Shown: in pieces, positions 1-64,000 of the stretch | How positions within the stretch are numbered: the stretch's first letter is position 1 | How the letters are laid out: each line of letters opens with the position of its first letter | NCBI RefSeq assembly: GCF_012927275.1 | Contig: NZ_JABBGG010000015.1 | Span: 1 to 64,000, forward strand | Direction: 5' to 3' | DNA length: 64,000 nt | DNA from: Massilia polaris | GTDB lineage: Bacteria; Pseudomonadota; Gammaproteobacteria; Burkholderiales; Burkholderiaceae_D | The notes under the pieces: generated by a model | What the model saw: the letters and a program-made list of their open reading frames with translations, nothing else | What the model was told of the DNA's origin: nothing | Database searches by the model: none | Translations under genes and position numbers: made by a program

Positions 1-61
1 GAGACTCGAGATGGTTGGCCAGGAAGTGAAGGGTATCGTCGAGCATCGCGACGAAGGTTAA
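1..61. other. Possible gene fragment at the left edge
   Basis: The first 61 bases are open on both strands and may belong to a gene cut by the window edge. On the plus strand a frame ends at a TAA at 59-61. On the minus strand an ATG at 46-44 opens a frame starting MLDDTLHFLANHLES that runs off the left end. No good ribosome binding site precedes the minus-strand ATG. Neither reading can be identified from so short a piece. Confidence 0.2.
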
Positions 62-95
62 CAGCGATGCCCGGCGTTTACAACAGCAAAATAAA

Positions 96-125
96 AATGC
101 CGTTCAGTCTTAACTGAACGGCATT
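96..125 (-). terminator. Intrinsic terminator downstream of glnE
   Basis: A perfect 13-bp stem (96-108 with 113-125) closes a 4-base loop. Read on the minus strand it is followed at once by a T-rich run (TTTTATTTT). That polarity fits transcription arriving from glnE, about 240 bases away. On the plus strand a T run exists only about 16 bases later, so termination of a rightward gene from outside the window is the weaker alternative. Confidence 0.65.
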
Positions 126-152
126 AGCGCTTGCGCCGGTTTTTTTGTTGAA

Positions 153-344
153 GTCCGTCGTTCCCGCGCAAGCGCACTGCTGTCCGGAATAATCTTGTTG
201 ACTTCAAAACCGTCGCCCTCGCGAAGCGGGGGCCTAATTTGCGGCAAATGTTGCTGGCTTTTAGCGGAGGAAGCTGTCGACTTGAGCAGATCGCACAAAT
301 GGGATCCCCGCTTTCGCGAGGACGACGGTCTTGAGGTTGACAAG
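153..344. repeat. REP-like palindromes and inverted repeat downstream of glnE
   Basis: The space between glnE and the terminator holds a GTCCGTCGTTCCCGCGC unit near 153-169. It also has two related arms of about 40 bases at 194-233 and 301-344 that are imperfect inverted copies of each other (shared core CCGTCG..CTCGCGAA.GCGGGG). The arms flank about 67 bases. The core resembles the GTCGTTCCCGC palindromes found between other genes in this window. No open reading frame here looks coding. Confidence 0.55.
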
Positions 345-361
345 TTGACCAAACGACGGCA

Positions 362-3076
362 CTAACTGAATACCTTGCCCCATAATTCCTGCACTTTCCC
401 GACATGCGGCGCCACGCGCGCCGGCTCGACCCGCGCGTTGTCCTGGCCCTGCAAGCGCTGCTGGTGCTGCAACTTGCGCATCAAGCGGTACGCGTCGCCG
501 ACTTCACCCGCCAGCAGCGGATCGATAATCCCCAGTTCCCCGCACAGCCGCAGCAGCGCGATATTGCCGGTATTGAGCGTCAGCCCCGGCTGCGCCGCCG
601 AATAGCGCAGCACCATGTACTGCACCATGAACTCGATGTCGATCATGCCGCCCGCATCGTGCTTCAGGTCGAACAGCGCCGTGCGGTTCGGGTGCGCGTC
701 GCGCATCCGCTTGCGCATCTTGAGCACCTCGTCCTTCAGTTCTTCCAGCTTGGCGCTGCGGTCAAGCCGCAGCACATTGTCGCGGATCGCTTCGAAGCGC
801 GCCCCAATCGCCGCGTCGCCCGCGCAGAAGCGCGCCCGCGTCAGCGCCTGGTGCTCCCACAGCCATGCCGAATTCTGCTGGTAGCGCTCGAACGCGGCGA
901 CCGACGACACCAGCATTCCGCTGGCGCCGTCCGGGCGCAGCGCCGTGTCGATGTCGAACAGGATGCCGGCCGGCGTCGTCGACGTCATCCACGTGATGAA
1001 GCGCTGCGCCAGCTTGGCGTAGTTGAACGCCGCTTCCTGGTCGGCGTCGTCGAACAGGAAGATCACGTCGAGGTCCGACACGTAGCCCAGCTCCTTGCCG
1101 CCCAGTTTCCCGTACGCGATCACGGCGAACTTCGGCACCTCGCAATGGCGCGTGGCGATGGTCTCCCACGCCGCCTGGATGCATGCCGCGACGATGGTGT
1201 CGGCCAGCGCGGAGAGGAAGTCGGCCAGCCGCTCCACGGTCAGCAGCCCGGCCAGGTCTTGCGCCAGCAGGCGGAACATGTAGGCATGGTGCGCTTCGCG
1301 CAGCAGGTCCATCTGGCGTTCGGTGTCGCCGGCCGCCGTGCCAAGCTGCTCACGCAGTTCCGCTGCAAGCACCTGGAAGTCGGGCACCGCTTCGCGCGCA
1401 TGGTCGTCGAGCAGTTCGTCCAGCAGCACCGGATGGCTGGTGAGGAAGGTCGCGGCCCAGCCGCTGGCGTGCATCATGTCGACCACGCGCTTGAGCGTGT
1501 GCGGGTACTCGGTCAGCAGCGACAGATAGGCGGAGCGGCGCGCGATCGCATCGAAGAAGCCGAGCAGGCGTCCCAGGGTTGCGCCGGCGCTGCCGCTGCC
1601 GGCTTCGATCGCGGCATTCGCCACCAGCGGCAGGGCGGCGGTCACCAGGGCCAGCATGCGGGTGCGGCTGGCGTCCGCCATGGCCTGCACGCGGGGACTC
1701 TTCCAGGTGCTGACCAGGCGGTGCGCGGCCTGCGCCGGCTCGTCGAAGCCCAGCGCCGCCAGCCGCGCTTCCACCGATTCGAGGCTTTCGAGGTCGATCG
1801 GTTCGTGCGCCGGGTCCGAGGAATCTTCGTTCTTGTCGCTGAAGATCGCGTCGAATTGGCTGGCCACGAACACGCGATGCTCGTCGAGCCGATCGAGCAG
1901 GGTGGCGACGTCCGGCAGCTTCATCATGCGCGCCACTGCCGCCTGGTCTTCCTCACGCGCCGGCAGGGTGTGGGTCTGGGCGTCGTCGAGGTACTGCAGC
2001 CGGTGTTCGAGGTTGCGCAGGAAGCTGTAGGAGCCGAGCAGGCGCGCGACGGTGTCGGCGCTCATCAGCTCCTTATCGGCCAGCATGCGCAGGGTCGCGC
2101 GTGTCGAGCGGTCGCGCAGCGTGGCGTCGCGCCCGCCGCGGATCAGCTGGAATACCTGCGCCAGGAATTCGATCTCGCGGATGCCGCCGCGCCCCAGCTT
2201 GACGTTGTTGCTGCGGTCCGGGTGCAGCCGCTCCTGGCGGTTCACCTCGGCGCGGATCTGGGCGTGCATGTTGCGGATCGCGTCGATCACGCCGAAGTCG
2301 AGGTAGCGCCGGTAGACAAACGGCCGCACGACCGCGTCGAGCGCGTCGATGTCTTCCTGCGCGCCGGTGACCGCGCGCGCCTTGACCCAGGCGTAACGTT
2401 CCCACTCGCGGCCCTGCACGATCAGGTATTCCTCGACCATGTTCAGGCTCGCCACCAGCGGCCCCGACGCGCCGTTCGGGCGCAGCGCCATGTCGACCCG
2501 GAAGGTAAAGCCGTCCTCGATGATCTCGGACAGCGCCGCGATCAGCTTCTTGCCGATGCGGTTGAAGAATTCGTGGTTCGACAGCTGGCGCTGGCCGGGC
2601 AGCGTGACGACGGTTTCGCCGTCTTCCGGATAAACAAAGATCAGGTCGATGTCGGACGAGACATTCAGTTCGCCGCCGCCTTGCTTGCCCATCGCCAACA
2701 CCATCATTTCCTGCGCGCGTCCCGAATCATGGCCGACCGGTTGTCCGTGGCTGGCCACCATCTCTTCCATCAGCGCAGCCAGGTGGGTGCGGATGGCGAA
2801 ATCGGCCAGTCCGGTCATCGTGTCGACCACTTCGGCCAGGTCGGCGTGGCCTTCGAGGTCGCGCTGGATCAGGCCGCAGATGAGCAGGTTGCGCAGGCGC
2901 CGCATGGCGCGCGGAAGGGGAATCCCGGCCGCCAGTTCGGTCGCCAGCTCCTCTTGCAACACCAGCCGCGACAGCGGCTGGCCGACGATTTTCCCGATCC
3001 GTCCGGCCCTGCCAGGATCGGCTGCGATCCAGCGTTGGTAGAAGCGCGATTCGGATACCAGCGAAGGGTTGCTCAT
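362..3076 (-). CDS. glnE: Glutamine synthetase adenylyltransferase/adenylyl-removing enzyme GlnE
   Basis: This 904-residue protein adds AMP to, and removes it from, the regulatory tyrosine of glutamine synthetase, and so couples nitrogen status to enzyme activity in the cytoplasm. Two nucleotidyltransferase modules are visible. One has GKQGGGELNVSSDIDLIF at about residues 130-147 (the de-adenylylation half in the family). The second has GKLGGKELGYVSDLDVIF near residue 660 (the adenylylation half). The length is close to the roughly 945 residues of E. coli GlnE. The ATG at 3076 has no clear Shine-Dalgarno sequence. The gene is divergent from the yhdP-like gene, with 168 bases between the starts. 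Confidence 0.96.
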   Translation of the reverse strand: MSNPSLVSESRFYQRWIAADPGRAGRIGKIVGQPLSRLVLQEELATELAAGIPLPRAMRRLRNLLICGLIQRDLEGHADLAEVVDTMTGLADFAIRTHLAALMEEMVASHGQPVGHDSGRAQEMMVLAMGKQGGGELNVSSDIDLIFVYPEDGETVVTLPGQRQLSNHEFFNRIGKKLIAALSEIIEDGFTFRVDMALRPNGASGPLVASLNMVEEYLIVQGREWERYAWVKARAVTGAQEDIDALDAVVRPFVYRRYLDFGVIDAIRNMHAQIRAEVNRQERLHPDRSNNVKLGRGGIREIEFLAQVFQLIRGGRDATLRDRSTRATLRMLADKELMSADTVARLLGSYSFLRNLEHRLQYLDDAQTHTLPAREEDQAAVARMMKLPDVATLLDRLDEHRVFVASQFDAIFSDKNEDSSDPAHEPIDLESLESVEARLAALGFDEPAQAAHRLVSTWKSPRVQAMADASRTRMLALVTAALPLVANAAIEAGSGSAGATLGRLLGFFDAIARRSAYLSLLTEYPHTLKRVVDMMHASGWAATFLTSHPVLLDELLDDHAREAVPDFQVLAAELREQLGTAAGDTERQMDLLREAHHAYMFRLLAQDLAGLLTVERLADFLSALADTIVAACIQAAWETIATRHCEVPKFAVIAYGKLGGKELGYVSDLDVIFLFDDADQEAAFNYAKLAQRFITWMTSTTPAGILFDIDTALRPDGASGMLVSSVAAFERYQQNSAWLWEHQALTRARFCAGDAAIGARFEAIRDNVLRLDRSAKLEELKDEVLKMRKRMRDAHPNRTALFDLKHDAGGMIDIEFMVQYMVLRYSAAQPGLTLNTGNIALLRLCGELGIIDPLLAGEVGDAYRLMRKLQHQQRLQGQDNARVEPARVAPHVGKVQELWGKVFS

Positions 3077-3244
3077 AGGAATGTAAGGAAGAGTTAAAGT
3101 GCGGCTATGGTGGGCCCTCTATAGGGTAGAATTGGGCCGCGCACCTGTACAGGACAGGTCGATGGTAAGGTAGGCAACGGCATTGATGCAAGCGCTCTCT
3201 TATTCACCAGACAAATCACGGCGAGCCATTTTATTAGTTTATTG

Positions 3245-6200
3245 ATGCAGAACCGCGAACTCGAGACCGCTCCAGCGCATGTACCCATCGCGGAACGCTG
3301 GCGAAGGCTCCGCGCGGCCTATCGCATGGCCAACCTGGCCAGCCATCATGTGCTGGGCTTCACCATCAAGCTGGTCCTGCTGGTGTATTTCGCGTTCGCC
3401 ATCGTGTTCCTGTTCCTGCGCTACGCCATCCTCCCGAACATCGATTACTACAAGGGCGACATCGAACGCGCCGCCAGCCGCGCGCTGGGAAGCCAGGTGT
3501 CGATCGCGCGCATCTATGCGTCGTGGCGCGGACTGCGGCCCAACTTCTTCCTCGGCGACGTCACGCTGCGCGACGCGCAGGGCCGCCAGGTGCTGGCGCT
3601 GCCAAGCGTGTCGGCCACAGTGTCCTGGTGGACGGTGGCGGCGGGCGACCTGCGCTTCCAGTCGCTGGAAATCATCCGCCCCGAACTGGACGTGCGCCGC
3701 ACCGCGAACGGCCAGCTGTATGTGGCCGGCGTGCTGCTGGCCGAAGGGCCGGGCGATACCGACAGCGGCGACTGGGCCTTCAAGCAGCGCCAGATCGTGA
3801 TCCGCGAGGGCAGGATTAACTGGACCGACGAAAAGCGCGGCGCGCCGACCCTGGCGCTGTCGAACGTCAACATGCTGCTGGCGAACCGCTGGACCGAACA
3901 CCGCTTCGGCCTGCGCGCGACGCCGCCCGCCAGCCTGGCGCAGCCGATCGACATTCGCGCCGCATTCTCGCATCCGCGCTTCGCGCGCCGCATCGCCGAC
4001 CCGCGCCAGTGGAAAGGCGAACTGTTTGCCGACGTGCGCCAGACCGACCTCGCCGGCTGGAAGCCGTATGTCGATTACCCGTTCCAGGTCAATGAAGGCA
4101 AGGGATCGGTGCGCGCCTGGCTGACGCTCGACCGCGCGCGGCTGGCCGGATTTACCGCCGACATCGGCCTGGTCGACGTCAACGCGCGCCTGCGCACGAC
4201 GCTGCCGCCGCTGGCCCTGAAGCGGGTCAGCGGCCGCATCTCCGCGAGCGAGACCATCCCGCGCGGCGCCGCCACCGGCAAGCCGACCTTCGGCGTGCAC
4301 GGGCACACCGCCAGCCTGACCGGCTTCTCGGTCGAAACGGCCGACGGCCTGGTCCTGCCGTCGACCAGCATCAGCGAAACCTTCGTACCGGCGCAGAAGG
4401 ACAAGCCCGAAACCGTGACGGTCAGTGCCCGCACGCTCGACCTGGCCACGCTGGCCGCCGTCGGCACGCAGCTGCCGCTGACCGACACCCAGCGCGCTCT
4501 GCTGTCCGACTTCGGGCCGCGCGGCCGGGTCGAGAACCTGTCGGCGCAGTGGCAGGGCCAGTATCCGGCCATCAGCAGCTACCGCATCAAGGCGCGCATG
4601 GTCAACCTCGGCATGAAGGCGCAGGCTGCGCGCCTGGCCCGTCCGAAGACGGCAGTATCGCCAGCGGTGGCGGCGGCGCCTGCGATTCCCGGTTTCGACA
4701 ACCTGACCGGCACCATCGACGCCAGCGACAAGGGTGGCACCATCAGCCTCGACTCGCAAGGCACGCTGCTGCACCTGCCGGCCTGGTTCGCGAACCCGGA
4801 AATGCGCTTCGACCGGCTCGACATGAAGGCGCATTGGACATTCGAACCCCAGGACCTCCTGCGCGTCGGCATCGATAACATGGAGTTCGTCCAGGGCGCG
4901 CTGAAAGGCTCGCTGTCCGGCACCCACCTGCGGCCGCTGGCGGGCGTCCCGGGCAAGGCGCTTGGCACCGTCGACATCAAGGGCAAGCTCGATGGCTTTG
5001 ATCTGAACCGGATCGGCGACTACCTGCCGCTGCAGACGCCTCCGCACCTGCGCGAGTGGCTGGTCGGCGCGCTCGAAGGCGGCACCGCCAACGACGTCGC
5101 CCTGACCCTGCGCGGCGAGCTGTCGCAGTTCCCGTTCCGCGCGAATAACGCCGCCGACCGTGCGCGCGGCGAGTTCCGCGTGGCCGGCCGCATCGCCGAC
5201 GGCAAGCTGAATTATTCACCCAGCCTCCATGCAGCCGGCGGCGTGGCGCCCCTGTGGCCGCAGGCCGAACGTATCGACGGCAGCTTCCTGTTCGACCGCG
5301 CGCGCATGGAGATCCGCGCCGAGCGCGCCGCCACCCTGGGCGTCGCGCTGTCCAATGTCAAGGCGGTGGTCGCGGACCTCGCGCTGCACGACAAGATGCT
5401 GGAGATCGACGGCAGCGCCGCTGGTCCGATGCAGGAATTCCTGCGCTACGTGACCGCCAGCCCGGTGGCCGGCTGGATCGGCCACTTCACCGACGACACC
5501 CGCGCCACCGGCAGCGCGAAGCTTGGCCTGAAACTGCGTTTGCCGCTGTCGCACCTGCCCGACACCAAGGTGCAGGGCAGCCTGCAGCTGATGAACAATG
5601 AGGTCGTGCTGTTCAACGACCTGCCGCCGGTGCAAGCCTCGATCGGCAGGATCGAATTCTGGGAACGCGGCGTCAACCTGAGCGGCGTAGGCGGCAGCTT
5701 TGTCGGCGGCCCGCTGGCGCTGTCGGGCGGCACCCAGCGCGATGGCGCGATCGTGATCAGGATGGGCGGCAGCGTGTCGGCCGACGGCGTGCGCAAGACC
5801 TTCCCGTCGGCGGCGATGCAGCGCCTGGCCGGCCACCTGTCGGGCAGCACGCGCTACACCGGCGCGGTCGAAGTGCGCGACCACAAGGTGCAGGTGACGG
5901 TCGATTCGACCTTGGCCGGCCTTGGCCTCGACTTCCCGTCGCCATTGCGCAAGGCCGAAGCCGACGCCTTGCCGCTGCATTTCTCGATGGCGGGCGCGAC
6001 GGGCGGGGATGGCGGGATTTCGCGCGACGACATCCGCATCTCGCTCGGCAACGCGATTGCCGCGCGCTACGAGCGCCAGCGGCAGGGCAGGGAACCGTGG
6101 CGGGTGCTGCGCGGCGGCATCGGCGTCAACACGCCCGCGCCCGAGCCCGACAGCGGTTTGATGATCAACGTCAGCATGAAGTCGCTGAACGTCGACCAGT

Positions 6201-7420
6201 GGATCGCCATCAGCAACAGTATCGGCGGACCCAAAACCGAACTGGCCGCGCCCGCCGCGAGCAGCGGCCTGAACCTGTCGAACTACATCATTCCTGACGT
6301 GATGGCGGCGCGCGCCAACGAACTGATCATCGGCGACCGCAAGCTGGCCGAAGTGGTGGTCGGCGCTTCGCACCAGAACGATACCTGGCAGGCCAGCATC
6401 GATTCGCGCCAGGTCTCCGGCCACGTAACCTGGGCCGAGTCGCCGACCGGACAGGGCCTGGGCAAGGTGACGGCGCGGCTGGCCTCGCTGGTGATTCCCG
6501 AATCGGCGGCCGAGGACGTCAAGAGCCTGCTCGAAGCCGACCGCGGCGCGGCGGCCAGCATTCCGGGCCTCGACATCGTCGCGGAACGCTTCGAACTGTT
6601 CAACAAGCAATTGGGCAGGCTGGAACTTATGGCCAGCAACGCGCAGGCGATCGCCGGACGCGAGTGGCGGGTCAACCAGCTGACCCTGGCCAATCCGGAC
6701 GGCAAGCTGAACGGCACCGGCAAGTGGCTGACCAAGGATGGCAAGAGCAGCACCAGCCTGAACTTCGTGATCGACATCGCCGACGCCGGCAAGCTGCTCG
6801 ACCGGTTCGGCTTCCCTGAAACTCTGCGCGGCGGCAAGGGCAAGCTAAGCGGCGAAATCGCCTGGAACGGCCTGCCGTATGCGCTCGACATTCCAACCCT
6901 GTCGGGGCAAATCGAGCTCGACGTCGAGTCCGGCCAGTTCCTGAAGCAGGACCCGGGCGCTGCCAAGCTGCTGGGCGTGCTGAGCCTGCAAGCGCTGCCG
7001 CGCCTGCTCAAGCTCGATTTCAAGGATGTGTTCTCGGAAGGCCTGGCCTTCGACGGCATCAGCGCCGACGCCATCATCAGCAAGGGCCTGCTGCGCACCG
7101 ATAACCTGAAGATGTGGGGCGTGGCCGCGACCGTGCTGATGGACGGCAGCGCCGATATTGCAAACGAGTCGACCAATCTTCATGTGGTCGTTATTCCCGA
7201 GTTTAATCTGGGAACCGGGCCGCTGGTGTATGCGCTGGCGGTCAATCCCGTGATCGGGATCGGCAGTTTCCTGGCCCAGCTTTTCCTGCGCGCACCCGTG
7301 ATGAAGGCGCTGACCTACGAGATGCAGATTACCGGTCCGTGGAAGTCGCCCGTCATCAAGCGGCTGGGCGCGCCGAAGCCGGCGGTCCCGGCGGCCCCAC
7401 CGAAGGCGGATAAAAAATGA
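3245..7420 (+). CDS. YhdP-family AsmA-like envelope protein
   Basis: A 1391-residue protein with one N-terminal membrane segment (about residues 37-62, rich in L/V/F) and a very long periplasmic part. The C-terminal region resembles the AsmA-like domain of the TIGR02099/YhdP family. YhdP, TamB and YdbH are linked to phospholipid transport between the inner and outer membranes, so this is likely an inner-membrane-anchored lipid-transfer protein. A TTG lies directly before the ATG at 3245; the ATG is preferred. The stop overlaps the next start as ATGA, so translation is probably coupled with the amidase gene. Confidence 0.88.
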   Translation: MQNRELETAPAHVPIAERWRRLRAAYRMANLASHHVLGFTIKLVLLVYFAFAIVFLFLRYAILPNIDYYKGDIERAASRALGSQVSIARIYASWRGLRPNFFLGDVTLRDAQGRQVLALPSVSATVSWWTVAAGDLRFQSLEIIRPELDVRRTANGQLYVAGVLLAEGPGDTDSGDWAFKQRQIVIREGRINWTDEKRGAPTLALSNVNMLLANRWTEHRFGLRATPPASLAQPIDIRAAFSHPRFARRIADPRQWKGELFADVRQTDLAGWKPYVDYPFQVNEGKGSVRAWLTLDRARLAGFTADIGLVDVNARLRTTLPPLALKRVSGRISASETIPRGAATGKPTFGVHGHTASLTGFSVETADGLVLPSTSISETFVPAQKDKPETVTVSARTLDLATLAAVGTQLPLTDTQRALLSDFGPRGRVENLSAQWQGQYPAISSYRIKARMVNLGMKAQAARLARPKTAVSPAVAAAPAIPGFDNLTGTIDASDKGGTISLDSQGTLLHLPAWFANPEMRFDRLDMKAHWTFEPQDLLRVGIDNMEFVQGALKGSLSGTHLRPLAGVPGKALGTVDIKGKLDGFDLNRIGDYLPLQTPPHLREWLVGALEGGTANDVALTLRGELSQFPFRANNAADRARGEFRVAGRIADGKLNYSPSLHAAGGVAPLWPQAERIDGSFLFDRARMEIRAERAATLGVALSNVKAVVADLALHDKMLEIDGSAAGPMQEFLRYVTASPVAGWIGHFTDDTRATGSAKLGLKLRLPLSHLPDTKVQGSLQLMNNEVVLFNDLPPVQASIGRIEFWERGVNLSGVGGSFVGGPLALSGGTQRDGAIVIRMGGSVSADGVRKTFPSAAMQRLAGHLSGSTRYTGAVEVRDHKVQVTVDSTLAGLGLDFPSPLRKAEADALPLHFSMAGATGGDGGISRDDIRISLGNAIAARYERQRQGREPWRVLRGGIGVNTPAPEPDSGLMINVSMKSLNVDQWIAISNSIGGPKTELAAPAASSGLNLSNYIIPDVMAARANELIIGDRKLAEVVVGASHQNDTWQASIDSRQVSGHVTWAESPTGQGLGKVTARLASLVIPESAAEDVKSLLEADRGAAASIPGLDIVAERFELFNKQLGRLELMASNAQAIAGREWRVNQLTLANPDGKLNGTGKWLTKDGKSSTSLNFVIDIADAGKLLDRFGFPETLRGGKGKLSGEIAWNGLPYALDIPTLSGQIELDVESGQFLKQDPGAAKLLGVLSLQALPRLLKLDFKDVFSEGLAFDGISADAIISKGLLRTDNLKMWGVAATVLMDGSADIANESTNLHVVVIPEFNLGTGPLVYALAVNPVIGIGSFLAQLFLRAPVMKALTYEMQITGPWKSPVIKRLGAPKPAVPAAPPKADKK

Positions 7421-8214
7421 CCAAGGTTGCTGCAGTCCAGATGGTGTCCACGCCGAGCGTGCCAGAAAACATCGCCAGCGCGCGCCGCCTGGTGGCCGAG
7501 GCGGCCGCTGGCGGCGCCCGGCTGGTGACCCTGCCGGAATACTGGCCGATCATGGGCATGCTTGATGCCGACAAGGTATCGCATGCCGAACAGCCGGGCA
7601 GCGGGCCGATCCAGGATTTCATGGCGGAAACCGCCAGCGAGCACGGGATCTGGCTGATCGGCGGCACCTTGCCGCTGGTTTCAACCGATGCCGCAAGGGT
7701 GATGAACACCACGCTGGTGTATGGCCCGGACGGCAAGCCGGTGAGCCGCTACGACAAGATCCATCTGTTCGGGTTTACCAAAGGCACCGAAGCGTACGAC
7801 GAAGCGCGCACCATCGTGCCCGGCGCGTCGGTCGGCACCTTCGAGGCGCCGTTCGGCAGGGTCGGCCTGTCGGTCTGCTACGACCTGCGTTTCCCGGAGC
7901 TGTACCGCGCGATGGGCGACTGCGTGCTGATCGTGGTACCGGCCGCGTTCACCCACACCACCGGCATGGCGCACTGGGAAGTCCTGCTGCGCGCCCGCGC
8001 CATCGAAAACCAGTGCTACGTGCTGGCCTCGGCCCAGGGCGGCACCCATGCGAATGGCCGCCGCACATTCGGCCACAGCATGCTGGTCGACCCGTGGGGC
8101 GAAGTGAAAGCCGTGCTGAAGGAAGGCGAAGGCGTGATCGAAGGCGAGATCGACCTGGCCTACCTCGCCAGCGTCCGCGAAAGCTTGCCAGCACTCAAGC
8201 ATCGCAAGATGTAA
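7417..8214 (+). CDS. Carbon-nitrogen hydrolase, Nit-family amidase
   Basis: A 265-residue cytoplasmic amidase of the nitrilase superfamily. The catalytic triad is visible as Glu41 (TLPEYW), Lys114 (RYDKIHLF) and Cys154 (VCYDLRFPE). CYDLRFPE and the [13 protein letters not shown] stretch are typical of the Nit1/omega-amidase branch, which hydrolyses deaminated glutathione or alpha-keto-glutaramate. The exact substrate cannot be read from the sequence. It overlaps the yhdP-like gene by four bases and is followed by tldD after 61 bases. The same order is common in Burkholderiales. Confidence 0.9.
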
Positions 8215-8275
8215 GGGCGATGAAACAGACCTGCTTGTGGCACAATGGCCGCTACTTAAGCGAAAGACCCGCACA

Positions 8276-9736
8276 ATGAAACCATTCGAACCCAATCTCT
8301 CCTCCCTGGCAGTCGCGCGCGATGTGCTGCTGACGCCATTCGGCCTGGATGAAGGCAAGATCCTGACGGCCCTGGGAACGATGTTCACGCACAAGGTCGA
8401 CTACGCCGACCTGTATTTCCAGTTCACCAAAAGCGAAGGCTGGAGCCTGGAAGAAGGCATCGTCAAGACCGGCAGTTTTTCGATCGACCAGGGCGTCGGC
8501 GTACGCGCCATCTCGGGCGACAAGACCGCGTTCTCGTACTCCGATGAGATCTCGGAAAGCGCGCTGCTCGACGCCGCCGCTGCGACGCGCACGATCGCGC
8601 GCGTCGGTTCGGGCAAGATCAAGGTAGCAGGCGGCATGACCAAGACCGGCGGCCGCTCGCTGTACCTGCCGAACGACCCGCTGGCATCGCTCGACGCGAC
8701 CGCCAAGGTCAAGCTGCTCGAACGCGTTGAAAAAATGGCGCGCGCCAAAGACCCGCGCGTGGTGCAGGTGATGGCTGGCCTGGCCGGCGAATACGACGTG
8801 GTGCTGGTCGCGCGCAGCGACGGCGTGCTGGCGGCTGATATTCGTCCGCTGGTGCGTGTTTCGGTGACTGTCATCGTCGAACAGAATGGCCGCCGCGAAA
8901 CCGGTTCGTCCGGCGGCGGCGGGCGTTACGACTACGCCTACTTCACCGACGCGGTGCTCGACACGTATGCGACCGAAGCGGTCAAGTCGGCGCTCGTCAA
9001 CCTCGACGCGCGTCCTGCGCCGGCGGGCCCGATGACCATCGTGCTCGGACCAGGCTGGCCTGGCGTGCTGCTGCACGAAGCGATTGGACACGGCCTTGAA
9101 GGCGACTTCAACCGCAAGGGCTCGTCGACATTCTCGGGACGGATCGGCGAACGCGTTGCAGCCAAGGGCGTGACCGTGGTGGACGACGGCACGCTGGCGG
9201 ACCGCCGCGGCTCGCTGAACATGGACGACGAAGGCAACCCGACGCAGTGCACCACCCTGATCGAAGACGGCATCCTGAAGGGCTACATCCAGGACACGAT
9301 GAACGCGCGCCTGATGAAGATGCCGATCACCGGCAATGCGCGGCGCGAATCGTTCGCGCACCTGCCGATGCCGCGCATGACGAACACCTACATGCTCGGT
9401 GGCGACAAGGACCCCGAAGAGATTCTCGCATCGGTCAAGAACGGCCTGTACGCGGTGAATTTCGGCGGCGGCCAGGTTGATATTACGAACGGCAAGTTCG
9501 TGTTCTCGGCCAGCGAAGCCTACATGATCGAAAACGGCAAGGTCACCTATCCGGTGAAGGGCGCGACCCTGATCGGCAACGGTCCGGATGTGCTGAACCG
9601 CGTATCGATGATCGGCAACGACATGCGCCTCGATTCTGGCGTTGGCGTCTGCGGCAAGGAAGGCCAGAGCGTGCCGGTGGGTGTCGGCCAGCCGACCCTG
9701 CGCATTGAAGATGTGACGGTGGGCGGTACGGCCTGA
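8276..9736 (+). CDS. tldD: Metalloprotease TldD
   Basis: TldD is the HExxxH-bearing subunit of the TldD/TldE (PmbA) protease, which degrades unfolded peptides and matures microcin-type peptides. The zinc motif HEAIGH is at residues 267-272 of this 486-residue protein. The N-terminal part contains the usual [15 protein letters not shown] stretch. The ATG at 8276 is chosen over one 39 bases upstream because the protein then begins [10 protein letters not shown], at normal family length. The partner tldE is not in this window. It is probably transcribed with the amidase and yhdP-like genes and is convergent with the receptor gene that follows. Confidence 0.95.
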
Positions 9737-9738
9737 AC

Positions 9739-9768
9739 CCGTCGTTCCCGCTTTTGCGGAAATGACGT
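9739..9768. repeat. REP-like palindrome between convergent genes
   Basis: A CGTCGTTCCCGC..GCGGAAATGACG inverted repeat lies in the 46-base gap between the stops of tldD and the receptor gene. It is the same family as the units near 21561 and 26908 and may act as a bidirectional terminator here. Confidence 0.5.
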
Positions 9769-9782
9769 GCTGACGACGCGCC

Positions 9783-12635
9783 TCAGAACCTGTACCTCAC
9801 CCCCGCCGTAAAGAACCTTCCAATCGCTCCCTGCGTATCGAGCGGGTTATACGCCTGCGCGCCATACGTCAGCGGATCGAGCGGCGCAATCTGGTCGAAC
9901 ACATTCTGCACCGACCCGAACACCTCCAGCTTTGGCCTCGGCATCCAGCGCAGGGTCAGGTCCACCGTGGTGAACGACGGCAGCTCGCACCCGGTCGGCG
10001 CATCGTCTGCATTCGCGAAATGGCTCGCGCATCCTTCGGGATCGTCCTTGAAGAAGGTGTTTTCCAGGTTGCCGCGAAAGTTGAGGTTGGCCGACACCTT
10101 CCACACATCCTTCTCCCACGACAGCCGGAAATTGACCCGGTCGTCCGGCGTGCCGATGCAGTTGGTGACGTCGCAGTTGCCGTGGGTGCCGGCAAAGTCG
10201 CGCGAGCTTCCGTCCTGCTCGGTGCGCAGCCACTTGGTCAGGTGGGTCCATTTCGTATCGAGCACAAAGCCGCTGACCTTGCCAATCGAGAAGCCCTGGC
10301 GGAACTCGACATCGATGCCGCGCACTTCACTGCTGGCCGAATTCACGTAGCTCGCAAGCACCGCCGTAATCTGCCCCGGGTCGCCCGGAATGCCGGCCGC
10401 CGCCGTGCTGGGGTCGCGCGCAACCCGGCCGGCCAGGATCGCCGCGTCGATTTGCTCCTGGTTGATCTCGTTCTTGCGCTTGATTTCCCACACGTCGATG
10501 GCGATATTGGTGCGCGGGTACGGATCCCAGATGACGCCGAGGTTGACGGTGCGCGCCTTCTCCGGACTCAATGCCGGATTGGGCGAGGTGATGACCGCCA
10601 CGCTGGCCGGATCGCAGGCGGATGCGACGCCAAGGTTGCAGCGCAGCGGATCGGATGCCGTCGAGAACGCGGCGAGCCCGCCGACGCCGTTCTCCGCCGT
10701 GCTCGGCGCGCGGAAGCCGCGTGCATAGGTGCCGCGCGCGGCGAACGATTTGACGGGCGACCACTTGAAGCCGAACTTCGGCGTGTACGAATCGCCGGCA
10801 TCGCTGTAATGGTCGCCGCGCAGGGCGGCGGACAGTTCCAGCGTCCGGCGCACCGGCGCCAGTACCTCGCCATACAGCGCGGCGACGTTGCGGGCGCCGT
10901 CATAGGCCGAGTAGCCAAGGCCGATGATGTTGCCGCGCCCGGTGCCGGTGGTCGGCGCCAGCGTCGCTTCTTCGCGCCGGAACTCGCCGCCTACCGCCAC
11001 GCCGAGCGCGCCGCCAGCCAGTTTGCCGAATTCGCGGCTGCCCTTGATGTCGATCTGCGCGATGCGGGTTTTAGCGTCGTTCGAGATCGCCGGCGCCAGC
11101 GCCGCGTACAGCGCGGGCGAATTCAGGCCGGCGCTTTCGGCGATGCGCCAGAAGGTGCCCGGCGGCAGTGCAGCATAGCCAGGGTTGCCGGCCGCCGCCG
11201 CAACGTTAGCCGCACTTGGGTTCAGCAGAGCAAACGCGACGTCGCGCTGGAGGAAACCGCTGCGCTCAATGCTGACTTCGTTTTGCGAGAACAGCAGGCC
11301 GGTGTCGATTTCCCATCCCGCCACCTCGCCCTTGGCGCCCGCGACAAGGCGGATGAAATCCGACTCGATGCTGCTGACGCGGGGGCCGACATCGGCCGCG
11401 AGGTAGCGCAGCCGCGCCGTGCTGCCGAAGTAGGGATTGTCCGGATGGGTCGGGCCGAGCGCAATCGCGGCATTGCTGACCGGGCCTCCCGGATAGCCGA
11501 CCGAGCCGTGGATGCCGGAAGGCGTGGTAAACGATTCGGATTCGCTGCGATACAAGTTGAGTTCGCCGTAGGCTTGCCAGGCCGGATTGATCTGCAAGGC
11601 GCCGCGCGTGAAGAAGTTGATGCGTTCCTGGCCGGGCTGGACCTGGTTGTACACCAGCGTCGAATCGATCAGGCAGCCGCCCAGCGGGTCGCCCTGCGGG
11701 TGGCTGGTGAAGTTGGAGCAGGCCGCGCCAGGGAACAAGCGGGTAAAGCCGTCGCCGGCCGGGTTGCCGCGGCTGACATAGTCGAGCGTGTCGGGGTTGC
11801 GCACGTTGCCGACGATCGAACTGCCGGCCAGGTTGTTGTCGACGATGGCGCCGGTGCCGCCCAGCGCCTGCTGCGCGCTGTAGCCCCAGTTGCGCAGGTC
11901 GATGCGGCCGATGTGGCCGCGGTCGGCCCGGTCGCGCAGCCAGATCTCGTCGCGGCGGCCATACTCCAGGCTCACCAGCACGTTGTAGCGGTCGTTGTCG
12001 ATGTCGCCGAAGCCGTGGGTGACGGCGACCACGCTGTCGTTGCCGTCGCGCTCCCTGGACTGGCCGTGGCTGGCGCGCACCGACGTGCCAACGAAGTCGC
12101 GCCGCAGGATCACGTTGACCACGCCGGCGATCGCATCCGAGCCATACAGCGACGAGGCGCCGGTCTTCAGCACCTCGACCCGCTCGATGGCTTCCGACGG
12201 AATGATGTTCAGGTCGGCGAACATCTTCTGGCCGTCGTCGGCGAGGCCGTAGGGCGCCACGCGGCGGCCGTTGATCAGCACCAGCGTCGAGGCGGCGCCG
12301 AGTCCGCGCAGCGAGATGCCGGAGGCGCCGGCCGCGAAGCCATTGCCGAAACTCATGGGAACCGATCCCTGGTTGTCGACCGCCAGCGTCTGCAGCAGTT
12401 CAGCGACGGTGGTTTTGCCCGAGCGCTCGATATCGGCACGGTTCAGGGTCAGCACCGAGGACGACGTTTCAGCCTCGGCACGCCGGATCAGGGTGCCGGT
12501 CACTTCGACCCGGGCGATCGGGCCGGCGGGGTGTGCCTCTTGCGCGTGTAGCGGCAAGGCCAGCGTGGCAAGGCCGAGCGCGCCACCGCCGGCAAACAGG
12601 GGGCGGAGGAGGCGGGTCAGAACAGTTTCTTTCAT
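9783..12635 (-). CDS. TonB-dependent outer-membrane receptor
   Basis: A 950-residue receptor. A signal peptide ends near LPLHAQ (about residue 32), then comes a plug domain with the LVLINGRRVAPYG and SLYGSDAIAGVVNVILRR blocks, and then a long beta-barrel ending in the aromatic GVRYRF. Such proteins import large or scarce substrates across the outer membrane using TonB-ExbB-ExbD energy. The substrate is unknown; the large size and the plug sequence fit the expanded receptor sets of Massilia-like and Caulobacter-like bacteria rather than a classic siderophore receptor. GGAGCT precedes the ATG at 12635 at good spacing. It sits between tldD and aroG, where an insertion is unusual. Confidence 0.93.
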   Translation of the reverse strand: MKETVLTRLLRPLFAGGGALGLATLALPLHAQEAHPAGPIARVEVTGTLIRRAEAETSSSVLTLNRADIERSGKTTVAELLQTLAVDNQGSVPMSFGNGFAAGASGISLRGLGAASTLVLINGRRVAPYGLADDGQKMFADLNIIPSEAIERVEVLKTGASSLYGSDAIAGVVNVILRRDFVGTSVRASHGQSRERDGNDSVVAVTHGFGDIDNDRYNVLVSLEYGRRDEIWLRDRADRGHIGRIDLRNWGYSAQQALGGTGAIVDNNLAGSSIVGNVRNPDTLDYVSRGNPAGDGFTRLFPGAACSNFTSHPQGDPLGGCLIDSTLVYNQVQPGQERINFFTRGALQINPAWQAYGELNLYRSESESFTTPSGIHGSVGYPGGPVSNAAIALGPTHPDNPYFGSTARLRYLAADVGPRVSSIESDFIRLVAGAKGEVAGWEIDTGLLFSQNEVSIERSGFLQRDVAFALLNPSAANVAAAAGNPGYAALPPGTFWRIAESAGLNSPALYAALAPAISNDAKTRIAQIDIKGSREFGKLAGGALGVAVGGEFRREEATLAPTTGTGRGNIIGLGYSAYDGARNVAALYGEVLAPVRRTLELSAALRGDHYSDAGDSYTPKFGFKWSPVKSFAARGTYARGFRAPSTAENGVGGLAAFSTASDPLRCNLGVASACDPASVAVITSPNPALSPEKARTVNLGVIWDPYPRTNIAIDVWEIKRKNEINQEQIDAAILAGRVARDPSTAAAGIPGDPGQITAVLASYVNSASSEVRGIDVEFRQGFSIGKVSGFVLDTKWTHLTKWLRTEQDGSSRDFAGTHGNCDVTNCIGTPDDRVNFRLSWEKDVWKVSANLNFRGNLENTFFKDDPEGCASHFANADDAPTGCELPSFTTVDLTLRWMPRPKLEVFGSVQNVFDQIAPLDPLTYGAQAYNPLDTQGAIGRFFTAGVRYRF

Positions 12636-12916
12636 GTCTTAGCTCCAGGGAACGGATGAGTGACCCCTGTCCCGAAAAATGTGCTCGCCTCGTTGAGTCT
12701 GGTCAATAAATCCGAGGAGAAACATGCGGGCGGTTTGATGCGCAGCAGGGCCGGGCAGGGGGCAGGTGCACCGAGTTTTGCATTCGTGCCGTTCGCACGG
12801 CTGATGCGCGTCAAAGGTCGCGGCCTTTGCGGCCCAAGTGTGGGAAGCCCGCAACCGACTGGCCGGAACAGCCCGCCGCATCAGGCGCGGTGCGGCGAAA
12901 GCCGCCGCAAAAAGGC
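12636..12916. other. Intergenic region between receptor and aroG promoter
   Basis: These 281 bases separate the minus-strand receptor start from the aroG promoter. They contain GC-rich stretches but no convincing gene. The leader and promoter of the receptor must lie here, but no clear -35/-10 pair on the minus strand was found. Confidence 0.4.
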
Positions 12917-12946
12917 TTGCCAACCCGCACACAATCGGTTTATAGT
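12917..12946 (+). promoter_or_regulatory. Sigma-70 promoter for the aroG leader transcript
   Basis: TTGCCA (12917-12922) and TATAGT (12941-12946) are separated by 18 bases. Transcription would start near 12953, just ahead of the leader peptide. No other promoter as good lies between here and aroG. Confidence 0.7.
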
Positions 12947-12970
12947 CGTTCCAACCCTTTGGGATTCGAC

Positions 12971-13039
12971 ATGCGCTACATTGCTTTCTTTACCGGCCAC
13001 TTTGACTTTAGCCATTCCAGCCTTCAGGCGGTGGAGTAG
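12971..13039 (+). CDS. Phe-rich leader peptide of aroG
   Basis: A 22-residue open frame, MRYIAFFTGHFDFSHSSLQAVE, lies between a promoter and an intrinsic terminator ahead of aroG. Four of 22 codons encode Phe (TTC TTT, then TTT and TTT) and one encodes Tyr; two Phe pairs lie within eight codons. That composition, and the phenylalanine-sensitive enzyme downstream, suggest a regulatory peptide where ribosome stalling at Phe codons under low Phe-tRNA favours read-through. The ribosome binding site is weak (GGGA about seven bases before the ATG). The frame is too short to prove by coding statistics. Confidence 0.65.
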   Translation: MRYIAFFTGHFDFSHSSLQAVE

Positions 13040-13081
13040 CGGTCGGTTCACGTAGCAACAACGAGATCCCCAGCAAATTCT

Positions 13082-13109
13082 AAAAACCGCCAGCGATGGC
13101 GGTTTTTTT
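13082..13109 (+). terminator. Attenuator terminator ahead of aroG
   Basis: A 10-bp stem (13083-13092 with 13097-13106) with a GCGA loop runs into seven Ts, 38 bases before the aroG start. The 5' arm ACCGCC (13086-13091) can instead pair with GGCGGT at 13027-13032 inside the last codons of the leader peptide. That gives a plausible antiterminator that would form when a ribosome stalls at the upstream Phe codons. Confidence 0.75.
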
Positions 13110-13146
13110 ATTCCATCATGCATTCGAACTGACCACGGAGAACACC

Positions 13147-14208
13147 ATGCCACGTACCGACGACTTGCGCATCCGCGAAATGAAGGAACTCGTCCCGCCT
13201 GCGCACCTGATCCGCGAGTTCCCGTGCAGCGGGATCGCCGAGCAGACCGCAGCCAGCGCGCGCGTCGCCTTGCACCGCATCCTGCACGGACAGGACGACC
13301 GCCTGATGGTGGTGATCGGGCCATGCTCGATCCACGACACCAAGGCGGCGATGGAATATGCGCGCCGCCTCGCAGGGGAGCGCGACCGCCTCAAGGGCGA
13401 GCTGGAAATCGTGATGCGCGTGTATTTCGAGAAGCCACGCACCACGGTTGGCTGGAAGGGCCTGATCAACGACCCGTACATGGACAACAGCTTCCGCATC
13501 AACGACGGCCTGCGCATGGCGCGCGAACTGCTGCGCGACATCAACGAACTCGGCCTGCCGGCCGGCACCGAATTCCTCGACGTGATCAGTCCGCAGTACA
13601 TCGCCGACCTGATCAGCTGGGGCGCGATCGGCGCACGTACCACCGAGTCGCAGGTGCACCGCGAGCTGGCGTCGGGCTTGTCGTGCCCGGTGGGATTCAA
13701 GAACGGTACCGATGGGAATATCAAGATTGCCGTCGAGGCGATCAAGGCGGCGTCGCAGCCGCATCATTTCCTGTCGGTGACCAAGGGCGGGCACTCGGCG
13801 ATCGTGTCGACCAACGGCAATGAGGACTGCCACATCATCCTGCGCGGCGGCAAAACGCCGAACTACGATGCGGCCAGCGTGGAACAGGCGTGCCAGCAGA
13901 TCGCCGCGCAGGGACTGGCCTCGCGATTGATGATCGACGCGTCGCATGCGAACAGCTCGAAAAAGCCGGAGAACCAGGTGCCGGTGTGCGAGTCGATTGC
14001 GGAGCAGATCGCTGGTGGCGATGACCGCATTGTTGGCGTGATGGTGGAGTCGCACCTTGTGGCGGGACGCCAGGATTTGATTCCGGGTAAGGAGCTGGTG
14101 TATGGGCAGTCGGTGACCGATGGCTGCATCGATTGGGAAAACAGTTTGAAAGTGCTGGACGGCCTGGCGCAGGCTGTCCGCCGGCGTCGCATCCGCCAGG
14201 ACGGCTAA
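13147..14208 (+). CDS. aroG: 3-deoxy-7-phosphoheptulonate synthase (type I DAHP synthase)
   Basis: This 353-residue enzyme condenses phosphoenolpyruvate and erythrose 4-phosphate, the first step of the shikimate pathway. The class I AroAI motifs are present: VIGPCSIHDTKAAMEYA, KPRTTVGWKGLINDPYMD, and the metal/substrate region ending DASHANSSKKPENQ. The length matches E. coli AroG/AroF/AroH (about 350). The Phe-rich leader upstream suggests the phenylalanine-responsive isozyme, but the inhibitor-binding specificity was not verified. The ATG at 13147 is chosen because the protein then begins MPRTDDLRI, as in homologues; upstream codons run into the attenuator hairpin. Confidence 0.96.
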   Translation: MPRTDDLRIREMKELVPPAHLIREFPCSGIAEQTAASARVALHRILHGQDDRLMVVIGPCSIHDTKAAMEYARRLAGERDRLKGELEIVMRVYFEKPRTTVGWKGLINDPYMDNSFRINDGLRMARELLRDINELGLPAGTEFLDVISPQYIADLISWGAIGARTTESQVHRELASGLSCPVGFKNGTDGNIKIAVEAIKAASQPHHFLSVTKGGHSAIVSTNGNEDCHIILRGGKTPNYDAASVEQACQQIAAQGLASRLMIDASHANSSKKPENQVPVCESIAEQIAGGDDRIVGVMVESHLVAGRQDLIPGKELVYGQSVTDGCIDWENSLKVLDGLAQAVRRRRIRQDG

Positions 14209-14309
14209 GCGTATTGGATACGGTCGGTGGGCGCAAGGTTCGCCATGAGCCGAAAGCATGAAAGCCCGTATCCCACCAAGAGTATGCATGGTTCATCAAA
14301 TGCCGGACG

Positions 14310-14335
14310 AAAAAAAGCGTCCCGAAGGACGCTTT
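14310..14335 (-). terminator. Terminator of the second TonB-dependent receptor gene
   Basis: A 9-bp stem (14314-14322 with 14327-14335) and a 4-base loop are followed on the minus strand by a run of Ts. It lies 22 bases past the receptor stop codon. No matching T run exists on the plus strand, so aroG has no obvious intrinsic terminator of its own. Confidence 0.8.
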
Positions 14336-14357
14336 CGATGCTGCTAAGGCAGGCGTA

Positions 14358-17252
14358 TTACATCTTCACGCGCAGGCCGAGGTAGTAGCGGCGGCCGATC
14401 GGGTCGTAGGTGCCCGCGTCGGTTTCCGCACCGGTGGTGTTGCCCGGCAGGCCGCTGATGATAGGCGGCGCCTTGGTGTTGAACGCGTTGTCCACGCCGA
14501 CGTACAGGTCAACTTCCTTGCGCATTGCGTAGGTCAGCTGGAAATCGTTGTAGACCTTCTCCTTTACCTTGACCGAACCTGGCGCCAGGTCGAAGTCGCC
14601 CAGGAACACGTTGTCCAGCGCCGACTTGCCGATGTACGTGGTGCTCGAGGTCAGGTTGAAAGCGCCCCACTTGTAGCCCAGCGACAGCGAAGCCTTGTCC
14701 TTGGCTGCGCCGATTTCGCCTTCCCATGGATCGCGCTCAGCGCCTGGCAATGGAATGTCGTAGCCATCCAGCAGGTGGGTGTAAGCCAGGCGGGCGTTCA
14801 GGCGGCCTGGGCCAACCTTGTCTGCCCATGCCACGGTCACGTCCACGCCTTTGGTACCCAGGCCGCCGCTGTTCGAGACGGCGGAGTCGATGAACTCGAG
14901 CGAACCTGCGCTGTTGGCGCCCGCTGCGGCAGGACGACGGGTGATGAAGTTGCAGAACGAGGTGTTGCCACCGCCGTAGCAGCTGTCCAGCGCGTACTGG
15001 CGCGGGGTGCTGACGATGGCGTCTTCGATGTCGATCTTGAAGTAGTCAGCCGTGAAGGTGAACTTGCTCAGCGACGGGATCGAACGTGGGGTCACGACGA
15101 TACCGACGGTGGTCGAGCGGCCTTCTTCTTCGCCCAGGCCAGGGTTGCCGCGGTTGAAGCCGCTGACGCCCTGCAGGTCGGACTGGTTCAGGCTGAACGC
15201 CCCGTTGGCGGCGATGTTGGCGTTGACGCCTGGCGCAGCGCGGCATGCATCGTCACGTGCGCCAGCGGAGGTCGCGGTCACGCCTTCGCATGGATCCTTC
15301 AGGCCCGAAGGGAAGTCCTGCGATGGTGGCGAGAACAGTTCGTTGATGTTCGGAGCGCGGGTCGACAGTGCGCGGGTTGCGCGCAGCTTGATGTCCTGCA
15401 CTGGCGACCATTCGAAGCCGCCATTCCAGCTGGTGGTGTTGCCGACGGTCGAGTAGTCGCCGACGCGGACCGCGCCGAGGAAGCTCAGGCTCTTCGCGAA
15501 TGCCTTGTCCTTCAGGATAGGAATGCGGGTTTCCAGGAAGGCTTCCTTGACTTCGAATTCGCCTGCCGTCGGTGGGGTGGCGTTACCCGCGTTCAGGCCA
15601 GCCTGGGTCAGTGCGTCAGGCGTGCTGCTCGAGAATTCCTTGCGCCACTCGTAGCCTGCCGCGATACCCAGCGCGCCTGCTGGCAGCTGGAATGGTTCGC
15701 CGCTGATCGAGCCGCCGATCAGTTTCTGGGTGGTGACGGTTTCCAGCGAGCCTGGTGCGTTGACGTACTTGAACGCAGCCGGCGAGATCGCGTTGAAGCC
15801 GAACACGTTGATCGGTACGCAGCCTTGCGCGCGCGCGGTCGCATCGGCGCACATCGGGGTGCCGTCGGCGCCTGGCACTGCTTGCAGTGCGTTGCGGAAG
15901 TTCAGGACGTTGACCTGGCCGCCCGAAGCCTGGGCTTCCTTGGTCGAACCGTACACGCCATACACTTCATAGTTCCAGTCCTTGATCGTGCCTTTCAGGC
16001 CGGTTGCAAGACGGAAGGTGTCGCGCTCGGCGGTGCTGCCGCGGTTGCCCACCTCCGCCATGCGGCGCGTGAAGAAGTAGTCGCGCAGGCCGTCGCCGTC
16101 GGTGTCGCTGATGCGGTCGTACAGGTACTGAGGAACCAGCGGGTTGCGTACTGCCGCGCCGTTGACGAACGTTTCGGCAGGCACCTGGCCGTTGGCGTAG
16201 ATGTCGTCCGAACCGAGCGCGAACGGCTCGAGCTTGGTGGTGACGCTGGTCGAGGCGTAGTTACCTTCGAAGAAGGCGCTGTGGTTTTCGTTCAGCGCCA
16301 GGTTGCCGCTGGTGGCGAAGTTGTAGCGCTCGGTCGGCACGGCGATCGTGCGGAACTCGGAACGGTTGTAGCCGGTCGGAGCCTGGGTGGCGCTGCCGTT
16401 GGTCGATACCGGGATCGGGTTGCCGGCGGCGTCATAGGTGTAGCTGCCGGTGTCGTGGTAGAAGTAACCCTGCGGCGCGTAGCCGGACAGGTAGGGACGG
16501 CGCGGCTTGAACAGGTCGGCGGCGTTGCCGGTCAGGGCGCCTTCCGAGTACTGGTCGACGGCCGAGATGTCACGGTCTTTCGAGAATACCGCGCCCTGGC
16601 GCGAGTAACCGAAGTGACCCATGATGTTGCTGGCGCCGTCAGCACTGGTGGTGCCGAAGGTCAGGGACAGCTTGCGCTTGGCGTCGTCGCCTTGCTCGCT
16701 GCCGCCAACCGATGCATCGGCCAGCACGCCGTTGAAGTTCTTCTTCAGGATGATGTTGACCACGCCTGCAACCGCGTCGGAACCGTAGGTTGCCGATGCG
16801 CCGCCGGTCAGCAGCTCGACGCGCTCGATGAAGTCGGTAGGGATGGTGTTCAGGTCGACTGCTGCCGAGCCTGGCACGCCGGATACGACGCGGCGGCCGT
16901 TGATCAGCACCAGGGTGCGGTCGACGCCGAGGTTACGCAGGTCGACGGTGGCCACGCCCGCGCTGGCAGTCGAGAAGTTCGAGTTGGTGCGGCTGATCGA
17001 CGGGGTACCCATGGTTGGGTTCTCGAGCAGCAGTTCCTGCAGGTTGGTCGCGCCGGACTGGGCGATATCCGCCGAGCTCAGCACCTGCAGCGGGGATGGC
17101 GATTCCGCGTTTGGCGAGGAAATGCGCGAGCCGGTCACGGTGACCTTCTGGATCTCCGGCGTGGCAGTCTGTGCGAACGCGGCCGACATGCCGAGGGTGA
17201 CGCCACCCAGGCAAATCAGGCGGATCGAGCGGGCTAAGGCTTTTTCTAACAT
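14358..17252 (-). CDS. TonB-dependent outer-membrane receptor
   Basis: A 964-residue receptor. Its signal peptide ends near SAAFAQ, followed by VTVTGSRISSPNAESPSPLQ, a plug with TLVLINGRRVV and SATYGSDAVAGVVNIILKK, and a barrel ending in YYLGLRVKM. The ATG at 17252 is preferred to one 27 bases upstream because GGGAG lies nine bases before it. The gene is divergent from a peptide-type ABC transporter. That pairing suggests, but does not show, that the two act on the same substrate, with the receptor crossing the outer membrane and the ABC genes the inner one. Confidence 0.93.
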   Translation of the reverse strand: MLEKALARSIRLICLGGVTLGMSAAFAQTATPEIQKVTVTGSRISSPNAESPSPLQVLSSADIAQSGATNLQELLLENPTMGTPSISRTNSNFSTASAGVATVDLRNLGVDRTLVLINGRRVVSGVPGSAAVDLNTIPTDFIERVELLTGGASATYGSDAVAGVVNIILKKNFNGVLADASVGGSEQGDDAKRKLSLTFGTTSADGASNIMGHFGYSRQGAVFSKDRDISAVDQYSEGALTGNAADLFKPRRPYLSGYAPQGYFYHDTGSYTYDAAGNPIPVSTNGSATQAPTGYNRSEFRTIAVPTERYNFATSGNLALNENHSAFFEGNYASTSVTTKLEPFALGSDDIYANGQVPAETFVNGAAVRNPLVPQYLYDRISDTDGDGLRDYFFTRRMAEVGNRGSTAERDTFRLATGLKGTIKDWNYEVYGVYGSTKEAQASGGQVNVLNFRNALQAVPGADGTPMCADATARAQGCVPINVFGFNAISPAAFKYVNAPGSLETVTTQKLIGGSISGEPFQLPAGALGIAAGYEWRKEFSSSTPDALTQAGLNAGNATPPTAGEFEVKEAFLETRIPILKDKAFAKSLSFLGAVRVGDYSTVGNTTSWNGGFEWSPVQDIKLRATRALSTRAPNINELFSPPSQDFPSGLKDPCEGVTATSAGARDDACRAAPGVNANIAANGAFSLNQSDLQGVSGFNRGNPGLGEEEGRSTTVGIVVTPRSIPSLSKFTFTADYFKIDIEDAIVSTPRQYALDSCYGGGNTSFCNFITRRPAAAGANSAGSLEFIDSAVSNSGGLGTKGVDVTVAWADKVGPGRLNARLAYTHLLDGYDIPLPGAERDPWEGEIGAAKDKASLSLGYKWGAFNLTSSTTYIGKSALDNVFLGDFDLAPGSVKVKEKVYNDFQLTYAMRKEVDLYVGVDNAFNTKAPPIISGLPGNTTGAETDAGTYDPIGRRYYLGLRVKM

Positions 17253-17896
17253 GGTAGTGTTACTCCCTTGTGAATTCATTAGTCGTCCTGTTTCTTCGTG
17301 GGCCGCATTGCGTGTTTACACGTTGCTCCGATGAAAAAATGGTTCTGTATACGAACGGCCTAATGAAATCACTGTGTATGGGCAGTGTCAATGTAGAAAG
17401 TTTGTCGTTTCTTTGTAAATTACAACGTTTTCACAGTTTGTCCGGTTGGCAAAATTAAATTTTGCTGCGTCGCAGCATGCCGATGTGACGTAACTTGCAA
17501 TAACTTGCACACAAAATTTATACATCGTGCGTTCAAAATGCTGTCAAGACTGTTACTTTTGTTGCGTTGCAATATGCGCAGCTAAAGTTGCCTATACATA
17601 CGCAACTACAGGGATGGAAGTGTGGCTTTTTTGAGCTAAATACCATCGGAACCCAATTGCGTGCTGCATAGCAATGGTGAGCGGATGAGCTGGGGAAGTT
17701 GCTGGTGTAAGGTCAATACGGATGAGTGTGGCGCACCAATTGATGACCTGGACGGCCCGGCGCGGCGCCGGAATGGCGGCCCAATGGCGGGTTGCCGATT
17801 TTTTGGCAACGCCGCCGGCTTTTTGCGTTATCGTTACGGCTTTTTCTGCGGTGCAAGTCCACGCACCGCCGTCACCGCGAATCCGGCAGATCAATC
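17253..17896. other. Long A+T-richer divergent regulatory region
   Basis: This 644-base gap separates the receptor start from the ABC transporter start. Bases 17300-17640 are clearly richer in A+T than their surroundings. They contain the palindrome GCTGCGTCGCAGC at 17465-17477 and a minus-strand TTGACA (17391-17386) that could be a -35 for the receptor, without a good -10. Bases 17660-17890 are GC-rich, with a small hairpin GTTGCC..GGCAAC at about 17800-17819 followed by CTTTTTG. No convincing gene was found. Confidence 0.4.
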
Positions 17897-18835
17897 ATGT
17901 TAGCTTTCATCCTGCGCCGCCTCTGGCAAATGCTGCCCACCATGGCCGGCGTCGTCCTGCTGGTCTTCCTGCTGTTTAACTGGGTAGGCGGCGACCCGGC
18001 CTATATTTTGGCCGGCAAGATGTCGGACGCCGAAGCGATCGCCAACATCCGCCGCCAGCTTGGCGTGGACCAGCCCTACCATGTCCAGTTGTGGATCTTC
18101 GTGAAGCAGATCCTGACCTTCGACTTCGGCAATTCGTGGGCCACCGGCGAGAGCGTCTCGCACATCATGACGACCCGGCTCGGGCCCTCGCTGACGGTGC
18201 TGATCCCGCTGACCATCCTGGAAACCGTGTTCGGCATCGCGCTGGCGCTGGCCATCGCCTTCGTGCGCGGTTCGCTGACCGACCGCGCGGTCATGGTCGC
18301 GTGCACCGTCGGCATGTCGATCAGCATCCTGGTGTACATCATCGTGTTCCAGTACGGGCTGGCCTACCAGCTCGGGCTGTTCCCCGTGCAGGGCTGGGGC
18401 GCCAGCCTTGGCGAGAACCTGCTGCGCTACGCCACCTTGCCGATCCTGATCGGCCTTGCGGTATCGATCGCGCCGACCCTGCGCCTGTACCGCAGCTTCG
18501 TGCTCGATGAAGTGGGGCAGGACTATGTCCGCACCGCGCGCGCCAAGGGCCTGCCGGAACGCCGCATCATGTGGGTGCATGTGCTGCGCAATGCCGCGAT
18601 CCCGATCATCACCCATGTCATGGCCAACCTGCCGGCGCTGCTGATCGGCGCCTTCCTGCTGGAGCGCTTCTTCGGCATTCCGGGCATCGGCCGCGAAGTG
18701 ATCCTCGCGGTCGAGCGCAGCGACTTCCCGGTGATCAAGGCGATCACGGTGTACGTGGCCGCCGCCACCATGATCTTCAACCTGCTGACCGACCTGCTGT
18801 ACCAGGCTGTCGATCCGCGCGTGCAACTCAAGTAA
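17897..18835 (+). CDS. Peptide-type ABC transporter permease (DppB/YejB-like)
   Basis: A 312-residue inner-membrane permease with about six hydrophobic segments. The N terminus MLAFILRRLWQMLPTMAGVV is typical of the DppB/OppB family. The conserved cytoplasmic loop is seen in DEVGQDYVRTARAKGL, followed by VLRNAAIPIITHV. The ATG at 17897 starts at the family N terminus; longer frames only add low-quality sequence. The stop is 11 bases before the next permease, so the three ABC genes form one operon. Substrates of the family are di-/oligopeptides, nickel or microcin C-like peptides; specificity cannot be set because no binding-protein gene is present. Confidence 0.92.
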   Translation: MLAFILRRLWQMLPTMAGVVLLVFLLFNWVGGDPAYILAGKMSDAEAIANIRRQLGVDQPYHVQLWIFVKQILTFDFGNSWATGESVSHIMTTRLGPSLTVLIPLTILETVFGIALALAIAFVRGSLTDRAVMVACTVGMSISILVYIIVFQYGLAYQLGLFPVQGWGASLGENLLRYATLPILIGLAVSIAPTLRLYRSFVLDEVGQDYVRTARAKGLPERRIMWVHVLRNAAIPIITHVMANLPALLIGAFLLERFFGIPGIGREVILAVERSDFPVIKAITVYVAAATMIFNLLTDLLYQAVDPRVQLK

Positions 18836-18846
18836 GGACGAGCCGA

Positions 18847-19857
18847 ATGACGAATCACCCAAGCTCACCCGGCCTGTGGGCGCTCGCCTGGCGGCGCCTG
18901 CGCGGCGACCGCGTCGCGATGGCCGCGCTGGCCGTCGTCGCGCTGTTCCTTGCGATGCTGGCGCTGTCCTCGGCCGGCCTGATTGCGGCCGACTGGGAAA
19001 AGGAAGCCGGCGTTAATTACGCGCCGCCGTCGTTCATCGGCGCGCAGGAATCCTTCCTCGCCGGTGCGGCGGGGCCGGATGCCGGGCCGCCGCCGCCAAA
19101 CGAATTCGACCCGCTGGCCGATGGCATCGCGCAGCTGCGCGCACAGGCCGGCGCCGCGCTGGCGCCCGAGCCGCGCCGCGAGACGCTGCCGTTCGGCGCC
19201 GACAAGTGGGGCCATGACGTCATCAAGAAAACCATCAAGGGCGGCGAGACCTCGATCGTCGTGGGGCTGGTGGCAGCCTTGCTCGCGGTGTCGCTTGGTA
19301 CCGTGTTCGGCGCGCTGTCCGGCTATTTCGGCGGCGTGGTCGATGATGTATTCAACTGGTTCTACAGCATCTTCACGTCGATTCCGTCGATCCTGATGAT
19401 CCTGACCGTGGCCGCGGTGCTGCAGCAGCGCGGTGTGGCGACGATCGTGCTGATCCTCGGCCTGACCGGCTGGACCGGCCCATACCGCCTGATGCGCGCC
19501 GAGTACATGAAGCACAAGGCGCGCGAATACGTGATGGCGGCTGACGCCATCGGCGCTTCGCACATGCGCAGGATGTTCTCGCATATTTTCCCCAACGTCA
19601 GCCACGTGGCGCTGGTGCAGATGTCGATCCTGGTGGTCGGTTTCATCAAGGCCGAAGTGATTTTGTCCTTCCTCGGTTTCGGCGTGCCGGTTGGCGTGGT
19701 CTCGTGGGGCAGCATGCTCAATGAGGCGCAGAACGAACTCATTCTCGGCAAGTGGTGGCAGCTGACCGCCGCCGCGACAGCGATGGCGCTGCTGGTGACG
19801 GCGTTCTCGCTGTTTACCGACGCGCTGCGCGATGCGCTCGATCCGAAACTGAAATAG
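18847..19857 (+). CDS. Peptide-type ABC transporter permease (DppC/YejE-like)
   Basis: A 336-residue inner-membrane permease, the second half of the channel. After the first membrane segment there is an extended loop of roughly 90 residues rich in Pro and Ala (PDAGPPPPNEFDPLADG). It is followed by the conserved GADKWGHDVIKKTIKGGETS entry to the transmembrane domain. The coupling loop AREYVMAADAIGASHMRRM is present. A long loop at this place is also seen in YejE-type permeases. The ATG at 18847 follows AAGGACGAGCC, an acceptable ribosome binding site. Confidence 0.92.
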   Translation: MTNHPSSPGLWALAWRRLRGDRVAMAALAVVALFLAMLALSSAGLIAADWEKEAGVNYAPPSFIGAQESFLAGAAGPDAGPPPPNEFDPLADGIAQLRAQAGAALAPEPRRETLPFGADKWGHDVIKKTIKGGETSIVVGLVAALLAVSLGTVFGALSGYFGGVVDDVFNWFYSIFTSIPSILMILTVAAVLQQRGVATIVLILGLTGWTGPYRLMRAEYMKHKAREYVMAADAIGASHMRRMFSHIFPNVSHVALVQMSILVVGFIKAEVILSFLGFGVPVGVVSWGSMLNEAQNELILGKWWQLTAAATAMALLVTAFSLFTDALRDALDPKLK

Positions 19858-19865
19858 GCGGCCAC

Positions 19866-21557
19866 ATGACAGACAACCACGACATGCTGCTTTCCGTGCG
19901 CGACCTGCGTGTGCGCTTCCGCATCGATAAAAAGAACACCTTCGAGGCGGTCAAGGGCATCTCGTTCGACGTGCCGCGCAACTGCACGGTGGCGCTGGTC
20001 GGCGAATCGGGCAGCGGCAAATCGGTCAGTTCGCTGGCCGTCATGGGCCTGCTGCCGGCCGGGACCGCGCTGATCGATCCGCAATCGCGCCTGCTGTTCG
20101 ATGGCCGCGACCTGCTCGCCATGCCAGGTGCCGAGCGGCGCGCGCTGTGCGGCAAGGACATCTCGATGATTTTCCAGGAACCGATGTCGTCGCTTAATCC
20201 CGTGTTCACGGTGGGCTTCCAGATCGGCGAAGTGCTGCGCCGGCACATGGGCATGAGTTCGCGCCAGGCGCGCGCCCGCACGCTGGAGCTGCTCGATGAA
20301 GTGGGGATTCCCGATCCGTCGAAGAAGATCGATGCGTATCCGAGCCAGATGTCGGGCGGCCAGCAGCAGCGCGTGATGATCGCGATGGCGATCGCGTGCG
20401 AACCGAAGCTGCTGATCGCCGACGAACCGACCACCGCACTCGATGTGACGATCCAGAAGCAGATCATGGAGCTGATCGCCAGCCTGCAGCGCAAGCATGC
20501 GATGTCGGTGCTGTTCATCACCCACGATCTCGGGCTGGTCGGCGAGATCGCCGACCGTGTGATCGTGATGCGTCACGGCGAAGTGCGCGAGGAGGGCGAT
20601 GCGCGCCAGGTGCTCGATTCGCCGCGTGATTCTTATACGCGCGCGCTGCTGCATTGCCGGCCGAAACTCGACGAGCGGCCGATCCGGCTGCCGGTGATCG
20701 ACGACTACATCAGCGGACAAGCCGCGCCCGACGTACAGGCCCCGCAACGCGCGCGCGGCTGCGTGCCGGGCGCAGAAAGCGTGCTGGTGGTGGAGAACCT
20801 GTCGAAGAGTTTCTACCTGCGCGAAGGCCTGTTCGGCAAGCGCGAATTCAAGGCAGTCAAGGATGTGTCGTTCACTCTCCCGCGCGGCAAGACGCTTGGC
20901 GTGGTGGGCGAGTCCGGGTCGGGCAAGACCACCGTCGGCCTGACGCTGCTTCGCTTGCACAAGGCGACCGGCGGCACCGCGATGTTCGAGGGCAGGGACC
21001 TGATCTCAATGAGCCCGCGCGACTACATGGAGTACAAGCGGCGCATCCAGATCATCTTCCAGAACCCCTACGCTTCGCTCAATCCGCGCTTTACCGTCGG
21101 GCAGATTTTGCTGGAGCCGATGCGTATCCATGGTATCGGCGTCAACGACAGCGAGCGCACCGCGCAGGCGATGCAGCTGCTCGACCGGGTCGGGCTGCCG
21201 GCGCAGGCCTTCCATCGCTATCCGCATGAGTTCTCGGGCGGACAGCGGCAGCGCATCGCGATCGCACGTTGCCTGACGATGAAGCCGGAGATCCTTGTGT
21301 GCGACGAGTCGGTGTCGGCGCTGGACGTGTCGGTGCAGGCGCAGGTGCTGAACCTGCTGCAGGACTTGCAGGATGAATTCGGGATGAGCTACATCTTCAT
21401 TTCGCACGACCTGTCGGTGGTGAAGTACATGTCGGACCAGGTGATGGTGATGCATCAGGGGAGTGTGGTTGAGCTGGCCGACTCGGATGAGCTGTATCGG
21501 AATCCGCAGCATCCTTATACGAAGGCGTTGTTGAGCGCGATTCCGAAGGGTGTGTAA
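19866..21557 (+). CDS. Peptide ABC transporter double ATPase (DppD-DppF/YejF-like)
   Basis: A 563-residue protein carrying two ATP-binding cassettes in one chain. Domain 1 has Walker A GESGSGKS at about residues 46-53 and signature MSGGQQQR. Domain 2 has Walker A GESGSGKT at about 348-355 and signature FSGGQRQR. Fused ATPases of this size pair with two permeases in YejBEF-like and related peptide importers. The gene starts eight bases after the DppC-like stop. No substrate-binding protein follows; the next unit is a REP-like palindrome and then a DedA-family gene. Confidence 0.93.
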   Translation: MTDNHDMLLSVRDLRVRFRIDKKNTFEAVKGISFDVPRNCTVALVGESGSGKSVSSLAVMGLLPAGTALIDPQSRLLFDGRDLLAMPGAERRALCGKDISMIFQEPMSSLNPVFTVGFQIGEVLRRHMGMSSRQARARTLELLDEVGIPDPSKKIDAYPSQMSGGQQQRVMIAMAIACEPKLLIADEPTTALDVTIQKQIMELIASLQRKHAMSVLFITHDLGLVGEIADRVIVMRHGEVREEGDARQVLDSPRDSYTRALLHCRPKLDERPIRLPVIDDYISGQAAPDVQAPQRARGCVPGAESVLVVENLSKSFYLREGLFGKREFKAVKDVSFTLPRGKTLGVVGESGSGKTTVGLTLLRLHKATGGTAMFEGRDLISMSPRDYMEYKRRIQIIFQNPYASLNPRFTVGQILLEPMRIHGIGVNDSERTAQAMQLLDRVGLPAQAFHRYPHEFSGGQRQRIAIARCLTMKPEILVCDESVSALDVSVQAQVLNLLQDLQDEFGMSYIFISHDLSVVKYMSDQVMVMHQGSVVELADSDELYRNPQHPYTKALLSAIPKGV

Positions 21558-21560
21558 AGG

Positions 21561-21658
21561 CACGCTCAGCATGGGTTCCCGCGTGCGCGGGAACGACGTG
21601 TTAAGGCCGCTAGCCTAAAGGCGTCATTTCCGCGCGCGGGAATCCATGCTGAGTGCGC
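21561..21658. repeat. Paired REP-like palindromes after the ABC operon
   Basis: Two related units face each other: 21561-21600 (CTCAGCATGGGTTCCCGC..GCGGGAACGACG) and 21621-21658 (GCGTCATTTCC..GGGAATCCATGCTGAG). Each is palindromic in its centre, and together they make a larger inverted repeat centred near 21610. The sequence belongs to the same family as units at 9739 and 26908-27040. Confidence 0.75.
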
Positions 21659-21718
21659 TTTCTTTGCAAATTAACCGAACTGCCTGTGGCGGCCGCCGTT
21701 TTCAGCTAACATGAAGAC

Positions 21719-22678
21719 ATGCCCGACCTCATCGCCCTCCTGCAGACTTACGGTGTCCTCATCGTATTTGCCATCGTACTGGTCGAACAGGCCGGCATGC
21801 CGATTCCCGCGTTCCCGATTCTGGTGGTGGCGGGTGCCTTGTCGGTCGACGGCGGCGTCAGCTGGCCGGCGGCGATCGCTGTCGCGGTCGGCGCGTGTTT
21901 GCTCACCGACCTGTTCTGGTTCCGCGCCGGGCGCTTCTACGGCAAACGCATCCTCAACCTGCTGTGCAGGATTTCCCTGTCGCCCGATTACTGCGTGAGC
22001 CAGACCGAAGACAAATTCCGGCGCTTCGGGCCGAAGTCGCTGATCGTCTCCAAGTTCATCCCCGGCTTCAATGTCATCGCTTCGCCCATGTCGGGCGCCC
22101 TCGGCGTGCCGACGCCGCGTTTCCTGGCATTCAGCATCACAGGCAGCCTGTTCTGGAGCGGCACCGGCGTCGCCCTGGGCGCCGCCTTCCACAAAAGCGT
22201 CGACAAGGTGCTGCAGACGCTCGGCGAGATGGGCACGACCGCGCTGCTGGTGCTGCTGGGCTTGCTGGCGCTGTTCATCGCGTATAAGTACCTTGAGCGC
22301 CGACGCTTCCTGAACGGCGTGCAAATCGAACGCATTGGCGTCAGCGAACTGGTCAGCCTGATGGACGATGGGCATGATCCGCTGATCATCGATGCGCGAA
22401 GCGCAACCGCGCGCCAGCTTCAGCAGGCTATTCCCGGCGCGATCATCTTTAACGACTGCGAGCCCGAAACCCTGATGGCGACCCTCGACAAGGATCGCCA
22501 CGTGGTCGTCTATTGCAGCTGCCCGAACGACGTCACCGCCGCCCAGGTGGCGAAACAGTTCCTTTCCAGCGGCTTTCACCGTGCACGTCCGCTGCATGGC
22601 GGGCTCGATGCGTGGAACGGCCACCATGGCCAACTTGCCGAAGACATTGCTGAAACCTCCGAGGCGAAGCTGTGTTGA
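21719..22678 (+). CDS. DedA-family membrane protein fused to a rhodanese domain
   Basis: A 319-residue fusion. Residues 1-190 form a DedA/VTT membrane domain with about five hydrophobic segments and the FIPGFNVIASPMSGALG re-entrant motif (family role: lipid scrambling or flipping). A membrane segment around 180-195 leads to a cytoplasmic rhodanese domain (about 205-305) whose active loop reads YCSCPNDVTA with Cys266 as the probable catalytic residue. The rhodanese substrate is unknown. It is flanked by REP-like DNA upstream and glk downstream, so it is probably a single-gene unit. Confidence 0.88.
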   Translation: MPDLIALLQTYGVLIVFAIVLVEQAGMPIPAFPILVVAGALSVDGGVSWPAAIAVAVGACLLTDLFWFRAGRFYGKRILNLLCRISLSPDYCVSQTEDKFRRFGPKSLIVSKFIPGFNVIASPMSGALGVPTPRFLAFSITGSLFWSGTGVALGAAFHKSVDKVLQTLGEMGTTALLVLLGLLALFIAYKYLERRRFLNGVQIERIGVSELVSLMDDGHDPLIIDARSATARQLQQAIPGAIIFNDCEPETLMATLDKDRHVVVYCSCPNDVTAAQVAKQFLSSGFHRARPLHGGLDAWNGHHGQLAEDIAETSEAKLC

Positions 22679-22826
22679 GGTAGGAAGACTACGGGTTCCC
22701 GCAATCCATCGGATGAGAGGGCGGATCGATTCCGAGCAACAGGTTATGTACTAAAACTACAAAGAATGCTTGCGTGCCAGGCAGATCATCCATTAAGCTT
22801 TGGAAGTCCGTATTCGATTCCAAGCC

Positions 22827-23855
22827 ATGACAGTTCAGCAACATTCCTCGCTGCATCCTCCTGCCCAGCCAGCTCCCCACGCCGACGGGCCGCGCCTGCT
22901 CGCCGATGTCGGCGGCACCAATGCGCGCTTTGCGCTGGAAGTGGCCCCGGGCCGGGTTGAACTGATCGATGTACTTCCGTGCAAATCGTATCCGACACTG
23001 GCCGATGCGCTGCGCGCCTACCTTGCCTCGCCAAAAGTGCTCGCTGCCGGCTACGGAACCATCCGCCATGCGGCGATCGCGATTGCGAACCCGATCACGG
23101 GCGACTTGGTGCGCATGACGAATCACCACTGGGAATTCTCGATCGAAGCGATGCGCCTCGCGTGCGCGTTCGATACTTTTCTCGTCATCAATGACTTTAC
23201 CGCGCTGGCGCGCGCCGTCCCGCACTTGTCGGCCGGGCAAAAGCGGCAGGTCGGGAGCGGAACCGCACGCGAAGGCAGCCCGGTCGGACTGCTGGGCGCG
23301 GGGACCGGCCTTGGCGTGTCTGGCCTGATTCCGACTGGCGACAGCTGGACCGCATTGCTGAGCGAAGGCGGCCACGTCACCTTTTCGCCGGCCAATGAAA
23401 CCGAAGTAGCAATCCTCCGGTTCGCCTGGCGCGAGTATGAGCACGTCTCGGCCGAGCGGCTGATGTCGGGCGACGGGCTGGAACTGAGCTACCGCGCGCT
23501 GGCCCATCACACTGGCCAGCCCGACGAAAAACTGGCCGCAGCGGACATCTCGCGCCGCGCGCTCGCGGGCGATGACCAGCTGTGCGGCCAGGTGATCGAC
23601 ACCTTCTGCGGCATGCTCGGCACGGTTGCCGGCAACCTGGCGGTGACGCTGGGCGCGCAGGGTGGCATTTATATTGGCGGGGGCATCGTCCCGCGCCTGG
23701 GCGAACGCTTCGACCAGTCGCCTTTCCGCAAGCGCTTCGAGCAAAAGGGCCGCTTCGTGAATTACCTGTCGCAGGTGCCGACTTTCGTGATCACTGCGGA
23801 GTATCCGGCCTTCCTTGGCGTGTCCACTATCCTGGCGGAAAAGCTTGGCGCCTGA
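22827..23855 (+). CDS. glk: Glucokinase
   Basis: A 342-residue cytoplasmic kinase that phosphorylates glucose with ATP. The phosphate-binding motif [14 protein letters not shown] is near residue 30, [13 protein letters not shown] lies in the middle, and the C-terminal [14 protein letters not shown] motif is typical of the Glk (not ROK) family. The ATG at 22827 is preferred to a TTG 27 bases upstream; neither has a strong ribosome binding site. The 148-base gap upstream contains a degenerate half of the REP-like unit (near 22691-22710). No glucose-transport gene is adjacent. Confidence 0.93.
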
Positions 23856-24239
23856 GCGGGGCCCCGCGCGGCGAGGGGCGCCATTTGTCCGCTTGCGCGT
23901 TTTATCGGGTACAATTGGGGCCAGTTGAAGGAAACGATGTCAATCGTTCATGTAGTGCGCACCCCGGAGCCAGCCTCCCTGCCGCTGCGGCGAACCAGCG
24001 TTTCACTTGTAGAATCAACGGCTTGCGCCAAGCTTTGGTGCAGCGCGGCCGGGTGAGCGAGTCCAGCTCTCGCCACGGCAACATTCCGCCCGCGCACATC
24101 AGCCCGGGCGACGGAATCCAGTTTTAACGTATTTCTTCCTGCCGGCGCCTTGTTGCGACGGCCGCTGTCATTCGTTGACTGGTGTGGTCTTACACTGCCT
24201 GCCATTGAATTTTTAGCCAGATCCGCTGACGACATCGTT
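23856..24239 (+). promoter_or_regulatory. Long leader region upstream of scpB
   Basis: This 384-base gap separates glk from scpB. A candidate promoter has TACAAT at 23910-23915 with TTGTCC 19 bases upstream, a wide spacing. A small open frame (23937-24056) with a good ribosome binding site follows. The rest, to 24239, has no recognisable RNA family. If the promoter is right, scpB has an untranslated leader of about 310 bases. Confidence 0.35.
23937..24056 (+). CDS. Possible small ORF in the scpB leader
   Basis: A 39-codon frame begins at an ATG six bases or so after AAGGA and about 15 bases after the expected transcription start. The product is MSIVHVVRTPEPASLPLRRT and a further 19 residues with two Cys. 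It matches no family known to me. The good translation signals make it more than a random frame, but its codon bias is not decisive, so it is listed as hypothetical. Confidence 0.25.
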   Translation: MSIVHVVRTPEPASLPLRRTSVSLVESTACAKLWCSAAG

Positions 24240-25043
24240 ATGAATACTGATGAGGCCAAGATAGTCCTCGAAACCGCCTTGCTGTGCGCGCGCGAGCCGA
24301 TGTCGATCCATTCGATGAAAAAGCTGTTCGTCGACGTGGACGATAATGGAAAAGCGCTCGGCGCCGGCGTCGGCGCCGATACCATCAAGCTGCTGCTGGA
24401 GGAGCTGCGCCATGACTGGCGCGACCGCGGCATCGAGGTGGTCGGCCTGGCCAGTGGCTGGCGTTTCCAGAGCCGGCCGGACATGAAGCAGTACCTTGAC
24501 CGGCTGAGTCCGGAAAAGCCGCAGAAGTATTCGCGCGCCACGCTGGAAACGCTGGCGATCATCGCCTACCGCCAGCCGGTGACGCGCGGCGACATCGAAG
24601 AAATCCGCGGCGTTGCCGTGAATTCGCAGACGATCAAGATGCTGGAAGACCGCGGCTGGGTCGACGCGATCGGCTACCGCGAAGTGATCGGCCGCCCGGC
24701 ATTGCTGGGCACGACGAAACAGTTTTTGGATGACCTGGGCCTCAGTGCGCTGTCCCAGCTGCCAGCTTTGCAGCAAATCAGCGACATGCCGGGCAACTCC
24801 GCGATCGAAGAACTCGAAGCGGCCCTGCAGGAGAATTTTGAAAAAGCTGCGGCCGAAACGACGGCCGCCAATCACGATGGTGCAGGCAGCAGCGACGCGC
24901 AGGAAGTTCCTGAAGCAGTCCTTGAGGAAGCCGGCGCCGACACTTCACCTGTTGAAGTCCTCATTCCCGACCCTGCGCCAGAATCAACGGTGGACGCTGC
25001 GCCAGGTCAGCACGACCAAGAAACGACTAATGAACCCAACTGA
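24240..25043 (+). CDS. scpB: Segregation and condensation protein ScpB
   Basis: A 267-residue winged-helix (kleisin-partner) subunit of the SMC-ScpA-ScpB condensin that compacts and segregates the chromosome. The family core is clear in [20 protein letters not shown] and [21 protein letters not shown] long acidic, Ala-rich C-terminal tail (from about residue 195) is not part of the core. The ATG at 24240 gives the usual N terminus; a longer frame adds 30 unlikely residues. It overlaps rluB by 14 bases, so the two are co-translated. Confidence 0.94.
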
Positions 25044-26892
25044 TACCCCTGAGATTCCTGCTGGCGCCACGCCAGCCAACGCTGACGCACCGGCCAAGCC
25101 GAAGCGCCGCACCAAGGCCCAGATCGAGGCCGATGCGGCTGCGGGCATTGAGGCGCCAAAGAAGCGCGCGGCCAAGAAGGTGGCGGCCGTAGCCGAAGGC
25201 GATGCGCCCGCTGCGGAAGCTGCGCCGAAAGCGGCGCGCAAACCGCGCCCGCCGAAAGCCGAAACAGTGGAAGCCGCGCCGCAAGCCGCTGAAGGCGACG
25301 CAGCGCCACGCGAAGAGCGCGGTCCACGCCCGCCACGCGGTCCGCGCCAGATGCGCGAGTTGCGCGGCCAGCGCGAAGCGCGCAAGCCACGGGTCGAAGG
25401 CGAGCAGGCTCCGGTCGCAGCCGAAGGCGGCGCAGCGCCGGCCGAGCTGGCAGCACGTCCTGAGCGCGCCGAACGCGGCGAGCGTCCGGACCGCGGCCCG
25501 CGTCCGAAGAAGAACAAGAAGGGTAATCCAGGTCTTCAGCACCATAAAAAGCCGCGCCAGAACGACGCCGATGCGGCATTCTCGTTTGTCACCTCGGACG
25601 CGTATGACGCCACCGAAGGCGGCCGCGCGCAGCCTGCCAAGGCAGTGCGCCGCGACCTGACCTCGGACGACGACGCACCGAAGCTGCACAAGGTGCTGGC
25701 GGAAGCGGGTCTCGGTTCGCGCCGCGACATGGAAGACCTGATCGTCGCCGGCCGCGTGTCGGTCAACGGCGAGCCGGCCCACATCGGCCAGCGCATCCTG
25801 CCGACCGACGCGGTCCGCATCAACGGCAAACTTATCCAGCGCAAGGTGAGCAACAAGCCGCCGCGCGTGCTGGTGTATCACAAGCCGGCCGGCGAGATCG
25901 TCAGCGCCGACGATCCGGAAGGCCGTCCATCGGTATTCGACCGCCTGCCGACCATGAAGGCCGGTAAATGGCTGGCTGTGGGCCGCCTCGACTTCAACAC
26001 CGAAGGCCTGCTGCTGTTCACGACCTCGGGCGACCTGGCCAACCGGCTGATGCACCCGCGCTACAACATCGACCGCGAGTACGCGGTGCGTACGCTGGGC
26101 GAGCTGGAAGAAGGCATGCGCCAGAAGCTGCTGGCCGGCGTCGAGCTGGAAGACGGCATGGCGTCGTTCACCAAGATCGCCGATGGCGGCGGTGAAGGCA
26201 TCAACAAGTGGTACCGCGTGGTGATCGGCGAAGGCCGTAACCGCGAAGTGCGCCGCATGTTCGAAGCGGTCGGGCTGACCGTGTCGCGCCTGATTCGTAC
26301 CCGCTACGGCATCATGTCCCTGCCGACCGGCTTGAAGCGCGGCCGTTGGGAAGAGCTGGAAGAAAACACCGTGCGCGACCTGCTGGCGGCGTTCGGCGTC
26401 GAGAAAAAGGGCGGCGCGGTCGAGCAGCGCGGTCCGCGTGCGCAAGTGCGTCCTGGCGAGCCGAAGCCGCGTGAAGGCCGCGAGGGCCGCGAGGCGCGTG
26501 ATGAGGATAGCCGTAACAACGGCAACCGCATCGACCGCGAGGACGCGAACCGCAATGCCGATCCGTTCCCGAAACAGCAGCGCAGCGGCCGCCCAGGCGG
26601 CGCTCCGCGCGGCCAGGGGCAGGGTTTTGCCAAGGGTTCGGGCTTCGGCCAGGGACAAGGGCAGGGCGGCGGCCAAGGTGCCGGTGGCCAGGGTGGCCGC
26701 GGCCAGGGTGCTGGCGGCCAGGGCGGGCGCGGCAAGCCGGCGGCCGCCGGTGCCGGTGCAGGTTCGGGGCGTCCGCGCCAGCCGGATCCGCTGCAGACCA
26801 CGTTCGGCTTCGGTAATTCGAGCGGCGCAGCGCGTGCGCAAGGTCCGCGTGGCGCAGGCCACAGCATGCCACGCCGCGGACGCCGGGGTTAA
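25030..26892 (+). CDS. rluB: 23S rRNA pseudouridine synthase RluB with long low-complexity tails
   Basis: A 620-residue enzyme, about twice the length of E. coli RluB. The core has an S4 RNA-binding domain (about 215-275, [20 protein letters not shown]) and a catalytic domain whose [12 protein letters not shown] motif carries the nucleophilic Asp at about residue 321. Residues 1-200 are an Ala/Lys/Arg/Pro-rich tail with [13 protein letters not shown]-like runs, and residues 465-620 are Gly/Gln/Arg-rich with [16 protein letters not shown] repeats. Such tails are common in Burkholderiales RluB and probably bind RNA nonspecifically. Confidence 0.93.
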
Positions 26893-26907
26893 CCACCGGC
26901 CTCTGCT

Positions 26908-27040
26908 CCGTCATTCCCGCCATTGGCGGAAATGACTTCCCGTGAAAACGGGAATCCATGCTGAGTTCTCGTTGGAAATGACGTATGCGAACCGCGTACT
27001 CAGCATAGGTTCCCGCTTTCGCGGGAACGACGTGCTCAGT
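26908..27040. repeat. Cluster of REP-like palindromes between rluB and rimP
   Basis: Three units lie in the gap after rluB: 26908-26936 (CGTCATTCCCGC..GCGGAAATGAC), 26937-26966 (TTCCCG..CGGGAATCCATGCTGAG) and 26996-27040 (CTCAGCATAGGTTCCCGC..GCGGGAACGACGTGCTCAG). The alternating orientation resembles a BIME-type array. The first unit may double as the rluB terminator. The rest of the 403-base gap holds the rimP promoter and leader. Confidence 0.75.
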
Positions 27041-27118
27041 GCGGCGGGTAATGGCCTAAGTCCCTGATTTATTGCCTTAAAGCAGTGTTGTTTGCTTGCT
27101 CATTTGTCGCGCTACGGA

Positions 27119-27147
27119 TTGCAGCCGTAGCGTGAACGCGCTATAAT
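27119..27147 (+). promoter_or_regulatory. Sigma-70 promoter of the rimP-nusA-infB operon
   Basis: TTGCAG (27119-27124) and a perfect TATAAT (27142-27147) are separated by 17 bases. Transcription would start near 27154, giving a leader of about 140 bases before rimP. Confidence 0.85.
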
Positions 27148-27218
27148 CCGCAGACTAATAAAAGTTCTTCACAGCGTTTTTCGTGCAAGTGCTTTCATCT
27201 GGTCGGGAATATAAGAAG

Positions 27219-27243
27219 ATGGGCATGTGCCCATTTTTTTTTT
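27219..27243 (+). terminator. Leader terminator (possible attenuator) ahead of rimP
   Basis: ATGGGCA and TGCCCAT form a 7-bp stem with a 2-base loop (27219-27234), followed by about ten Ts. It sits between a strong promoter and the first gene of the operon, so it must be passed for the operon to be expressed. Leader terminators ahead of rimP-nusA are known in other proteobacteria, where NusA can act on them. No leader peptide or alternative pairing was identified. Confidence 0.65.
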
Positions 27244-27295
27244 GGTAAATGGTTTTAGTGGTCCGCATTTGGGCCTGTGATCTGGAGAAATTTTT

Positions 27296-29346
<2,051 letters not shown>

Positions 29347-29392
29347 TTTGCATATCTTTATCATCTCCGCGACACATAGAAAAGAGGACTGA

Positions 29393-32206
29393 ATGGCGAG
29401 TAACAACGTAGCCCAATTTGCCACCGAACTGAAGATGCCTGCAGATTTGCTGCTGACGCAGCTGCGTTCTGCTGGCGTCGAAAAAAGTTCGACGTCAGAT
29501 CCATTGTCGAAAGATGATAAGGATAAGCTGTTGAACCACCTGCGCCGTACCCACGGCACAGCGGGCGAAACTGAAAAGAAGAAGATCACGCTGACTCGCA
29601 AGGAAACGACCGAGATCAAGCAGGCAGACGCCTCCGGCAAGTCGCGCACGATCCAGGTTGCTGTCAAAAAAGTGCGCACCTTCGTGCAGCGCGACGATGT
29701 CCCTGCGCCGGTTGCCGCAGAGCCGGCCGCACCGGTGGTCGACGAAGCTGAAGTGGCGCGCCGCGCCGACGAAGCACGCAAGCACGCCGAGCTGGTCGCC
29801 CGCCAGGAAGCCGAACTGCGCGAAAAGCAGGAACGCCTCGCCAAGCTGGACGCTGAGAAAGAAGCCCAGGCCAAGCAGGCTGAAGCCGACGCCAAGCGCG
29901 AAGCCGAAGAACAGACCAAGCGCGCCGCCGCGGCCACCGCCGCAGCAGGCGCCGCCGTCAGCGATGAAGGCCGCAAGGCCGTCGATGACGAAGCCCAGGC
30001 CAAGGCCAGTGCCGCCGCCAAGGAAGCCGCTGAACGCGTCGCCGCCAACGAGAAGGCACGTAAAGCCGTCGCCGACGAAGTCGCCCAGATCAAGGCCATG
30101 ATGAACGCGCCACGCCGCGTGATCAAGGCGCCTGAGCCTGCGCCTGCGCCGGTTGCCGCCATCAAGCCGAAGGTTGCCGAGGGCACGCTGCACAAGCCAG
30201 CCGCCGGCGCCGCCAAGCCGGGCGAAAAAGCTGCCGACAAGAAGCCGGCGGACAAGAAATCGATCAAGTCGGCGAATGTGTCGTCGACCTGGTCGGACGA
30301 CGCCAAGAAACGCGGCGCACCAGGCGGCGTCAAGCCACGTGGCAATGTCCCGAGCGGCCGTGACGGCTGGCGTGGCGGCGCGCGCGGTGGCCGCCGCAAC
30401 TCGCATTCGGATGATCGCGAGACCAACTTCCAGGCGCCGACCGAGGCGATCGTCAAGGACGTTCACGTTCCTGAGACCATCACGGTGGCTGAACTGGCGC
30501 ACAAGATGTCCGTCAAGGCGTCCGAGGTCATCAAGCAGCTGATGAAGCTGGGCCAGATGTGCACGATTAACCAGGTGCTGGACCAGGAAACCGCGATGAT
30601 CCTCGTGGAAGAGATGGGCCACAAGGCATTTGCCGCGGCGGAAGACGATCCCGAAGCACTGCTGGCCGACCAGGGTGAGCACGCTCACTTCGAGTCGACC
30701 GCGCGCGCACCGGTGGTGACCGTCATGGGTCACGTCGACCACGGCAAGACCTCGCTGCTGGACTACATCCGCCGCGCCAAGGTTGCATCGGGCGAAGCGG
30801 GCGGCATTACGCAGCACATCGGCGCTTACCACGTCGATACGCCGCGCGGCATGATCACCTTCCTCGACACCCCGGGTCACGAAGCCTTTACGGCAATGCG
30901 TGCCCGTGGCGCCAAGGCAACCGACATCGTCATCCTGGTGGTTGCAGCTGACGACGGCGTGATGCCGCAAACGAAGGAAGCGATTGCCCACGCAAAAGCT
31001 GCAGGCGTACCGCTGGTTGTCGCGATCAACAAGATCGACAAACCAGGTGGCAACGTCGAGCGCGTGACGCAGGAACTGGTCGCCGAACAAGTTGTGCCTG
31101 AAGAATACGGTGGCGAGTCGCCGTTCGTCCCAGTGTCGGCAAAAACCGGCCAGGGTATCGACGACCTGCTCGAGCAAGTATTGCTGCAAGCTGAAATTCT
31201 CGAACTGAAGGCCCCGATCGACGCGCCTGCGCGCGGCCTGGTGGTTGAAGGCCGCCTCGACAAGGGCAAGGGCCCGGTCGCGACCATCCTGGTCCAGTCC
31301 GGTACCTTGAGGCGTGGCGACGTGATCCTGGCCGGTTCCTCGTATGGCCGCGTCCGCGCGATGCTGGACGAGAACGGCAAGCCGATCAACGAAGCTGGTC
31401 CATCGATCCCGGTCGAGATCCAGGGCCTGACCGAAGTGCCGGTTGCCGGTGAAGAAGTCATGGTCATGGCGGACGAGCGCAAGGCGCGCGAAATCGGTCT
31501 GTTCCGTCAAGGTAAGTTCCGCGACGTGAAACTGGCCCGCCAGCAGGCAGCGAAGCTGGAAAACATGTTCGACCAGATGGCCGAAGGCGAAGTCAAGAAC
31601 CTGCCGCTGATCGTCAAGACCGACGTGCAAGGTTCGATGGAAGCGCTGGTCAGCTCGCTGCAGAAGCTGTCGACCTCGGAAGTACGCGTGCAGATCGTGC
31701 ACTCGGCAGTTGGTGGCATCACGGAATCGGACGTCAACCTCGCGGTGGCGTCGAAGGCGGTCATCATCGGCTTCAACGCCCGTGCCGATGCGCAGGGCCG
31801 CAAGCTGGCCGAGTCGAACGGCGTGGATATCCGCTACTACAACATCATCTACGATGCGATCGACGAAGTAAAAGCTGCACTGTCGGGTATGTTGTCGCCA
31901 GAGAAGCGCGAGACTGTCACCGGCCAGGTCGAGATTCGCCAGGTCATCCTGGTCTCGAAAGTCGGCGCGGTTGCCGGTTGCCTGGTCACCGATGGCGTGG
32001 TCAAGCGCTCCTCCTCGGTACGCCTGCTGCGCAACAACATCGTTGTATGGACTGGCGAGATCGACTCGCTCAAGCGCTTCAAGGACGACGCAAAAGAAGT
32101 ACGCGCCGGCCTCGAGTGCGGCCTGTCGCTCAAGAACTACAACGACATCCAGGTTGGCGACACACTGGAAGTGTTCGAAGTTCAAGAGGTTGCACGTACC
32201 CTGTAA
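29393..32206 (+). CDS. infB: Translation initiation factor IF-2
   Basis: A 937-residue GTPase that places initiator tRNA on the ribosome. After a short N-terminal IF2N domain comes a long Ala/Lys/Glu-rich helical segment (about 100-300), then a second IF2N-type region (about 355-410). The GTPase domain has GHVDHGKT near residue 447, DTPGHEAF and NKIDKP. Domains II-IV end near [12 protein letters not shown]. The length is typical for betaproteobacteria. AGAGGA precedes the ATG at 29393. Confidence 0.97.
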
Positions 32207-32220
32207 TAGGTTGCAGTAAC

Positions 32221-32275
32221 CGTGGGGCGGATACGCGGGGGCGCAAGCCTCCGCGTATCCGCCCCACGTTTTTTT
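32221..32275 (+). terminator. Very strong hairpin terminator between infB and rbfA
   Basis: A 22-bp stem (32221-32242 with 32247-32268, one G-T pair) is capped by a GCAA tetraloop and followed by seven Ts. It lies 14 bases after the infB stop and 17 before the rbfA ATG. It should stop most transcription or protect the upstream mRNA 3' end, and so set rbfA-truB expression below infB. Confidence 0.9.
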
Positions 32276-32292
32276 AAGAGTAAGATACGAAC

Positions 32293-32703
32293 ATGGCAAA
32301 ACACAGCAAATCCATCCCGGTCCGCGGCGTTCGCGTTGCCGACCAGATCCAGCGCGACCTCGCTGAAATCATCGCGTACGAGTTGAAAGACCCGCGCGTG
32401 GGCATGGTCACGATCTCCGAAGTCCAGCTCACGCCCGACTACGCCCATGCCAAGGTGTTCTTCACCATGCTCAAGGACGACAAGGAATCGGTCAAGAACA
32501 CGCTCGACGGCCTGTCCAAGGGCGCCGGCTACATGCGCAACGTGCTCGGCAAGCGCCTGCACATCCACACCTTGCCGACCCTGCACTTCATCCACGACAC
32601 CTCCACCGCGCGCGGCATGGAAATGTCGCTGCTGATCGACCAGGCCAACGCCACCCGCGCGGCCGATGCCGAGCCGGACGAACCAAAGCAAGACGCAGAA
32701 TAA
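32293..32703 (+). CDS. rbfA: Ribosome-binding factor RbfA
   Basis: A 136-residue KH-fold protein for late 30S assembly and cold adaptation. [22 protein letters not shown] and [20 protein letters not shown] are family hallmarks. It starts 17 bases after a strong terminator, and no new promoter is visible in that space, so it probably depends on read-through from infB. The last residues are an acidic tail. Confidence 0.95.
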
Positions 32704-32704
32704 G

Positions 32705-33622
32705 TTGAACAAGCCTATCAAGAAGGTCCGCGACCTCGTCGACGGCGTGCTGCTGCTCGACAAGCCGGTTGGCCTGTCGTCCAACGACGCGCTGATCAAG
32801 GCCAAGCGCGTGCTGAACGCGAAGAAGGCGGGCCACACCGGCACGCTCGACCCGTTCGCCACCGGCCTGCTGCCGCTGTGCTTCGGCGAAGCGACCAAGT
32901 TCTCGCAGGACTTGCTGGAAGCGGACAAGACTTACGAAACCACGGTTCATCTCGGCATCACGACCAACACGGGCGATACCGAAGGCGAGGCCATCGCTAC
33001 GCGCCCGGTCGACGTGACCGTCGAGCAGATCGAGGCCGTGCTGGAGAAATTCCGCGGTCCGATCCTGCAGGTGCCGCCGATGTATTCGGCGCTCAAGCGC
33101 GACGGCAAGGCCTACTACGAGTACGCGCGCGAGGGCATCACGCTGGAGCGTGAAGCGCGCCCGGTGACGATTCTCGATCTGAAATTTTTGGAATATTCTG
33201 CACCGTTTTTGAAATTATCTGTCACGTGCAGCAAGGGGACTTACATCCGCGTGCTGGGCGAGGACATCGGTAATGCACTCGGCTGCGGCGCGCACCTGAA
33301 CGCGCTGCGGCGCACCCAGGTCGGCGCGCTGACGACCGAGGGCATGATCACGCTCGAAGCCTTGCAGGCGGATGAAGCGCCGCTGGCGTTGCTGGCGCCG
33401 GTCGATGCCCTGTTGTCGTCGTTCCCGGCGGTGATGCTGACCGAGGAACTGGGCAGGCGCTTCCTGCAAGGCCAGCGCCTGGCGCTTGGCAAGGAAAGCG
33501 TCGACGTGCCGCAGGAGCAGGGCAGGGTGCGCGTCTATCTCGACGCCAAGCTGCTTGGCACCGGCATCCTGCAGGAATATTCCATCCTCGCACCGGAACG
33601 CTTGATCGCCGCGAAGCAGTAG
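32705..33622 (+). CDS. truB: tRNA pseudouridine(55) synthase TruB
   Basis: This enzyme makes pseudouridine 55 in the T-loop of tRNAs. The catalytic Asp lies in [19 protein letters not shown], and [12 protein letters not shown] is also conserved. The start is uncertain. A TTG at 32705, directly after the rbfA stop, gives [11 protein letters not shown]; an ATG at 32666 inside rbfA gives 13 extra residues. Neither has a good ribosome binding site, so coupling with rbfA is likely. With the TTG start it has 305 residues, in the normal range. Confidence 0.93.
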
Positions 33623-33681
33623 CGCCGTAGCAAGCCCCTGAAATCACGGACGTTTTCGGCTTAGTGCAACGCAACACGTGC

Positions 33682-33687
33682 TATACT
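33682..33687 (+). promoter_or_regulatory. Probable -10 element of the typA promoter
   Basis: TATACT lies 67 bases before the typA ATG, in the 131-base gap after truB. The -35 is weak (TTAGTG with 15 bases of spacing). A separate promoter for typA is plausible because no read-through arrangement is obvious. Confidence 0.4.
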
Positions 33688-33753
33688 AGTGGGTTCCAGT
33701 AATCCGCAGCATCCTGTCTACCCCCGTACTTCACGTACATTTTCTTTACGACC

Positions 33754-35586
33754 ATGTCAAATTCAAAACGCGCAATTCGTAACATCGCTATCATCGCCCA
33801 CGTTGACCACGGCAAAACCACGCTCGTGGACATGCTGCTGCGCCAGTCCGGTACCTTCCGTGAAAACCAGGCGGTCGAAACCCGCGTGATGGACTCGAAC
33901 GACCTCGAAAAAGAACGCGGCATTACGATTCTGTCGAAGAACTGCGCGGTTGAGTACGAAGGCACCCACATCAACATCGTCGACACCCCGGGCCACGCCG
34001 ACTTCGGCGGCGAAGTGGAACGTGTCCTGTCGATGGTTGACTCGGTGCTGCTGCTGGTCGATGCACAAGAAGGCCCGATGCCGCAGACCCGCTTCGTCAC
34101 GCGTAAAGCGCTGGCGCTGGGCCTGAAGCCTATCGTTGTCGTCAACAAGGTTGACCGTCCGGGCGCGCGCGCTGACTGGGCCATCAACCAGACCTTCGAA
34201 CTGTTCGACAAGCTCGGCGCGACCGACGAGCAGCTCGACTTCCCTATCGTCTACGCATCGGGCCTGAACGGCTACGCCGGCCTGACCGAAGATGTCCGCA
34301 GCGGCGACATGAAGCCGCTGTTCGACGCGATCCTGCAACACGTGCCTGTCCGTGACGACAATCCGGACGGCCCGCTGCAGATGCAAATCACCTCGCTCGA
34401 CTACTCGTCGTACGTCGGCAAGATCGGCATTGGCCGCGTCAACCGCGGCACCGTCAAGACCGGCCAGGACGTCGTCGTCCTGAACGGCCCTGACGGCACC
34501 CCAATCAAGGGCCGCATCAACCAGGTACTGAACTTCAAGGGCCTCGAGCGCGTACTGGTCGACGAAGCGGTCGCCGGCGACATCTGCCTGATCAACGGTA
34601 TCGACGAAATCGGCATCGGTTCGACCATCTGCGCACCGGACACCCCGGAAGCGCTGCCAATGCTGACCGTCGACGAGCCGACGCTGACCATGAACTTCAT
34701 GGTCAACAACTCGCCACTGGCCGGCCGCGAAGGCAAGTTCGTCACCAGCCGCCAGCTGCGTGACCGCCTCGACCGCGAACTGAAAGCCAACGTCGCACTG
34801 CGCGTAGCGCCGACCGACGACGACACGATCTTCGAAGTCTCGGGCCGCGGCGAGCTGCACCTGACCATCCTGATCGAAAACATGCGCCGCGAAGGCTTCG
34901 AGATGGCTGTATCGCGTCCACGCGTGGTCTTCAAGATGGTCGATGGCGTGCGCCACGAGCCGTTTGAAAACCTGACCGTCGACGTTGAAGAAGTCAACCA
35001 GGGCGGCGTGATGGAAGAACTGGGCCGCCGCCGTGGCGACCTGACCAACATGGAATCGGACGGCAAGGGCCGTGTGCGCCTTGAGTACAAGATTCCTGCG
35101 CGTGGCCTGATCGGCTTCCAGGGCGAATTCATGACCCTGACCCGCGGTACCGGTTTGATGTCGCACGTATTCGACGAATACGCGCCAGTCGACAACACCC
35201 GCGGCGAGATGGCTGGCCGCCGTAACGGCGTGCTGATTTCGCAGGACGACGGCGCTGCTGTTGCCTACGCAATCTGGAAGCTGCAGGATCGCGGCCGCAT
35301 GTTCGTGGTCCACAACGACCCAGTGTACGAAGGCATGATCATCGGTATCCACTCGCGCGACAACGACCTGGTGGTTAACCCGATCAAGGGCAAGCAGCTG
35401 ACCAACGTGCGTTCGTCGGGTACCGACGAAGCAGTGCGCCTGGTACCACCTGTCCAGATGTCGCTCGAGTACGCGGTTGAATTCATCGCCGACGACGAAC
35501 TGGTCGAGATCACGCCTAAGTCGATCCGCCTGCGCAAGCGCTACCTGAAAGAGCACGAGCGCAAGAAGGCTAGCCGCGAGGCGTAA
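33754..35586 (+). CDS. typA: Ribosome-associated GTPase TypA/BipA
   Basis: A 610-residue translational GTPase related to EF-G that assists 50S assembly and stress growth. The G1 motif [10 protein letters not shown] is near residues 15-24, G2 is in ERGITI, G3 is DTPGHADF and G4 is NKVD. The C-terminal BipA-specific domain is seen in [21 protein letters not shown] and near the end [13 protein letters not shown]. Length and motifs are normal. It follows truB, as in related betaproteobacteria, and has its own terminator. Confidence 0.97.
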
Positions 35587-35626
35587 TAGCGAAATGTACC
35601 GGGCCCGCAAGATCCCGGGCATGAAG

Positions 35627-35664
35627 AAACCCGCAGTGCCAGTGATGGCAGTGCGGGTTTTTTT
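35627..35664 (+). terminator. Terminator of typA
   Basis: A 14-bp stem with one internal G-G mismatch (35627-35641 with 35646-35660) and a GTGA loop runs into seven Ts. It also separates typA from the convergent flagellar block, whose last stop is at 35691. The minus-strand T run is weaker. Confidence 0.85.
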
Positions 35665-35690
35665 ACGTGATCAAGTCGCTTATGCGGGTG

Positions 35691-36683
35691 TTAGTGGAGT
35701 CCTAGCAAGGCGAGCACCCGTTCCCGGCTAATCCCGACCATCGCGGAAGTGATCGCAAGCAGCGAATCATAATTTGGCTCCGTCGCGGTCGCCGCGAAAT
35801 CCTGGGCCAGCGCATTCATATCGACCGCCGGCACCGGCGCCGTCGCGGCGCGGCTGGCAGCTGCGCTCAACTCACGACTGGCTGCTGCCTGCGAGCTGCG
35901 CACCTGCGCCAGCGCACGCACCACTTCCTGCAGGCTCCGTCGCAAGGCTTCCGTATCGCTGGTACCCCAGCGCTGCGGCGCCACGGCGCCTGGTTCTTCT
36001 TCCGGCGCCACGCGGCCACGCCCGAGGATCGACAGATTGTCGCGCAGTGCGGGCCAGTGGACTTCAGGTGCCGTGAATACCAGCTTGCCGTTCGCATCGC
36101 TGCTGACGCGTACATTAGCTGGCGCGAGCGCGCGGTCGAAGCGCTGGATGATTTCCTCGTCCGACATGCCACGCTCGATATTGACAGTCAGCGCTTGGTT
36201 GCTGCCGCCAAGCGAAAACGACATCATTTGCGGGCCGCTCGCTTTCAGCGAGCTAAGCGTCATGCCGCGCATGCTGAAGCGCTGCGTGGCCGATGCGCTG
36301 CTGTAGTTGAGTTGCGCGTTGAGCTTGTCGCCGGCCGATTTGCGGCGGCGATCGAGCGTGTTGGCCAGTTCGCGCAGTTGCGCTTCGATCTGGCGTTCGT
36401 CCGCTTGCAGGTTGCTGAGCTTGGCGCTGAGTTCGCTTTTCAGCGACTGCAGCTGTCGCGCCACTTCTTCCAGGAAGTCGAGCGCTTGCTGGGCGCCGGC
36501 AACGTCGCCTTGCAGGCGGGTGTCGAGGCCGGGTAAGCCGCGGCGCAGCGGCGCGGTCGGTGCGGACAGTTGCGGCGGACGGCCTCCCGCGATGCGCTCG
36601 GCGGCATCGGCCCGCGCGCTGACCGTGTTGCCAGCCCCGGCGGCGTCGGCCGGGGAGGGAGTGGTTGGCCGGATCGCGTCCAT
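35691..36683 (-). CDS. Unrecognised protein at the end of the flgBCDEFGHIJKL block
   Basis: A 330-residue protein that I cannot assign. It has a disordered N terminus (about 1-60), a probable coiled coil (about 62-118, LEEVARQLQSLKSELSAKL), and a central region (about 163-210) reading ALTVNIERGMSDEEIIQRF, then NVRVSSDANGKLVFTA. The central region resembles the hook-IN motif of flagellins and FliD, where a few residues precede a beta hairpin and KLVFTA-like strand. The C terminus is helical and Ala-rich. It is two bases after flgL on the same strand. A filament- or hook-associated role, comparable to the putative LafW of Flag-2 loci, is only inferred. Confidence 0.7.
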   Translation of the reverse strand: MDAIRPTTPSPADAAGAGNTVSARADAAERIAGGRPPQLSAPTAPLRRGLPGLDTRLQGDVAGAQQALDFLEEVARQLQSLKSELSAKLSNLQADERQIEAQLRELANTLDRRRKSAGDKLNAQLNYSSASATQRFSMRGMTLSSLKASGPQMMSFSLGGSNQALTVNIERGMSDEEIIQRFDRALAPANVRVSSDANGKLVFTAPEVHWPALRDNLSILGRGRVAPEEEPGAVAPQRWGTSDTEALRRSLQEVVRALAQVRSSQAAASRELSAAASRAATAPVPAVDMNALAQDFAATATEPNYDSLLAITSAMVGISRERVLALLGLH

Positions 36684-36685
36684 GA

Positions 36686-37597
36686 TTACAGCACCTGGAA
36701 CAGTGACAGGGTGCCGATCTTGGCGTAGGCCTTGTAGGTCGCCTGCAGGGCGTTCGAATAACCGTTCAGCTCGGTAGCGGCAAAGCCGTAGTCGAGCTGG
36801 CCGATGTCAGTCAGCGCCACCTGGTTCGACAGGCTCACATTGCTGTGGTTGATGTCGAGCGTGGACAGGATGGTCTGCGAGCCGCCGAGCATGGCGACTT
36901 TGCCGGACACCAGCGTCAGCGCGTCATCGAAGCCGTCGAGATTGGCGCCCAGTACCGCGCGCACTGCCGGGTCGTTGGGGCTGACGCCTGGGGTCGACAG
37001 CGCGGCGATCGTCTGGTCGAGCTGGTTGAGCAGGTCTTCGACGCCTTTGACGTTGCCGTTGGCAACCTGGGTGATGCCGTTGCCGACGACCACGGTCTGG
37101 TCGTTGGTGTTGCCGACGAAGGTGTAGCGCGCGCCCGGCGCGGCGGCCGCGTTGTAGGCGATCGGCGCGGTGTCGGTCAGGGTGCCGGAGAACACGAAGC
37201 GGCCTTCCTGGTCGATCGCGTTGGCGGTGTACAGCAGGCTTTCGCGCAGCGAGGTCAGCGGAGTGACCATGGCGGCCAGGTCCTCCGGGGTGTTGCTGCC
37301 GTCCGAGGACCAGACCAGCAGGTCGCGGCCCTGGATCATGTCGTTGACCATCGTGCCCAGGTAGTCTTCGTTTTTGGTCAGGCGCACCTTGATCGCGGCG
37401 ATGTTCTCGCGGTACTGGTTCAGGGTCGATTCTTCGCGGCGCAGGCGCGACAGGCGCACGTTGTCGACCGGATCGTCCGACGGCAGCTGGATACGCTGGC
37501 CCGACGCCATCTGCTGGGTGATGTAGGTCATGCGCTCCTGGTTCAGCTGGAGCGACACGTTCATCGTCGACTGGTATTGGCTGGTGGCGATTCGCAT
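36686..37597 (-). CDS. flgL: Flagellar hook-filament junction protein FlgL
   Basis: FlgL (HAP3) joins the hook to the filament and is exported by the flagellar type III system. The 303-residue length and the flagellin-like N terminus MRIATSQYQSTMNVSLQLNQ, with RIQLPSDDPVDNVRLSRLR, identify it. The C-terminal helix near the end matches flagellin-type D0 helices. GGAGAACAGA precedes the ATG at 37597. It is the second last gene of the flgB-to-flgL block. Confidence 0.93.
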   Translation of the reverse strand: MRIATSQYQSTMNVSLQLNQERMTYITQQMASGQRIQLPSDDPVDNVRLSRLRREESTLNQYRENIAAIKVRLTKNEDYLGTMVNDMIQGRDLLVWSSDGSNTPEDLAAMVTPLTSLRESLLYTANAIDQEGRFVFSGTLTDTAPIAYNAAAAPGARYTFVGNTNDQTVVVGNGITQVANGNVKGVEDLLNQLDQTIAALSTPGVSPNDPAVRAVLGANLDGFDDALTLVSGKVAMLGGSQTILSTLDINHSNVSLSNQVALTDIGQLDYGFAATELNGYSNALQATYKAYAKIGTLSLFQVL

Positions 37598-37607
37598 TCT
37601 GTTCTCC

Positions 37608-38981
37608 TTAGGCCATCATCGCGAGCGTGGCATCGAACAGCGCATTCGCCACCGACATCACTTTCATGTTCGCCTGGTACATATTCTGGAACTCGACCAG
37701 GTTGATCGCTTCTTCGTCCTGGTTCACGCCGCTGGTCGATTTCCAGTCGTCGACCGACTGGGTGCGGATGGTTTCCCTGGTCGCCAGCGCCGAGCGGTTC
37801 TGCTGGCTGTCGACGGCCAGCTTGCCGGTCAGCTGGGTGTCGGCGTCGGCGATCAGCACCGCGCCCAGCGAGGTGACCGTGATCGGCTGGTTCTTGATGG
37901 CGATGATGCGCTGCAGGTTGGTGCTGTCGCCTGGCGTATTGTCGGCCGAGAAGGCGAGGTCGTCGGTCTCGTAGCCGGCGACGATCTTCAGCATGTCCGA
38001 CGGGCTGCCCGGGGTGAACTGGAACAGCGGGCCGCCAGCGGCGCCGCCCATCGTGAAGCCAGCCGCCAGCTGGGTGTTGACCTTGGCCGCGATCTGCTCG
38101 GCCATGTCGGACACGCCCTTTTGCAGAGGCAGCAGGATGTCGCGCTCGTATGCGCCCAGGCCGCCAAGCTGTCCGCCGACGCTCACGCTGTCGAGCTGGA
38201 ACGAGGTGCCTGCGAATTCGAGCGAGAAGGTCTGGGTGGCGCCGGTGCCGGCGACCAGCTTGCCCGGCACCGCGCCGATGACCAGCGCCTGGCCGGTCTT
38301 GAGCGACACGCTGCGGCTGCCGTCCGGCTGGTCCGATACTTCGAGGTCGAGCTGCGAGGCCAGGGTGTCGATGGCCTGGTCGCGCGCGTCGACCAGCGCG
38401 GAGTGGTTGGTGCCGGTAGCGGCGGCGATCGTGATCTGGCGGTTCAGCGAGGCGATGTTGTTGATCGTGGCGTTGGCCGACGACACGATGGCGCTGCGCT
38501 GCTGGCGCAGCGATTGCAGCTGCGCGTTGAACACGTTGTTCAGGTTGTTGAAGCGCTGCGCCATGGTGCCGGCCGCGGTCAGCACCTGCTGGCGCAGCGG
38601 GGTCGAGGTCGGGTCGACGCCGGCCACCGCGTTGAGCGCTTCGAAGAATTTGTCGACACCGGCCGACAGGCTCGCTGCGTCGTCGCCCATCACGCGTTCG
38701 AGCTGGGTCAGGTAAGGCTGGCTCTGCGCATGGCGGCCGACGCCGGAGGCTGCGCGCCACATCTGCTGGTTCTTGTAGTCGTCGCTGATGCGCATCAGGT
38801 TGTTGACCGCGACCCCGTTGCCTGCCGAGCGGTTGTTGCCGCTTTGCGGGCCGATTGCCGTCAGCAGCGCCGCCTGCCGGGTGTACCCCTTGGTCTGCAG
38901 GTTAGCAATGTTCTGGCTGGTAGCAGCCAGTGCCAGCTGGGAAGCGAGCGCGCCGGACAGCGCATTGTTCATGATGCTCAT
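37608..38981 (-). CDS. flgK: Flagellar hook-associated protein FlgK
   Basis: FlgK (HAP1) lies between hook and FlgL. It is 457 residues, shorter than the E. coli protein (547), mainly through a smaller middle. The N-terminal SQNIANLQTKGYTRQAALL block and the C-terminal GVNQDEEAINLVEFQNMYQANMKV block are conserved. It may start at residue 1 or at the Met in position 4. It is 10 bases upstream of flgL on the transcribed strand. Confidence 0.93.
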   Translation of the reverse strand: MSIMNNALSGALASQLALAATSQNIANLQTKGYTRQAALLTAIGPQSGNNRSAGNGVAVNNLMRISDDYKNQQMWRAASGVGRHAQSQPYLTQLERVMGDDAASLSAGVDKFFEALNAVAGVDPTSTPLRQQVLTAAGTMAQRFNNLNNVFNAQLQSLRQQRSAIVSSANATINNIASLNRQITIAAATGTNHSALVDARDQAIDTLASQLDLEVSDQPDGSRSVSLKTGQALVIGAVPGKLVAGTGATQTFSLEFAGTSFQLDSVSVGGQLGGLGAYERDILLPLQKGVSDMAEQIAAKVNTQLAAGFTMGGAAGGPLFQFTPGSPSDMLKIVAGYETDDLAFSADNTPGDSTNLQRIIAIKNQPITVTSLGAVLIADADTQLTGKLAVDSQQNRSALATRETIRTQSVDDWKSTSGVNQDEEAINLVEFQNMYQANMKVMSVANALFDATLAMMA

Positions 38982-39029
38982 TTTGCAATATCTTTCGCGT
39001 GGGTGCCGTCAACTGAACAAGGCGACCGT

Positions 39030-39344
39030 TTATTTAGAATTATTAAGCGGCGCCGGCAAAAGTTGGCGCAGGATGGCGTCGGCGATGCCGAAAGCGCGCT
39101 GGCCAGCCATCTGGGTGGCGACCATGCCGTCGGCCATGTCCTGCATGTCGCGGTTGACCGGGTCCTTGAACACGCTGTCCTCGGACGCCATTTCGCGGGT
39201 GCCGGCGCGCATCTGCTTGAGCATGTTCGCGATGAAGAAGCTCTCGAATTCGACCGCGGCCTTGGTGGCCTTGGCCGCGTAGACCGGGTCGGCCGCCGGC
39301 GTATCGGCGGTGTGGCGCGGCAGGGATGGGTCAAGAGTGGTCAT
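39030..39344 (-). CDS. flgJ: Rod-binding protein FlgJ, N-terminal domain only
   Basis: A 104-residue protein matching only the rod-cap half of FlgJ, with AAVEFESFFIANMLKQMR and the DMADGMVATQMAGQRAFGIAD helix. The usual peptidoglycan-hydrolase half is absent here; a separate gene at 46186-46890 supplies a glucosaminidase. FlgJ caps the growing rod. It is placed as expected between flgI and flgK. Confidence 0.9.
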   Translation of the reverse strand: MTTLDPSLPRHTADTPAADPVYAAKATKAAVEFESFFIANMLKQMRAGTREMASEDSVFKDPVNRDMQDMADGMVATQMAGQRAFGIADAILRQLLPAPLNNSK

Positions 39345-39353
39345 GTGCGGTCC

Positions 39354-40460
39354 TCAGATTACGACAAGTTCGCCTTCGATCGCGCCGGCCTGGTCGAGCG
39401 CCTGCAGGATCGCCATGATGTCGTCGGGCGTCGCGCCCAGGCTGTTGACGACGTCGATGATGGTTTGCAGCTTGGCGCCAGGCGGCCATTTGAACATCTG
39501 GCCCGAGCCCTGGTCAACCGACAGCTTCGATTGCGGGGTGACGGCGGTGCGGCCGTTCGAGAACGGGCCTGGCTGGCTGACCGCCGAACTCTCGGCGATC
39601 ACGACCTTCAGCGCGCCGTGCGTCACGGCGGCGGCCTTGACGCGCACGCCGTCGGCGATGACGACGGTGCCGGTGCGCGAGTTGAATACGACCTTCGGCA
39701 CTTCGGCGCCGGCTTCGATCGGCATCGATTCGAGCTTGGCCATGAAGGCCACGCGCGCGGTCGGGTTCTCCGGTGCGATCACCGCGATGGTGGCGCCGTC
39801 GCTGGTGGTGGCGACCGGGCCGAAACGGCGGTTGATCGCTTCGACCACGTTGGTGGCGCTCTGGAAGTTGGCGTTCTTCAGGCGCAGCATCACTTCTGGC
39901 CGGGTCGCGAAATCGGTGGCGATCTCGCGTTCGATGTTGGCGCCGTTCGGAATGCGTCCGCCGGTCGGGGTGTTGACCGTCACGCTGGAGCCGCTGTTAC
40001 CGGTCGCGTTCAGGCCACCGACCACCACGTTGCCCTGTGCGAGCGCGTAGATATCATTGTCGGCCGCGCGCAGCTGCGTCAGCAGCAGCACGCCGCCGCG
40101 CAGGCTCTTGGCGTCGCCCAGCGACGACACGGTGACGTCGATCTGCTGGCCACGGCGGTAACCGGGCGGGAACACCGCGCTGACCATCACGGCGGCGACG
40201 TTCTTGTTCTTCGCGTCCGTCCCTTCCGGCAGCTTGACGCCAAACTGCTTGAGCATGTTGACGACCGACTGGCTGGAGTATTTGACCTGGGTGCTGTCGC
40301 CGCTGCCGTTCAGGCCGACCACGAGGCCGTAGCCGACCAGCGGGTTGTCGCGCACGCCCTCGACGCTGACCAGGGAGCGCAGCGGCTGCGCGGCGAACAC
40401 CGGCAGCGCGAGGCAGGACGCCAGTACCAGGGCGGCGAGGCGGAGGAAGCGAGATTGCAT
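39354..40460 (-). CDS. flgI: Flagellar P-ring protein FlgI
   Basis: The periplasmic P-ring protein that surrounds the rod in peptidoglycan. It has 368 residues, with a signal peptide ending near [34 protein letters not shown] is the family start, shown here in part as [38 protein letters not shown] and [14 protein letters not shown] close to the C terminus are also typical. It is 11 bases after flgH and 9 before flgJ. Confidence 0.96.
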
Positions 40461-40471
40461 GGTTGTCTACC

Positions 40472-41131
40472 TTAGAACGGCATCCACGGGCTGACGAAGA
40501 AGCGCGTCAGCCAGCCGGGTGAGTTGGCGTCGGACAGGGCGCCCTTGCCGGAGTACGAAATGCGCGCATTGGCCACGCGCAGCGACGACACCTGGTTGTC
40601 GGCGTCGATGTCGGCGGCGCGCAAAAAGCCCGCCAGGCGCACGAATTCTTCGCCCTGGTTCAGGGTCAGGCTCTTTTCGCCGGCCACGCGCAGCAGGCCG
40701 TTCGGCAGCACTTCCTGCACGATCACCGTCAGCGCCCCGGACAGGGCGTTTTGCTGGGTGCTGGTGGCGTCGCCGCTGAAGCTGCGTTCGGCCGAGATGT
40801 CGACCCCGGTCTTCGGGAAGGTCTTGCCGAGCATCCCGACAGGCGTCACGCCGACGCTCGAATCCTTGCTGATGCTGGTGCCGGCGCGCTTGCTGGCCTG
40901 GGTGGTCTCTTCCAGGAACACGGTGACGACGTCGCCGGTGCGGAAGGCGCGCGCGTCGGACGTCAGCGGCACCGCGTCGGCGTTGAACACGCCGCCCGAC
41001 AGCCCGCCGCGCACCGCTGCACGCGGCAGCGGGGCGGTCTGGTCGGCCATGGTCGGCGCAGGCGGCGGCATGTGCATCGTCGCGCAGCCCGTCAGCGCGA
41101 CGACGGCAGCTGCCATCAGTGCGTGTTTCAT
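40472..41131 (-). CDS. flgH: Flagellar L-ring lipoprotein FlgH
   Basis: The outer-membrane L-ring protein. The 219-residue chain has a lipoprotein signal with lipobox LTGC (Cys16). FRTGDVVTVFLEETTQASKRA and GDATSTQQNALSGALTVIVQEVLPNG are conserved. The start codon shares one base with the flgG stop (TAATG), so translation is coupled. Confidence 0.95.
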   Translation of the reverse strand: MKHALMAAAVVALTGCATMHMPPPAPTMADQTAPLPRAAVRGGLSGGVFNADAVPLTSDARAFRTGDVVTVFLEETTQASKRAGTSISKDSSVGVTPVGMLGKTFPKTGVDISAERSFSGDATSTQQNALSGALTVIVQEVLPNGLLRVAGEKSLTLNQGEEFVRLAGFLRAADIDADNQVSSLRVANARISYSGKGALSDANSPGWLTRFFVSPWMPF

Positions 41132-41919
41132 TATCGCGCCGCCTGTGCCAGGTACTGCAGCATGTTGTCGGCCGCCGACAGCACCTTGGTGTTCATCTCG
41201 TAGGTGCGCTGGGCGGCGATCATGTCCACCATCTCTTCGACCACTTGCACGTTCGAGCCTTCCAGCGCGCCCTGGCGCAGCTTGCCGAACGCCCCTTCGC
41301 CTGGATTGCCTTCGGTGGCCTGGCCGCTGGACGCGGTTTCCTGGAACAGGTTCTCGCCGAGGGCCAAGAGGCCAGTCGGGTTGACGAACGAGGTCAGGGT
41401 CAGCTGGCCCAGTTCGGACGGCGTGGTGCTGCCCGGGATGGTCGCCGAGACCATGCCGTTTTCGCCGATGGTGATGGCGGTGGCGTTGGCCGGGACGGTG
41501 ATCTGCGGTACCAGCGGCAGGCCGGATGCGTTGATCAGCGTGCCGTTGCCGTCGACGCCCAACTGGCCGGCGCGGGTGTACGCTGGCTCGCCGTCAGGGC
41601 GGCGCACCTGCAGGAAGCCGTTGCCGGAAATGGCGACGTCGAGCGGCTGGCTGGTGGTCTGGATCGAACCGTTGGTGAACACCTTCTGGGTGCCGACCAG
41701 GTGGGTACCGTTGCCGAGCTGGACGCCCGATGGCGACAGCGTGTTGTCGGCGCGCTGGGCGCCCGGCTGCTGCTCGACCTGGTAGAACAGGTCTTCGAAC
41801 ACGGCGCGGTCGCGCTTGAAGCCGACGGTGTTGACGTTGGCCAGGTTGTTGGCGATGGTCTGCAGTTTTGCATCCTGGGCTTGTACGCCGGTCTTGCTGA
41901 TCCACATTGCTGGATTCAT
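41131..41919 (-). CDS. flgG: Flagellar distal rod protein FlgG
   Basis: The distal rod subunit exported by the flagellar type III machine. It has 262 residues with the N-terminal rod/hook motif TIANNLANVNTVGFKRDRAV and the C-terminal EEMVDMIAAQRTYEMNTKVL. The length matches E. coli FlgG (260). It follows flgF after 33 bases and overlaps flgH by one. Confidence 0.96.
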   Translation of the reverse strand: MNPAMWISKTGVQAQDAKLQTIANNLANVNTVGFKRDRAVFEDLFYQVEQQPGAQRADNTLSPSGVQLGNGTHLVGTQKVFTNGSIQTTSQPLDVAISGNGFLQVRRPDGEPAYTRAGQLGVDGNGTLINASGLPLVPQITVPANATAITIGENGMVSATIPGSTTPSELGQLTLTSFVNPTGLLALGENLFQETASSGQATEGNPGEGAFGKLRQGALEGSNVQVVEEMVDMIAAQRTYEMNTKVLSAADNMLQYLAQAAR

Positions 41920-41952
41920 GATTTGCTCCTGAGTGGTTTCTGTGGCGGCGGT

Positions 41953-42681
41953 TTACGCGCCGATGAGGCGGTTGCCCGCTTCGTTCATGTTGTCGCTTGC
42001 CTTGAACAGCTTCATCTGCATCTCGAAGCTGCGGTTCAGGCTCATGGTGGCGATCATTTCCTCGACCGCCGAGACGTTGCTGCCTTCGAGGTGGCGGTTG
42101 CGCACCGTGACGGCCGGATCGGCCGCCAGCTGGTCGCCGCTGCGCGCGACGATCAGGCCCGCTTCGTTCTTGGTCAGTTCGCCCGCTTCGCCGTTCACCA
42201 GCTTCAGCTTGTCGACCACCTGCATGTCCCGGCCGCCCGGCGCCTGGATCGAGATGGTGCCGTCGGCGCCGATCGCCACCGCGTGAAACGGCGGCAGTAT
42301 GATCGGGCCGCCGTCGCCCAGCAGCGGACGGCCGCCGACCGACAGCGCGCCTTCCGCGTCGATCTCGATATTGCCGGCGCGGGTGTAGGCTTCATTGGCG
42401 CCGAACTGCACCGCGAGGTAGCCGTTGCCGGCCACCGCCACGTCGAGGTCGCGGCCGGTTTCCTTGACCGTGCCCTGGCGGGTCGACAGCGCGTCCGACT
42501 TCATGTTCGCCATGTGGCGGTCGTCGTAGCCGAAGCCGCTTTCGAGCGGCTGCGCCGCCGTCACTTCCATGTTGGCGCGGAAGCCAGTGGTGTCCATGTT
42601 CGCCAGGTTGTTGGCGTGGACCTGCTGCGAGCGCAGTGCGCGCTCTGCGCCGCTCAGGGCCGTGAAGATCAATTTATCCAT
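41953..42681 (-). CDS. flgF: Flagellar proximal rod protein FlgF
   Basis: The proximal rod component, 242 residues. The motif HANNLANMDTTGFRANMEV and the C-terminal EEMIATMSLNRSFEMQMKLF identify the rod/hook family, and the gene position identifies FlgF. It starts MDKLIFTALSGAERA, a normal FlgF N terminus. A GAGGAGC ribosome binding site is near the ATG. Confidence 0.94.
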   Translation of the reverse strand: MDKLIFTALSGAERALRSQQVHANNLANMDTTGFRANMEVTAAQPLESGFGYDDRHMANMKSDALSTRQGTVKETGRDLDVAVAGNGYLAVQFGANEAYTRAGNIEIDAEGALSVGGRPLLGDGGPIILPPFHAVAIGADGTISIQAPGGRDMQVVDKLKLVNGEAGELTKNEAGLIVARSGDQLAADPAVTVRNRHLEGSNVSAVEEMIATMSLNRSFEMQMKLFKASDNMNEAGNRLIGA

Positions 42682-42713
42682 GCTGCTCCTCTTTTTGTTG
42701 CGTCAATGCGGGC

Positions 42714-43904
42714 TTACAGCGCCTGCATCAGGGCCTGCATCATCGAGTTCTGGGTCGAGATGACCTTCGAGTTCGCCTGGTAGTTACGCTGCGACGTCAT
42801 CAGGCCAACCAGTTCCGAGGTGATGTCGACGTTGGAACGCTCCAGCGCGCCGGTATTCAGCTTGCCGGTCAGGCCGGTGCCTGGGGAACCGTACAGCGCG
42901 ACGCCGGAGGCCGAGGTTTCGCTCCAGCTGGTGTCGCTGGTCGGGTTCAGCGCGCCTTCGTCGGCGAAGGTCGCCAGCGCCAGCGTGCCGACGGTCTGCT
43001 GCTGGTCGTTGCTGTACTTGGCGATGACCGAACCATCCTGGCCCAGCTCGACGCCGACGAAGATGCCGGAGGCATAGCCGTCGGTGCTGTTGGTAGTGGT
43101 GATCGCTTCGCCGGCGAACTGGGTGGTGCCGGTGTAATCGACCGTGAAGGCCAGCGGCGCGGCGCCGTTGCCCGGTGCGGCCAGGGTCAGCGGCACGGGT
43201 GCGATCGGCGCGGTCATCTGGCCCTGGGCGTTGAAGGTCAGGTTGGTGGTGGCGCTTGGCGCAGCGCCGTCGAACGCGTAGTGCACGGTAATCGCGCCCG
43301 GGCCGGTCTTGACGAAGTACTGCGACAAGGTGTGCTGGGTGCCGAGCGAATCGTAGACGATCGACTGCTTCGACATATTGTACGAATTGGCGTTGGCGGT
43401 GTTCAGCGGGGCGACGGTCGGCGGGGCCCAGTCGGCCGACAGGTTGCCCACGTAGGCGACCTTGGTGCTGGAGGCGGCGGCAATCTGGCCGGTAGGGACC
43501 TTGATGTCGCCCAGCGCGCCCAGCGCGGTGCTGCCGGTGACTGCGGCATAGCCCTGCGCGCGGCGGTCGTTGCTGTCGACCAAGTAGCCGTTCTTGTCGG
43601 CCGAGAAGATGCCGACGCGGCTGTAAGCCATCAGGCCCTGCGAGTCGCGGCTGACGAAGAAGCCGCGGCCGTCGATGGAGGCGTCCATGCCGCGGCCGGT
43701 GGTCATCACGCCGCCGTTCTGGCCGATGCTCTGGGTCATGGAACCGACTTCCACGCCGGTGGCCTGGGCGCCCGCGTACATCGCGGAGAAGTTGGCGCGC
43801 GAGCTCTTGAAGCCGTAGGTGCCGGCGTTGGCGATGTTGTTCGAGGTGGCTTCCAGCTGCTGGTTGATGGCCTGGATGCCCGACAGTGCGATTTCGAAAC
43901 TCAT
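42714..43904 (-). CDS. flgE: Flagellar hook protein FlgE
   Basis: The hook subunit, 396 residues, close to the E. coli length (402). The N-terminal ATSNNIANAGTYGFKSSRANF and the C-terminal LERSNVDITSELVGLMTSQR blocks mark the D0 helices. The middle is low in charge and Thr/Ala-rich. It follows flgD after 11 bases. Confidence 0.95.
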   Translation of the reverse strand: MSFEIALSGIQAINQQLEATSNNIANAGTYGFKSSRANFSAMYAGAQATGVEVGSMTQSIGQNGGVMTTGRGMDASIDGRGFFVSRDSQGLMAYSRVGIFSADKNGYLVDSNDRRAQGYAAVTGSTALGALGDIKVPTGQIAAASSTKVAYVGNLSADWAPPTVAPLNTANANSYNMSKQSIVYDSLGTQHTLSQYFVKTGPGAITVHYAFDGAAPSATTNLTFNAQGQMTAPIAPVPLTLAAPGNGAAPLAFTVDYTGTTQFAGEAITTTNSTDGYASGIFVGVELGQDGSVIAKYSNDQQQTVGTLALATFADEGALNPTSDTSWSETSASGVALYGSPGTGLTGKLNTGALERSNVDITSELVGLMTSQRNYQANSKVISTQNSMMQALMQAL

Positions 43905-43915
43905 GATGTATTCCT

Positions 43916-44605
43916 TTAAGCGTTAGTTGGGGTCGCGGCGGCCGTCGTGCTGGCCTTGCCATTAAAACCGGTGACGGAGGAAGGGGCGACTTCGCCCACG
44001 CCAGCCACCTTCAGGATGATGCCGCCGGCGGCGGACATGCGGACCGCATCGAGGCGGCCCGCGATCTCAATTTCCGGCAACTGGCCATTGCTGGCCGTGA
44101 CCTTCATCGTGTAGCGTCCCGGCGCCAGCCCGAGTGCGGCCGGGTCGATCGTGAACGGCAGCGGGCCGGCGCTGTGCGAGCCGAGCGCGATGCTGTGCTT
44201 GACGCCGTCGGCGCCGGTCAGCACCAGTTCGGTGGCGGCGCTGGCCGAGGTCAGCTCGATGCTGCCCGATACCTTGGTGCCCTCGAGCTGGACGCTGTCG
44301 GCGGCCACCATGACGTTGGAGCCGACTTGCGCGCCGAGCGCCAGTACCTGCAGGCTTTGCAGGATGCTGGCCGACGAGCTGTTCACCTTGGCCATGCTCT
44401 GCATCGCTTCGGTCTGGCTCAGCTGCGACAGCTGGTTGACGAACTGGGCCGGGTCGCTGGGCGACAGCGGATCCTGGTTGCGGATCTGCGCCACCAGCAG
44501 CTTGGTGAACATGTCGGTGGTTTCGCTGGCAGGCGCTTGTCCGGATACCGCATCGGTACCGTCCGGGCCCTTGGCGCCGCCGTTATTGACGTTATTAAAG
44601 TACAT
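43916..44605 (-). CDS. flgD: Hook-cap assembly protein FlgD
   Basis: The scaffold cap for hook growth, 229 residues. The FLGD motif DMFTKLLVAQIRNQDPLSPS, followed by the PAQFVNQLSQLSQTEAMQSM helix, is clear. The C-terminal half has tudor- and fibronectin-like beta sheet features, with the last residues Ala/Thr-rich. It is two bases from flgC. Confidence 0.95.
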   Translation of the reverse strand: MYFNNVNNGGAKGPDGTDAVSGQAPASETTDMFTKLLVAQIRNQDPLSPSDPAQFVNQLSQLSQTEAMQSMAKVNSSSASILQSLQVLALGAQVGSNVMVAADSVQLEGTKVSGSIELTSASAATELVLTGADGVKHSIALGSHSAGPLPFTIDPAALGLAPGRYTMKVTASNGQLPEIEIAGRLDAVRMSAAGGIILKVAGVGEVAPSSVTGFNGKASTTAAATPTNA

Positions 44606-44607
44606 GA

Positions 44608-45027
44608 TCAGCTTTCGCCAAGACGGAGCAGCGATGCCTGCATGGACTTGATCCGTCCCAGCACCTCTACATTGGTTTCAAAAGCACGCGACGCCGCCAT
44701 CATGTCGGTCATCTCGGCCACCTGGTTCACGTTCGGGTAGAACACCATGCCGTCGGCATCGGCCACCGGGTTGTCCGGTTCGTAGGCCTTGCGCAGCGGT
44801 TCGGCGCTTTCGACCACGTCCAGCACCTGCACCTGGCTGCCCGGGGTCAGCTTGCCGCTGCCGTTGTCGAGGATGGCGGCGAACACCGGCTTGCGCGCGC
44901 GGTAGGTTTCGGCTTCCGAGCCGCCCGCCGAGTCGGCGTTGGCGAGGTTCGAGGCCACCGTATTCAGGCGCACCGACTGGGCCGCCATGGCCGAGCCTGC
45001 AATCTGGGAAATGTCTTTGAAGCTCAT
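44608..45027 (-). CDS. flgC: Flagellar proximal rod protein FlgC
   Basis: A 139-residue rod subunit. The N-terminal VASNLANADSAGGSEAETYRA and the C-terminal VAEMTDMMAASRAFETNVEVL are the paired helices of the family. The length equals that of typical FlgC (about 134). It is between flgB and flgD with two-base gaps. Confidence 0.94.
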   Translation of the reverse strand: MSFKDISQIAGSAMAAQSVRLNTVASNLANADSAGGSEAETYRARKPVFAAILDNGSGKLTPGSQVQVLDVVESAEPLRKAYEPDNPVADADGMVFYPNVNQVAEMTDMMAASRAFETNVEVLGRIKSMQASLLRLGES

Positions 45028-45029
45028 GG

Positions 45030-45392
45030 TTATTGTCCTGCGATGACTTTGGCCAGGCCGCGCAGCTTCATGTTGATGAAGGTGAGGCTGGTCTGGAAAT
45101 CGGAGGCGTTCTGCGAGAACGCCGCTTGTTCTACGCCGATCTCGACGGTGTTGCCGTCGGCGCTGGGATGGAACGGCACGCGGTACTGGGCCGAGCCGTC
45201 GCCGAAGCTTGGCAGGGTGTCCGCCTCGCCGTCGACACGTTCCTGCAGCACACTGGCGAAGTCGATATCGCGCGCCGTGAAGCCGGGCGTGCTTTCGTTC
45301 GCAATGTTGGATGCCAGCACGCGGGTGCGTTCGGCACGCAACTCCAGCGCATCGGCATGGACTCCCAGTGCCTTTTGGAAATTAATCGTCAT
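45030..45392 (-). CDS. flgB: Flagellar proximal rod protein FlgB
   Basis: A 120-residue rod subunit with LASNIANESTPGFTARDIDF in the N-terminal half. It opens the flgBCDEFGHIJKL block. The 102-base gap to the divergent flgA must hold its promoter if it is not transcribed by read-through. A GGAGGAGC ribosome binding site lies just upstream of the ATG. Confidence 0.94.
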   Translation of the reverse strand: MTINFQKALGVHADALELRAERTRVLASNIANESTPGFTARDIDFASVLQERVDGEADTLPSFGDGSAQYRVPFHPSADGNTVEIGVEQAAFSQNASDFQTSLTFINMKLRGLAKVIAGQ

Positions 45393-45494
45393 TGAACGCT
45401 CCTCCGTTGAGTGAACTGCAGTTTGAACTTGTTAGAATGAACGGCCAGCGCGGGGCGGTTTGCTCCGCGTGCAACCATCGTCAAGGTGTTTTCC

Positions 45495-46196
45495 ATGCCC
45501 GAAATCCGCTGCGCTCCTTTGTTGTTGCTGTTAATCGCAGGCATGGCGCAGGCCGCCGCGCCAAGCGTGGCCGGCATGCTCGAAACAGCCGCGCGCGCCC
45601 AGCTGGAACGGCAGGCGGAAGCGTCCGGGCTGGCCGAGCCGGAATTCGCCATCACGGTGGTCAACCCGCGCGCGGCGCCGCCATGCAGGCAGCCGCTGTC
45701 GGTCGAGCCAAGCGACACGCGCAGCGCCGCGCGCATGCGCTTTGCGGTGCAGTGCCGCGATACCCCAGGCTGGCGGTACGAGTACATCGTGCGCGCCAAG
45801 GTCAGCGCGAAGGTCGCGGTGACGGCGGCGCCGGTCGCGGCCGGGCAGCTGCTGCTTGATGCCGATGTGGTGCTGGAACGGCGCGACATCAGTTCGCTGT
45901 CCGACACCATCGGTGCGGCGGCAGCGGTAGGGCAGGCCGCCAGGCGCTCGCTGCGCGCCGGCGAAGTGCTGCGGCAAAACCAGCTGGTCGCGCCAATCCT
46001 GGTCAAGCGCGGCGAACCGGTGGTGATGCTGGCGCGGGTCGAAGCGATCGAGGTCAGCACGGCCGGCGAAGCGCTCGACAGCGGCGCGCAAGGCGCGCTG
46101 GTGCGAGTGCGCAACGTCGCCAACGGGCGGGTGGTGCGCATGCGCGTCAGCGGCGCCGGCACGGTTGAACCTGTCGACATGCCGCTCACTCGCTGA
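45495..46196 (+). CDS. flgA: Flagellar P-ring assembly chaperone FlgA
   Basis: A 233-residue periplasmic chaperone for FlgI. A signal peptide ends near GMAQA (about residue 20), and the SAF domain has PVAAGQLLLDADVVLERRDI and NQLVAPILVKRGEPVVMLAR. The ATG at 45495 has AAGGTG seven bases upstream; a GTG nine bases earlier is the alternative. It is the only plus-strand gene within the long minus-strand block. Its 3' end overlaps the glucosaminidase gene by 11 bases, tail to tail. A TAGAAT element at 45433-45438 could be part of its promoter. Confidence 0.93.
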   Translation: MPEIRCAPLLLLLIAGMAQAAAPSVAGMLETAARAQLERQAEASGLAEPEFAITVVNPRAAPPCRQPLSVEPSDTRSAARMRFAVQCRDTPGWRYEYIVRAKVSAKVAVTAAPVAAGQLLLDADVVLERRDISSLSDTIGAAAAVGQAARRSLRAGEVLRQNQLVAPILVKRGEPVVMLARVEAIEVSTAGEALDSGAQGALVRVRNVANGRVVRMRVSGAGTVEPVDMPLTR

Positions 46197-46890
46197 CTCC
46201 CTGCAGGCGCGTCGCCAGGCGCGCCAGTTTGCTTGCATACTGCGGGTCGGTGGCATAGCCGCCGCGCGCCAGTCCCTCGGCGAACGCGCGCGCATCGCTG
46301 CCCGCGCCGATCGCGCCGCGGTAGCGTGGATTCTCCAGCAGCATCTGGGCGTAATCGCGGAAGGCGCTGGCCTGGTCCGGGTAGGCGCGGAAGCGTTCGG
46401 TTTTCTTGACGGCCGCGCCATGTTCGAATTCGGTGGTCAGCGACTCGGCGACATCGCCATCCCACTTGCCGCCCGCCTTCAGGCCGAACAGGTTGTGGGT
46501 GCTGTCGCCGGCGGCGTTCGTCAAAGGACGCTGGCCCCAGCCCGATTCCAGCGCGGCGTGCGCCTGCACCAGTTCCGGCGCGACGCCCAGGCGTTCGCCC
46601 GCTTCGCGCGCCCACGGTGCGATATTTTCAAGGAAGGCTTGCTGGCCGCCCGCTGGTTCCATCGCGTTTGCCACGCCCTGGGTGCGCGCCTGCCACATGC
46701 GGCCTTCGACGCTCAGCGCGGCCGCGCCAGTGTCGCCGCCGCCTTCGCTGATAAAGTCCGAAATCTCGCTGTGCATCTCGCTGAACACGCGGCCGAAACC
46801 GCTGCCGCCGCCGATGGCGGAAGCAGGGCGCGCGGCCTGGCTCGGCGCCAGTGGCGCGACCGCTGCGCTGTTGAACTCAGCGTGGCGCAT
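46186..46890 (-). CDS. Separate flagellar peptidoglycan glucosaminidase (FlgJ C-terminal type)
   Basis: A 234-residue protein whose C-terminal half is a glucosaminidase domain like the hydrolase half of FlgJ (APELVQAHAALESGWGQRPL, THNLFGLKAGGKW, AYPDQASAFRDYAQMLLEN). The Glu of ALESGWG is the likely catalytic acid. The N-terminal 90 residues are disordered and lack the FlgJ rod-cap domain, and no signal peptide is seen. It probably opens the peptidoglycan for rod passage. Its start overlaps flgN by 14 bases. The name flgJ is left to the cap gene at 39030. Confidence 0.87.
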   Translation of the reverse strand: MRHAEFNSAAVAPLAPSQAARPASAIGGGSGFGRVFSEMHSEISDFISEGGGDTGAAALSVEGRMWQARTQGVANAMEPAGGQQAFLENIAPWAREAGERLGVAPELVQAHAALESGWGQRPLTNAAGDSTHNLFGLKAGGKWDGDVAESLTTEFEHGAAVKKTERFRAYPDQASAFRDYAQMLLENPRYRGAIGAGSDARAFAEGLARGGYATDPQYASKLARLATRLQGVSE

Positions 46891-47305
46891 AGATCTCTTC
46901 CTCTCCGTGCAGCACGCGCTGCATGATCGAATACTGCTCGGTCAGCAGTGCGCTGTTGCGCGCGTTCAGGCGCTTGCATTCGAGGACCATCTGTTCCAGC
47001 GCGTGCCAGTCGTTGGCCAGCGCGGCGCGGCCTGGGGCGGCCAGGCCGGCGATCAGCTTCGCCATGTCGCCTTCAGGGCCGAGCAGGGCGCGCACCAGCG
47101 ATACGCGCTGCAGGCGGCGCTGTTCCATCGCTTCGAGCGCGGGCATCAGCAGCTCGGCCAGTTCGGCCAGGTCGGCGCTGCGGTGGCGCAGCGCGGCGTC
47201 GAACTGGCGTTCCAGCAGTTCGAGCATCGAGGTCGATGCAGCCAGGTCGGCTTGAATGCCGGCCGCCAGCTTGGCCACGGCCTCGTCGCGCGTCATGCGT
47301 GTCAT
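46877..47305 (-). CDS. flgN: FlgN-type export chaperone
   Basis: A 142-residue, mostly helical protein. In the family FlgN is a chaperone for the hook-filament junction proteins FlgK and FlgL. The assignment rests on the helix pattern (LELLERQFDAALRHRSADLA), the ALLTEQYSIMQRVLHGEE end and the position next to flgM. The ATG could also be the fourth codon. It is one base from the flgM stop. Confidence 0.75.
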   Translation of the reverse strand: MTRMTRDEAVAKLAAGIQADLAASTSMLELLERQFDAALRHRSADLAELAELLMPALEAMEQRRLQRVSLVRALLGPEGDMAKLIAGLAAPGRAALANDWHALEQMVLECKRLNARNSALLTEQYSIMQRVLHGEEEIYAPR

Positions 47306-47306
47306 C

Positions 47307-47597
47307 TTATTTACCGCCGTGGAAGCGCTGGATCAGGCCAGCAAGGCGGCCGGCGTCGAACGGCAGCTCGCCCTTGGCCAGCAGGTCGCGCAGTTCGGCG
47401 ACGCGTTCGTGGTCGATTTCCGGCATCTCGCGCAGCGCGGCCATCGCAGGCTGCAGCACTTCGGACTGCAGCGCCGCTGCCGGCTGGCTCGATGCCGCGC
47501 CGCCCATAACGGTGGGCGCGGTTTCAACGCCAGCCGACGACGCGGTGCGGTTCAGCGCGAACGAATCGCTTGGGGTGGTGCCGCTGTTGATTTTCAT
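47307..47597 (-). CDS. flgM: Anti-sigma-28 factor FlgM
   Basis: A 96-residue inhibitor of FliA that is secreted when the hook is complete. It begins MKINSG, typical of FlgM, at 47597, rather than with the 11-residue longer frame. The C-terminal sigma-binding part, EIDHERVAELRDLLAKGELP and the following FDAGRLAGLI, is recognisable. It lies between motB and flgN. Confidence 0.86.
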   Translation of the reverse strand: MKINSGTTPSDSFALNRTASSAGVETAPTVMGGAASSQPAAALQSEVLQPAMAALREMPEIDHERVAELRDLLAKGELPFDAGRLAGLIQRFHGGK

Positions 47598-47634
47598 GCG
47601 TTGGCCTCGGGTCCTGGATTGAATCGTCATGATG

Positions 47635-48573
47635 TTATTGCGCCTTGGCGCCGGTCATTGTGCCGCGCAGCTGTTCGAGTTCGGCGCGGTCGGTGATGCT
47701 CACGTCTGCTTCCGCACTCAAGGCCTCGCCCTTGGTGCGCGGGCCGAACATCGCGGCCACGCTGTCGGCCTGCTTGCGGGTCAGGATCAGCAGTTCGATG
47801 CGGCGGTTCATCGATGCGGCGGTGTTGGACGGGTCGAGCGGCGAACGGTCGGCCATGCCGACCACCTGCAGCACGCTTTCCGCGTGCATCCCGCCCGACA
47901 TCAGCTGGGCGCGGGCCGCCATCGCGCGGCTGGTCGACAGGGTCCAGTTCGAGCGGCCGTCCGGATCGTCGGCGTACTTCAGCGAATCGGTGTGGCCGAC
48001 CATCAGCATCTGGTTTTCCATCTTCGCGAACAGCGGGCCCATCTTGCGCAGCAGCTTGACGAAACGCTCGGTCGGCTTGGCGCTGCCCAGCATGAACATG
48101 CCCTGCTTCTCGGTGTCGTGCAGCATCACGCGCAGGCCGTACGGCATCACCACCGCTTCCAGGTTGGACGACAGGCCGGTGTCGGCGCTCATCGAGGCCA
48201 GCACTTTCGACAGTTCGGCCAGGTCGGCCGGGCTGTCGTACATCTTGCGCGGCGCGCTGTCCGGACTGTGCGACTCGCCGTGATGGGGCAGGGCGAAGCG
48301 TTCGATCAGGCTGCCGCGCGGGCCGCCGCCGATGCTCGGCTTGTGCCCGGAGGCGTCGGTGAAGCTGCTGCTCATTTCCTGCACCACGGCCTTCAGGCTT
48401 TGCTGTTCGCGCGCGGCCATCAGCCACAGCACCAGGAACAAGGCCATGAGCGCAAGGCAAAAATCGGCGAACGCCACTTTCCAGGCGCCGCCGTGATCGT
48501 CTTCTTCATGTTTGCGGCCGGCGCGCTTGAAGACAGCGTGATCGCCGTGCTTCTTGTCATGCGGCTTTTGCAC
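47635..48573 (-). CDS. motB: Flagellar stator protein MotB (LafU-like)
   Basis: The peptidoglycan-anchored stator subunit. A single membrane helix at about 32-52 (FADFCLALMALFLVLWLMA) contains Asp37, the conserved proton-binding residue, so a proton-driven motor is likely. The C-terminal OmpA-like domain has MLMVGHTDSLKYADDPDGRS and NTAASMNRRIELLI. A GTG at 48573 is chosen because GGGGAG is spaced six bases from it; an ATG at 48579 touches that site. The start overlaps the end of motA. With this start it has 312 residues. Confidence 0.91.
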   Translation of the reverse strand: MQKPHDKKHGDHAVFKRAGRKHEEDDHGGAWKVAFADFCLALMALFLVLWLMAAREQQSLKAVVQEMSSSFTDASGHKPSIGGGPRGSLIERFALPHHGESHSPDSAPRKMYDSPADLAELSKVLASMSADTGLSSNLEAVVMPYGLRVMLHDTEKQGMFMLGSAKPTERFVKLLRKMGPLFAKMENQMLMVGHTDSLKYADDPDGRSNWTLSTSRAMAARAQLMSGGMHAESVLQVVGMADRSPLDPSNTAASMNRRIELLILTRKQADSVAAMFGPRTKGEALSAEADVSITDRAELEQLRGTMTGAKAQ

Positions 48574-49489
48574 GCGCATCTCCCCGGCTGTCGCTGGAAC
48601 GGCGGCGCGGTGGCGCCAGGTCGTCGTCGCCGCCGCCCATCGCATTGATCCAGCCTTCCAGCTGGGCGAAGCTCGGCTTGATGTTCAGCTGCACCAGGCG
48701 GCGGCCGGCGTCGATCGCCAGCAGCGCCGGCTTGCCGGACACGTGGGTAACCAGCACCACCTTGACGGTTTCCATGTTGGCCGCTTCTTCGTTGACCAGC
48801 TGCTTCATCATGTTGCTGATCGGGTCGAGCACGCCGTAGCAGAAGAAGATGCCGAGGAAGGTGCCGACCATCGCCGCGCCCACCTTGGCCGAAATCTCGC
48901 CCGCATCGGCGCCGCCGGCAACAGAGTTCATCGCCATCACGATGCCGAGCACCGCGGCCAGGATGCCGAAACCGGGCATCGCTTCGGCGATCTTGTGCAG
49001 CGACTTGGACGGCTGCACCAGTTCTTCGTGAATGGCTTCCAGTTCCTGCTCGAGCACGCCTTCGAGTTCGTGCGCGTTGATCTTGCCCATTGCCATCAGG
49101 CGGAAGTTGTCGACGATGAAGGCGATCAGCTTCGGCTCTTCCAGGATCAGCGGGTAGCGCTGGAACACCGGGCTGGCGGACGGGTCTTCGACGTGGGCGT
49201 CGAGCGCCTTCAGGCCCCCAGCCGCCGTCTGCAGCAGTTCATACATCAGCAGCAGCAGCTGGCGCTGCGATTCCGAGCTCGGCTTCTTGCGCATGACGAT
49301 CTTGCGCAGCTGGTGGGCCATCTCGGCCAGCACGTGGGTCGGGTTGCCCAGCACCAGCGCGCCGAAACCGGCGCCGGCGATGATCAATACCTCGACCGGG
49401 TGCCAGATCGCCTCGAAGGTGCCGCCCATGATGGCGAAACCGCCGAAGACGCAGCCGAGAACGATGAAGATGCCGATGACTTGTTGCAT
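48557..49489 (-). CDS. motA: Flagellar stator protein MotA (LafT-like)
   Basis: A 310-residue stator protein with four membrane segments. The family signatures are present: EVLIIAGAGFGALVLGNP after helix 1, and PGFGILAAVLGIVMAMNS with VGAAMVGTFLGIFFCYGVLD in helices 3 and 4. It forms the ion channel with MotB. A basic, Arg-rich C-terminal tail of about 15 residues is longer than usual. It is between fliA and motB, as in lateral systems. Confidence 0.94.
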   Translation of the reverse strand: MQQVIGIFIVLGCVFGGFAIMGGTFEAIWHPVEVLIIAGAGFGALVLGNPTHVLAEMAHQLRKIVMRKKPSSESQRQLLLLMYELLQTAAGGLKALDAHVEDPSASPVFQRYPLILEEPKLIAFIVDNFRLMAMGKINAHELEGVLEQELEAIHEELVQPSKSLHKIAEAMPGFGILAAVLGIVMAMNSVAGGADAGEISAKVGAAMVGTFLGIFFCYGVLDPISNMMKQLVNEEAANMETVKVVLVTHVSGKPALLAIDAGRRLVQLNIKPSFAQLEGWINAMGGGDDDLAPPRRRSSDSRGDARAKAA

Positions 49490-49505
49490 GATGTTTCCTT
49501 TTCTT

Positions 49506-50276
49506 TTACTTCGTATTCGTGACGCCAGCCAGCGCGGCCTTCATTTTCCCCAGCGCCTGCTTGTTCAACTGGCAGACGCGGGCGTCGGAAAGGTCCAGCA
49601 CGGCGGCGATTTCTTTGTAGCTCAGCTCGAACTCGTAGATCATCTGGATCACGCGCTGCTCGCGTTCGTCGAGCGCGCCGAGCGCCTGCTCGAGACTGCG
49701 GCGCACCAGGTACTGCTCTTCCGGGCCAGGCGTGGAGTGGGCGCGTTCCTCGGCCTCCTGCAGCACTTCGTCAAAGCTGAGCAGCTGCCCGGCGCCGTCG
49801 TCGACCTCGTGCTGGCGATACGCTTCCAGGCTCATGTCCAGCGCATCGGCCGCTTCCTGCGCGCTCGGCTCGCGGCCCAGCTTGCGGGTCAGCGCGCGCA
49901 CCGCGTCGCGGGTGCGGTGGCTGTCCTGGCGCACCGCGCGCGGGCGCCAGTCCTGGCGGCGCAATTCGTCGAGGATGGCGCCGCGGATGCGCAGGCTGGC
50001 GAAGCTGGCGAAGCCGGTATCGGGCGCGCCGTAGCGGCGCAGCGCTTCGAGCAGCCCCATCAGGCCGATCTGTTCCATGTCCTCGCGGCCCATCACGCCC
50101 GACACCTGCGCATTGAGCTGGCGGACGATGCGCTTGACCAGCGGCGCGTACGCCACCAGGTGCTGCTGCTCTTCGCGCACGCTCATGCCAGGCGCGGCCG
50201 CTGCGCCGGCGTAATCGCCTGCGTAGTCGGCCGCGTAATCGCTGGCTGCGTCGGTGTAATCGGCGGAATAGGCCAC
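49506..50276 (-). CDS. fliA: Flagellar sigma factor FliA (sigma-28, LafS-like)
   Basis: A sigma-28 factor for late flagellar genes. Regions 2 (GREDMEQIGLMGLLEALRRY, FASFASLRIRGAILDELRR), 3 and 4 (EREQRVIQMIYEFELSYKEI) are clear. The GTG at 50276 gives 256 residues with a 30-residue N-terminal extension containing DYA(A/G)DYAGDYAG-like repeats. An ATG at 50186 gives 226 residues and fits FliA alignments better. Neither start has a good ribosome binding site; the extension has coding-like codon use, so the longer form is given. It is 10 bases after fliL. Confidence 0.9.
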   Translation of the reverse strand: MAYSADYTDAASDYAADYAGDYAGAAAAPGMSVREEQQHLVAYAPLVKRIVRQLNAQVSGVMGREDMEQIGLMGLLEALRRYGAPDTGFASFASLRIRGAILDELRRQDWRPRAVRQDSHRTRDAVRALTRKLGREPSAQEAADALDMSLEAYRQHEVDDGAGQLLSFDEVLQEAEERAHSTPGPEEQYLVRRSLEQALGALDEREQRVIQMIYEFELSYKEIAAVLDLSDARVCQLNKQALGKMKAALAGVTNTK

Positions 50277-50286
50277 GGTGGTCGTC

Positions 50287-50769
50287 TTACTCGATGATCA
50301 GTTTGCCAATCATGACTTCGGAGAACGGCTTTTCGGTCTTCTCCGCGGCATAAGTGGCTTCGAACGAATTGTTCAGGCGCTCGGCGAATTGTTCTACCGT
50401 CATCGCCGAGGCTTCGTTCATGGCGTAGCTTGACAGCGCGCGCACCGCGACGGTCCGCAGCATAGGCAGGTGTTCCTTGGCCTTCTTTTCGTTTTCCTCT
50501 GTGGTCGACAGCACCAGGTCGGTCGAAATGTAGTGCGCCTGGGTGTCGCCGGCGTTGCGCTTCAACATCACAATGACTTTATCCAGGGTCACGTAGCGTG
50601 CCGGTTCCTTCTTTTCGTCCTCTTCCACGGGCGCCTGTTCGGCTTCGGCGGCAACGGCGTGGCCGGCTCCGGGAACCGGGCCATACCACCACATCGCGGC
50701 GCCGGCGACGGCAGCGCTGACCAGGGCGACGCCGGCAAAGGCGATCATCGAGCTAACTTTTTTATTCAT
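50287..50769 (-). CDS. fliL: Flagellar basal-body protein FliL
   Basis: A 160-residue inner-membrane protein near the stator. One membrane helix at about 8-28 is followed by an acidic linker (EQAPVEEDEKKEP) and a periplasmic domain. FliL helps stator function in many bacteria. The start overlaps the fliK stop by three bases. Identification rests on length, topology and its place between fliK and fliA. Confidence 0.85.
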   Translation of the reverse strand: MNKKVSSMIAFAGVALVSAAVAGAAMWWYGPVPGAGHAVAAEAEQAPVEEDEKKEPARYVTLDKVIVMLKRNAGDTQAHYISTDLVLSTTEENEKKAKEHLPMLRTVAVRALSSYAMNEASAMTVEQFAERLNNSFEATYAAEKTEKPFSEVMIGKLIIE

Positions 50770-51905
50770 GCGTAGGACTCACGGCCGTTCAGTGAAAAGG
50801 TGGAAGAAGGGTTGCCGGCCTCGGCCAGTGCACGGCCCGGGTCGGATTCCTCCGCACCGCCGCCTTGCTGGCGCTGGCGGCCCTGCTGGTCGAACGACTG
50901 CTGCGATCCGGCGGCGCTGCGGGTGGCCGTGGTGACGTTGACCGCCACCTCGGTGAACTGGCGCTGGGCCAGGTCGGTGCGCATGGTGTCGCTGATCGTA
51001 TGCAGCTGGCGCACCACTTCGTTGTGGGTTGCCGAAATATTCACCTCGAGCGTGCCGGCCATGTGGCGGATCGCGATCTCGATGCGGCCAAGGTTAGGTG
51101 GGTCAAGGCGGATCACGGCCTGGTCGATGTTGCGCGACAGCTGGAGCTGGAGGCGGTCGCCCAGCGCTTCGCGCAGCGGCTGCTGCCAGGCGGCCGGGGT
51201 GGCGGCCGCCAGTTTCAGTTCGGATGTGGCGGCGGCCACAGGGGCGGTTGTCGTCGCGCCGGCAGTGGTGACCGGTGCGGCTGGCGCATCGGCTGCCGCA
51301 GGGGCATCGGCGGTCACTGCGGCTTGCACTGCGGGTGCAGCCGCTGCCTGGCTGAGCGCGCCGGCGAACGCCGGCTGGGCCACGGCAGCGCTGGCTTGCT
51401 GCGGCTGTGCTGCTGGCGCGGCAGGCGTGTCCGACGCTGGCATTGGTGCGGCGGCTTGCGGTTGCGGTGCGGCCAGCGAAGCGAAGACAGTGCTGGCAGC
51501 TGCGGCCACGGCCGCGGGTACGGCAGAGTCCACCGCAGGAGCGGCCGTTTCGCCATCGGCGGCAGGCAGGGCTTGCACGACTGGCATCGGCACAGGCATT
51601 GGCATCATCATCGGGACTGGCATCGACAGCATCATGGCCTGCATCGAGGTCAGGGCTTGTTGTTCTTCCTGCACCAGCAGCTCGGTTGCGGCTGGTTCAG
51701 GCGTGGCGGCTGCGTCTTCAGCATCCGGCGCTTGCGCATCGGCGGGCGCGCCGGCTTCGGCGGGAACGGCGGCCATGTCGGGGCCCATGAAGTCGGCAAA
51801 TGCCGCAGTCATGTCCATGCCTGGCAGGACAGGGGCGGCCTGGGCGACGTTGCCGGGAAGCGCTGGTGCGGCCGCTGGCGTGCTTGTACTAATCATCATG
51901 CTCAT
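50766..51905 (-). CDS. fliK: Flagellar hook-length control protein FliK (LafE-like)
   Basis: FliK measures the hook and switches export specificity. The start at 51905 (MSMMISTST) overlaps the preceding gene's stop as ATGA; the longer frame is not supported. The 379-residue chain is Ala/Pro/Val-rich in the first 250 residues and has an unusual Met/Pro segment at 88-110. The conserved hook domain is at about 260-345, with NIDQAVIRLDPPNLGRIEIA and TLEVNISATHNEVVRQLHT. Confidence 0.9.
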   Translation of the reverse strand: MSMMISTSTPAAAPALPGNVAQAAPVLPGMDMTAAFADFMGPDMAAVPAEAGAPADAQAPDAEDAAATPEPAATELLVQEEQQALTSMQAMMLSMPVPMMMPMPVPMPVVQALPAADGETAAPAVDSAVPAAVAAAASTVFASLAAPQPQAAAPMPASDTPAAPAAQPQQASAAVAQPAFAGALSQAAAAPAVQAAVTADAPAAADAPAAPVTTAGATTTAPVAAATSELKLAAATPAAWQQPLREALGDRLQLQLSRNIDQAVIRLDPPNLGRIEIAIRHMAGTLEVNISATHNEVVRQLHTISDTMRTDLAQRQFTEVAVNVTTATRSAAGSQQSFDQQGRQRQQGGGAEESDPGRALAEAGNPSSTFSLNGRESYA

Positions 51906-52219
51906 GCCATGTTCTCGTCGAATTCGGTTTCGTGGTCCAGGGCGTAAGCGCTCCAGCCGGTCTTGTTGTTCTGCAGTTCCGTCATCTTTGCGACCAGCAG
52001 CTGTTGTTGTTGCTGGCAGACGGTGGCGGCCAGCTCGTGCGAGGTGCGCAGGCGGGACAGCGCGCGCATTTCGGCGGCGCTCCACGGACCTTGCGCGCCG
52101 AGCGCCCCAAGCTGCGGCGCCAGCGCCGATACCGCCGTGCACAGGCGGTCCCAGTCGCGCGCGCCGGCGGCCGTGGCCAGGGCGTCGCGCAGGGCGTCGA
52201 TGGAAGCGCGCCTATCCAT
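51902..52219 (-). CDS. FliT-like small flagellar protein
   Basis: A 105-residue helical protein between fliS and fliK. Its place matches fliT/lafD, which in the family is a chaperone for FliD. The sequence (SAAEMRALSRLRTSHELAAT, QQQQQLLVAKMTELQNNKTG) is compatible but has no decisive motif. Its start overlaps the fliS end by eight bases and its stop overlaps the fliK start. Confidence 0.65.
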   Translation of the reverse strand: MDRRASIDALRDALATAAGARDWDRLCTAVSALAPQLGALGAQGPWSAAEMRALSRLRTSHELAATVCQQQQQLLVAKMTELQNNKTGWSAYALDHETEFDENMA

Positions 52220-52601
52220 TTTTAGCCTGCACGCCGATCCAGCCCTGGCGAATCGTGGTCAGGATCTGCACCACTTCGTCGACCATGGCCGGGTCCAGCG
52301 AGATGCCGGCGCCGTGCAGGCGCGTGGCGCAGAAGTCGTACAGGCGCGCCAGGTTGGCCACCACTTCGCCGCCCTGCTCGAAGTCGAGGGAGCTGGACAG
52401 ACCGTTGATGATCTCGACGCACTTGTTGATGCTGGCGGCCTTCTGTTCGTAGCGGCGCGCCACGATGTGGGCGCGCGCGCGCGCCAGCTCGTCGAGCAGG
52501 CCGTCGGTCAGCAGCAGTACCAGTTCAAGCGGGGAAGCACGCGACGTCTGGGCATCCAGGTTCACCGAATGGTAGTCGCCGTAAGCTTCGGAATGGGACA
52601 T
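52212..52601 (-). CDS. fliS: Flagellin export chaperone FliS
   Basis: A 129-residue helical chaperone that binds flagellin before export. The pattern EAYGDYHSVNLDAQTSRASP, ELVLLLTDGLLDELARARAH, and AASINKCVEIINGLSSSLDF is typical. The ATG at 52601 is used because a longer frame adds 76 unlikely residues and AGAGAACACC precedes this ATG. The flagellin it should serve is not encoded in this window. Confidence 0.92.
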   Translation of the reverse strand: MSHSEAYGDYHSVNLDAQTSRASPLELVLLLTDGLLDELARARAHIVARRYEQKAASINKCVEIINGLSSSLDFEQGGEVVANLARLYDFCATRLHGAGISLDPAMVDEVVQILTTIRQGWIGVQAKNG

Positions 52602-52612
52602 GGTGTTCTCTC

Positions 52613-54004
52613 TTATTTGGAATCGCTGCCGAACAGGGCGTCGAACATGCTGGTGTTCGACGCCATCTGGTTCTGCAGGGCCTGCAAGGCGGTAAATTGC
52701 GCGAGGTAGCGCTTGTACGCGCTGTCGTATTGCTTGTCGATCTGGTTCTGGCGGTTGGCCAGGGTGGAAATCATGCGGTCGTTGGCTTCCTGGCGCTGCT
52801 TGATCTGGCCGTCGACGCTGCTGCTCCACTGTTTCAGGTAGGTGTCGAGGTTGCCGGCGATGCCGCTCGGGGTGACGCCCGAGGCTTTGCCGATCAGGGC
52901 GTCAAGGCCATTCGGGTTGATCGCCAGCTGCTTGGTCAGACGCGTTGCGTCAAGCGACAGCGAGCCGTCGCGCGCGGCGATGATGCCGTACGCCGCCATG
53001 GTTTCGCCGGTGGGCGCAGCCTGGCGCAGGATGCTGATCAGGCGGCCCTGCAGCACGCGCACGCCGCCGTCGTCGGCAAAGGCGCCGGCCGCCTTGCCAT
53101 TGTCCGGGTCGCCCGGGCTGATCATGCCGTCGACGACCGACTTGAGCTTGTTGTACTCGTCGACGAATTTCTGCACGTTGGCGGTGGTCGTGCCGTTGTC
53201 GGCGGCGACCGTCAGGGTGACCGGCGTTTCGCCGACGGCCTGGGCCTTGGTGAAGGTCATCGACACGCCTTCGATATTCGTGAAGGTATTGGTGGCCTGG
53301 GTGATCAGGGTGCCGGTGCCCTGGGCGCCGAGCCAGACGCGCGCGTCCTGGCCCGCGACGACCTGGGTCGCATTGCCGGGCGCGAGCTTGGCCTGCAGCG
53401 CGGCGTTGGTGTCGGGGCTGGTCGTCAAGGTGATGGCGCTGGCCGCGCCGGTCGCCTGCGACTTCAGGATCAGTTCCGCGGTGCCGTTGATGGTGACGAC
53501 CGAGGCCGAGACCTTGGACGCATTGGCCGGCGCCGCGTTGATCGCCGCTGCCAGTTCGCGCGCCGTCATGGTGCCGTTGGCGTCAGTGTCGGCGGTCGAC
53601 AGGTTGACCGAAAACGCGGCCACGCCGCCGAGGCTGACATTGATGGTGCCGGTGCCTGCAGGCGTGTCGGCCAGGCCGCTGTACTGCACCTGGTTGGCGG
53701 TGGCGAGGCGTTCGACGAAGAACGAATAGCTGCCGGCCGCCGCGGTCGCGCTGGCGGTGGCGGTGCCGAGGCCCGTGTTGCTGAAGGTCGCCGCGCGGGT
53801 CAGCATGGTCTTGGTGGAGGACAGCGACAACAGGCTGGTCTGGTAGGCCGAGATGGCCGACTTCAGCTTGGTGAGCGCGGACGCGGCCGCGGTCGCGCGC
53901 TGCGACTGCGTGGTCAGCACGTTCTGGCGCGCAGCGACATAGCTTTCCGCCAGCGCTGCTGCGGTGGCGGCCGGGTCGTAGCTTGGTCCAATCGTTGTCG
54001 CCAT
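52613..54004 (-). CDS. fliD: Flagellar filament-capping protein FliD (LafB-like)
   Basis: The filament cap, 463 residues. N-terminal coiled region (about 10-75) and the VNLSTADTDANGTMTARELA segment are followed by an IN-type motif and a long middle domain, and the C-terminal coiled region ends SVDGQIKQRQEANDRMISTL. The start at 54004 gives MATTIGPSYDPAATAAAL, and GGGGAACAAA is upstream. The distance to fliJ is 23 bases, so it may be read through from the fliE operon. Confidence 0.92.
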   Translation of the reverse strand: MATTIGPSYDPAATAAALAESYVAARQNVLTTQSQRATAAASALTKLKSAISAYQTSLLSLSSTKTMLTRAATFSNTGLGTATASATAAAGSYSFFVERLATANQVQYSGLADTPAGTGTINVSLGGVAAFSVNLSTADTDANGTMTARELAAAINAAPANASKVSASVVTINGTAELILKSQATGAASAITLTTSPDTNAALQAKLAPGNATQVVAGQDARVWLGAQGTGTLITQATNTFTNIEGVSMTFTKAQAVGETPVTLTVAADNGTTTANVQKFVDEYNKLKSVVDGMISPGDPDNGKAAGAFADDGGVRVLQGRLISILRQAAPTGETMAAYGIIAARDGSLSLDATRLTKQLAINPNGLDALIGKASGVTPSGIAGNLDTYLKQWSSSVDGQIKQRQEANDRMISTLANRQNQIDKQYDSAYKRYLAQFTALQALQNQMASNTSMFDALFGSDSK

Positions 54005-54027
54005 TTTGTTCCCCTTTTCGGTTCGTG

Positions 54028-54465
54028 TTATTTGTTTTGTCCGGCCATCCAGGCCTGGGTGGCCAGGTCGTCCTGGCGCTTGCGGTCGACGCGCTGCTGC
54101 GCGAGATCGGCCACATCCTTCTTCTGTTCCAGCACCTGGCCGAGCAGCTCGCGCCGCGTCCATGCCGACGTCAATGCGCGCTGCGACACCGCCATGTTTG
54201 CCTCGTGCAGGCTAAGGTCGGTGCGGTGGGTGTCGGCCAGCTGCATCACTGCCTGCTTGTACTGGCCGACGTTCAGCGCAAGCGCCAGCGGCAGTGCGCC
54301 CGACGGGCCGCTGCCTTCGGCCAGGCCTTCGAGGCGTACGAGGTTGGCGCGGTAGCGCGCGCTGGTGGCCTGCTGCGCCGCCATCTCCGCCTGCAGGCGG
54401 TCGACTTCGATGCTGCGCAGGTGCACCAGGGTGCCGAGGCTGTTGATTGTGTTCTTCAGGCTCAT
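54028..54465 (-). CDS. fliJ: Flagellar export protein FliJ
   Basis: A 145-residue, almost entirely helical protein. FliJ binds the FliI ATPase and carries chaperones to the export gate. The helix pattern (TLVHLRSIEVDRLQAEMAAQ, EANMAVSQRALTSAWTRREL) and position after fliI support this. Sequence conservation in the family is low. The start overlaps the fliI stop by four bases. Confidence 0.85.
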   Translation of the reverse strand: MSLKNTINSLGTLVHLRSIEVDRLQAEMAAQQATSARYRANLVRLEGLAEGSGPSGALPLALALNVGQYKQAVMQLADTHRTDLSLHEANMAVSQRALTSAWTRRELLGQVLEQKKDVADLAQQRVDRKRQDDLATQAWMAGQNK

Positions 54466-55778
54466 GCCATCATCGCTTCAAGTTGTTCGATACAGACCGA
54501 CAGCGGGGCCGCTTCGCGCGTGCCCTGCGACAGGAAGGTTTCGATGTGCGGCTGCAGGCGCACCGCCAGGTCGGTGACCGGGTCGGCGCCGGGCACGTAG
54601 GCGCCGAGCGGGATCAGGTCGCGCACGCGCGCATGGCGCGCCATCGAGGCCTTCAGCTTGCGCGCGGCCAGCGCGTGCGCCTGCGGCACCACCTGGGCCA
54701 TGCAGCGGCTGATCGACTGGGCCACGTCGATGGCGGGGTAGTGGCCGCGTTCGGCCAGTTCGCGCGTCAGCACGATGTGGCCGTCGAGAATCGCGCGGGC
54801 CGTGTCGACCACCGGATCCTGCTGGTCGTCGCCTTCGGCCAGCACGGTGTAGATGGCGCTCATGGAGCCAAGCGGGTTTTCGCCGTTGCCGGCGCTTTCG
54901 ACCAGCTGCGGCAGCGCCGAGAACACCGACGGCGGATAGCCGCGGGTGGCGGGCGGCTCGCCCAGCGCCAGTGCGACTTCGCGCAGCGCCATCGCGTAGC
55001 GGGTCAGCGAGTCGACCAGCAGCAGAACGTTCTTGCCCTGGTCGCGGTAGTGCGCGGCCACGGCGTGGCACAACTCGGTGGCGCGGATGCGCATCAGCGG
55101 CGAGTCGTCGGCCGGGGCGACCACCAGCACCGCTTTTTTCAGGCCGTCTTCACCCAGCGACATCTCGACGAATTCGCGCACCTCGCGGTTACGTTCGCCG
55201 ATCAGGCCGACCACGACCACGTCGGCCACGGTCTGGCGCGTGATCAGGCCAAGCAGCACGCTCTTGCCGACGCCGCTGCCGGCCATCAGGCCGACGCGCT
55301 GGCCCTTGCCGATGGTGAGCATCGAATTGATCGCACGCACGCCGACGTCGAGCGGTTCGGACACCGGCTGCTTGCGCAGCGGGTTGACGCGCGGCGGCAC
55401 CGGTTCGAGGCGGTGCTCGCCGCCGAGGCGCCCGAGGTCGTCGATCGGCTCGCCCAGGCCATTGACCATGCGGCCAAGCCAGGAGTCGCCGATCTGCAGC
55501 GCGGTGGCGGTCGGCGCGGGCAGCACGCGGGCGCCGGTCGACAGGCCGGCGGCCTGCTTGAACGGCATCAGGTAAGACACTTTTTCGCGGAAGCCGACCA
55601 CCTGCGCGTCGAGCCACTCGCCCGACACGGTCTCGATGCGGCAGCGCTGGCCCGTGTGCAGCCGGCAGCCGACGCTCTCGAGCAGCAGCCCCGACGCACC
55701 GACCAGGCGGCCGGTCGGGGTCGCAACCGGCACGTCGCCGATTTCGAGTGAGCGCAGGGTGTCGGCGAGTGCCATCAT
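54462..55778 (-). CDS. fliI: Flagellar type III export ATPase FliI
   Basis: The hexameric ATPase of flagellar export, 438 residues. Walker A is GSGVGKS at 167-173, Walker B lies in VLLLVDSLTRYAMALRE, and the beta-subunit-like RGYPPSVFSALPQLVESAG is present. The length is normal (E. coli 457). It overlaps fliH and fliJ by four bases each. Confidence 0.96.
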   Translation of the reverse strand: MMALADTLRSLEIGDVPVATPTGRLVGASGLLLESVGCRLHTGQRCRIETVSGEWLDAQVVGFREKVSYLMPFKQAAGLSTGARVLPAPTATALQIGDSWLGRMVNGLGEPIDDLGRLGGEHRLEPVPPRVNPLRKQPVSEPLDVGVRAINSMLTIGKGQRVGLMAGSGVGKSVLLGLITRQTVADVVVVGLIGERNREVREFVEMSLGEDGLKKAVLVVAPADDSPLMRIRATELCHAVAAHYRDQGKNVLLLVDSLTRYAMALREVALALGEPPATRGYPPSVFSALPQLVESAGNGENPLGSMSAIYTVLAEGDDQQDPVVDTARAILDGHIVLTRELAERGHYPAIDVAQSISRCMAQVVPQAHALAARKLKASMARHARVRDLIPLGAYVPGADPVTDLAVRLQPHIETFLSQGTREAAPLSVCIEQLEAMMA

Positions 55779-56464
55779 GCCGCCAGTTCCTCAGGGGCGT
55801 GTCCGGCCGCCGACTCAAGCTGGGTGGTGACCTGCGCCATGACCGCGACCAGGCGGCCGTGGCAGCCGGCGTCGACTTCATGGTCGCCGGCGCGCACGCG
55901 GCATTCGCCCGGCTGCATCGCAGGGTCGGCCAGCAGGTTCCATTTCTTGGCGCGTTTCGGATCGAGTTCGTTGATGCGTTTCAGTTCTTCCGGATTCAGG
56001 TAGACCTCGACCTGTTCGCGCGTCGGCGGCATCGCGGCCAGCGTCTCGTCGACCAGCGCGAGCAGCTGGACCGGCTGCAGCGCCAGTTCGGCGCGGATCA
56101 CCTGGCGCGCGACCTTGCCGACCAGTTCAACGACTTCCTTGCTCTGGGCCGCACGGTAATCGGTGCGCAGCTTCCTGAGCGCCTTGAGCATGTTCTCGAC
56201 CGGCTTGGCGGCCTGCTCGTACGCCAGCTGGGCCTGGCGGCGGCCTTCGGCGAGGCCCTGGGCCAGGCCTTCGGCGTGGCCGGCGGCGAGGCCTTGTTCA
56301 CGGCCGGCGTCGTAGCCGGCGTCGAAGCCTTCCTGCTGTCCCTGTTTGAAGCCGTCGTCGACGGCGTCCTGCCATTGGCCCGACGCATCCGGCGACGGCG
56401 GCAGCACGCCGGCCGGGCCGCGCGGCGTCAGTGACGGGAAGTGGTAAGGACGGAAGTGCTTCAT
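55775..56464 (-). CDS. fliH: Flagellar assembly protein FliH
   Basis: A 229-residue negative regulator and stator of the FliI ATPase. The central helix shows the small-residue repeats known from FliH (DAGYDAGREQGLAAGHAEGL, and further A/G every fourth residue) at about 45-80. The C-terminal part, RQVIRAELALQPVQLLALVD, is also typical. The ATG at 56464 is used because the longer frame runs into fliG. Confidence 0.91.
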   Translation of the reverse strand: MKHFRPYHFPSLTPRGPAGVLPPSPDASGQWQDAVDDGFKQGQQEGFDAGYDAGREQGLAAGHAEGLAQGLAEGRRQAQLAYEQAAKPVENMLKALRKLRTDYRAAQSKEVVELVGKVARQVIRAELALQPVQLLALVDETLAAMPPTREQVEVYLNPEELKRINELDPKRAKKWNLLADPAMQPGECRVRAGDHEVDAGCHGRLVAVMAQVTTQLESAAGHAPEELAA

Positions 56465-57492
56465 TCGACGACTGCCTCGGCGAACAGCTGGATCTCGATG
56501 TCGCCCGAATCGGCCAGGCCCTTGACGGTGGCCATGATGTCCTTGCGGGTCTGCTCGATGCGGCTCATCGGCACAGGGCCGGAGCGGCGCATCAGGTCCT
56601 CGAAGCTCTGGGCCTGGCGGCGCGGCATCGAGGTCAGGATGGCCTCGCGCACGGCAGGCTCGGCGCCCTTGAGCGCGATCGCCCACTGGTCGAGCGGGAC
56701 GTCGTCGAGGATGCGGATGAGGGTCTGCTCGGTCTGGCGCGACAGGATGAAGAAGTCGTACATGCTCATCTCGATTTCGGAGACCACTTCCGGATCGTGG
56801 GCGCGCAGCAGTTCGACCATGCCGGCGCGGTTGCCCGGCAGGCGGTTGAGGATTTCGGCGACCTGGCGCACGCCTTCGACGCTGGCGCTCTGGGTGTCGA
56901 GCGCGGACAGGCAGCGGTCCACCAGCTGTTCCAGTTCGGCCAGCAGGTCGCGGTCGATTTCGTCGAGGCGGGCCAGGTTCAGCAGCACCAGGTCACGGCC
57001 TTCGACCGGCAGCGCTTCGAGGATCTGGCCGGCCAGCGCCGGCGGCAGGAAGGCCAGGAACACCGCCTGCATCTGCACGTGTTCGTTGGCGACGTAGTCG
57101 GCCAGCCATTTCGGCGAGGCCCACTGCAGGCGCGCCATCATCGGGCGGATCGCGTCGCCGTAGATGTTGTTCAGGACGCTGTTGGCGATGTCGCTGCCAA
57201 GCGCCAGGTCGAGCGAGCGCTTGAGGTAGCTGCGCGAGGCGCCGTGCACGCCGCTCTGCTGGCGGTAGTCGTCGAAGAAGTTCTGCATCGCTTCGCGCAC
57301 CGAGTCGACCTTGATGCCGCTCATGCGCGACATCACCTGGGTCACTTCGATCAGCTCTTCGCGGTCGAGGCAGCGCAGCACGGCGGCAGCCGGCTCTTCG
57401 CCAATGCTCAGCAGGACGATGGCCGCCTGTTCAACCGGCGACAGCGTCTGCACGCCGTCGTCTTCGTCGTAGTTATTGTCCTGTTCGGCCAT
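56461..57492 (-). CDS. fliG: Flagellar motor switch protein FliG
   Basis: The torque-generating ring protein, 343 residues. The middle-domain motif that normally reads EHPQR is EHVQM here (residues 137-141), so Pro and Arg are replaced. The C-terminal torque helix keeps charged residues in RILDDVPLDQWAIALKGAEP and ILTSMPRRQAQSFEDLMRR. It overlaps fliF by 20 bases and fliH by four. Confidence 0.94.
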   Translation of the reverse strand: MAEQDNNYDEDDGVQTLSPVEQAAIVLLSIGEEPAAAVLRCLDREELIEVTQVMSRMSGIKVDSVREAMQNFFDDYRQQSGVHGASRSYLKRSLDLALGSDIANSVLNNIYGDAIRPMMARLQWASPKWLADYVANEHVQMQAVFLAFLPPALAGQILEALPVEGRDLVLLNLARLDEIDRDLLAELEQLVDRCLSALDTQSASVEGVRQVAEILNRLPGNRAGMVELLRAHDPEVVSEIEMSMYDFFILSRQTEQTLIRILDDVPLDQWAIALKGAEPAVREAILTSMPRRQAQSFEDLMRRSGPVPMSRIEQTRKDIMATVKGLADSGDIEIQLFAEAVVE

Positions 57493-59161
57493 TTTTCTGC
57501 ATCCATTGTTTGACGACTTCAGCGACCCGTTCCGGCTCCTTGCCGGCCAGGACCTTCAGGTGGTCGACCATCACATCGACTGCCGAACCGGAGGGCGGCA
57601 GGTCGTAATTTTCAAGCAGCGGCACCACCGGCATCGGGGTCGCCAGCGCCGGCGCGGCAGTGCCGTCGGCGTTGACAGCGTCGGCCATCGCAGGCGCCGG
57701 CAGCGCGCCGGCCGTTGCCGGTGCGGCCAGTGCGGCGGTGTCAGGCTTGGCGGCTGGTGCGCTGAAGCGTGCGGTGAGCAGGCGCAGCAACGGACGGGCA
57801 AGCAGGAAGTAGGCGAGGATCGCGCCGACCAGCCAGAGTACCCAGCTGCTGATGTCGACGATGGTGTCGCGCTCTTCCCACCACTGCACCGGCGCTACCG
57901 GCTTCGGGAAGGCGAGGGCGGACACGGCCAGCACGTCGCCGCGCGCGGCGTCGATGCCCAGGCCGCTGCGCAGGATCTTGTCGAACGAGGCCAGTTCGGC
58001 GGCGCTCCAGCCAGCCTTGCCCGGCGCCGAACTGTTGTTCAGCACGACGGCGACGCTGAGCTTTTTCAGGCGGCCGCGGCTGCGTTTGATCTGGGTGATG
58101 TTGCGGTCGTAGGCGTACTGGCGGGTGGTGGCGTTCTTGCGCGCGCTGCCGTCGTCGGCAGGCTTGCCATCTGCGCCGGGCGCGGCCGGTTCGGCCTGCG
58201 GCGGACGGTTCGACAGGCTGCCGGGAATCCCCAGCGCCACGCGGCTCTTTTCCATCTCTTCGCGCATCGCTTCGCTGGTGACCTTCGGGGCTTCGCCGTA
58301 CTTTTCCGAGGTTTCCTCGACCTTGTCGTTGTCGATGTCGGCGGTCACGCTGAGTTTGAAGTTGGCGGCGCCGAGGACGGGGCCGAGCAGTTCGTTGACG
58401 TTGGCGCGCACCGTGTCGGTGACGCGCTTGGCGCTGGCGTCGCCCTGGTTGGCGCCGTCGAAGCCTTCGCTCAGGTCGATGCGCGAGGACAGGTAGTTGC
58501 CGGACTGGTCGACCAGGCTGACGCGCTCAGGCGCCAGCGTGGAGACGCTGCCCGCCACCATGTTGATGATGGCGGCGATCTGTTCGTTCGACAGGGTGCG
58601 GCCCGGCTTGACTGCGACCACCACCGAGGCCGACGATTTCTCGCCGTCGCTGGCGATGAAGGAGGTCGAGCGGGCGATCGACAGGTGCACGCGCGCCGAG
58701 GCGATGGCGTCGAGCGACAGGATGCTTTGCGCCAGCTCGCCTTCGAGGCCGCGCCGGAAGCGCACGTCCTGCACGAACTGCGATACGCCCAGCGGGTCGT
58801 TCTTGTCCATCAGTTCGAGGCCTGCCGGCAGCTGGGCGGTGACGCCTTTCGACGCCAGCAGCATGCGCACCTTGCCCAGCATCGCGTCCGGCACCAGCAG
58901 CTGGCCGCTGTCCGGATGCAGGCGATAAGGAATCTGTTCGGCGTCGAGCACCGTCATCATGTCGCTGACGGCGACTTTTTCGCGCGCGCCGAACACCGGC
59001 TTGTAGCTGGCCTGGTCGCTCCACATGTACATCATGACGGCGCCGGTGATGCCGATCGCCAGCACCAGCATCGGCGCCAGGTTGTTGCGCAGGACCGCCG
59101 GCATGGCGGGCATCGCGCCCAGGCCCTTGCCGGCGAACCTAGATTTGAGGGTGTTGATCAC
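57473..59161 (-). CDS. fliF: Flagellar MS-ring protein FliF
   Basis: The membrane ring that anchors the motor, 562 residues. It has two membrane segments, about 30-50 (LVLAIGITGAVMMYMW) and about 440-460 (WVLWLVGAILAYFLLARPLL). The ring-building motifs VPDAMLGKVRMLLASKGV and SARVHLSIARSTSFIASDGE lie between. The GTG start at 59161 has AGGAA eight bases upstream. The C-terminal end binds FliG. Confidence 0.95.
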   Translation of the reverse strand: MINTLKSRFAGKGLGAMPAMPAVLRNNLAPMLVLAIGITGAVMMYMWSDQASYKPVFGAREKVAVSDMMTVLDAEQIPYRLHPDSGQLLVPDAMLGKVRMLLASKGVTAQLPAGLELMDKNDPLGVSQFVQDVRFRRGLEGELAQSILSLDAIASARVHLSIARSTSFIASDGEKSSASVVVAVKPGRTLSNEQIAAIINMVAGSVSTLAPERVSLVDQSGNYLSSRIDLSEGFDGANQGDASAKRVTDTVRANVNELLGPVLGAANFKLSVTADIDNDKVEETSEKYGEAPKVTSEAMREEMEKSRVALGIPGSLSNRPPQAEPAAPGADGKPADDGSARKNATTRQYAYDRNITQIKRSRGRLKKLSVAVVLNNSSAPGKAGWSAAELASFDKILRSGLGIDAARGDVLAVSALAFPKPVAPVQWWEERDTIVDISSWVLWLVGAILAYFLLARPLLRLLTARFSAPAAKPDTAALAAPATAGALPAPAMADAVNADGTAAPALATPMPVVPLLENYDLPPSGSAVDVMVDHLKVLAGKEPERVAEVVKQWMQKNGRTGQ

Positions 59162-59175
59162 GGTGTTTTTCCTGG

Positions 59176-59538
59176 TCAGACCGGCAGCTTGAGCAGCTCG
59201 TCGACGGCGCCCATTACTTTGTTACGGACCTGCATCAGCATCGAGAAAGACAGGTTGGCTTGCTGGCTGGCCAGCATCGCGCCGACCAGGTCGTCGCTCT
59301 TGCCGCTGTCGACGTCGGCCATGCGGGCGGCGGCGGCGCTGTCTTCCTGGTTCACGCCGGCGAGGGCGTCTTTCATGCTCTGGGTGAAGGAGAAGCTGGC
59401 GGGCAGGGCGTGGCCGGAGACCGGCGCGGCCGGCATCACGGCGCTGTTGGCGAGGCTGCCCGCTTCGTTGGCGAGCGCCGCCAGGTCGGCCTTGATCAGG
59501 CTGCCGAGATCGTTCGCTGTCGTTTTTCCAACTTCCAT
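59176..59538 (-). CDS. fliE: Flagellar hook-basal body protein FliE
   Basis: A 120-residue rod-MS-ring adapter. The C-terminal DDLVGAMLASQQANLSFSML and QVRNKVMGAVDELLKLPV are typical. It is the first gene of the fliEFGHIJ arm. The next upstream features are a 300-base gap and the sigma-54-like site. Confidence 0.92.
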   Translation of the reverse strand: MEVGKTTANDLGSLIKADLAALANEAGSLANSAVMPAAPVSGHALPASFSFTQSMKDALAGVNQEDSAAAARMADVDSGKSDDLVGAMLASQQANLSFSMLMQVRNKVMGAVDELLKLPV

Positions 59539-59959
59539 GGTGTGTGAACCCCTGCTGTGGTATTTCTGTTAATAATCAATCAGTTATCGCTAGCTTAACG
59601 TCGCGAAATGCGGACTCGGCCGGGAAAGCGCAAGCCTGGGGCAAGCGGCGCTCGATGCAAATCAAAAAAAGTTTATTTGGGGAAAGTAATTGCTGCTGAG
59701 TAGGTAAAATCCAACAGGGTTCCAACTAAGCTATCGATTCACATATGTTGCTTCCCGGACTGCCATGTTTCGTAGCAAGGTGGCATGAAGCGCGCGCGAA
59801 CAGAGCGTGAGCGCTACGCTGGTTATCTTACCGCATGGCAATTATAGTGCCAAGGAGAAATTTTTGTTCACTGCGCGAAATTTGCTCTGCTATACTGTTT
59901 TCTCCAATAAAACAAAGAGTTGCCCACTTTGCCACGTTCGGAAACCGAAACCGAAACCG
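59539..59959. other. Divergent flagellar promoter region
   Basis: This 421-base gap separates fliE from fliM. It holds the sigma-54-like palindrome at 59836-59852. It also has a GCGTGAGCGCTACGC near-palindrome at 59804-59820 that could be an activator site, and a TATACT at 59891-59896 with TTCACT 18 bases upstream that could be a sigma-70 promoter for fliM. Three CGAAAC repeats (59943-59959) end at the fliM ATG. No gene is apparent. Confidence 0.5.
59836..59852. promoter_or_regulatory. Near-palindromic sigma-54 promoter between fliE and fliM
   Basis: On the minus strand TGGCACTATAATTGC matches the -24/-12 consensus TGGCAC-N5-TTGC completely, with GG and GC ten bases apart, aimed at fliE 300 bases away. 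On the plus strand the same bases read TGGCAATTATAGTGC, with the same GG-N10-GC spacing but two consensus mismatches, aimed at fliM 107 bases away. Sigma-54 control of early operons is known in lateral systems with LafK. Confidence 0.6.
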
Positions 59960-60841
59960 ATGCCCACTGTAACTTCCACTAATTCCGCACAGCAACACCA
60001 GGTGCTCGACCCCTGCCTGCTGGGCCGTCCGGTCCACCTGTTGCCGCAGTTTGCCGCCCAGCTCACCGACGACCTCGCCGCAGCCATGCGGGTCGCCGGC
60101 GCGCGCCGCTACTGGGAGGCTTTCGAGCTGCTCGCGGTCGACTTCGTGCGCACCCCCGAACCGGGCCAGGCCGGCCGCTGGCTGGGCTTCGCCGGCAGCG
60201 CCGGCGCAATGGCGTTTTCGATCGGACGGGCCGGCTTGCTGTCGATTCTTAACTACCGTTACGGCCGCCGCGGCCAGGCCCCAGGCCCCGCGCCGGACCC
60301 GGCAACCGTCAAAGTGACGGCCACCGAAGAACGTTTGGCTGTTGTTTTGGGGCAACAGGTTTGCGTCGTGCTGGCCCAGCGCGTGGCCGCCAACCTGGCC
60401 CGCGCAGGGCAGGGTGCGGCAGCGATCGCCGCCGCCGCACCGATCCAGCCGCGTCCGGCGCTGGCGCCGGTGGCCGGCAGCTGGACGGTCGGCGTGACCC
60501 TGCGCGACATTCACAGCGGCGAGCCGCTGACGTACTGGATCACCCTCGACCAGGCGCTGATGGCGGCTGTGCTGCAGGGCCTGGCGCCGGAGCGGCTGCG
60601 CGAACGCGCCACCCGCCAATCCGGCGTGCCGCTGGGCTCGACCCTGCAGGTGCGCCTCGACGGCCGCCTGGTCAGCAAGGAAATCACGCTGGAAACGCTG
60701 TTTGCGCTGAAGCTGGGGGATATCATTCCTGTCAGCCTTGGCCGTGCGCAGGTGCTGCTCGACGAGTCGCCGCTGTTCTCCGCAGCCGTGTCGGAGCACA
60801 ATGGCACGCTCTGTTTAACCTCTTTTGAAGACACCGAGTAA
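59960..60841 (+). CDS. fliM: Flagellar switch protein FliM, short form without the CheY-binding N terminus
   Basis: A 293-residue switch protein. The C-terminal SpoA/FliMN domain (LGSTLQVRLDGRLVSKEITL, ALKLGDIIPVSLG) is clear, and HLLPQFAAQLTDDLAAAM resembles the FliM middle domain. The N-terminal EIDALL motif that binds phosphorylated CheY is absent, as in lateral FliM proteins. The ATG at 59960 has no Shine-Dalgarno; a TTG at 59930 is a possible alternative that would add KPKPKP. fliN starts immediately at its stop. Confidence 0.85.
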   Translation: MPTVTSTNSAQQHQVLDPCLLGRPVHLLPQFAAQLTDDLAAAMRVAGARRYWEAFELLAVDFVRTPEPGQAGRWLGFAGSAGAMAFSIGRAGLLSILNYRYGRRGQAPGPAPDPATVKVTATEERLAVVLGQQVCVVLAQRVAANLARAGQGAAAIAAAAPIQPRPALAPVAGSWTVGVTLRDIHSGEPLTYWITLDQALMAAVLQGLAPERLRERATRQSGVPLGSTLQVRLDGRLVSKEITLETLFALKLGDIIPVSLGRAQVLLDESPLFSAAVSEHNGTLCLTSFEDTE

Positions 60842-61222
60842 ATGAATATCAACCAGAACGAACTGCCGGGTCAGGAACTGGGCGCGGACATCGAGGACAT
60901 GATCATCGACGAACCGGCTGCGGCCGACACCGAACAGACCCGCTCGGGCGCCCCGCGCCGCGCGCGCGACCTGCCGCAGATGATGCGCAAGATCCCGGTC
61001 ACCCTGACGCTGGAAGTGGGCTCGGCCCGCATCTCGCTGCAGGAACTGATGTCGATCGGCGCGTCCTCGGTCATCGCGCTCGACGCGCTGGCCGGCGAGC
61101 CGCTGGTCATCAAGGTCAACGGCACCCCGATCGGGCGCGCCGAAGTCGTGGTGGCCGGCGAGCAGTACGGCCTCAAGGTAATCGATCTCGACGGCCTCAA
61201 CCTCGACCTGATCGCCTCATGA
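60842..61222 (+). CDS. fliN: Flagellar motor switch protein FliN
   Basis: A 126-residue C-ring protein. The SpoA-type core, KIPVTLTLEVGSARISLQEL, ending VVVAGEQYGLKVIDLDGL, is conserved. The first 45 residues are acidic and variable. It follows fliM with no gap and overlaps fliP by four bases, so there is no room for fliO. Confidence 0.94.
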   Translation: MNINQNELPGQELGADIEDMIIDEPAAADTEQTRSGAPRRARDLPQMMRKIPVTLTLEVGSARISLQELMSIGASSVIALDALAGEPLVIKVNGTPIGRAEVVVAGEQYGLKVIDLDGLNLDLIAS

Positions 61223-61971
61223 CCATCCGCTTTGGCGGCAGGCCGGCGCTGGCGCTGGCCGCCGTGCTGGCGCTCGCCGTTTGCGTCCCCGCTTCGGCCC
61301 AGGACTTGCTGGCCGGCGTGATTCCCGGCTCCAAGACCGACCTGACCGTCAAGTCGCAGATCCTGGTCCTGATGACCCTGCTGGGCCTGCTGCCCATCAT
61401 GGTCATGATGATGACCAGCTTCACCCGTTTCGTGATCGTGCTGTCGCTGCTGCGCCAGGCCCTCGGCCTGCAGCAGGGCTTGCCGAACCGGATCATCACC
61501 GGGATCGCGCTGATCCTGACCTTGCTGGTGATGCGCCCGGTCGGCGACACCGTCTGGCGCGACGCCTTCCTGCCCTACGACAAAGACCAGATCGGCATGC
61601 AGGAGGCGCTCAAAATCGCCGAAGTGCCGGTGTCGAACTTCATGCTGGCGCAAACTTCCAAGGCCGCGCTGGCCCAGGTCGCGCAGCTGGCGGGCGAACC
61701 GGCCGCGCTGGCGCCGCAGCAGCGCGCCTTCACGGTCAAGCTGGCCGCCTTCGTGCTGTCGGAACTGAAGACCGCGTTCCAGATCGGCGCCATGCTGTTC
61801 ATCCCGTTCTTGATCATCGACCTGGTGGTGTCGTCGGTGCTGATGGCGATGGGCATGATGATGCTGTCGCCGCTGGTGATCTCGCTGCCGTTCAAGCTGC
61901 TGTTGTTCGTGCTGGTGGACGGCTGGACCCTGACCGTGAGCACCCTGGTCGGCTCGATCCGCGCTTACTGA
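61219..61971 (+). CDS. fliP: Flagellar export gate protein FliP
   Basis: A 250-residue component of the type III export gate. It has a cleavable signal peptide (to about ASAQ) and the motifs ILVLMTLLGLLPIMVMMMTS, FTRFVIVLSLLRQALGLQQG and FIPFLIIDLVVSSVLMAMGM. In species with FliO, FliO helps assemble FliP; here it starts directly from fliN. Confidence 0.96.
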   Translation: MTIRFGGRPALALAAVLALAVCVPASAQDLLAGVIPGSKTDLTVKSQILVLMTLLGLLPIMVMMMTSFTRFVIVLSLLRQALGLQQGLPNRIITGIALILTLLVMRPVGDTVWRDAFLPYDKDQIGMQEALKIAEVPVSNFMLAQTSKAALAQVAQLAGEPAALAPQQRAFTVKLAAFVLSELKTAFQIGAMLFIPFLIIDLVVSSVLMAMGMMMLSPLVISLPFKLLLFVLVDGWTLTVSTLVGSIRAY

Positions 61972-61987
61972 CGCCTGGAGAGAATAG

Positions 61988-62257
61988 ATGACGCCCGAAA
62001 TCGCAGTCGACCTGGTCACCGGCGCCCTGCAGGTGGTGATGCTGCTGGTGCTGGTGCTGGTGGTGCCGGGCCTGGTGATGGGCCTGATCGTGGCGCTGTT
62101 CCAGGCCGCCACCCAGATCAACGAACAGACCCTCAGCTTCCTGCCGCGCCTGCTGGTGACCTTGCTGGCGGTGATCCTGGCCGGCCACTGGATGACCGGC
62201 TACCTGATGGACTATTGCGTCTCCGTGTTCCGGCGCGCGGCCGTGCTGGTCGGCTAG
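61988..62257 (+). CDS. fliQ: Flagellar export gate protein FliQ
   Basis: An 89-residue, two-helix gate subunit. LVVPGLVMGLIVALFQAATQ and QINEQTLSFLPRLLVTLLAV are family hallmarks. AGAGAATAG precedes the ATG. It is 16 bases after fliP. Confidence 0.95.
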   Translation: MTPEIAVDLVTGALQVVMLLVLVLVVPGLVMGLIVALFQAATQINEQTLSFLPRLLVTLLAVILAGHWMTGYLMDYCVSVFRRAAVLVG

Positions 62258-62263
62258 CGGCGA

Positions 62264-63040
62264 ATGGAACTGGCCGGCTACCTGCTGCCTTTGCTGAACG
62301 CGCTGTGGTGGCCGTTCGTGCGCAACCTCGCGCTGCTGTCCGCCGCGCCGATCATCGGCGACGCGATGGTGCCGCTGCCGGTGCGCGTGCTGCTGTCGAT
62401 GGTGCTGGCCTTCCTGCTGCTGCCGGTCGCGGCAGGCAACGCCGCCATCGATCCGTTTTCGATGCTCGGCGTGGTGGCCACGATCGAGCAGGCCGTGATC
62501 GGCGGCGTGATCGGGCTGGCGCTGCATTTTTCGATGTCGGTGATTTCGATGGTGGGCTACCTGGTGTCGTCGCAGATCGGCTTTTCGATGGCGCAGATGA
62601 ACGACCCGATCAACGGTTCGTCGTCGGACGTGGTGTCGCTGCTGCTGTCGATGCTGGCGATCCTGGTGTTCTTCTCGATCGACGGCCACCTGGTTCTGGC
62701 CGGCGTGATGGGCGCCAGCTTCAAGGCCTGGCCGGTGGGGCAAGGCTACGCGCCGTTGCTGCTGAACACGGTGGCGCTGAACGCGGCCTGGATCTTCTCG
62801 GCGGCGATGCTGCTGGCCTTGCCGATCGTGTTTTCGACGCTGGTGGTGCAGATCGGCTTCGGCTTCCTGAACCGGGTGGCGCCGTCGCTGAATCTGTTTT
62901 CGCTGGGTTTTTCGCTGACCACCTTGTTTGGCCTGCTGATGCTGATCCAGGTGGTGCGCTTTTTGCCGGAGCACTACATTGCGATGACCAACCAGGTGCT
63001 GGACATGCTGCGCCAGCAGATGGGAGCGGCCCGTGGCTGA
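62264..63040 (+). CDS. fliR: Flagellar export gate protein FliR
   Basis: A 258-residue gate protein with about six membrane segments. The block LSAAPIIGDAMVPLPVRVLL and the later QIGFGFLNRVAPSLNLFSLG region are typical. It starts six bases after fliQ and overlaps the flhB start by eight bases. Confidence 0.94.
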   Translation: MELAGYLLPLLNALWWPFVRNLALLSAAPIIGDAMVPLPVRVLLSMVLAFLLLPVAAGNAAIDPFSMLGVVATIEQAVIGGVIGLALHFSMSVISMVGYLVSSQIGFSMAQMNDPINGSSSDVVSLLLSMLAILVFFSIDGHLVLAGVMGASFKAWPVGQGYAPLLLNTVALNAAWIFSAAMLLALPIVFSTLVVQIGFGFLNRVAPSLNLFSLGFSLTTLFGLLMLIQVVRFLPEHYIAMTNQVLDMLRQQMGAARG

Positions 63041-64000
63041 AAACAGTAGCGGCGATAAGAACGAAAAGGCTTCACACCAGAAGCTGAAAAAGGCGCGTGA
63101 CGAAGGGCAGGTGGTCCGCTCGCGCGACCTGGCCACGGCGATCGGCATCCTGGCCAGCCTGAAGGTGTTCACGATGTTCCTGCCGACCTACCTGGAGTCC
63201 TTCCGCGGCCTGTTCGGGCTGGTGTTCGTGCAGCTGGGCGCGGACGGCGCGATGGAAAACACGATGTCGATCGTGTTCACCAGTTCGATGATGCTGCTGG
63301 TGCAGATGCTGCTGCCGCTGGCGCTGGTGCCGTTCGCGGTATCGGTCGGCGCCTTGATCCCGGGTGGCTGGGTGATCACCACCAAGCACTGGATGCCGAA
63401 GATGGAACGGCTGTCGCCGGCCAAGAACCTGGGCAACCTGATGTCGTCCAAGCACTGGATCGGCGTGGCGACCTCGGTCGGCAAGGCGGTCGCGCTGGGC
63501 TTCGTGCTGTGGCATGTCAGCGAGTCCGGCATGCGCGCCTATGTCGAGCTGCAAAAGATGAACCTGACGGACGCGATCGTGCACGGCGCCGGCCTGATGT
63601 TCGACGGCCTGATGGCGATGTGCATGGTGTTCCTGCTGTTCGCCGTGCTCGACGTACCGGTGCAGGCCTTCTTGTTCGCCAAGGGCCAGCGCATGAGCAA
63701 GCAGGACGTCAAGGAAGAACACAAGAGCAGCGAAGGGCGGCCGGAAGTGAAGCAGCGCATCCGCCAGCTCCAGCAGCAGCTGGCGCGGCGCAGCGTGACC
63801 AAGACGGTGCCGACCGCCGACGTGGTGATCGTCAACCCGGAGCACTATGCGGTGGCGCTGAAGTACGACGCCGGCCGCGCCGAGGCGCCGTTCGTGGTGG
63901 CCAAGGGCCTCGACGAGATGGCGCTGTTCATCCGCGAGGTGGCCAGGAAGCACGGCGTCGAGACGCTCGAGCTGCCGCCGCTGGCGCGCGCGATCTACAA
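63033..64000 (+). CDS. flhB: Flagellar export switch protein FlhB (partial, cut by the right edge)
   Basis: FlhB switches export from rod/hook to filament proteins by self-cleavage. The GTG at 63033 is the start, overlapping fliR. The N-terminal KKARDEGQVVRSRDLATAI, four membrane segments and the linker EEHKSSEGRPEVKQRIRQLQ are typical. The normal NPTH cleavage motif reads NPEH here (Asn268-Pro269-Glu270-His271, bases 63834-63845), followed by YAVALKYD. About 323 residues are in the window; the C terminus is missing. Confidence 0.94.
   Translation, partial: MAENSSGDKNEKASHQKLKKARDEGQVVRSRDLATAIGILASLKVFTMFLPTYLESFRGLFGLVFVQLGADGAMENTMSIVFTSSMMLLVQMLLPLALVPFAVSVGALIPGGWVITTKHWMPKMERLSPAKNLGNLMSSKHWIGVATSVGKAVALGFVLWHVSESGMRAYVELQKMNLTDAIVHGAGLMFDGLMAMCMVFLLFAVLDVPVQAFLFAKGQRMSKQDVKEEHKSSEGRPEVKQRIRQLQQQLARRSVTKTVPTADVVIVNPEHYAVALKYDAGRAEAPFVVAKGLDEMALFIREVARKHGVETLELPPLARAIY

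Follow-up and report, generated by a model that had tools for sequence, protein, structure and literature searches.

Leader peptides rich in Phe codons are known in E. coli upstream of pheA and pheS, where the pheL-pheA and pheM-pheST systems combine such a peptide with alternative hairpins and a terminator. The element analyzed here lies upstream of aroG in a 64,000-nt stretch of Massilia polaris DNA (the window). It has these parts in common with the two E. coli systems (Rfam family RF01859, Phe_leader), and a covariance model made from aroG leaders picks up Phe-rich leaders of pheS and pheA as well, but it differs from them in the gene under control, aroG. RF01859 itself scores 21.1 bits here, below its curated cutoff of 55. 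A scan of the window at Rfam gathering scores returned 0 matches, to the T-box or any other riboswitch included, and the families raised at a loose E-value were rejected, as none of them fits.

Leaders have also been described at DAHP synthase genes. In C. glutamicum, Phe limitation acts on the DAHP synthase operon aroF through a Phe-Tyr-Phe leader, aroR (as relayed from Neshat et al. 2014 in the available part of PMC11802643). The position of that peptide before a DAHP synthase operon and the rise in transcription upon stalling under Phe limitation, as given there, recall what is proposed for the present locus, whereas the host is an actinobacterium; the likeness is drawn from the published description. 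In Acholeplasma, uORFC-13-1 is a predicted Phe-containing uORF that, together with a terminator, precedes aroF (DAHP synthase), according to the available part of PMC8632094. It belongs to another phylum, has a different RNA structure, and is known there from 24 representatives with at least one Phe codon. DAHP synthase genes of E. coli and other gammaproteobacteria are under TyrR/TrpR repression, as stated in the available text of PMC5343134 and PMC11802643. The same step is controlled in those bacteria and the pathway is likewise matched to the aromatic amino acids, but the regulators are DNA-binding repressors, and TrpR was not found in the window's own genome.

An earlier, sequence-only reading of the locus had called an attenuated DAHP synthase gene a distinct wiring. 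This holds insofar as the literature searched, some of it available in part, yielded no account of attenuation by a leader at aroG in Betaproteobacteria, Xanthomonas, or rhizobia, or of any proteobacterial aroG leader, a result that does not prove absence from print. The aroR-aroF system (PMC11802643) and the Acholeplasma uORF (PMC8632094), as far as these sources describe them, are precedents that narrow the claim. We consider it highly probable that the element is a ribosome-mediated transcription attenuator of aroG, with a response to Phe-tRNA supply that we infer by analogy. Such a mechanism is ordinary, as in trp, pheA, and pheST; the gene controlled is what is unusual.

Layout of the element and its genomic setting

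On the plus strand, a sigma-70-like promoter, a 22-codon Phe leader, a terminator, and the aroG ribosome-binding site (GGAG, 13137-13140) follow one another between 12917 and the aroG start at 13147 (Table 1). This is the order that had been described from the letters alone, and its coordinates are borne out by the sequence and by a script-based check.

Table 1. Features of the aroG leader region, in window positions
Feature	Position	Strand	Basis
Sigma-70-like promoter, TTGCCA-18-TATAGT	12917..12946	+	Sequence and motif count
Likely leader ribosome-binding site, GGGA	12961..12964	+	Sequence reading
Leader ORF, 22 codons plus TAG	12971..13039	+	Sequence and script; similar leader in each of 30 family loci
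Region 1, ACCGGCC (codons 8-10, among the Phe codons)	12992..12998	+	Pairs with 13041-13047; fold and compensatory changes
Inner protector strand, AUUCCA	13014..13019	+	Pairs with 13032-13037; fold
Region 2: GGCGGU 13027-13032, GGAGU 13033-13037, GGUCGGU 13041-13047	13027..13047	+	Shared by protector and antiterminator as alternatives
Region 3: 13077-13081 and ACCGCC 13086-13091	13077..13091	+	Antiterminator pairing with region 2; fold
Intrinsic terminator, 11-pair hairpin and seven U	13082..13109	+	Folding, family pairing
aroG, DAHP synthase, 353 aa	13147..14208	+	NCBIfam, PDB matches

The element occupies a 511-nt intergenic gap between a minus-strand ORF (9783-12635) and aroG. The terminator was considered as the 3' end of the upstream gene, a reading rejected because this long ORF is divergent. 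Both minus-strand ORFs that flank aroG, 9783-12635 and 14358-17279, resemble TonB-dependent receptors by eye.

One promoter-like site was found, against 0.1 expected from shuffles. TATAGT is present in 27 of the 30 family aroG loci, and in 26 a similarly spaced TA(T/C)NNT-like box accompanies TTGC(C/T). At the distal end of the element, the terminator arms (13082-13092 and 13097-13107) form their 11 pairs when the A-U part is counted, and the seven T occupy 13103-13109. A consensus terminator rule run on the window reported 0 terminators at this hairpin, although RNA folding forms it; the rule probably missed it because the stem runs into the T run, leaving too few T after the stem. Across the family, 97.3% of 297 cells in the terminator are paired and two pairs show a double change. 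Folding and family pairing thus place an intrinsic terminator between leader and structural gene.

The AroG protein scores 592 bits with NCBIfam (cutoff, 568), and its best PDB matches are DAHP synthases, the Phe-regulated one included, so that the downstream gene acts in the synthesis of the amino acid proposed to be sensed. Among the 80 named loci listed, the closest AroG proteins (87 to 89% identical) belong to Rugamonas, Janthinobacterium, Massilia, and relatives.

Elsewhere in the same genome, a second DAHP synthase gene, 53% identical, lies on the minus strand of contig 25 (L002, 1501-2496), with no Phe-rich leader. The pheA gene (PF00800) begins 65 nt downstream of a serC-like gene, and a hisC-like gene comes next, these neighbors being named by eye. 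No Phe leader was seen before pheA or pheS in this genome, in which the two covariance models described below, R1 and R2, give one match each. From its sequence, Phe control of transcription in this organism seems to sit at the pathway entry. A table of putative attenuators for tyrA operons, in the available part of PMC1173090, lists one before a gyrA-serC-pheA cluster in Bordetella parapertussis, which leaves room for attenuation of pheA in some relatives; as it is confined to tyrA operons, the table says nothing on aroG. In addition, a hairpin resembling a terminator (GGGGCAGAGG...CCTGTGCCCCGTTTTT) lies immediately 5' of the own-genome pheS (L340, 1164-1195) and is not accompanied by a Phe leader.

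Conservation of the leader in the family

Twenty-seven of 30 family loci were aligned, with the near-duplicates L013, L014, and L017 omitted, and covariance model R1 was built from the alignment. R1 matches 134 of 145 family genomes. The match lies 17 to 130 nt upstream of an aroG match in 131 of them (median, 35.5), and one further match precedes a partial aroG (G034), which places 132 of 134 directly before the gene; the remaining two (G071 and G137) lie within approximately 600 nt of contig position 1, with no listed aroG alongside. Among the 11 genomes without an R1 match, five carry leader and terminator on inspection (G036, G043, G050, G074, and G124), G035 has a terminator at a contig end, and G009 and G013 have neither leader nor terminator. 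G064 has only a weaker DAHP synthase match, and G007 and G044 have none. By R1 or inspection, the element therefore precedes aroG in 137 of 145 family genomes. R1 matches on contig 3 of G099 and contig 64 of G122 were rejected as terminators without an aromatic leader, and in a match on contig 55 of G122 the leader is present and the contig ends there.

The leader peptide, MRYIAFFTGHFDFSHSSLQAVE*, is read from ATG to TAG. Its four Phe codons are numbers 6 and 7 (12986-12991), 11 (13001-13003), and 13 (13007-13009). Taken alone, the Phe enrichment of this single leader is modest: at a frequency of 4%, four or more Phe among 21 codons have a probability of 0.009. In the 27 aligned family sequences, codons 11 and 13 always specify Phe (codon 11, TTT in 25 and TTC in 2; codon 13, TTT in 27). 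Codon 12 is Tyr (TAC or TAT) in 23 of them, and it is Asp (GAC, 13004-13006) in the window genome only. At least three Phe residues occur in 83 of 86 homologue leaders, a set preselected for leader and terminator (88 of 139 loci, two skipped); only L021 and L075, the latter counted twice, have two.

An alignment-free script was used to find aromatic-rich ORFs of 15 to 36 codons immediately 5' of a terminator, with dinucleotide shuffles as control. It was positive at 29 of 30 family aroG loci, compared to 0.1 of 30 in the shuffles; the sole miss was L021, whose leader has 2 Phe. Positives also came from 12 of 16 weak or model-negative family loci. Beyond the family its distribution is uneven: of 66 fetched loci belonging to the order's other families, 18 were positive (25 of 73 when seven genomes already collected are added). 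The script was also positive at 51 of 80 named loci and at 2 of 29 class loci, and shuffles gave 0 to 0.1 per set. The locus thus has a conserved short ORF rich in the presumed regulatory codons.

Wider homologues and the amino acids sensed

A second covariance model, R2, was built from 27 aroG leaders, all from outside the own family. In the own genome, its single match at an E-value of at most 0.001 is the window element (E, 2.4e-6). R2 matches 61 of 349 phylum genomes, some weak matches spanning the terminator part only. Thirty-seven of the 50 R2 loci that were read precede aroG (tblastn E < 1e-100). Three of the other 13 were checked, and these precede pheS (L320) or pheA (L323 and L326). 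The matched pheA leaders are Phe rich (e.g., FFFAFFFTFP), and L321, L322, and L327 carry the same kind of leader peptide. Other Burkholderiales, Xanthomonas relatives, and rhizobia have homologous aroG leaders; at the six named enterobacterial and vibrio-type aroG loci of Pantoea, Pectobacterium, Dickeya, Buttiauxella, Serratia, and Enterovibrio, the script found no leader. An aroG in a record titled as an Anaerolineae MAG (L288), possibly mis-binned, is preceded by an ORF with many Phe and Tyr codons (MSRYFSFFSWYGYF...), for which a terminator was not found.

The 42 unique own-family leaders contain 21.3% Phe, 8.7% Tyr (79 of 911 residues), and 0.9% Trp, compared to 3.6%, 2.9%, and 0.8%, respectively, in four own-genome proteins. 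The surplus of Tyr, which is present at least once in 40 of the 42, would fit the same attenuator acting as a broader aromatic sensor, in which Tyr codons, and elsewhere Trp codons, also stall the ribosome and aroG answers a shortage of any aromatic amino acid. All three aromatic residues are found in the hand-picked leaders of the Xanthomonas type (12 of 12) and from alphaproteobacteria (23 of 23), a count from which four leaders were left out, among them an alphaproteobacterial one without Trp (L285). Yet the window leader has a single Tyr, early in the peptide, and Asp at the codon where most relatives have Tyr; only 8 of the 42 family leaders contain Trp; and in C. glutamicum, according to the available part of PMC11802643, Tyr supply is without effect despite the Phe-Tyr-Phe leader. 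We regard the broader sensor as rather unlikely, and the signal in the own family is probably Phe, perhaps with some Tyr. The name phenylalanine attenuator, given to the element in the sequence-only reading, is supported by the conserved Phe codons and may be too narrow, since Tyr is enriched and related leaders carry Phe, Tyr, and Trp.

Codon content suggests that the aroG leaders of Xanthomonas relatives and rhizobia may sense all three aromatic amino acids. A reasonable possibility, advanced here tentatively, is that an old family of homologous attenuators gates entry into the aromatic pathway across Pseudomonadota, its leader peptide recording which aromatics are checked: Phe, Tyr, and Trp in Xanthomonas relatives and rhizobia, and chiefly Phe in the window's family, whose leaders mostly lack Trp. 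If true, the committed aromatic step in many soil, plant-associated, and symbiotic bacteria would be gated by translation of a leader peptide and not by TyrR/TrpR as in E. coli, and aroG regulation would be predictable from sequence in many genomes. The element would then represent an RNA family new to Rfam and a natural series, running from leaders with mainly Phe to those with Phe/Tyr/Trp, in which to study how many amino acids a single attenuator can read. An aroG attenuator could also aid the engineering of aromatic production in such hosts.

Alternative pairings and proposed mechanism

Upstream of the terminator, the window RNA folds as a protector that holds region 2. Double-sided changes amount to 15 cells over the structure, compared to 6.0 in shuffles, none of 500 of which reached 15, and at most 9 in slid structures. 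Pairs with a double change number 3 against 1.7 in shuffles (66 of 500 as high), and some slid structures exceed the protector with 4; pair types number 14 against 13.7 (298 of 500 as high). The compensatory changes sit in the outer protector helix, and the inner helix, with 88.4% of its cells paired, has no double changes. When compared by family, protector energies have mean z values from -2.0 to +1.0 and are unremarkable in several. A protector pairing that a stalled ribosome would break is thus seen in the own family only, with some covariation measures not above shuffles.

The GGCGGT at 13027-13032 and the ACCGCC at 13086-13091, proposed as pairing partners from the letters alone, lie exactly at these positions, and folding supports the pairing. 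With a ribosome placed on the last Phe codon, the RNA downstream of it folds with GGCGGU and GGAGU paired to 13077-13091, blocking the 5' arm of the terminator. This antiterminator is the best fold at every tested length from 13090 to 13102, beyond most of the core of the terminator 3' arm. Once the RNA extends beyond 13104 with the ribosome stalled, the terminator reaches -29.7 kcal/mol versus -26.8 kcal/mol for the antiterminator, a gap of up to 2.9 kcal/mol. Since a stalled ribosome does not keep the full-length fold from favoring the terminator, the antiterminator could prevail only through timing. With the ribosome placed at the stop codon and folding begun at its edge, the RNA forms the terminator together with one 3-pair hairpin (-16.1 kcal/mol).

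GGCGG and CCGCC are invariant in 27 of 27 family sequences, and this invariant core gives no covariation signal for the antiterminator within the family. The short frame (137 of 145 genomes), its Phe codons 11 and 13 (27 of 27), and the alternative pairings, which the sequence-only reading proposed to compare across relatives, are all conserved there. The same fold, for the stretch that runs from a ribosome at the last Phe codon up to the terminator 5' arm, was computed for the 86 preselected homologues. The 5' arm was paired with region 2 in 82 of them (77 of 80 distinct sequences, 12 families), compared to 28% with shuffled upstream RNA. In folds that stop at this arm, a stalled ribosome would therefore favor an antiterminator that is exclusive with the terminator. 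Family f9 passes in 3 of 6 sequences, and in f19 and f31 the antiterminator energies are no better than those of shuffles. Measured from the first base of the nearest Phe codon before it, the best-scoring helix starts at 8 to 22 nt in 85 of 86 homologues and at 4 nt in one; in 25 of 86 this distance is below 12 nt, where the ribosome would cover the first bases of the helix. Two controls are weak tests: synonymous recoding gave p ≤ 0.05 in 3 of 86 single sequences, and swapping in terminators of other families lowered the score from 19 to 17.7.

Sequence, comparison, and folding together show the parts and alternative pairings of an attenuator. Translation of the leader, stalling, the Phe response, and the change in read-through would follow the established E. 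coli pheA/trp mechanism. Transcription would start a few bases past 12946, and a ribosome translating the leader would follow the RNA polymerase. With Phe-tRNA scarce, it would stall on the Phe codons (12986-13009), disturbing region 1 and the inner protector strand; region 2, freed in this way, would pair with the emerging terminator 5' arm, delaying or blocking the terminator, and aroG would be transcribed. With Phe-tRNA ample, the ribosome would reach the stop codon and cover region 2, or region 1 would hold region 2. The terminator could then form, and transcription would end before aroG.

Termination in the leader would also yield an RNA of approximately 150 nt, and action in trans has been reported for the Sinorhizobium trp leader peptide (in the available part of PMC7298713). 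It is nevertheless improbable that the leader works mainly in trans as a small RNA or peptide, with the terminator as its 3' end and attenuation secondary, given that the element directly precedes aroG in 132 of 134 R1-positive genomes and that the pairings with the terminator arm are conserved. A fixed terminator that merely lowers aroG expression, with the short frame untranslated, is hardly credible when the frame is kept while its Phe codons vary synonymously, three or more Phe occur in 83 of 86 leaders, and shuffles yield 0.1 of 30.

Adjacent Phe, Tyr, and Trp codons (e.g., SYFWYFSY and FYFWYY) were observed in the aroG leaders of four named alphaproteobacteria (L255, L259, L260, and L267) and four members of the Xanthomonas group (L243, L245, L254, and L258). 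All eight have a similar terminator and antiterminator core.
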